Source: a virus. Taken from it: a DNA stretch of 24,302 nucleotides. Location: the IMG/VR virus record IMGVR_UViG_3300021087_000078, positions 1 to 24,302 of that record. One strand, 5' to 3'. Shown here one piece after another: positions 1-24,302 of this stretch. The notes beneath the pieces were generated by a model. The model saw only the letters and a program-made list of their open reading frames with translations, did not search any database and had not been told where the DNA came from. Numbering within the stretch: position 1 is the first letter of the stretch; each line of letters opens with the position of its first letter. The position numbers and the translations under genes are program-made.

Positions 1-132
1 ACGGGGATCGTTCGCCTCATGCAGATGCTTCTTGATGATCTCCTGAAGTTCCATGTCGTACTCAGGAGGACCGTCATAGTCCATCATGTTGTAGAGGGTA
101 CCGCAGGGCTTACACACCAGTAGGCGTGGCAT
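1..132 (-). CDS. small zinc-knuckle protein, 3' end outside window
   Basis: The first 44 codons are in the window and the reading frame is still open at the left edge, so the C-terminus is missing. The protein begins MPRLLVCKPCGTLYNMMDYD and contains one CxxC pair (C7, C10), which would be half of a zinc-binding site if a second pair lies beyond the edge. An acidic helical stretch (EYDMELQEIIKKHL) follows. The start is supported by GGAG eight bases upstream of the ATG. It lies 29 bases after the 71-residue gene and continues the same transcription direction. I recall similar short CxxCGTLYN proteins in phages of Actinobacteria, without a known function. The gene is clear; its role is unknown. 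Confidence 0.75.
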   Translation of the reverse strand, partial: MPRLLVCKPCGTLYNMMDYDGPPEYDMELQEIIKKHLHEANDPR

Positions 133-161
133 AAGTTGTACTCCAGTTATTTGACTGTTAG

Positions 162-377
162 TTAGTCTTCTTGGTATTCAATAGCCGAATCAGTCTGGAT
201 ATGCACCGGAAAGCCAGAAGCGTCCAAGCCATAGTGCCATGGCAGTTCCCGGGAGCGAGTAACGACGCTGGTCAGGTCTACCTCACCACCACGGTCTGGT
301 GTATAGGACTTGCGCTGGCCGTCGGATTTACCCTGTGCCATGTTCTGATTCATTGAGCGGGATTCGTTAACTGCCAT
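162..377 (-). CDS. hypothetical protein, 71 aa
   Basis: A 71-residue hydrophilic protein starting MAVNESRSMNQNMAQGKSDG. It has a Lys/Arg/Gly-rich first third and a more ordered end (PWHYGLDASGFPVHIQTDSA). No family is recognised, and no signal peptide, membrane segment or cysteine is present. The ATG is preceded by AGGA with seven bases of spacing. It is the penultimate gene of the left cassette of small proteins, with short gaps on both sides (38 and 29 bases), and is probably cotranscribed with them. The final motif looks conserved enough to be a small folded segment, but that is only an impression. Confidence 0.7.
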   Translation of the reverse strand: MAVNESRSMNQNMAQGKSDGQRKSYTPDRGGEVDLTSVVTRSRELPWHYGLDASGFPVHIQTDSAIEYQED

Positions 378-415
378 GTGTATATCCTATCAGGTTTCAG
401 GTGGAATGTGGTGGA

Positions 416-1222
416 CTAAGCGGGTCGACCGTTAGTTCGACTGCCTGATACTCCTTCTATTGGAGTGCCCAGTTGAGGGGGACCACTACTAATCGGGCCA
501 GAGAGGTTCCGGTGGGGGGTGCGGAATAGCCCACCTGTAGCGGGGTTAATCGCCCCCTGAAAGTCCGCATTGGCCTCCCTCTCATCCCTCGCCTTGGCTC
601 GCGCTGCCCGCTTGCGGATCGCTCCGGGGGTCTGCGATGGCCCACTGGGTTTCTGCGGGCCGGGGTTTAGTTCGCCCATTGGGCCGGGGTTTAGTTCGCC
701 CATTGGGCCGGGGTTTAGTTCGCCCATTGGGCCGGGGTTTAGTTCGCCCATTGGGCCGGGGTTTAGTTCGCCCATTGGGCGCGGCTGCCTCGGACCTGCC
801 CATGGCTTTGGCTGCCTCGGACCTGCCCATGGCTTTGGCTGCCTCGGACCTGCCCATGGCTTTGGATTTACCGGACCGCCGGGCCCCCCCGGGCCAAGTT
901 CACCGACAGGCTTCTCCTTCTCCTTCTCCTTCTCCTCACGCCTATCTTGAACGTCAATGCCTATGTTCAGTGATGGTTTGTAGTTCCAAGACTTACTAGA
1001 GTCGCTGCCGGTACGGTCGGCTGATACCCCAGCAGAGCCACCAGAGCCCCTACCCATGACGTTGGTACCGCCCCCACCGCCGTGGCCGGAATAGGAGCCT
1101 TCTGTTAGTGAACCACCAACCGCATGGCGCATGTCCTTAGCCTGATCACGGTCAGACAGACCAGTATAGAAACCCTGACCCTGAGCGACCACGTTCTGGG
1201 GGTTGACGTATCGTGCTGCCAT
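416..1222 (-). CDS. Pro/Gly-rich protein with perfect tandem repeats, 268 aa
   Basis: Unknown protein with strong low complexity. Residues 35-75 are Gly/Ser-rich. Residues 95-104 are an alternating Glu/Lys tract. Residues 109-118 are collagen-like (GPGGPGGP). Three copies of KPWAGPRQP occupy 121-147 and five copies of MGELNPGP occupy 150-189, followed by a basic Ala/Arg helix (about 202-216) and a Pro/Ser/Gly-rich end. The repeats are identical at the DNA level, so they expanded recently or are kept identical by recombination. The ATG follows the upstream TAA by 19 bases. The extended repeat region could be a flexible linker or spacer of a virion-associated protein, but nothing in the sequence proves a structural role. 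The many open frames over the repeats arise because both units are multiples of three; this frame is chosen for its length and its non-repeat flanks. Confidence 0.75.
   Translation of the reverse strand: MAARYVNPQNVVAQGQGFYTGLSDRDQAKDMRHAVGGSLTEGSYSGHGGGGGTNVMGRGSGGSAGVSADRTGSDSSKSWNYKPSLNIGIDVQDRREEKEKEKEKPVGELGPGGPGGPVNPKPWAGPRQPKPWAGPRQPKPWAGPRQPRPMGELNPGPMGELNPGPMGELNPGPMGELNPGPMGELNPGPQKPSGPSQTPGAIRKRAARAKARDEREANADFQGAINPATGGLFRTPHRNLSGPISSGPPQLGTPIEGVSGSRTNGRPA
657..776. repeat. five perfect 24-bp tandem repeats
   Basis: Five contiguous identical copies of a 24-bp unit start at 657, 681, 705, 729 and 753, with a further four bases of the unit to 780. Read on the minus strand in the 268-residue gene, each unit encodes MGELNPGP. 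There are no spacers, so this is not a CRISPR array. Confidence 0.97.
783..863. repeat. three perfect 27-bp tandem repeats
   Basis: Three contiguous identical 27-bp units start at 783, 810 and 837. On the minus strand they encode KPWAGPRQP in the same gene as the adjacent 24-bp array, six bases away. Two unrelated units side by side suggest a slippage- or recombination-prone segment. Confidence 0.96.
911..935. repeat. hexanucleotide tract, about four units
   Basis: A run of the hexamer cttctc (plus strand) encodes the alternating Glu-Lys tract of the 268-residue protein. It is a simple-sequence tract of the kind that can change length by polymerase slippage in six-base steps, which would keep the frame. 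Confidence 0.85.
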
Positions 1223-1241
1223 ACTACTAGTTTACCAGTCC

Positions 1242-1613
1242 TTACATCCACATGGGCTGCATCGTGTACCGGTCGGAGCCGGTGAATGTATCGTCAACAA
1301 GAGAACCATTGTGAAGCATGACTGGTGCTCCAGACACCCACGAGCGGTATGCCGGTACCTCACGGGAGGTGTTAATGATGGTGTGGATACTTGGCTCAAA
1401 CTTGACGAACCCACGGGTCTCCGGCATCAGGTGCTGGGGAACTACCGGTCTCGTCTTCCTGATGGTTTCAGGATCAGATATGGCAGATTCCAAGGCCTGA
1501 TCCACGAGGAACTCCTGCCTCGTCTGCCAAGGTCGTTTGTTCTGCCGATACTGCTGCATCGGGAAAGACTGGGCAATAGGGCTGCCACCGGGAGTGATGT
1601 TCTCGGTACTCAC
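1242..1613 (-). CDS. hypothetical protein, 123 aa (GTG start proposed)
   Basis: The frame is open up to 1727, but the upstream part only shadows the end of the 284-residue gene (stop at 1618). The proposed start is the GTG at 1613, giving MSTENITPGGSPIAQSF. It has GGAGAAGG about ten bases upstream and sits just after the upstream stop. The 123-residue product is polar, with a helical middle (RPWQTRQEFLVDQALESAI) and an aromatic/Met-rich end (YRSWVSGAPVMLHNGSLVDD, then YTMQPMWM). There are no cysteines or membrane segments. No family is recognised. It belongs to the string of small left-hand proteins, with the 268-residue repeat gene next downstream. Confidence 0.7.
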   Translation of the reverse strand: MSTENITPGGSPIAQSFPMQQYRQNKRPWQTRQEFLVDQALESAISDPETIRKTRPVVPQHLMPETRGFVKFEPSIHTIINTSREVPAYRSWVSGAPVMLHNGSLVDDTFTGSDRYTMQPMWM

Positions 1614-1617
1614 GACA

Positions 1618-2472
1618 CTACCGCCTTCTCCGCTTACTGGCCTCTGTGCCTGCAAACGGGTTGCTCTCCCCCGTATGCTCTGTGAACATACTATCCATGG
1701 CCTGACGCAACCCAAGCGGGGCACCACTTGAAGTAATCAAGCGATGCCTACGGTTGTCTGCCCTATCGGGGTGAACTACTGCTTCTCTTGGGTCCCAGTC
1801 GGGGTTGGCGACCGTGGGGTCAGTTGACCCCGGCCAGTAGTCAGGGTTCTGGTTACGCATCTGGCTACGAGTCAAGCGAGGAGCAACAATGGAATCCAAA
1901 GCCTCTTCGTGACCCCTAGTATCCCCGGGGGTCTCTGACATTAGACTCTGTAAGGATTCAAACTCAGTAATGTGCCTATTCATAGTACGAGGACGCTGCT
2001 TTAGTAGTTCTAGCCTCTCATCCTGCTCCACACCCGACATATCCTCCCAGAAGAACTCCCTACCCTCATCCCACAGAGTGGAGGATTCCTCAGTCTGTGG
2101 TGCCTCCGGTTCTACAAGATCCCCACTGAGGTGTCTGGATTGGGCTGCGGGGTCTTCCACCCACTCTTCCAACTCTGGAACAGCCAAGTTAGAGATGGGG
2201 GGACGGTCCCTAAAGCGGCCTACAAAGGTTGGGTTTCTAAGCAGACTAGCACGGGTGCGAGTAACCGGTGCGTCCGGTGACACTGACTTGTGCTTGGCGA
2301 TGGGCTTAGAGGCACCGTACCTATACGCAGGAGAGGCAGGGTTCCGGTCGTCAGGAATCTCCAACCCCAGAGGTGTCTCTGGGGACTTGAGGCCTTCTAC
2401 ATCAAGCAGGCGCTTCCTTTCAGGGTATGTCCACAACCCTCCGGGTCCAGAACCACGATCCCGTTCCTTCAT
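1618..2472 (-). CDS. hypothetical protein, 284 aa, charged
   Basis: The largest protein of the left cassette. It is hydrophilic and rich in Pro, Arg, Glu and Asp, and contains no recognised domain. The N-terminal third is Pro-rich (SPETPLGLEIPDDRNPASPA). A short Glu/Asp-rich helical region lies near the middle (EEWVEDPAAQ, LWDEGREFFWEDMSGVEQDE). The C-terminus ends in a basic tail (ASKRRRR). The composition suggests partial disorder. Its ATG overlaps the stop of the 76-residue gene as ATGA (2469-2472), indicating translational coupling. It could be a scaffold-like, internal or decoration protein, but I see no motif that decides this. Confidence 0.72.
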   Translation of the reverse strand: MKERDRGSGPGGLWTYPERKRLLDVEGLKSPETPLGLEIPDDRNPASPAYRYGASKPIAKHKSVSPDAPVTRTRASLLRNPTFVGRFRDRPPISNLAVPELEEWVEDPAAQSRHLSGDLVEPEAPQTEESSTLWDEGREFFWEDMSGVEQDERLELLKQRPRTMNRHITEFESLQSLMSETPGDTRGHEEALDSIVAPRLTRSQMRNQNPDYWPGSTDPTVANPDWDPREAVVHPDRADNRRHRLITSSGAPLGLRQAMDSMFTEHTGESNPFAGTEASKRRRR

Positions 2473-2699
2473 CGAACTGTAGGCCCGTAATCCCCCGTCA
2501 GGGCCGCAAACCCGATGTCACTAATGTCATCCCCAGCAGGTCCAGACTGGGCAGTAATCTTATCGTGGTATAGCCACTGACGAATGACCGCCCGGGTAAC
2601 CGGGTCGGGGTCTGACTGAGCGGCCTCCTCGGCCTTCTGCCTTCGACCAACCTCAGGGGTGGTTCTATCATCGGGAAACTGTGCTCTATGTGCTTTCAT
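2469..2699 (-). CDS. hypothetical protein, 76 aa
   Basis: A small protein with a Pro/Arg/Glu-rich start (MKAHRAQFPDDRTTPEVGRR), a helical stretch (RAVIRQWLYHDKITAQ) and a Gly/Asp-rich end. The frame also offers a GTG at 2708 overlapping the upstream stop as GTGA. I prefer the ATG at 2699 because AGGTGA precedes it at a workable distance; both are possible. It is followed immediately by the 284-residue gene through an ATGA overlap. No family is recognised. Confidence 0.65.
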   Translation of the reverse strand: MKAHRAQFPDDRTTPEVGRRQKAEEAAQSDPDPVTRAVIRQWLYHDKITAQSGPAGDDISDIGFAALTGDYGPTVR

Positions 2700-2704
2700 C
2701 GTTA

Positions 2705-3217
2705 TCACCTATAAAGCGGCAGCATATGCCGTAGCCTTGACTGCCTTTCTGGGTTGACAGGAATCTTCTCAGAGCCCGGCTGGGCCCTTCTCATGGCTTC
2801 TGCACCATTAATCTTACCATCATTAGTGAGCGAAGGAGCGTAAGTACCTACCGGTGCAAACCTCTTACCCTCAGATTCCAGTTGGATGTTGGTAAACTTA
2901 TTAAACTCTGCTGGCCACAGGTAGTCTGATGGGTTGATTCTCTCGCCCTTGTGAACACCACGACTGTACTGTCGTAGGTTCATCCGCTCAATGTGGCCCA
3001 GAATCTTGTCGGCCCGCCTGTTGCCCTCCATCGGACCCAGATAACCGTCTGGGAACTGAGTCTCTACGCCTGTGCGGTAGCCAGAGAGCAGGTAGTCCTT
3101 GGAACTACGGAAGTTCGGGGCCGGTCCTAGGGAAGCGGTGGTCGCAGCCCCCGGTGGTTCGGAGGGGCTGTTCCAGTTAGCGAATACTGCTGCGTTAGCA
3201 GAGGTGCCCTCAGCCAT
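2705..3217 (-). CDS. hypothetical protein, 170 aa
   Basis: A soluble protein starting MAEGTSANAAVFANWNSPSE. The first 35 residues are Ala/Pro/Gly-rich. A likely folded middle has many Tyr/Phe/Asn residues (DYLLSGYRTGVETQFPDGYL, IERMNLRQYSRGVHKGERIN). The end is basic (RQSRLRHMLPLYR). It contains no Cys, membrane segment or known motif. The ATG directly follows the TAA of the 100-residue gene and has GAGG six bases upstream. It belongs to the left cassette and is the one most likely to have a conserved fold, but I do not recognise it. Confidence 0.75.
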   Translation of the reverse strand: MAEGTSANAAVFANWNSPSEPPGAATTASLGPAPNFRSSKDYLLSGYRTGVETQFPDGYLGPMEGNRRADKILGHIERMNLRQYSRGVHKGERINPSDYLWPAEFNKFTNIQLESEGKRFAPVGTYAPSLTNDGKINGAEAMRRAQPGSEKIPVNPERQSRLRHMLPLYR

Positions 3218-3520
3218 TTAAGACCTCGCTCTCATTTCAGGTTCGGGTATTAAGCGAACAGTATCCTTGGGAGTAACGTACTGGTAGTTCAGCATACTCT
3301 CAACCGCCGAACGGGAGGCATCTTGAATGGTGTTAACCGCTCCGTTATGCTGCCACTCCACACCAACGTCAAATGAGTCTTCTGCCATACCAGACCAGTT
3401 CTTCAGATAGTTACGGACAGTAACTGTTTTACCACCAGCAGGAATCTTCAGGTAAGAGTAGTCGTAGTTCCTATCACCACGAGTACTGCCATCACGAGAC
3501 GTATCAAGACCTTCTGGCAT
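3218..3520 (-). CDS. hypothetical protein, 100 aa
   Basis: A 100-residue soluble protein starting MPEGLDTSRDGSTRGDRNYD. The centre may be beta-rich (YSYLKIPAGGKTVTVRNYLK), followed by a helical region (NTIQDASRSAVESMLNYQY) and a short polar tail. Its ATG overlaps the stop of the 118-residue gene as TAATG (3518-3522). It looks more ordered than its neighbours in the cassette. No family is recognised. The tight coupling on both sides suggests it acts with them, possibly in the same structure, which is inference. Confidence 0.75.
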   Translation of the reverse strand: MPEGLDTSRDGSTRGDRNYDYSYLKIPAGGKTVTVRNYLKNWSGMAEDSFDVGVEWQHNGAVNTIQDASRSAVESMLNYQYVTPKDTVRLIPEPEMRARS

Positions 3521-3876
3521 TAGTTTTCATTTTCTTCTCTGGTGGGATAACTCTTGCCCTGATTCCAGTTACGGAACCTGTAGTGACGATCCCACGGACC
3601 TCTACGACCATCCAGAGACTTAGTCTCCCTATCGCTGCTGCCCAACACCTTCCCCACCAAACCGGTACCCTGATTAGAGCGAAACGCCTCGTCCATAACA
3701 CCAAAGGTATCGTCACCGCTGCTGTGATGGCCAGCGTTCATTCCCCTGTTGGCAGAAGCCTGACGAGCAGACGGCCTTCCAAAGAGGGCACGTCCCACCC
3801 CCGGATTGGCACCAACCTGTCCAAGCGTTCCCTTCACGAACGCTGATTTGCCGAAGCGGCCTGATCTAATAGCCAC
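3520..3876 (-). CDS. basic Gly-rich hypothetical protein, 118 aa, GTG start
   Basis: A basic, Gly/Arg/Asn-rich protein of unknown role. It starts with GTG in a TAGTG overlap with the upstream stop (3874-3878). The N-terminus (A-I-R-S-G-R-F after the start) closely resembles that of the next upstream 60-residue protein (T-I-K-S-G-R-Y), and both continue with a G-Q-V-x-G/A-N motif, suggesting related N-terminal peptides. The rest is low-complexity, ending in a basic aromatic segment (RHYRFRNWNQGKSYPTREEN). There are no cysteines or membrane segments. The shared start motif may be a docking or targeting peptide; this is inference. Confidence 0.72.
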   Translation of the reverse strand: MAIRSGRFGKSAFVKGTLGQVGANPGVGRALFGRPSARQASANRGMNAGHHSSGDDTFGVMDEAFRSNQGTGLVGKVLGSSDRETKSLDGRRGPWDRHYRFRNWNQGKSYPTREENEN

Positions 3877-4058
3877 TAGTACTTCTCCCCATCAGGGGTA
3901 GTGGGAGGCTTGTCCTCTACAGGCCTATTGGCTGTTGACCCGGGCGGGGGTCGACCGCTCTTCTTGGGTGTGGTTACTCCCATCGGGGCTGGAGTATAGT
4001 TACCGTATACCTGCCCTTTAGTCCCAGCCCTGAAGTAACGTCCCGACTTGATGGTCAC
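3876..4058 (-). CDS. basic Pro-rich hypothetical protein, 60 aa, GTG start
   Basis: A 60-residue basic protein with a Pro-rich second half (GRPPPGSTANRPVEDKPPTT). Its GTG start overlaps the preceding stop as TAGTG (4056-4060), the same junction used by the next gene. The first residues (TIKSGRYFRAGTKGQVYGN) match the start of the 118-residue protein. It is probably disordered apart from this N-terminal peptide. Function unknown. Confidence 0.7.
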   Translation of the reverse strand: MTIKSGRYFRAGTKGQVYGNYTPAPMGVTTPKKSGRPPPGSTANRPVEDKPPTTPDGEKY

Positions 4059-4264
4059 TACGAGCCCATCACCTTCAGGCCGGTCCCACCAAAGTCAGGC
4101 GAGGTGGGAGGTGAACTAGCGTGCCCAGCGGGCGTGAACGGGCGTGGCTTGCGGTTAGGTCTGTTGGTCTTTACCTTGCCACCAGCACCAGAGGACTCCA
4201 TAGAACTACCGTAGCCGTGGGGCTTCAACTGCTCCAGTGCCTGCTTCTGATTCGGGATTATCAT
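4058..4264 (-). CDS. basic Pro/Gly-rich hypothetical protein, 68 aa
   Basis: The first gene of the left cassette after the SpoVS gene. It encodes a short helical start (MIIPNQKQALEQLKPHGYG) followed by a disordered-looking Lys/Arg/Pro/Gly/Ser-rich body (KTNRPNRKPRPFTPAGHASS). The ATG lies five bases after the SpoVS stop. The leader, GGTAAGATAGTAGTATG, is almost the same as the one before the 268-residue gene. No Shine-Dalgarno sequence is obvious, so translation may depend on the upstream gene. Function unknown. Confidence 0.7.
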   Translation of the reverse strand: MIIPNQKQALEQLKPHGYGSSMESSGAGGKVKTNRPNRKPRPFTPAGHASSPPTSPDFGGTGLKVMGS

Positions 4265-4268
4265 ACTA

Positions 4269-4568
4269 CTATCTTACCACGGGCTTAAAGAACATGGCAG
4301 AGATTTGGTCCCCGTTGTCTCCTACGATGTCGTCAAAGCCTATGATATAGGATACGTCTAAGCCTCTTGGGGCCACGAAACCACGGGCGATGGCACATGC
4401 CTTCACGGCTTGGTTTACTGCACTGGCTCCGATGGCACGCATCTTTGGCGTGTGACCGGAGTTGATTGCCCGTGCGAGAATAGACCCGACACTCTGGGGA
4501 TTGCTTGACCCAGAGACCTTAACTATAGAATCAGTAGAAACTCCTGTGGTCTGGTCCTTGTCAGCCAT
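4269..4568 (-). CDS. spoVS: SpoVS-family protein (stage V sporulation protein S-like)
   Basis: A 99-residue protein that aligns along almost its whole length with the small SpoVS family. Visible landmarks are IVKVSGSSNPQSVGSILARA (about 15-34), MRAIGASAVNQAVKACAIAR (about 43-62), then GFVAPRGLDV and a closing FDDI...DQISAMFFKPVVR. The family has an Alba-like fold; Bacillus SpoVS affects septation and spore-coat assembly, and many homologues occur in non-sporulating bacteria. The N-terminus has about 14 extra polar residues. The ATG is preceded by AGGAG with seven bases of spacing. It sits between the recombination genes and the string of small proteins, so a nucleic-acid-binding or cell-division-modulating role is possible. 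Family assignment is strong; role in the phage is inference. Confidence 0.93.
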   Translation of the reverse strand: MADKDQTTGVSTDSIVKVSGSSNPQSVGSILARAINSGHTPKMRAIGASAVNQAVKACAIARGFVAPRGLDVSYIIGFDDIVGDNGDQISAMFFKPVVR

Positions 4569-4581
4569 CTAAATACTCCTG

Positions 4582-4609
4582 TGTAGAACGGTTATTACCT
4601 CGTTCCACA
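4582..4609 (-). promoter_or_regulatory. RNA hairpin before the SpoVS gene
   Basis: In the 44-base gap between the resolvase-like gene and the SpoVS gene, the minus-strand RNA can form a nine-pair stem (UGUGGAACG with CGUUCUACA, one G-U pair) around a ten-base loop. It starts just after the upstream stop and ends just before the AGGAG of the SpoVS gene. There is no U tract, so it is not a standard intrinsic terminator. It could be an mRNA processing or stability element or modulate SpoVS translation. Confidence 0.5.
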
Positions 4610-4612
4610 AGT

Positions 4613-4978
4613 TTAGGCGTACCCAGCCTCCTGTAAGAGTCGGACCACGTCGCACAACCGCATCACGGCGTAGGTATCATCCAGTGACTTGGCACCTCTC
4701 CCGGGCCTCTTGACCACCAACACAGGAACAGCATCATCCAAGCGTTCGGCCTGCTCAACCGTGTCGTCCAGCCAGCCACTGAGGTTAAACTTCTTCTGGT
4801 TCTTACATTGGATAGACACTTGGCGGTCGTTGTCTGCGTGAGCAATACCATTGATGTCCCCCGTGTCGTACCCACCAGACAGGGCCGTTCTATGTGCGTA
4901 CTGGAACCCACAATGTTGCAGGTACTCCTTTATGAGGGTCTCAAACGAGGTGCCCTTCTGCTTGGATGGATTGCTCAT
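4613..4978 (-). CDS. PD-(D/E)XK resolvase-like nuclease, 121 aa
   Basis: A small soluble protein with the layout of Holliday-junction-resolvase-like or restriction-type endonucleases. It has an N-terminal Glu in a helix (KGTSFETLIKEYL, E13), a GGYDTGDINGI segment with D38/D41, and a VSIQCKNQ strand in which Q57-x-K59 replaces the usual E-x-K. A hydrophobic strand (VPVLVVKRPG) follows. The Q variant is known in the superfamily and does not by itself mean inactivity. The ATG overlaps the upstream stop as ATGA (4975-4978). It is the second small nuclease of the module, besides the 102-residue protein. Likely role: cleavage of recombination or replication intermediates; the substrate is inferred. 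Confidence 0.75.
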   Translation of the reverse strand: MSNPSKQKGTSFETLIKEYLQHCGFQYAHRTALSGGYDTGDINGIAHADNDRQVSIQCKNQKKFNLSGWLDDTVEQAERLDDAVPVLVVKRPGRGAKSLDDTYAVMRLCDVVRLLQEAGYA

Positions 4979-5427
4979 GCAAGATAGCCATGGGACAAAC
5001 TGAAACCCGGACAGACAGTTACGTCTATTGGATCAACAGTTTTAACGACTCTGAACATCTCGGCTCCGTCGATCAAGGCTTGGAGATCGGCTTTGGAGTC
5101 AAGCATCTTGGGGGTGATCTTGTTCCCGTCGGTCGGTAGTGCCTTAGAAATGTGCTGCATCGCTACCTGTGTTTCCCGTTCTACAGGAGCAGTGCCACGG
5201 ATGGCAGCGTCACAGATGGCAGGACGTAGGTCAATCGTCAGGAGGCCACCGTCCAAACTGATTGACGCATCAGCGATCATGGCGTAATCAAGAAAGTCAA
5301 GTTCGGCCTGCTTGATAAACGCTCTGCGTTCGACCCCAGCGACCGGGGGCATGGTACGGCTGCGAACCGCCTCGGCCCGCTCTTGAAATCGCTGAACCAT
5401 TGCTTCTGTATCAAGTGTGTCAGTCAT
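4975..5427 (-). CDS. hypothetical protein, 150 aa, DNA-metabolism neighbourhood
   Basis: A protein of unknown function. It has an N-terminal helical region (MTDTLDTEAMVQRFQERAEA to about 35, with PPVAGVERRAFIKQAELDFL following), then a central ADASISLDGGLLTIDLRP beta segment, then a helical region and a C-terminal beta-like segment (FRVVKTVDPIDVTVCPGFSL). I have seen the same pattern (helix, then A-x-L-D/E-x-G-x-L-T-I-x-L-R) in unannotated proteins of phages of Actinobacteria. The ATG overlaps the preceding mini zinc-ribbon gene (5424-5427, ATGA), and its own stop overlaps the resolvase gene the same way, so the three are translationally coupled. Possibly an accessory of the recombination module. 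Confidence 0.75.
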   Translation of the reverse strand: MTDTLDTEAMVQRFQERAEAVRSRTMPPVAGVERRAFIKQAELDFLDYAMIADASISLDGGLLTIDLRPAICDAAIRGTAPVERETQVAMQHISKALPTDGNKITPKMLDSKADLQALIDGAEMFRVVKTVDPIDVTVCPGFSLSHGYLA

Positions 5428-5570
5428 TTAACTCGGTCCTCATTACGGTCCACAGGGGTATCGCATATGTTACACAATCCCTCGTAGCGCCTCATAGATG
5501 GAGCACCCATGAAGTGCCTCACGCACTTTGGGCACTTGTACATGGAGTCCTTGGGGTAGGTAGTTGTCAT
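5424..5570 (-). CDS. mini zinc-ribbon protein, 48 aa
   Basis: The frame is open to 5708 but the ATG at 5570 overlaps the stop of the preceding gene as ATGA, as in the neighbouring junctions, so I choose it. The 48-residue product has two CxxC knuckles (CPKC at 13-16, CNIC at 33-36) separated by 16 residues, a standard zinc-ribbon spacing, with a basic loop (RHFMGAPSMRRYEG) between. Such ribbons bind DNA, RNA or proteins. It is the second of two consecutive mini zinc-ribbon genes. Specific function unknown; an ATG at 5588 would add six residues. Confidence 0.68.
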   Translation of the reverse strand: MTTTYPKDSMYKCPKCVRHFMGAPSMRRYEGLCNICDTPVDRNEDRVK

Positions 5571-5770
5571 GCTGGTCTGTTGTGCCATTGGCCTAAACGT
5601 GACTTTTGGTCTTCTTCTATATCGTCTTTCTCTCCACAATGTGGGCAGGAGGCTTTGAGTTGTTTCAGGTGGCTGAAGACGGGGAAGTGTGTGGATGCGT
5701 ATGACCACCAGTTCTTACATTTAGAGCAGGTGAAGTGGTGGATTGTTTCTATGGAGTAGAGGTGCGTCAT
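5567..5770 (-). CDS. mini zinc-ribbon protein, 67 aa
   Basis: The open frame reaches 5860, but the ATG at 5770 forms an ATGA overlap with the stop of the 159-residue gene and gives a compact protein, MTHLYSIETIHHFTCSKCKN onward. It contains two CxxC pairs (CSKC 15-18, CPHC 42-45) with aromatic residues between (NWWSYASTHFPVF), followed by an acidic then polar tail. This is a zinc ribbon. Its stop overlaps the start of the next mini zinc-ribbon gene. Function unknown; it is likely a nucleic-acid or protein-contact module working with the surrounding recombination genes. Confidence 0.68.
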   Translation of the reverse strand: MTHLYSIETIHHFTCSKCKNWWSYASTHFPVFSHLKQLKASCPHCGEKDDIEEDQKSRLGQWHNRPA

Positions 5771-6246
5771 GGTGCCGTCCACTGGGTTCTTCTCTCCACT
5801 GGGCTTAGGCTGATACGTCGGCTGAGTTCCCGGGATATAACATTGGCGTTCCTCTCGCACCTGTCAAACACCGTGTCCACCAACTTACGATAGGCCCGAG
5901 CCTCACGGTGGTTATCTGTGGCGTCCACTACCTCTGAGTCCACGTCCCTCCTAGCCTTGGACATGGTAACCGTCTCAGCCTTGTTCACCTTGTCATCCCA
6001 CTGTTTAATCAGAGTGGCTGCCTCAAGATGCTTTAAAGCCCCCATGGACTGCTCCTCCACTATCTCTGCCTTGGAGACCTCAGCCTTGGCGTAGTTCACC
6101 CAACTGACCATCTCGCTGTACAGAGACATAAGACTAGCGTCTGACAACTCGTCCAGATACAGGGGCAGATTCGGAATCTCGTCCCCCGGCTTCTTCGGGA
6201 AGTTGAACTTCAGGTCGAACTTCGCCTGTGACTTCGGTGTCATCAT
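5767..6246 (-). CDS. helical hypothetical protein, 159 aa, long overlap with nuclease gene
   Basis: An all-helical, charged protein. The N-terminus (MMTPKSQAKFDLKFNFPKKP then PNLPLYLDELSDASLMSLYS) leads into long heptad-like helices (about 40-135). No catalytic motif or cysteine pair is seen. The start at 6246 is supported by GGAG at 6252-6255, five bases upstream. It therefore overlaps the upstream nuclease gene by 113 bases in another frame. A later Met at 6129 would avoid the overlap but lacks this ribosome-binding site and would drop the conserved-looking start. It ends in an ATGA overlap with the 67-residue zinc-ribbon gene. It may be a partner of the nuclease; function not recognised. 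Confidence 0.75.
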   Translation of the reverse strand: MMTPKSQAKFDLKFNFPKKPGDEIPNLPLYLDELSDASLMSLYSEMVSWVNYAKAEVSKAEIVEEQSMGALKHLEAATLIKQWDDKVNKAETVTMSKARRDVDSEVVDATDNHREARAYRKLVDTVFDRCERNANVISRELSRRISLSPVERRTQWTAP

Positions 6247-7117
6247 GGTTACTCCAACATATCGTCTTGTACGTACAGTACTTACACGCCTGATGATCCT
6301 TCGTGTCTACCCAGTCCGGTCGTGGGGGTATTCTACCTTCACCTATGGACCTGAGTCCAGCATCACAGGTGGTGAGAATGTCACTAATGACTTCAGGCTG
6401 GTAGGACACCACGAACTCCTTGATGTCCTGAGAGGCTTTCCACTCGTAAATGAAGATCATCTTCTTGATACCGGTGCAGTGCATGTAGAGGGTGCCCTGC
6501 TTCAGATGCGAGAGGAACGGGCGATTGACCTCATTCCACATCTGATCGGCAGTGATCTGCTTGGTGGTGTACCTGTTGAACAGCGGGAAGTTCTCGTACC
6601 GGAAGGTACCAATACCGACACTCTTGATCTCAATCAGGTAGTCCTCGTCGTGAAGTTCCACATGACCATCGGCGTGGCCGATAATATGGTGCCCCTCATC
6701 AAAGATTGGAACCTCGTAGTAGTCCGTCTGCTTGGAGTTGCACGACTCACACACTGACTTTCCGTACCACACATTCTCGCACTCCCGGCAGTACCACTTC
6801 CCCATGAGCAGGCCCACGTCCTGAAGCCATCCCTGCCACTTACGGTGGATACGGTTGCCCTCCTCAAAGATGTTGAGGGTCTTGAACGCCTTGGGACGCT
6901 CAGGGTTGGTCTCCTTGTAGTTCATCATCCGATACGCCGACTGCCTCACACACCAGTCGCGCTTACAAATCTCACTTGGATGGAAGTGCTCTGTGTCCCT
7001 AAGAGCGTTCTTATCAGAATAGTCTTTCAATAGATGGGGGTGCAGGAGGGACACCAACTTGGCCTTGTTCTTCATTGAAGCCTTCATGGCTTCGATCTTC
7101 CAAGTATCTTCAGTCAT
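6134..7117 (-). CDS. Cas4/AddB-like PD-(D/E)XK nuclease with Fe-S cysteines and zinc insert
   Basis: A 327-residue nuclease of the PD-(D/E)XK (PDDEXK_1/Cas4-like) group. Active-site landmarks are GHAD with H147 and D150, E163-I-K165 (LIEIKSV), and Q207 in a helix. Four cysteines are arranged as in Cas4/AddB iron-sulfur nucleases: C51 near the N-terminus and C278-x2-C281-x5-C287 near the C-terminus. Between the N-terminal cysteine and the active site is an extra CREC...CESC knuckle (C110, C113, C123, C126), likely zinc-binding and not usual for the family. After C287 a 39-residue hydrophilic tail overlaps the next gene. Such enzymes resect DNA ends. Placed between RecA and resolvase-like genes, it probably acts in phage recombination or host DNA degradation. 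No Cas1/Cas2 is nearby, so a CRISPR role is not indicated. Confidence 0.87.
   Translation of the reverse strand: MTEDTWKIEAMKASMKNKAKLVSLLHPHLLKDYSDKNALRDTEHFHPSEICKRDWCVRQSAYRMMNYKETNPERPKAFKTLNIFEEGNRIHRKWQGWLQDVGLLMGKWYCRECENVWYGKSVCESCNSKQTDYYEVPIFDEGHHIIGHADGHVELHDEDYLIEIKSVGIGTFRYENFPLFNRYTTKQITADQMWNEVNRPFLSHLKQGTLYMHCTGIKKMIFIYEWKASQDIKEFVVSYQPEVISDILTTCDAGLRSIGEGRIPPRPDWVDTKDHQACKYCTYKTICWSNHDDTEVTGEVRPEVQLPEEAGGRDSESAPVSGRVVRR
6252..6255 (-). promoter_or_regulatory. ribosome-binding site inside nuclease gene
   Basis: GGAG on the minus strand, five bases before the ATG at 6246. It lies just after the last iron-sulfur cysteine codon of the upstream nuclease gene and decides the long-overlap start of the 159-residue gene. 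Confidence 0.7.
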
Positions 7118-7418
7118 CTTGTATCATCTCCAAGAAGTCGTCTTCCAATATAACTACGTAGGACCGGCCACCAAGGTCAATCTGCAACACAGGTACCCGA
7201 TCTTCCAGAATGGCCGTCCGTGCCAGTTTAACCATGTCCTGTGACTGTATAGAGTACGACTTCTTGTCCGTAAACTTGTTCTCTACGAGAAGATCAATGG
7301 TACGAACATCGTTCTTACGCACCCACCCAGCCCCAGACATGACGTTCCTACTGCCGTTGTACTTCTCCGCAGTACGCTCCTCCTGCTTCTTGGAGCGCTT
7401 GTGAATGTCGCTTGCCAT
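7110..7418 (-). CDS. small PD-(D/E)XK resolvase-like nuclease, 102 aa
   Basis: A 102-residue protein with the compact PD-(D/E)XK layout of phage resolvase-like endonucleases. It shows an N-terminal helix with Glu (KKQEERTAEKY, E13/E14), a SGAGWVRKNDVRT turn with D37, a LLVENK strand with E46-x-K48, then FTDKKSYSIQ and a helix. C-terminal strands (VPVLQIDLGG, SYVVILEDDF) complete a small alpha/beta fold. The start follows a 50-base gap after recA, one of the longest gaps here, with GAGAGA upstream. It overlaps the Cas4-like nuclease start by eight bases. Likely role: branched-DNA cleavage. A second small nuclease (121 residues) lies 2.4 kb downstream, so roles may be divided. Confidence 0.8.
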   Translation of the reverse strand: MASDIHKRSKKQEERTAEKYNGSRNVMSGAGWVRKNDVRTIDLLVENKFTDKKSYSIQSQDMVKLARTAILEDRVPVLQIDLGGRSYVVILEDDFLEMIQDD

Positions 7419-7468
7419 CGTCTGGTCTCTCTAGTCTGGGGCTATCTGTCCAAAACATATAGGGGGTA

Positions 7469-8494
7469 CTACTTGTTGTCTAGCATCCCCATCAACTCGT
7501 TTCTCAGGCTGTCCTGCATGTCTAGGTCGGCTCGGACTGCGGCGACAGCCTTGTCCTTGCCCTGCCACTTGTCGTCTTGGTATGAGTAGAACGCACCGGC
7601 TCTGGTGATCACGTCAGAGGCGATGGCGATGTTGACCATGTCCTTGACCGTGTCAAAGTCACCCATGTGAAAGCCGACACTGTGTGCAAAGTAGAAGTCC
7701 ACCACGGCCTGCTGCTGTGGTCGGTACGTCTTGTTCTTGATAGTACGACCCTTGATGGTCTGACCGACAGCCACCTTCCCGTCCTTGAGCCACTCGTCCT
7801 TCTTCACTTCTACTCGGGTGAAGTAGTGGAAGTTCTTGGCCTTTCCACCGGGGGTGGTTCGTGGGTCACCCCACATGACGCCTATCTTGTCCCTCCACTG
7901 GTTGATGATTAGTCCCGTGCATCCACGCTCTTTCTCTATCAACGACCTGCGCTGGGCCTTGGAAGACTTGCGAAAGAACTTTCCGGTGAGGCGAGCACCC
8001 AGCCCAACGGTGAACTCGTCCATGCTCTTCTCGTACTCGGTCTCCGGCACTAGTGCAGGCAGAGAATCCAGCACAACACAATCCACGGCTCTGTTATCCA
8101 TGGACCGGATGACTAGGTCGTAGGCGCTCTCCATGACGTTGGTCTCCACGACCCACAGGCGGTCAAGGTCTACTCCAATGGACGCCGCATACTCAGGCAC
8201 GTACTCCTCGGCAGCAATCCACAGGGCAGTCCACTTGGGGTCCAGCGCTTGGTTTGCAGCGATGGTCTTGTATGCAATCGCAGTCTTGCCAGAGGACTCG
8301 TCACCAACTATCTCAGACCATTGGTTTACAGGCCATCCCCCGCCCAGCATCATGTCAAAGGCAAGTATCCCGGTAGTGATGCGGGGTAGTTCATCAGTAA
8401 CCCTACTACCCTTGACAACTATGTCCTCGCCATGCTGCTTGTTTATAGATTTAACTATCTCGTCAATGCTTTCGTACTTCGTGTTAGTGCTCAA
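7469..8494 (-). CDS. recA: RecA-type recombinase
   Basis: A 341-residue RecA/RAD51-superfamily ATPase. The Walker A is GDESSGKT at 64-71 (the bacterial consensus is GPESSGKT). A Glu-rich strand follows (WIAAEEYVPEYA). The Walker B is VDCVVLDSLPALVP. The L1/L2-type segment NQWRDKIGVMWGDPRTTPGG parallels the RecA NQIRxKIGVMFGxPETTxGG motif. The C-terminus is short and helical, without the long acidic tail of bacterial RecA. The start is TTG at 8494 with AAGGA about ten bases upstream; no better in-frame start precedes it. Role: strand exchange and recombination-dependent replication or repair of the phage genome. Next downstream are resolvase-like and end-resecting nucleases, which fits a recombination cassette. 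Confidence 0.93.
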   Translation of the reverse strand: MSTNTKYESIDEIVKSINKQHGEDIVVKGSRVTDELPRITTGILAFDMMLGGGWPVNQWSEIVGDESSGKTAIAYKTIAANQALDPKWTALWIAAEEYVPEYAASIGVDLDRLWVVETNVMESAYDLVIRSMDNRAVDCVVLDSLPALVPETEYEKSMDEFTVGLGARLTGKFFRKSSKAQRRSLIEKERGCTGLIINQWRDKIGVMWGDPRTTPGGKAKNFHYFTRVEVKKDEWLKDGKVAVGQTIKGRTIKNKTYRPQQQAVVDFYFAHSVGFHMGDFDTVKDMVNIAIASDVITRAGAFYSYQDDKWQGKDKAVAAVRADLDMQDSLRNELMGMLDNK

Positions 8495-8521
8495 CTCGTA
8501 GTGTTCCTTCTAGTAGTGTGA

Positions 8522-8944
8522 TTAACCGACCCAGTTTGCTTCCAACCCCTGATCATAGATGCCATTCCACCCGCACTCAAAGCAACGAGGAGCAGGAGCA
8601 TTCCCGTTGATACCAGAGCCTGAACCCTTAGCCATGCGAGAGAATACGTTTGCACTACCGCACTCGGGGCAGGTGTTGTTCCCCTCCTTGCGAGCCGCTT
8701 CCCCACCCTTCCACATACGGATGGCCTCGCCCATGTTCAACTGGCCGTTAGGGTCTAGCCGTTGGTCAGGATTGACAGCGTTAGTCGTAGCCATGTACTG
8801 CGACTGAGGAGTGGGGTGGGTCTCCAAAGGTACAGCCTGAGGGGTCTGTGGGGTAAAGCGCAGAGTAGGAGTGCTACCTTCACGTGGTTCGGGTGCTGGT
8901 GCTACCGGCTTTCCCGCCAAACGATCTGACCACCAGTCACTCAT
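8522..8944 (-). CDS. Pro-rich protein with C-terminal zinc ribbon, 140 aa
   Basis: Residues 1-85 are Pro/Thr/Gln-rich and probably disordered (starting MSDWWSDRLAGKPVAPAPEP). Residues 88-135 form a zinc ribbon with CPECG (C92, C95) and CFECG (C121, C124), including a Gly/Ser/Asn-rich insert between the pairs. It sits directly before recA (27-base gap) and after a 163-residue unknown. It may be a nucleic-acid-binding accessory of the replication or recombination genes; no specific function is recognised. It shares only the CxxC layout, not sequence, with the two mini ribbons further downstream. Confidence 0.8.
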   Translation of the reverse strand: MSDWWSDRLAGKPVAPAPEPREGSTPTLRFTPQTPQAVPLETHPTPQSQYMATTNAVNPDQRLDPNGQLNMGEAIRMWKGGEAARKEGNNTCPECGSANVFSRMAKGSGSGINGNAPAPRCFECGWNGIYDQGLEANWVG

Positions 8945-8947
8945 ACT

Positions 8948-9439
8948 CTAAACTGCTTCCTTCTTTAAGAGGTCCCTTACCTCAATGAGGTCTTCATCAA
9001 GCAACTTCGACACGGAGGATACCATACACCCAAGGAGTGTGTTGTAGGTTGATTCCTTAATCTGCTGGTGTATCCGCTTAAGATCAGCGTAGGTGAGGTT
9101 GGCAAAGTCCATTGGACCCTCTTCGCTATAGAACTCATCTTCAGGGGCGTCCATGTCCACGCCGATGGAAACAATATCGGTATCTTCCCCTTCAGGGGGA
9201 AGCATTTCGTCGGCAACCATCACGTCAGCCATCCAGTCGGCTGCATCTGACAGGGAATCCACGATGCCATAGTCGGTTAGTATAGCCCAACTACGAAGAA
9301 CATCCCTCTCCTCCTCTTCGTATACCTCTGCCGAAGACGGGTAGAAGCCTCTACAAGTAGCGATCTCCTGACCGTCAGGGGGTGACAGCATTAAGTAGAA
9401 GTTACGCTTGGCGGTAATCAGTTCGTTATCGCAGTCCAT
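8948..9439 (-). CDS. acidic hypothetical protein, 163 aa
   Basis: The frame extends to 9460, but the ATG at 9439 overlaps the polymerase stop as TAATG with AGGG just upstream, so it is chosen. The protein (MDCDNELITAKRNFYLMLSP onward) is strongly acidic, with a Glu/Asp-rich middle (EVYEEEERDVLRSWAIL, LPPEGEDTDIVSIGVDMDAP). A helical C-terminus (LKRIHQQIKESTYNTLLGCM) ends in an amphipathic EVRDLLKKEA segment. There is no known motif. Being coupled to the DNA polymerase gene, it could be a polymerase or replisome accessory, which is inference only. Confidence 0.75.
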   Translation of the reverse strand: MDCDNELITAKRNFYLMLSPPDGQEIATCRGFYPSSAEVYEEEERDVLRSWAILTDYGIVDSLSDAADWMADVMVADEMLPPEGEDTDIVSIGVDMDAPEDEFYSEEGPMDFANLTYADLKRIHQQIKESTYNTLLGCMVSSVSKLLDEDLIEVRDLLKKEAV

Positions 9440-11559
9440 TAACCCTTTGCCTCCGACCATGTCGATCCAGAATGTGCAGAAACCACCAGTGGTACATCGT
9501 GCAGAACCCTGCCGTGGCCCATTGCTTCAGTGACAACCTCTGAATAATAGTCTACCTGATCTTCGTCAGGTACGCTAACCACCAACTCGTCGTGAACCTG
9601 CACCAACACCTTTCCCCCAAACTCAGAAACCGCTGGGTGTACCTTCAGCATGGCCTTCTTACAGATGTCGGAAGCACTTCCTTGAACCACTGCGTTGACA
9701 GCCTGCCTTTCAGCCCGGGAACGCAGGTCATCCTTGGATGAGTTTATGTCTGGAAGCCTTCTCCTGCGGCCAGAGATGGTTGTCACATAACCTTCGCGCT
9801 TGGCCCTAGACACCACCGATGACTTCCACTTACCCAACCCACTAAACTGTTCGTAGTACTGGTCTATTACTCCCTTGGCCTTACTCAGAGTAATGCCGGT
9901 GGTAGCAGACAACTTCCCTGCCCCTCCACCATAGGCGGTGAGGAAGTTAGCGGCCTTACCTATCTGCCTTTCCTCACCAGATACCTCAGAGGGGTCCTTA
10001 TCGAAGAGTAACCCCGCAGCACCCGCATGAATGTCAATCCCGGTAGTGAAGATTTCCATCATGTTAGGGTCCTTACTGAACATGGCCATTACCCTAAGTT
10101 CGATCTGATCGTAGTCAGCCACAACTAGGTGACCACCGTCGTCGGCACGGAACAGCCCACGCACACTGGTATCCCGTGGGACATTTTGCAGGTTGGGATC
10201 AGAAGATGACAGCCGACCAGTAGCCGTCCTGTGCAGGTGAAAGTTAGGGTGCAACCTACCGTTGTTAACCTTTTCTATCAGGCCATCCACATAGGTTGAC
10301 TTCAACTTCTTGTACTCTGCCCAGTTCAAGAACAAGGGAATAACTGCGTGCCTGTGTGAGATCGCTTTTAGTGACTCGTTGTCTACTGAAGCCTGACCCT
10401 TCTCCGTCTCCTTCTGTGGCTTCAAACCCAACCCACCCTCAGACTTCTTACCAAACAGGAACACCCTCTTGTCCTTGACGGAGTCTGGGTTGAAGCCGGG
10501 GTAGGTGGAGGCAATAATCTCTGTATAGGTATCCTCCATCTTGAAGTCCAGTTCTTTACCAAGTAGGGTGAGTCCGTTTGCGTCGATGGCCATACCAGCG
10601 TCCTCCATGGACATGAGCACCGACAGTACCTTGGTGTCCTGATCAAACACATTCAGAAGGCTTGCGTCCCTGTTGATGTGCCTCATCAGTCTCCGGTAGA
10701 GCATCCACGTCCACCGAGCGTCTAGATGTACGTACTCACACGCCACAGAGAAGGGGGTGGTAGATATGACTGCACCCACCTTGCCGTGCCTAGCATAAGG
10801 ATCGTGCTTTCCGAAAGCCTCACTGATCAGCGAAGTCAGGCGAAAGGATGAAATGTTCTCGTCAAGTACATGCTGTGCCAGCATGGTGTCGTGTAGTGGT
10901 CCCGTCGGGATAGAACCGTAGTACTTGGCAATGGACCTAGCGTCGAACTTGACGTTGTGGCCAACCTTGATGAGGCCTTCGTCAAAGAAGAGGGGACGCA
11001 ATGTATTGAACACCTTAGTCCTATCCAACTGGACAGGAGGGTCAGAGAAGGTAGCAGGCACGACGTACCTAGCCTTGGCCACGGACTCCTGACCACTCTT
11101 TAGAACCTTGCGATAGCCGGTGGGGGGTACCGTAGACCCATCCCCCCGTTCCTCTGGGGTTAGGACCTCACCGCAGGGGTGACCCACGGGTATAGCCCAT
11201 GATTTACCATGAGTGGCCAACCCGATCCATATTATTTCGTTGCGCTTAGGGTCCAGAGCGATGGTCTTGGTCATCGACTGCTCCTTGACTGCCCGAGTCC
11301 TATTAATGTTGGCCTCGTTCTGGACAGCGAGGCCGTCTACGTGGGAGGTCACCTGCTGGTCTACCCGACTGGAGAGGTCAGGGTGGTGTTCAAGCACCCC
11401 GACCGTCTCCACGTCGAATGCGAATGCCCCCTGAGACTGTATCTCAGAGACCAAGTCGTGGACCTCCGACAGGGAGGACACGTGGTGGGAGCCGGAGCCA
11501 AGGAGAGAGGACAACGCCCGACTCCCACCAGTGCCTTTAGGCGGCTCCGATGTCTTCAT
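9439..11559 (-). CDS. polA: family A DNA polymerase with 3'-5' exonuclease
   Basis: A 706-residue replicative polymerase counted from the ATG at 11559 (the open frame reaches 11613 but overlaps the SSB gene more). Exonuclease motifs: FAFDVET (D49, E51), VGHNVKFDA, and CEYVHLDARW. Polymerase motifs: A, LVVADYDQIELRVMA (D482); B, RQIGKAANFLTAYGG with R531, K535 and F539; C, QVHDELVVSV (H656, D657). F539 corresponds to E. coli Pol I Phe762. There is no 5'-3' nuclease domain, as is usual for phage polymerases. Between Exo I and the next strand lies an insert of about 50 residues (roughly 55-105) rich in charged and polar residues. Role: phage genome replication with the helicase, primase and SSB encoded just upstream. 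Its stop overlaps the next start (TAATG). Confidence 0.96.
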   Translation of the reverse strand: MKTSEPPKGTGGSRALSSLLGSGSHHVSSLSEVHDLVSEIQSQGAFAFDVETVGVLEHHPDLSSRVDQQVTSHVDGLAVQNEANINRTRAVKEQSMTKTIALDPKRNEIIWIGLATHGKSWAIPVGHPCGEVLTPEERGDGSTVPPTGYRKVLKSGQESVAKARYVVPATFSDPPVQLDRTKVFNTLRPLFFDEGLIKVGHNVKFDARSIAKYYGSIPTGPLHDTMLAQHVLDENISSFRLTSLISEAFGKHDPYARHGKVGAVISTTPFSVACEYVHLDARWTWMLYRRLMRHINRDASLLNVFDQDTKVLSVLMSMEDAGMAIDANGLTLLGKELDFKMEDTYTEIIASTYPGFNPDSVKDKRVFLFGKKSEGGLGLKPQKETEKGQASVDNESLKAISHRHAVIPLFLNWAEYKKLKSTYVDGLIEKVNNGRLHPNFHLHRTATGRLSSSDPNLQNVPRDTSVRGLFRADDGGHLVVADYDQIELRVMAMFSKDPNMMEIFTTGIDIHAGAAGLLFDKDPSEVSGEERQIGKAANFLTAYGGGAGKLSATTGITLSKAKGVIDQYYEQFSGLGKWKSSVVSRAKREGYVTTISGRRRRLPDINSSKDDLRSRAERQAVNAVVQGSASDICKKAMLKVHPAVSEFGGKVLVQVHDELVVSVPDEDQVDYYSEVVTEAMGHGRVLHDVPLVVSAHSGSTWSEAKG

Positions 11560-12181
11560 TGACAAGGGAAACCATGTCCTCGTAGGTAGACATTCGGATG
11601 ATGTCAGCGTCATAAGACTTGGTCAGGAAGCGCTCCAGAGAGTCCTCAGACAACTCCTCCATACCCCACTCGTCTGAAAGGTCTCGTGCCTTGATTAGCA
11701 GGTGGTTGTACTGGGTCTGTGGGCCAGTACCTGAGCGACTGACGGCCCAGTAATGCTTGGACAGGGGACCCTGCCGGTCGTCCTCGTTGAAGTTCCTCAA
11801 CGTGGCGATGACCCGGGTACCGGCCTCGTATGACCTGAGTACTGGCTCCTCACCACGCTCCAGAAGGAGCACGTTGAAGGCGAACAGCGGACGTGGGCGA
11901 TTGCCTGCGTCGCACAGTGGACACCCACGGTCGTCCATGCCTTCTCGGCACACGAAAGACTTCTGACCAGTCCGATTGACCCAGTGCTGCCTCCACGATG
12001 CGTAGGGAGCATCCTGAAGGAACTTGATGAGGACAGGCTCTGGCCCGGTCTTGAGGCGAACGGCGTAGTTTGCGTCCTCCTGCTTGATCGTGTCCACAGC
12101 ACCCCACCCTGACCGGATGATCTTGCGAGTCTCCGGTTCCGCTTCTGCGGTCGTTTCAGGTACTTCGTAATCCAACGGCAT
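11537..12181 (-). CDS. gp32-like zinc ssDNA-binding protein
   Basis: A 214-residue single-stranded-DNA-binding protein of the kind seen in T4 gp32 and in actinophages. A zinc site H66, C78, C87, C90 (QHWV...SFVC...GCPLC) matches the His-Cys-Cys-Cys order and nearly the spacing of T4 gp32. The surrounding KFLQDAPYASWRQHW and FAFNVLLLERGEEP segments form the OB-fold core. It ends in NEDIGAA, without the long acidic aromatic-ended tail typical of gp32 and T7 gp2.5. The ATG follows a 20-base gap after the MerR-like gene; its last 23 bases overlap the proposed start of the polymerase. Role: coats ssDNA at the fork and during recombination. Confidence 0.87.
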   Translation of the reverse strand: MPLDYEVPETTAEAEPETRKIIRSGWGAVDTIKQEDANYAVRLKTGPEPVLIKFLQDAPYASWRQHWVNRTGQKSFVCREGMDDRGCPLCDAGNRPRPLFAFNVLLLERGEEPVLRSYEAGTRVIATLRNFNEDDRQGPLSKHYWAVSRSGTGPQTQYNHLLIKARDLSDEWGMEELSEDSLERFLTKSYDADIIRMSTYEDMVSLVNEDIGAA

Positions 12182-12201
12182 ATCGTATCTCTTCTCTGTC
12201 G

Positions 12202-12690
12202 TTACACCGGCCAGTTGCTGGCGGTGTGTTCCTTAAAGCCGACCCAGTCGGCCTTCTTACTGATGTTGAGGTTATACGCCTCAACCGCCAAAAGCAAGAA
12301 CTCTACTTGCTCCCGGCTGTACAGGCGACGACCCTTGGGCTCGCCTGACAACTGTTCCCCACGGGGAGGGGGTGTACGGTAGTTGGCCTGTGGTATCCAC
12401 CCATTGCGTTCCCACATGCGAATGGTTACTGGCTTCCTGCCTAGAACCTTGGCTAGTTCTCCAATGGGGTAGAACGTCCTAAGTTCTCCTGCCACCCTGT
12501 ACACCTTGCCACGTCGTAAGTCTTCCTCTCCAAGGAGGGCTGTCTCCGGTCTAGGGCTATCTTCCCGATTCTTAGGAGGGGTCCCACCCGGATAATCAGG
12601 AATGTCAGACAACTTACCTGCGTCGTCGTCGTCAGTTAGGTGGGAGTGGTCCCTGTTCATAAGGTCATGGAAGTATTCCTTCGCACTCAT
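12202..12690 (-). CDS. MerR-type helix-turn-helix protein
   Basis: A 162-residue protein with a disordered acidic N-terminus (about 1-60; HSHLTDDDDAGKLSDIPDYP) and a MerR-like winged helix-turn-helix at about 72-150. The latter reads TFYPIGELAKVLGRKPVTIR, then MWERNGWIP, then GRRLYSREQVEFLLLAVEAY; the RRLYSREQVE segment is the MerR wing. No effector-binding domain or cysteine sensor follows. The start overlaps the stop of the 137-residue gene (ATGA, 12687-12690). In the middle of the replication genes it could be a regulator of this operon, or an origin- or genome-binding factor. It is alike in type to small MerR-type proteins common in actinophages. Confidence 0.85.
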   Translation of the reverse strand: MSAKEYFHDLMNRDHSHLTDDDDAGKLSDIPDYPGGTPPKNREDSPRPETALLGEEDLRRGKVYRVAGELRTFYPIGELAKVLGRKPVTIRMWERNGWIPQANYRTPPPRGEQLSGEPKGRRLYSREQVEFLLLAVEAYNLNISKKADWVGFKEHTASNWPV

Positions 12691-13100
12691 GCCTTAAATG
12701 CCCATGTCTCTCGCTCTGTGTAGAACCCGTTCACCGTGTCCCTCATGTCAGGATGGTCCCATGCTAGCCCAAGGACCTTGTCCTCCACAAGGACCTCCAC
12801 CACCTCGCTGACCTTATCCCAAAGGCCCTGCTCCTTGGCCCATATCTCGCAGGCCTCTAAGTCGAAAGTGGTGCTGACCCTACGCTCACGCTTGAGTTTG
12901 TGCTCCCCCACTTCATACCAGCGGTGTCCATTCTCTCCCTCGTACCCATGCTCGTCCACAAGTTCGATCAGTTGAGACTTTAGTCCGTCGGCCCGCTTCT
13001 TGGACGAATCGGCCATCTTCTTGGCAGCCTTGTACTCCTGCACAAGCCGCAGATTGAATGCAGTGTCATCATGCTCGGTCCACTCACAGTCGTCCATCAT
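12687..13100 (-). CDS. hypothetical protein, 137 aa, coiled coil near N-terminus
   Basis: Residues about 15-50 form a Lys/Ala/Glu-rich helix (LVQEYKAAKKMADSSKKRAD) likely to be a coiled coil. A short beta-like region follows (GHRWYEVGEHKLKRERRVST), then helices (FDLEACEIWAKEQGLWDKVS). No family or catalytic motif is recognised. Two consecutive Met codons start the frame; the first overlaps the SNF2 helicase stop as ATGA (13097-13100). Coupled between the helicase and the MerR-like gene, it is probably a replication accessory, but this rests only on position. Confidence 0.78.
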   Translation of the reverse strand: MMDDCEWTEHDDTAFNLRLVQEYKAAKKMADSSKKRADGLKSQLIELVDEHGYEGENGHRWYEVGEHKLKRERRVSTTFDLEACEIWAKEQGLWDKVSEVVEVLVEDKVLGLAWDHPDMRDTVNGFYTERETWAFKA

Positions 13101-14635
13101 ACCTCCGATGTATGTAAAAAGTCGGACAGCGATCCCAGAGTTATCTCGTACCTACCTTGAGCATCATAGCCCTTGTCGATGAAGGCGCGGTTGATCAAGC
13201 GCTTCTCTTGGAGCATATCGTACTGACGCTCTTCGATGCTGCCCTTCATCACAAACGAAGTCACCGTAACGTGCGGGAACTCAGAGGACAGCCTGATGAT
13301 GCGTGACTCGCGTTGATCCAACTTACCTGCCGACCACGGTAGGTCATAACTTATCAGATGGTTCGCCATCGGGAGGTCAACCCCGTAGCCCCCAGCGTCA
13401 GATGACAGGAAGACCCTAGTGTTTGGATCTTCAGCGAACTTAGTCTTAGACTGCTCCTTATCATGGGACGACATGCCCCCCATGAACTTAGTGCAGGTGG
13501 TGAACTTTGAGAGGGCCTCGTCCAACAACCTTAGGTTCTGTCTAAAGAATGAGAATACAACTACTTTGTTACGCTTGTCCTCTTCCAAGATGTCCCTCAC
13601 GTACTCCACCACGGCATCCAACTTCGGGGACTTAGTAACTGAGTGTAGCCACCCGGCGTTCACCACCTGAGCAGCGTAGGCGCTACCCTCACCACCCCCA
13701 GAAGCATACAGGTCAGCGGAGGCACGAACTAGATCAGGGTTATCGCAGAGCATCCTGAGTACCGTAAGTCGGGACATGATCTCCCCTTGTGCCTCGTTAC
13801 CCATGGCGTTGTAGTGTCTCCACAGGTCGAAGCCACGGCCCACCTTCCCGATGGCATCGTTGATCTTTGTCAGTAGGTCCTTGGTTATCTGCCGGTACAC
13901 CTTGGCCCCAGACACGTCGAAAGGTACAGGCACTACCTTGGTAATCAGATCAGGTAACTGGTCCTTGATGTCCTCACGGGTCTTGCGTATCAGCACAGCA
14001 CTGAGACTATTGTTTAGATAATCTAGGTTTCTATACCTGACGGGCTTGCCCCAGCGGTCCCTAACAATGAAGGTGCGGTCGAACAGGTCAAACCTACCCA
14101 GTACAGACGGGTCCACGAACTCCATGATGGAGAACAGTTCCTCGGGGCGATTCTCAATAGGCTGACCGGTCAAGGCGAACCTGTAAGGGGCCCTCTTACC
14201 CACCTTCTTCAAGAACTTTGATCGCTTGGCAGCGGGTGATTTGATCATGGTTGCTTCATCAATGACTATGGCGTCAATACGAATGCGATCAAGATACTTA
14301 GTATCATTCTGTAGCAACTCAGCGTTGACCACTACGTACTTACAGGAGATTGCAGCACGCCACAGAACCTCCCTAGCCTTGGGGGCACCGTCGATGACCA
14401 CGGCTCTGGAGGTGGAGAACTTGTTTATCTCAGAGAGCCACTGGTACTTCAAAGACGCAGGTACTACTATCAGTGCTCTACTGATCTCGTCCTGCTGTAC
14501 GAGGGTCTCCAGAGTGGCGATGGTGGTGGGGGTCTTGCCCGAGCCCATGACCATACACAGCATCATCGTGCCACGGTCGCTCATCAACTCTCTCGCTTCC
14601 TCTTGGAAAGGATAGAGTTCTCCCGTGAATCCCAT
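13097..14635 (-). CDS. SNF2-type (superfamily 2) DNA helicase/translocase
   Basis: A 512-residue SF2 ATPase counted from the ATG at 14635, which overlaps the primase stop as TGATG. Motif I is MVMGSGKT (31-35 GSGKT), Ia follows in IVVPASLKYQW, motif II is VIDEAT, and motif III is ALTGQPIENRPEELFSI, a typical SNF2 segment. The C-lobe shows VVVFSFFRQNLRLLDEAL, then VFLSSDAGGYGVDLPMANHL (motif V) and LDQRESRIIRLSS (motif VI). The size is minimal, without accessory DNA- or chromatin-binding domains. Such phage enzymes may remodel protein-DNA complexes or migrate branched DNA. Adjacent to primase and helicase, it is probably part of the replication and recombination machinery. Confidence 0.92.
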   Translation of the reverse strand: MGFTGELYPFQEEARELMSDRGTMMLCMVMGSGKTPTTIATLETLVQQDEISRALIVVPASLKYQWLSEINKFSTSRAVVIDGAPKAREVLWRAAISCKYVVVNAELLQNDTKYLDRIRIDAIVIDEATMIKSPAAKRSKFLKKVGKRAPYRFALTGQPIENRPEELFSIMEFVDPSVLGRFDLFDRTFIVRDRWGKPVRYRNLDYLNNSLSAVLIRKTREDIKDQLPDLITKVVPVPFDVSGAKVYRQITKDLLTKINDAIGKVGRGFDLWRHYNAMGNEAQGEIMSRLTVLRMLCDNPDLVRASADLYASGGGEGSAYAAQVVNAGWLHSVTKSPKLDAVVEYVRDILEEDKRNKVVVFSFFRQNLRLLDEALSKFTTCTKFMGGMSSHDKEQSKTKFAEDPNTRVFLSSDAGGYGVDLPMANHLISYDLPWSAGKLDQRESRIIRLSSEFPHVTVTSFVMKGSIEERQYDMLQEKRLINRAFIDKGYDAQGRYEITLGSLSDFLHTSEV

Positions 14636-15567
14636 CACAACCACCAAGGGATAGGGGAGGAGCCGGTGATAGCACCTTCTATCTCATCGTTCGTCATGTC
14701 GCCAAGGTCCTTCGCATTCGTATGTTCATAGCGCAGGAAGTTGACGCCACCCCGTGGTCTCGGACAGTCCCGAGCAACCCTCTGGGCAGCCTCAATGCCT
14801 GCTTCGTCGTTGTCAAGCGCTATTACTATTGTATCAGCCCAACGAGACACTAGAGACAACTGTTCCTTGCTCACATATGCTCCGAATGTAGCAAGACCCT
14901 GCACACCTATGCCCAACCGAATAGACGCCATACGCACTACGTCCAGAGGAGACTCCAGTAGTACTGCTGTGCGCGCTCTGAACAGGTGCAGACCAAACAA
15001 GGTATTGGATTTGGTGACGCCTGTAGGTACATTTCTGAAGTAACCCTTACCCTTGGCTTGCCATCCCCATAGGTCACCCCGATGGGACATGATAGGAATG
15101 ATCCAGTGGCGTGGCTGTGGGTCCCATCTGATGCCATGACGGTAGGCTGTGGACTGGTCAATACCACGGTGGGTTAGCAACTGTTCAGGCACCTCAGTGA
15201 ACTTCCTGAAGGCGTCCACGTCTGGCTTGGGGGGTGGCCTGTCCTTTGGAGTGTCGTCCTCACGTAGACTGTCCAGTCCTGTTTCTATTATGAACTGGTT
15301 CACCTCGGCAATGTCGTCGCTACTACCCGTCAGAGTAGACACCAGATGAGGCAGATTACCCCGTGCTCCACATGAATAACAAATCCACAGACCGGTAGAA
15401 CTATTCATTGACCAAGAGGGGCTACCGTCCTCACGACCAGTGGTGTACACGTGTACCGGGCAGTGACCCCCTATCTCTGAGTCCCCTACGGTAGTTATGT
15501 TGACGCCCATTCTGGACAGCACGTCCACTAGGGCATCACCAGTCGTTGAAATCGTCACTATCCTCAT
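14635..15567 (-). CDS. dnaG: DnaG-type primase (CHC2 zinc finger and Toprim)
   Basis: A 310-residue primase counted from the ATG at 15567. An earlier in-frame start at 15636 would overlap the DnaB gene by 100 bases. An N-terminal zinc ribbon has C36, H39, C63 and C66 (GGHCPVHV ... WICYSCGARG). The Toprim core shows AVLLESPLDVVRMA (catalytic Glu) and IVIALDNDEAGIEAA (DxDxxG-type). It is shorter than bacterial DnaG and lacks an obvious C-terminal helicase-binding domain. The start region overlaps the coding of the acidic DnaB tail by about 30 bases. It makes RNA primers for the phage polymerase, with the helicase encoded directly upstream. Confidence 0.92.
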   Translation of the reverse strand: MRIVTISTTGDALVDVLSRMGVNITTVGDSEIGGHCPVHVYTTGREDGSPSWSMNSSTGLWICYSCGARGNLPHLVSTLTGSSDDIAEVNQFIIETGLDSLREDDTPKDRPPPKPDVDAFRKFTEVPEQLLTHRGIDQSTAYRHGIRWDPQPRHWIIPIMSHRGDLWGWQAKGKGYFRNVPTGVTKSNTLFGLHLFRARTAVLLESPLDVVRMASIRLGIGVQGLATFGAYVSKEQLSLVSRWADTIVIALDNDEAGIEAAQRVARDCPRPRGGVNFLRYEHTNAKDLGDMTNDEIEGAITGSSPIPWWL

Positions 15568-16801
15568 CCTCGTAGTCGTCGTCACCAATCTCTGAGAAGT
15601 CCATTGTGTCCCAGTCCCACTTGATGGTGACCTCACCGTGTGGGGACGTACGGGACAGTAGTACCCTAACTATAGAACGGTCGTCGTAGTCAGGGTCTCT
15701 TTCCACCGACATGACTATGTCAGAGTCCTGCACGAACGAGGAAGAGTAACCAATGGCGTCAGCGGTAACACGCCTGCTGGTACGGCTGCTTAACTTGGAG
15801 GCCAGAACCTGAGTGGTAACTACGATGGGCACCTTGTGTTGCTGTGCCAGACGCTTGAGCGATCTGGTGATGTTGGTCAGGGCCTGTGGGCTTCCCTTGG
15901 GTTCCCCGTGCTCGTCGTCCATCATGTAGACACCGTCCACGAACACGATGCCGGGCTCATGCTGCTTGATCTTCGCAGAGAGACTGGACACCGTGGTACT
16001 GGACGCAATGTCCTCAACAATATGGAACGGGCTCCTGTTCTTCCTCATACGCAAAGCCTTGTCTAGGCGAGCCACCTCGTCCTTTGTAGACATTCCACGC
16101 ATCAGTCCAGTATGGGAGACCTTGGCCACGAAGGAGTCGTACCTAGCCGCCTGCTCTTCCGCACTCATCTCAAAGGACACCATCAAGGGGGACACCCCGT
16201 TGGTATTAGCGGATACAGCCATGACCATCGCAAGCATGGACTTACCCCGCTTGGCCTCACCCACAAAGGTAATCAACTGTTGTGGCCGAATGCCCGCTGT
16301 CAACCGATCCAGACCCGGGAAGCCGGTGGACAAGCCTACCAACTCATCAGGCCTATCCCGCATGTCGGCGTACTTGGTGAGCCTGTTCTCCCAATCACTA
16401 ATCAGGTCCACGTCCTTGGACTGTGATGTTACTGCGGAAACATCCTGTAGACCAGACGACAGGTGACGGATAGCCCCTAGTGTGTCCCCGTCCTTGAGAC
16501 TCACCAGAGCCTCTGTCATCAAGCCAGTAACAGTATTGCTGCGATGGCCCTCTATAACCTCGGCTACCAGACGACTGAGGGTCTCTCCAGAGGCATCACC
16601 GACCGTGACAGACGGGTGTTCTGCCTGCATAACCCTCTGGGTGGGGACAGCCCCGTGTTCCTGCCAGAACTCCAGCATCCAAGACCATATTGGTTGGTTT
16701 GGCCCAGAGAAGTGGACGGACTGTACCCCCTGTGCTATCGCTTCTGAGAGAGACCCATCTGCCAGTACCTTGCTGATCAACAGATGTTCAGCACTAGCCA
16801 C
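15536..16801 (-). CDS. dnaB: DnaB-type replicative helicase
   Basis: A 421-residue RecA-fold helicase. I place the start at the GTG at 16801, which overlaps the upstream stop as TAGTG and has AGGGAG upstream; a GTG at 16813 is the alternative. Residues 1-120 are a helical DnaB N-terminal-like domain (AEHLLISKVLADGSLSEAIA). The ATPase domain has Walker A GEAKRGKS (181-188), VSFEMSAEE with the catalytic Glu, Walker B GIVFVDGVYMM, and VVTTQVLASKLSSRTSRR near the DNA loops. The C-terminus is a highly acidic tail ending in a Trp (DDDYEDEDSDDFNDW). It unwinds the fork; the loader is encoded two genes upstream and the primase directly downstream. Confidence 0.93.
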   Translation of the reverse strand: MASAEHLLISKVLADGSLSEAIAQGVQSVHFSGPNQPIWSWMLEFWQEHGAVPTQRVMQAEHPSVTVGDASGETLSRLVAEVIEGHRSNTVTGLMTEALVSLKDGDTLGAIRHLSSGLQDVSAVTSQSKDVDLISDWENRLTKYADMRDRPDELVGLSTGFPGLDRLTAGIRPQQLITFVGEAKRGKSMLAMVMAVSANTNGVSPLMVSFEMSAEEQAARYDSFVAKVSHTGLMRGMSTKDEVARLDKALRMRKNRSPFHIVEDIASSTTVSSLSAKIKQHEPGIVFVDGVYMMDDEHGEPKGSPQALTNITRSLKRLAQQHKVPIVVTTQVLASKLSSRTSRRVTADAIGYSSSFVQDSDIVMSVERDPDYDDRSIVRVLLSRTSPHGEVTIKWDWDTMDFSEIGDDDYEDEDSDDFNDW

Positions 16802-17244
16802 TACAGAACCCACTCCCTAGTGGGAGACGCAACCCGTGCTCTGATACCCAAGATGTGTGCCTGTTCCTCTGTGGCCACGTGTACCCGCATGGACGGGCTG
16901 TGGTACTTCATTTCCTCGCTGATCTCGTGGATGTCCTCAAACTGGTAAACAGGCACGGACACTCCCTTGCGAGCCAACCACCTGTCGATGGCGTCATCAG
17001 CACCTACTGGAAGCATCGTGTAAACCTCAACCCCGACTCCACGTCGCAGGACACTATCAATCAGGGACTTGAGAGGCAACTCATGTGGTTGCCACAGGCC
17101 TATGTACCTGTTCCACTCATGCTGACGGACAGCGGTTGCTGCCCTCAGCCTGTGAGTCACTTTGGTAGGAGGTGCAGCCAACACGCCCTCAAACAAGCAG
17201 CCCTGCTTGATGGGGGCTTCTGGATGAATGTCGTTATCTTCCAA
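16801..17244 (-). CDS. hypothetical protein, 147 aa (TTG start)
   Basis: The frame opens at 17265, but GAGGAG at 17253-17258 lies eight bases before a TTG at 17244, which is the best-supported start; it overlaps the loader stop by 11 bases. The product has a Rossmann-like alternation: SLIDSVLRRGVGVEVYTMLP, DDAIDRWLARKGVSVPVYQF, then SMRVHVATEEQAHILGIRAR. This order of helix, strand and a late short strand recalls degenerate HAD-like or nucleotide-binding folds, but the catalytic aspartates of HAD enzymes are not evident. Being between the loader and the helicase, it may be a small adaptor. I do not recognise the family. Confidence 0.72.
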   Translation of the reverse strand: MEDNDIHPEAPIKQGCLFEGVLAAPPTKVTHRLRAATAVRQHEWNRYIGLWQPHELPLKSLIDSVLRRGVGVEVYTMLPVGADDAIDRWLARKGVSVPVYQFEDIHEISEEMKYHSPSMRVHVATEEQAHILGIRARVASPTREWVL

Positions 17245-17917
17245 CGGGCCTACTCCTCTGGTCAACGCTCTCTACGATAGAAGCCGCAATGCTGGAACCA
17301 CGTACAAGGGAGTCGAACTTAGCGTTGACTGCCATGGTCAGAGGAGAGTCGTCTGGCTTGTTTGGGTCCCGCTTGTTGGTCAGCGTAATGATGGTAACTA
17401 GGTTGTTCTGGACACGGGACTCCAGTAGGTCGGTCAGTTCACGCCTAGCGAACTCTGTGTTCCTGACGGAATCCACGTCGTCAAGGACTACCACGTCGTA
17501 CGCAGAATGTAGGTAGTGGATGAGATTACCGTCAGGATAGTTATCTGGAAGAACACCGTCGTTGTTCCTAGCGTCGTCCAGAGCACGGATGTAGTTGTTG
17601 GCAGTGGTGTACCTACCACATTGACGGTAGGAACGGATGGCAGCACGCAGAGCAGCAACCGCTAGATGGGTCTTACCGGACCCGTGGGTGCCTACCAACT
17701 GTAAGCCAATGCCATTCTCCCGATGATCCTCATAACCCTCCAACCAGTTGAATACTGTGTCTCGGGTGTACTTGTCCCCACGCTCCACGTCATAGTTGCT
17801 TAGTCGTGCGCCCACGAAGGACGGAGGGATGCAAGCGGACCCGGTGCGCTCGTCAATGTGCTGGTTCCTGAGCCAGCGTGTACTGCGTATTGACTCAGAC
17901 ACCTTCTGGCCTTCCAT
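17234..17917 (-). CDS. DnaC/IstB-type helicase loader ATPase
   Basis: A 227-residue AAA+ ATPase counted from the ATG at 17917 (a TTG two codons earlier is possible). It has Walker A GTHGSGKT (76-83), Walker B DVVVLDDVD (141-149), and a sensor I TLTNKRDPNKPDD (about 178-190). The N-terminus (MEGQKVSESIRSTRWLRNQH) resembles the helicase-binding region of DnaC-type loaders, followed by a RLSNYDVERGDKYTRDTVFN segment. The start overlaps the end of the winged-helix gene by 23 bases. An initiator-like gene upstream and a DnaB-like helicase downstream support the loader role. IstB-like proteins of transposons share this fold, but no transposase is nearby. Confidence 0.88.
   Translation of the reverse strand: MEGQKVSESIRSTRWLRNQHIDERTGSACIPPSFVGARLSNYDVERGDKYTRDTVFNWLEGYEDHRENGIGLQLVGTHGSGKTHLAVAALRAAIRSYRQCGRYTTANNYIRALDDARNNDGVLPDNYPDGNLIHYLHSAYDVVVLDDVDSVRNTEFARRELTDLLESRVQNNLVTIITLTNKRDPNKPDDSPLTMAVNAKFDSLVRGSSIAASIVESVDQRSRPVGR
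17253..17258 (-). promoter_or_regulatory. strong Shine-Dalgarno selecting a TTG start
   Basis: GAGGAG on the minus strand with an eight-base spacer to the TTG at 17244. It lies inside the end of the helicase-loader gene and is the reason for choosing that start over the TTG at 17265. Confidence 0.6.
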
Positions 17918-18554
17918 CGTCAATGAACACCACGTCTATGTTGCCCCGGTTCACCTTGTTCAGCAGGGCTTGTCGGTTGGCTAGGAATGCCTTCCATGCT
18001 GGCACATCCGAGGTCCCGGTTCCCTCCAGTTCCCCAGCGAACACAGTGATCATACGCTTGATGTCGTACTCACTAAGACCGTGGGTGTCAAGCATTTCTT
18101 TGAAGTGCTTACTGAGTGCCTTGCCGTTCACCTGAGACTGTATGGACATGGGAGTCATCATCTCTACCTCTGTCCTGAAATACTGTACCAGCCGGTTCAG
18201 CCTACCCCCCGATGTCTTCTTCGGGGACTCCTTCTGGTTGTTGTCTTCGCCCAGAGTTTCCAACTCGTCCCAATCATCAATAGCCATGGGGTCCTCCATG
18301 TTCACCTTGTACACACCGGTCTTGCGGTAGCCATAGTGGCGGGAGATCACTCCCTCATCCAGCAGCGTCGCCAATGAACGCTTTACCGTGCTGGTTGAAC
18401 AACCCAGCCTCTCAGCCAGTCTGGCCGAACTGACAGTAGTACGGTATGTGTTGTGGTCCATGAGTACCACAAGTTCCACCAGTGTGGCTATCGCTGAGAA
18501 GTTACCTCTCAACTTTGCCTGCACCCATACCGGATACTTTCCGAAAGTGGACAT
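17895..18554 (-). CDS. winged-helix replication initiator-like protein (DnaD/lambda O type)
   Basis: Counted from the ATG at 18554 (MSTFGKYPVWVQAKLRGNFS), with GGAAGG nine bases upstream; a GTG at 18617 would add 21 residues and overlap the upstream gene. Residues about 20-90 form a winged helix (TTVSSARLAERLGCSTSTVK, RSLATLLDEGVISRHYGYRK), the layout of replication initiators and regulators. The rest is charged and helical (GRLNRLVQYFRTEVEMMTPM, FKEMLDTHGLSEYDIKRMIT), recalling DnaD-like or O-like second domains. Its position directly before a DnaC-type loader mirrors the initiator-loader pair of lambda O/P and many phages. Function is inferred from fold and context. An origin could lie within or near this gene, but I see no clear iteron array. 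Confidence 0.82.
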   Translation of the reverse strand: MSTFGKYPVWVQAKLRGNFSAIATLVELVVLMDHNTYRTTVSSARLAERLGCSTSTVKRSLATLLDEGVISRHYGYRKTGVYKVNMEDPMAIDDWDELETLGEDNNQKESPKKTSGGRLNRLVQYFRTEVEMMTPMSIQSQVNGKALSKHFKEMLDTHGLSEYDIKRMITVFAGELEGTGTSDVPAWKAFLANRQALLNKVNRGNIDVVFIDDGRPEGV

Positions 18555-18580
18555 CCTCCGACGCCTTCCGCTCAGAGAGT

Positions 18581-19351
18581 CTACTCTGACCACACCACCG
18601 TGTTCATAAGGTCCCACAACTCCAAGATGGGTACCGACGTGGTGAAGGCCCTACCCGTCGGAAGTACCACGACCAGCGTGGCAAACTGTGACTCGTCAGT
18701 TTCCTTCTCTTTGCTGACGAACTGGAGGATCTTGGCCTCCATTTCCTCAATGTCAGATTCCATCTCCTCAGAAGCCTGTACATCCTCGTCTACCACAGCC
18801 TCAGTTTCACCAAGGGACTTGTCCAACTGCTTCCTGACACCGGGTGGCATGGCCTCAATGTCCTCATCGGTGAGCGGTTCGATCTCGTCCTTCTGCTCCA
18901 CGACGGGGGGTGGCGTGGACTCCACCGTGATGGGTATCAGCCCGTTGGTCAGGTCCAACAGGGGGTGCCCCCGGTCGAAGTACTCGCACGCCATCCATTC
19001 GTGACCCTCAGCCTGCTCATTGTCCCACAACACCAGTGCCGTAGCGTCGGGCGGTATGTTGTCGAAGTTGAGGTCTGGCTGCTCGGAACCACTCTCCTTC
19101 ACCACTATGCATTTACTCAGGAGAGCAGGGTGCGGCATGTCCCTAGCCTTAGCCAGCATGGTGAACGTAGCGCCTGTGTCCACGAGGAAGTCGTACACCT
19201 GCTTCATCCCCGCCGATGGCTCCGTGGACTTACCGCCCAGCCACGGGACAAAGAAGTGGGTGTCCTTCCCTAGGTCCCTGAGACCATCGGGTATTACATC
19301 CCCCGGTGCGTTTCCCCGACCGACGACTACGTAGTTCTTGACTTCAGCCAT
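18581..19351 (-). CDS. Rossmann-like acidic protein of unknown function, 256 aa
   Basis: Residues 1-150 appear as an alpha/beta domain: NYVVVGRGNAPGDVIPDGLR, HFFVPWLGGKSTEPSAGMKQ, VYDFLVDTGATFTMLAKARD, ATALVLWDNEQAEGHEWMAC, then HPLLDLTNGLIPI. Such strand-Gly-rich-loop and late D-L-T-N-G-L signatures remind me of SLOG/DprA-like domains and of a family common in actinophages, but I cannot prove this. Residues about 165-190 (LTDEDIEAMPPGVRKQLD) resemble a small HeH/SAP-type motif. An acidic helix (DEDVQASEEMESDIEEMEAK) follows, and a C-terminal beta segment (FATLVVVLPTGRAFTTSVPI). Its ATG has GGAGAAGG upstream. It opens the replication module, so a nucleotide- or DNA-linked role is possible. 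Confidence 0.8.
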   Translation of the reverse strand: MAEVKNYVVVGRGNAPGDVIPDGLRDLGKDTHFFVPWLGGKSTEPSAGMKQVYDFLVDTGATFTMLAKARDMPHPALLSKCIVVKESGSEQPDLNFDNIPPDATALVLWDNEQAEGHEWMACEYFDRGHPLLDLTNGLIPITVESTPPPVVEQKDEIEPLTDEDIEAMPPGVRKQLDKSLGETEAVVDEDVQASEEMESDIEEMEAKILQFVSKEKETDESQFATLVVVLPTGRAFTTSVPILELWDLMNTVVWSE

Positions 19352-19362
19352 GTACCTTCTCC

Positions 19363-19617
19363 TTATCGAATGGTGCGACGTATGACTAGGTCCCCTAGCA
19401 AGGTCAACAAGCGTAGCACCCCGTGGGACCCCGATGCTAACGTGGCAACCACCAGCCCGTCAACAACCAAGTTGGGAGTGCCTAGGAGTGCCGAGACACC
19501 ATACCCTAGAGCCACGCCGGTCACAACCTTGACCCAAGGCATGACGGGCCGTGGTAGGGCCAGTTCCAGAAGGTGGACGGTCTTGGTGACCGCCAATGCT
19601 CCGACAATGTATTCCAT
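19363..19617 (-). CDS. small hydrophobic membrane protein, holin candidate
   Basis: An 84-residue protein with two to three hydrophobic stretches: about residues 1-22 (MEYIVGALAVTKTVHLLELA), 27-46 (WVKVVTGVALGYGVSALLGT) and 49-78 (LVVDGLVVATLASGSHGVLR, then LLTLLGDLVI), with a short basic tail (RRTIR). Size and topology fit a class II/III holin, and it follows the baseplate genes by 12 bases, in the same module as the endolysin. However, it is not adjacent to the endolysin, and any small phage membrane protein would look the same. The Shine-Dalgarno is weak. Its stop lies inside the ribosome-binding site of the next gene. Confidence 0.65.
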   Translation of the reverse strand: MEYIVGALAVTKTVHLLELALPRPVMPWVKVVTGVALGYGVSALLGTPNLVVDGLVVATLASGSHGVLRLLTLLGDLVIRRTIR

Positions 19618-19629
19618 ATCGTGCCCGAC

Positions 19630-21786
19630 TTAGTCGCTGTTGGTGGTGATGGTCCCCTCAGTATACACACCCGCAGTCCATGAGTGTGGATCGAACGCAT
19701 GTTCGTCCCCCGGTACTGCGTCGAAGACCACCTGATGGCCATGGTTGGTGTCCGTGTGGTAGTTGGCAGAGGTCAGTTCCTTCGACATGGTGACCGGAAG
19801 GTTGTGGAGCAGAGCCTTACGTAGGGTAGCCCTATTGCGATGCCTCACCGGAGTATAGATAGAAGCACTGTCATTCGCTGTCCCCGACCAGTAGTAGTCA
19901 CTGGTGACAGCACCACCAGAAATGTAGGAGTGACCCTCCAAGGTGGTGCCGTCAAAGTAGTCACCATCGTAGAAGGGCTGGAATATCCACTGGTCCAGTG
20001 TGGCCGAACCGCTGTTGCTTAGGTCTACTACGATAACTGGATAAAGTTGCTCTACCCCGGTGTCCCTAAAGGCGAAGGTAGATGTGTCGTCGGATGGAAG
20101 TTGGGTAGTGGCAGCGTACGATAACGTAGTAACGTCATCAATGAACAGCGTGTAGGTGACACCCCCGGTGGTGTTAGTCAACTTGGTGACCACGCTACTG
20201 TCGTCCTCGTCAATCACCTGCCCCGAGGTGTTGACCGTCAGGTTGGTTGCAGTAAGTACGTTTGCTGACCCATCATGCACGGCCAGATCAAAGCGGTCGA
20301 ACCGGCTACCACTGGCCGGGTGGGTATCAACTCTGGTCAACTTTAGGCTAAACGCCCTAAGGGACTTAGCGGTGCTGGTGTACAGTCGGGCACGAAACAG
20401 GCCACCATTAACTGGTGTGGAGGTGGTGGTGTACACGGCGTTGGCTTCTGCGGTGGATGGTGTCAGATAGAAGCCTACACGCTGCTGAAACGCTCCCGTG
20501 GAGTAGTCCCCACCTGTGGAGTCCTTGGTCAGCGAACGATAGTAGTCAGCGCTACTTGAATCGTCGGTCACGAAGTACTTGGACTGGTCGGGAAGGGACC
20601 CCGCTGAGGTGGGTGCCTCCCGGTACAGTCTGACCTTGGCAGTTGCGTTTGTAAGGCTGGCTGCTACCGATGAGTAGTAGTTGAGAAACCTCTTCACCTG
20701 AACTGCCTTACGTGGGAAGATGTAGGCAGTTCCTGCGTCTGATCCCCCGGTGGTAATGGTTACACCAGTAGCAGCGCTGTGGTTCACAGTCACGGTGCCC
20801 GCAGAAGCGCTGGTCAGTACATTCCAAGTACCACTGGACGACGGAGTCCCCACGAATCGTGGGTTGGTTATCAAGTTCAGACGGCTAGCAGAGATAGTGA
20901 ACTTGGCCCGCTGGTAGGCAGAGGTGGGGGATGCCCCTGTATTGGTGAACTCTCTACAACTAACCTCCGAGTCTGATATGACAGACAGTAAGTCAACCAG
21001 CGCATCTGGCCTACCCTTCTGGTCGTAGTACCTGTCAGAGTCGTAGATCAACTCACGTAACTGGTAGGGCCTCATCTCCGCTGAGGTGTAGGGTAGCCCA
21101 ACATTGCTAGCCAACTGGTCAAGGGAGTCGTAATGGACACGATAGGGGTCCTTAACCACCATCAACTCGTCCACCAGTGACCTGAAGTAGTCAGCCTCCC
21201 ACCCGAACACCTCAATGTACTTCTGGAGGTGGCCCGATCCCTCGGTTTTATCGAGATAGCGATAGTACTTTGGAACATGATTGAACATGGCCTCGCCCAT
21301 ACCGTGTTTGGTGGGTATCAGGACAGAGGTAGTGGCGACCCTAGAGACGTAGGTCAAAGCATTAGAATCAATATACTTAAAGAACAGACTGTAGTAAACC
21401 CAGTTGCTCAGTTGTGTGTCAGTACGCACACCAGTGTGTACCGCTGGGGACAACCCATCGTTGCTTGAGTTGTACAACGCCAACTGATCCCCATCATTCC
21501 ACAACTCAGGGTAGCCATCCCATGCGTACCGTATCTGTACCTCTGCAATGTTGATGTTGCCAGAAGAGGGGGTACTGGAGTCAGGCAGTGAGTCGGCTAA
21601 CCAATGCACCACCACACCCCACTCTTTGGAATCCTCGGTGTAGGACGTAACCTTTGCCGAAATGGACGCCTCCGAGGTAGTGTTGATTGGCGCAGCATAG
21701 TTATCCGAGCGGAGGCCAGCCTCCCCAGTGGTGGCCCTCAGACTAGTGTCTGTAGTGGTCTCCCTAAGTCGGAGGGAATCTACCAT
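19630..21786 (-). CDS. baseplate/tail protein I-like with beta-rich flanking regions
   Basis: A 718-residue virion protein. Residues about 160-285 match the tail protein I (P2 gpI) type: MGEAMFNHVPKYYRYLDKTE, QKYIEVFGWEADYFRSLVDE, DSLDQLASNVGL, then SDRYYDQKGRPDALVDLLSV. Residues 1-155 precede it as a beta-rich, Ser/Thr-rich domain (QIRYAWDGYPELWNDGDQLA). Residues 290-718 are a long Ser/Thr/Tyr-rich beta region with repeated strand-like segments, resembling jelly-roll or carbohydrate-binding domains. P2 gpI is only about 175 residues, so the flanking domains are large additions. It links the baseplate periphery to fibres or contacts the host surface; the receptor role is inference. The ATG overlaps the gpJ-like stop as TAATG. 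Confidence 0.84.
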   Translation of the reverse strand: MVDSLRLRETTTDTSLRATTGEAGLRSDNYAAPINTTSEASISAKVTSYTEDSKEWGVVVHWLADSLPDSSTPSSGNINIAEVQIRYAWDGYPELWNDGDQLALYNSSNDGLSPAVHTGVRTDTQLSNWVYYSLFFKYIDSNALTYVSRVATTSVLIPTKHGMGEAMFNHVPKYYRYLDKTEGSGHLQKYIEVFGWEADYFRSLVDELMVVKDPYRVHYDSLDQLASNVGLPYTSAEMRPYQLRELIYDSDRYYDQKGRPDALVDLLSVISDSEVSCREFTNTGASPTSAYQRAKFTISASRLNLITNPRFVGTPSSSGTWNVLTSASAGTVTVNHSAATGVTITTGGSDAGTAYIFPRKAVQVKRFLNYYSSVAASLTNATAKVRLYREAPTSAGSLPDQSKYFVTDDSSSADYYRSLTKDSTGGDYSTGAFQQRVGFYLTPSTAEANAVYTTTSTPVNGGLFRARLYTSTAKSLRAFSLKLTRVDTHPASGSRFDRFDLAVHDGSANVLTATNLTVNTSGQVIDEDDSSVVTKLTNTTGGVTYTLFIDDVTTLSYAATTQLPSDDTSTFAFRDTGVEQLYPVIVVDLSNSGSATLDQWIFQPFYDGDYFDGTTLEGHSYISGGAVTSDYYWSGTANDSASIYTPVRHRNRATLRKALLHNLPVTMSKELTSANYHTDTNHGHQVVFDAVPGDEHAFDPHSWTAGVYTEGTITTNSD

Positions 21787-23279
21787 TAGGCGACGCCCCC
21801 GGTAACTCCAGCGTAGGTGATTGTACGGATAACAGGCAGGTACACTTGGCTAGCATTCGTTGCAGTAATGGTGTAGTCCCCCAAACTAGAGCCTCCTGAT
21901 GAAGATCCTAGGTTACTCAACGTAACACTAGTAACCCCAGCAACAGAGTTGGCGGCTGACTCTACCAGACTACGCTTAACGGTCTGGTTGAACTCCACAG
22001 CGTCCCACGTGAACAGGGCCTGAATGGCAGCAGTTATATTGTTCTTTACCTCTGTCTGGTAGTACCCATCCCTCACTACCACCGAACTGAAGTCAACGTA
22101 CACGTCTGAGAAGTTGATGGTGGTGCTGATCTGATTCACAGTCACGCCTAGCATTGACCTGTCTGATAGGTATGCAGCCAAGTTACTATTTATGTCTGTA
22201 CCTGCGGTTCCAAAGTCTGCCGTGAGGGACAGGGCACTGTTGCTATCACGATTTTCAAAGTCTGGATAGTTGGGTAATGCAGTGTAGTTAACCGTTACCG
22301 CACCAGAGGCGACTGAACTGATGGCGTACGCCTTGGTGACACCAGAGAACCCCTGTATCAACGAGGTGTAATCTGCCAGTGTAACTGCCCTGTCCTGTGC
22401 CCTTCGTAGAGTGGGAGCGTTTGCCTTGATAGATGTTATGGACTCTGGGTCGTTACCACCTAATCCAACCGTGGAACTCTTGATGGAGATGTAGGTGACA
22501 GGAGTGTCCAGTGCAGTAATGGCATTAGCCACCACATTGCCGAGAGCACCCTGACCTACCCGATAGGTAGCCTTTATGGTGCTGCCAGATGGAGGTACCA
22601 GCCCATTGACACCGTTACCAAGAACCACAACGGTACTATCCGAACTATCAGTCATTGTGGTGAACGCAGGGGTGTCGGAAGAAACGTCCGTGATACGTAG
22701 AGTGTTCTGGTAAGTGGTGGCCCCTACAGTGAGGGACAGGGAGGTGGGAACCACCTTCCGCTCTGATAGCATGAAGGTGCCCCCTGCTCCCCCTTGATAG
22801 TTAGTGGTGATGGTCTCGGATACGTACCGGCCCTCTCGTACGGAGACCGCCTGACCTGAGCCTGAGGTGGTGGAAGCAGCAACAGTTACAGCCGCCGTGG
22901 ATGCAAAGTAAATGGCAGACGTGGAACTGGTAGCAGGCACCACGAACTGTGTGTCCTTGGGTATAACGATGGCTGCGGTAGAACTGTTGTATAGGTACAC
23001 CGTGGATGTGGCTGATACTCGTTGATTGGGGTTGTACCCAAGAATCCTAGCGAGAGAGTGTACTGGTCCAACCTGTGTGGCCGTTGACAAGAAGGCCTCG
23101 TTGTGGGCCTTGTCCACATAGTAGTTCTGGATGTCAGCAACGTAAGCCCACAGGTCCACCAGCATCATGGCAAAGTCAGAAGACCCCACACGTGACCACT
23201 CAGGTATGGTTGTCCTAGCACGACGGACAAGATCATCCTTTACGGACTCAAAGTCCCTGCTGGTGTAGTCAGTAGCCAT
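21786..23279 (-). CDS. baseplate J-like (gpJ/T4 gp6 type) protein
   Basis: A 497-residue baseplate component. The helical N-terminus (FESVKDDLVRRARTTIPEWS, FAMMLVDLWAYVADIQNYYV, VGPVHSLARILGYNPNQRVS) is typical of the family. The middle (about 100-240) is a Ser/Thr-rich beta domain. The signature LGGNDPESITSIKANAPTLR followed by AQDRAVTLADYTSLIQGFSG is diagnostic of baseplate J. The C-terminal part (FSDVYVDFSSVVVRDGYYQT, LVESAANSVAGVTSVTLSNL) matches its usual closing domain. It forms the periphery of a contractile tail's baseplate together with the gp25-like protein encoded just upstream. The ATG has AAGGA nearby, overlapping the gp25 stop. Confidence 0.93.
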   Translation of the reverse strand: MATDYTSRDFESVKDDLVRRARTTIPEWSRVGSSDFAMMLVDLWAYVADIQNYYVDKAHNEAFLSTATQVGPVHSLARILGYNPNQRVSATSTVYLYNSSTAAIVIPKDTQFVVPATSSTSAIYFASTAAVTVAASTTSGSGQAVSVREGRYVSETITTNYQGGAGGTFMLSERKVVPTSLSLTVGATTYQNTLRITDVSSDTPAFTTMTDSSDSTVVVLGNGVNGLVPPSGSTIKATYRVGQGALGNVVANAITALDTPVTYISIKSSTVGLGGNDPESITSIKANAPTLRRAQDRAVTLADYTSLIQGFSGVTKAYAISSVASGAVTVNYTALPNYPDFENRDSNSALSLTADFGTAGTDINSNLAAYLSDRSMLGVTVNQISTTINFSDVYVDFSSVVVRDGYYQTEVKNNITAAIQALFTWDAVEFNQTVKRSLVESAANSVAGVTSVTLSNLGSSSGGSSLGDYTITATNASQVYLPVIRTITYAGVTGGVA

Positions 23280-23288
23280 TGTGGTTCC

Positions 23289-23714
23289 TTAGATTGGGGA
23301 GAATACGTTGAGTGCGTCTGGGTTGGTAACAGACACAGACATGGTGGACGAGGTTGGGTCCCCGTTAAGTTGGTACGTGACGTTAACGTAGAGTGCGGAC
23401 TGTGGGTCTTCGGTGCCACCGCCCTGAGGTACAGAGGCTGGCTGGTCTGTGACTGACAGTGAGCGAACAGCACAGTTAGATGTATGACTGTTCAGCATGG
23501 CCAGTGCCTCCTCCTTGTAGTCCGCTACCACCAGACTGTCCAAGGTGGTGAACAACAGTCTGGTAGTGGATGCTCCGTACCCGGGGGCCATGACACGCTC
23601 GTACTGTTCAGTCATCAATACATTAATGATCTCCTGACGAGCGACCTGATGGGGGTCGTCAGTGTTCTGGAGGAACCCCCCAGAGAACGTGAACGGTACA
23701 GAAATGGTACTCAA
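23289..23714 (-). CDS. gp25/W-like baseplate wedge protein
   Basis: A 141-residue protein with the gp25-like domain: FTFSGGFLQNTDDPHQVARQ, then INVLMTEQYERVMAPGYGAS. The family's GER-P-x-F/YG region is present as YERVMAPGYG. The C-terminal half carries NCAVRSLSVT and ALYVNVTYQLNG strands and a short Asn/Pro tail. It starts with TTG two bases after the endolysin stop, with AGGG five bases upstream. T4 gp25 and P2 gpW sit at the inner baseplate and trigger sheath assembly, so this gene is a good marker of a contractile tail. No catalytic residues are expected. Confidence 0.9.
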   Translation of the reverse strand: MSTISVPFTFSGGFLQNTDDPHQVARQEIINVLMTEQYERVMAPGYGASTTRLLFTTLDSLVVADYKEEALAMLNSHTSNCAVRSLSVTDQPASVPQGGGTEDPQSALYVNVTYQLNGDPTSSTMSVSVTNPDALNVFSPI

Positions 23715-23715
23715 C

Positions 23716-24302
23716 TTAGCCCTTTACTACTAGTTTGCCCCACGTTGCGGAGCCTACGATGCCGTCTACCTTGAGTTTGTTTATCCGCTGGTACCGTTTA
23801 ACTGCCCTAGTAGTAAGTTTACCAAAGATACCGTCTGGTGTCCCGGCATCGAACCCCATTTCCCCCAACTTGCGCTGGAGCACCCGCACCGCCTCGTTCC
23901 TGCTGCCCTTGCGTAGAGGATTAGTACTGACAATAGCGTACAAGCGCTGCACGTACAGGACGATGGCTGCCCAGTCAGTCTTGGGCTCCTTGGTTTCTTC
24001 CTTGACCGGTTGGTTGTCCATCGCCGGGGCGTCAAACCACTCTGACGACCGTCGTGGCTGGTGATGCCACCATTCTCCGTCCACGGTGGGATGTAGGCCG
24101 TACTCCTTGGCGATGGCGTTGATCTCCCATGTGGCTAGATCATTGTTCATACGGTGGAAATCGACCGCATAGCAAAATCCGTCATTTTGTTGCATGTGCC
24201 AACTTCCTCGCCAGAGGCCCTGCCCGTCAAGGCCCTTCTCACCGAAGCGGCGATCCGGATTGGCGGCGAGGTTTCCCTTACCAGCACGGTACTTCTTGTA
24301 GA
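23716..24302 (-). CDS. M15-type peptidase with peptidoglycan-binding domain (endolysin), 5' partial
   Basis: The frame stays open to the right edge: a Met at 24195 is internal, since upstream codons encode in-frame sequence (YKKYRAGKGNLAANPDRRFG, then LDGQGLWRGSWH) that completes the motif. Zinc-peptidase signature: SWHMQQNDGFCYAVDFH (His and Asp ligands), then GEWWHHQ (catalytic Glu and last His), as in M15 D-Ala-D-Ala carboxypeptidases and phage L-Ala-D-Glu endopeptidases. After a charged linker, a PG_binding_1 repeat follows (LRKGSRNEAVRVLQRKLGEM, GTPDGIFGKLTTRAVKRYQR, DGIVGSATWGKL). It cuts peptidoglycan stem peptides, either at lysis or, given the gp25/gpJ neighbours, as a tail-associated enzyme; lysis is favoured. 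The N-terminus is outside the window. Confidence 0.92.
   Translation of the reverse strand, partial: YKKYRAGKGNLAANPDRRFGEKGLDGQGLWRGSWHMQQNDGFCYAVDFHRMNNDLATWEINAIAKEYGLHPTVDGEWWHHQPRRSSEWFDAPAMDNQPVKEETKEPKTDWAAIVLYVQRLYAIVSTNPLRKGSRNEAVRVLQRKLGEMGFDAGTPDGIFGKLTTRAVKRYQRINKLKVDGIVGSATWGKLVVKG

What the first reader, a model, noticed from the sequence alone, without database searches (positions are those of the whole stretch)
4269..4568. A SpoVS-family gene inside a phage recombination/structural boundary
The protein matches SpoVS over almost its full length (VNQAVKACAIARGFVAPRGL is nearly identical to the family core). SpoVS is known from bacterial cell-division and sporulation control and has an Alba-like, potentially nucleic-acid-binding fold. 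Here it lies after RecA- and nuclease-type genes and before a string of small basic proteins. It could modulate host septation during infection or bind phage nucleic acid; its phage role is not established as far as I know.
Basis: partly seen in the sequence, partly recalled or inferred. Interest (0 to 1): 0.75.

Follow-up and report, generated by a model that had tools for sequence, protein, structure and literature searches.

The report
Actinophage SpoVS gene beside DNA resolvase
The gene is a genuine relative of the bacterial protein SpoVS, but in this large group of viruses of Actinobacteria it is a fixed part of the virus's own DNA-recombination gene cluster, always near a Holliday-junction-cutting enzyme, in viruses whose known hosts have no SpoVS of their own, so the published label 'sporulation gene' is probably wrong for these viruses.

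Summary
Observation confirmed: 4269-4568 on the MINUS strand encodes a 99-aa SpoVS protein (PF04232, E=8e-20; AlphaFold model Z 15.8 to T. thermophilus SpoVS, about 10 to Alba). SpoVS in phages is already published, as a sporulation 'auxiliary metabolic gene' in soil and ocean viromes. That reading does not fit here. All 215 sampled loci of this phage lineage have a Holliday-junction-resolvase-type nuclease 5' of SpoVS (199 within 250 nt, 16 further off), of three unrelated folds: Hjc-like PDDEXK (145, plus the window), RuvC-like (64) and endonuclease VII (6). On a RecA tree the resolvase type changed at least three times while SpoVS stayed. In RecA-selected loci (RecA at least 47% identical, enough sequence) SpoVS is present in 18 of 18. 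WhiB in 41/50 records points to actinobacterial hosts; in class Actinomycetes only 2/395 genomes have SpoVS, both prophage copies of this cassette. Phage SpoVS is split from cellular SpoVS (100/100), under purifying selection, with a fixed Q-to-R change in strand beta-2. Best reading: a core phage Alba-fold protein acting on recombination/replication intermediates with the resolvase (inferred; no biochemistry). An acidic beta-3/beta-4 hairpin argues against Alba-style DNA binding. Septation control of the host is unsupported.

The parts
4269..4568 (-). SpoVS-family protein, 99 aa, actinophage-specific clade
   Evidence: Pfam/PHROG/PDB, model and fold search, tree
4613..4978 (-). PDDEXK nuclease, Hjc-like / 'RusA-like' Holliday-junction resolvase type, directly 5' of SpoVS (44-nt gap)
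   Evidence: PF24608 and PF04471, phrog_244 E=1e-25, profile's best PDB hits are Hjc resolvases, E=0.005; present 5' of SpoVS in 80/80 close relatives
6134..7117 (-). Cas4/RecB-like exonuclease
   Evidence: phrog_2506 E=6e-32, phrog_1990
7110..7418 (-). second Holliday-junction resolvase-type protein
   Evidence: phrog_2002 E=3e-20
7469..8494 (-). RecA/UvsX-type recombinase
   Evidence: PF00154 E=3e-50, phrog_97
5767..6246 (-). conserved small protein of the cassette, function unknown
   Evidence: found in 76/80 close relatives and most distant ones; no PHROG hit
9439..11613 (-). family A DNA polymerase with 3'-5' exonuclease
   Evidence: PF00476 E=4e-106
11537..12181 (-). probable ssDNA-binding protein
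   Evidence: phrog_14578 E=5e-6
4058..4264 (-). small basic protein 4 nt 3' of SpoVS, poorly conserved
   Evidence: ORF; hits in 8/80 relatives only
2705..3217 (-). conserved protein downstream of SpoVS in this phage lineage, function unknown
   Evidence: 64/80 close and many distant loci; no family hit

Best explanation
SHOWN: the gene is a SpoVS-family, Alba-fold protein that is a vertically inherited core gene of a large group of actinobacterial tailed phages. It sits in the operon-like cassette RecA - resolvase - (WhiB) - Cas4-like exonuclease - Holliday-junction resolvase - SpoVS. INFERRED: it is a phage DNA-transaction protein made together with the resolvase. It binds recombination or replication intermediates (branched or single-stranded DNA, possibly RNA) through the basic beta-2/alpha-2 face, perhaps as a dimer like Alba, and helps present or protect branches before the resolvase cuts them so that concatemers can be resolved and packaged. 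Because three unrelated resolvases occupy the same slot, it more likely acts on the shared DNA substrate than as a subunit fitted to one nuclease. It is not a sporulation or septation gene borrowed to act on the host's SpoVS pathway.
For: Resolvase-type nuclease 5' of SpoVS in 215/215 lineage loci (199 within 250 nt; 42/42 after 85% dereplication): PDDEXK 145, RuvC 64, EndoVII 6, with PHROG or Pfam confirmation of each type and Hjc as best PDB hit of the PDDEXK type. At least 3 switches of resolvase type on a RecA tree. SpoVS in 18/18 RecA-selected loci with RecA at least 47% identical. WhiB in 41/50 records. SpoVS in 2/395 Actinomycetes genomes, both prophage copies of this cassette, against 93/101 in the phylum of Clostridium. 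100/100 split of phage from cellular SpoVS. Purifying selection, median pN/pS 0.20. Fixed Q44 to R, near-fixed R68, beta-2 charge +1 to +2 against -0.9 in cells. Alba-family structural matches including DNA and RNA complexes, Z 9-10. Cellular spoVS also lies 3-6 kb from recA in 33/75 loci.
Against: No biochemical evidence that any SpoVS binds nucleic acid was found. The beta-3/beta-4 hairpin, basic in Alba (+2), is acidic here (-4), so Alba-style groove insertion is unlikely. Adjacency can persist by shared descent: the lineage is related and the module conserved, so resolvase swapping shows a fixed slot for a resolvase, not contact with SpoVS. In 16 loci RuvC is further off, with small genes between it and SpoVS. 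'RusA-like resolvase' rests on homology; the Hjc match is weak (E=0.005). The window's own host is not known directly.
Confidence: 0.5

Rival explanations
1. Sporulation/septation auxiliary gene: phage SpoVS imitates host SpoVS to alter septation, sporulation or dormancy during infection, as proposed for soil and marine viromes.
For: Published assignment of spoVS as a viral sporulation AMG (PMC6172770, PMC8940887); the phages also carry WhiB, a septation/sporulation regulator family; phages with cellular-type SpoVS exist, all without a detected resolvase upstream (33/33).
Against: Streptomyces-type hosts belong to a class with no SpoVS except prophage copies; phage SpoVS forms its own clade; it is a core gene tied to the recombination cassette.
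Confidence: 0.13
2. RNA-binding or translation/transcript regulator: an Alba/IF3-C-like fold protein that controls phage early/late mRNA, placed at the boundary between recombination and lysis/late genes.
For: Alba-family matches include RNA complexes (3wbm, Rpp20/25) and IF3-C; cellular spoVS lies just after ymdB (27/75); SpoVS is the last well-conserved gene before variable small genes.
Against: Nothing ties it to RNA genes in phages; the conserved partners are DNA nucleases and RecA.
Confidence: 0.17
3. Protein adapter: SpoVS is a non-nucleic-acid-binding partner of a metal-dependent nuclease or phosphoesterase, as suggested by the B. subtilis YunD-SpoVS cross-linking model.
For: 9a7h (YunD-SpoVS) is the top structural hit; acidic hairpin.
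Against: It coexists with three unrelated nuclease folds, so one conserved interface is hard to picture.
Confidence: 0.12
4. Virion or packaging-associated DNA-condensing protein whose position next to the resolvase is merely inherited synteny.
For: Alba-type fold; followed by small basic proteins.
Against: No recognised structural gene adjacent; the gene directly downstream is not conserved.
Confidence: 0.08

Closest known systems
Cellular SpoVS (PF04232; B. subtilis SpoVS, T. thermophilus 2EH1/2EK0)
   Same: Profile hit over the whole domain, fold Z 15.8, invariant G47-A48, N52-Q53, K56, A59, F78; cellular spoVS also lies near recA in many genomes
   Different: Separate clade with 100/100 support; Q44 (all sampled cells) is R (all sampled phages); R at 68; I/V instead of R/K at 89; linked to a resolvase
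Phage spoVS 'auxiliary metabolic genes' of soil and OMZ viromes; PHROG_35646
   Same: Same protein family annotated in viruses
   Different: Here shown to be a core recombination-cassette gene, in phages whose tested host class has no non-prophage SpoVS; whether the published viral spoVS genes belong to this clade was not tested
Streptomyces phage BRock gp51 and LuckySocke gp174
   Same: Same lineage; SpoVS directly after a RuvC-like resolvase
   Different: RuvC instead of the PDDEXK resolvase; 42-44% identity to the window protein
Archaeal Alba (Sso10b and relatives)
   Same: Fold, Z about 10; basic residue on strand beta-2
   Different: About 17% identity; acidic instead of basic beta-3/beta-4 hairpin

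Membership tests
SpoVS (PF04232) | Profile match above gathering score over most of the domain | tested here: met
   70.8 bits vs 24; profile 2-79 of 83
SpoVS (PF04232) | Alba-like SpoVS fold as in 2EH1 | tested here: met
   model pLDDT 89; Z 15.8, rmsd 1.2 A over 85 residues
SpoVS (PF04232) | Invariant core residues G-A..N-Q..K..A | tested here: met
SpoVS (PF04232) | Role in stage V sporulation / septation | not testable with these tools
   no experiment; hosts' class lacks non-prophage SpoVS
Sporulation AMG (host-derived, host-acting) | Homologue present in the host and phage copy nested among host sequences | tested here: not met
   2/395 Actinomycetes genomes, both prophages; phage copies form a separate clade. 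Window host itself inferred only from WhiB in relatives
Alba nucleic-acid-binding family | Alba fold | tested here: met
   Z about 10 to 1h0x, 3toe, 1nfj
Alba nucleic-acid-binding family | Sequence-level family membership | tested here: not met
   Pfam scan returned only SpoVS at E<=0.001; hhalign to Sso10b E=0.24
Alba nucleic-acid-binding family | Basic beta-3/beta-4 hairpin used for DNA binding | tested here: not met
   net charge -4 against +2 in Sso10b1
Alba nucleic-acid-binding family | Measured DNA/RNA binding | not testable with these tools
   needs EMSA

The most novel reading that the evidence does not exclude
Phage SpoVS is a resolvase-independent accessory factor for Holliday-junction or fork processing, kept while the resolvase itself was replaced at least three times; and the cellular SpoVS, which lies a few kilobases from recA in many genomes, has the same ancestral role in DNA recombination, its sporulation phenotype being secondary.
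Probability: 0.2. Interest if true: 0.85.

Novelty: new variant of a known kind. Interest (0 to 1): 0.55.

Why it matters
SpoVS is widespread in bacteria, yet I found no established biochemical role for it. A phage lineage that keeps it as a core recombination gene, away from any sporulating SpoVS-bearing host, gives a concrete and testable hypothesis for the whole family. It also warns that viral 'spoVS' calls in metagenomes should not be read as evidence that phages steer sporulation.

Tried and rejected
(1) + strand reading of 4269-4568: stops, rejected. (2) Host-acting AMG: host class lacks SpoVS outside prophages. (3) Three of the 11 GenBank 'phage' hits probably do not inform on phage SpoVS: MT835471 and MT836246 have the cellular ymdB-spoVS arrangement, and TS-12 has bacterial-type neighbours and a SpoVS of Bacillota type. 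(4) Lysinibacillus phage LysYB1 as scan query found nothing in IMG/VR. (5) Sequence-level Alba homology: not significant (HMM search of the PDB with the SpoVS profile returned only SpoVS and one chance hit). (6) Search for papers joining SpoVS with actinobacteriophage, or sporulation protein S with phage and resolvase: none relevant. (7) Promoter/terminator scan around the gene: promoter matches little above shuffles, terminators below. (8) Six loci without PDDEXK or RuvC were not exceptions; they carry endonuclease VII.

Full report
THE GENE. Window 4269-4568, minus strand, encodes a 99-aa protein that begins at an ATG preceded by AGGAG. It matches Pfam SpoVS at 70.8 bits against a cut-off of 24, PHROG_35646 'sporulation protein' and T. 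thermophilus SpoVS in the PDB. An AlphaFold model from 58 phage and cellular sequences (pLDDT 89, pTM 0.77) matches solved SpoVS at Z 15.8-16.3 and Alba proteins at Z about 10. The gene is under purifying selection: median pN/pS 0.20 in the close clade; synonymous sites are near saturation, so this is indicative. The window is an IMG/VR virus record of 24.3 kb.

WHAT IS ALREADY KNOWN. spoVS has been reported in viral contigs from permafrost-peatland soil and a marine oxygen minimum zone and read as a sporulation auxiliary gene (PMC6172770, PMC8940887, PMC9765229). SpoVS has been placed in the Alba superfamily by HMM and structure comparison (PMC11621453). So neither 'SpoVS in a phage' nor 'Alba-like' is new.

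NEIGHBOURHOOD. The window reads, in transcription order, SSB-like, PolA, RecA, resolvase-type protein, Cas4-like exonuclease, small conserved protein, PDDEXK nuclease, SpoVS, small basic proteins. Recognisable baseplate genes are at the far end. In 80/80 of the closest IMG/VR relatives the PDDEXK gene is directly 5'. A scan with Streptomyces phage BRock SpoVS gave 80 more loci and a scan with cellular SpoVS gave 48 more of the same lineage. Counting all 215 lineage loci, every one has a resolvase-type nuclease upstream, 199 of them within 250 nt: PDDEXK 145, RuvC-like 64 (16 of them further off, within 3 kb), endonuclease VII 6. After dereplication of SpoVS at 85% it is 42 of 42. The PDDEXK profile's best PDB hits are archaeal Hjc resolvases, weakly (E=0.005). 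On a RecA tree the resolvase label changes at least three times. This shows that the slot keeps a resolvase function while the protein is replaced, with SpoVS constant; it does not prove that the two act together, because the loci share descent. In contrast, 33 phage loci with cellular-type SpoVS (mostly Bacillota-like) had none of the three nucleases upstream by the same models, which may miss distant forms.

IS IT CORE? To avoid choosing loci by SpoVS, I selected by the window's RecA: of loci with enough downstream sequence, 18 of 18 with RecA at least 47% identical carry SpoVS; the 3 without have RecA of 32-41% identity. Several of the 18 contigs were also in the SpoVS-selected set, so the samples overlap although the selection differs.

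HOSTS. WhiB, an actinobacterial family, is in 41 of 50 records of the lineage, and the isolated members with a resolvase infect Streptomyces. In class Actinomycetes 2 of 395 genomes carry SpoVS above the cut-off; one of these was the genome used as centre of the sample. Both copies, and three more found by scan, lie in prophage-like loci with the same cassette. Other actinobacterial classes do carry SpoVS (94 of 296 in a phylum-wide sample) and so does the phylum of Clostridium (93 of 101). The window's own host is inferred only as an actinobacterium, not to class.

EVOLUTION AND SURFACE. Phage SpoVS (window clade, other actinophages, prophages) and cellular SpoVS are split by a 100/100 branch; Lysinibacillus phage SpoVS and three doubtful 'phage' records fall on the cellular side. 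The tree has few columns, so finer order is unsafe. Position 44 is R in all sampled phages and Q in all sampled cells; position 68 is R in nearly all phages; strand beta-2 has net charge +1 to +2 in phages and -0.9 in cells. The beta-3/beta-4 hairpin is acidic in both, unlike Alba.

MECHANISM. Shown: family, fold, core status, cassette, host-class distribution, separate clade. Inferred: nucleic-acid binding on the beta-2/alpha-2 face and action on recombination or replication intermediates together with whichever resolvase is present. I put this at 0.5. RNA regulation, host septation, a protein adapter and a packaging role remain as rivals. It is of interest that in 33 of 75 cellular loci recA lies 3-6 kb upstream of spoVS and in 27 of 75 ymdB is next to it, a hint, no more, that the recombination link is older than the phages.

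VERDICT. What is new here, as far as the searched library shows, is that this SpoVS is a distinct, core, resolvase-linked phage protein rather than a borrowed sporulation gene.

Noticed in passing
MW302330 (Stenotrophomonas phage TS-12), L084; L283-L290: TS-12's SpoVS and neighbours (lipase-like protein, HD phosphohydrolase, ABC transporter, monooxygenase) look like a Bacillota element and resemble SpoVS of isolate-derived viral contigs L283-L290; the named Stenotrophomonas host is doubtful.
   Followed up: partly
MT835471 and MT836246, L086 and L088: Faecal 'Bacteriophage sp.' scaffolds carry the chromosomal ymdB-spoVS arrangement and are probably bacterial chromosome.
   Followed up: partly
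window 416-1222 (-): ORF with perfect protein-level tandem repeats (PMGELNPG, PKPWAGPRQ; DNA arrays 657-780 and 783-865, 100% matches), no family hit.
   Followed up: no
cellular loci L176-L250: recA lies 3-6 kb upstream of spoVS in 33 of 75 loci and ymdB directly upstream in 27 of 75.
   Followed up: partly
window 12202-12690 (-): MerR-type helix-turn-helix protein inside the phage replication cluster.
   Followed up: no
L282-L313: A second set of viral contigs carries cellular-type SpoVS with no resolvase found nearby; these may be the true host-acting cases.
   Followed up: partly
L171-L175 (Nonomuraea, Herbidospora, Terracoccus, two Streptomyces): Actinobacterial genomes with prophage-like elements carrying much of the recombination cassette (exonuclease, RuvC, SpoVS; RecA in three).
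   Followed up: partly
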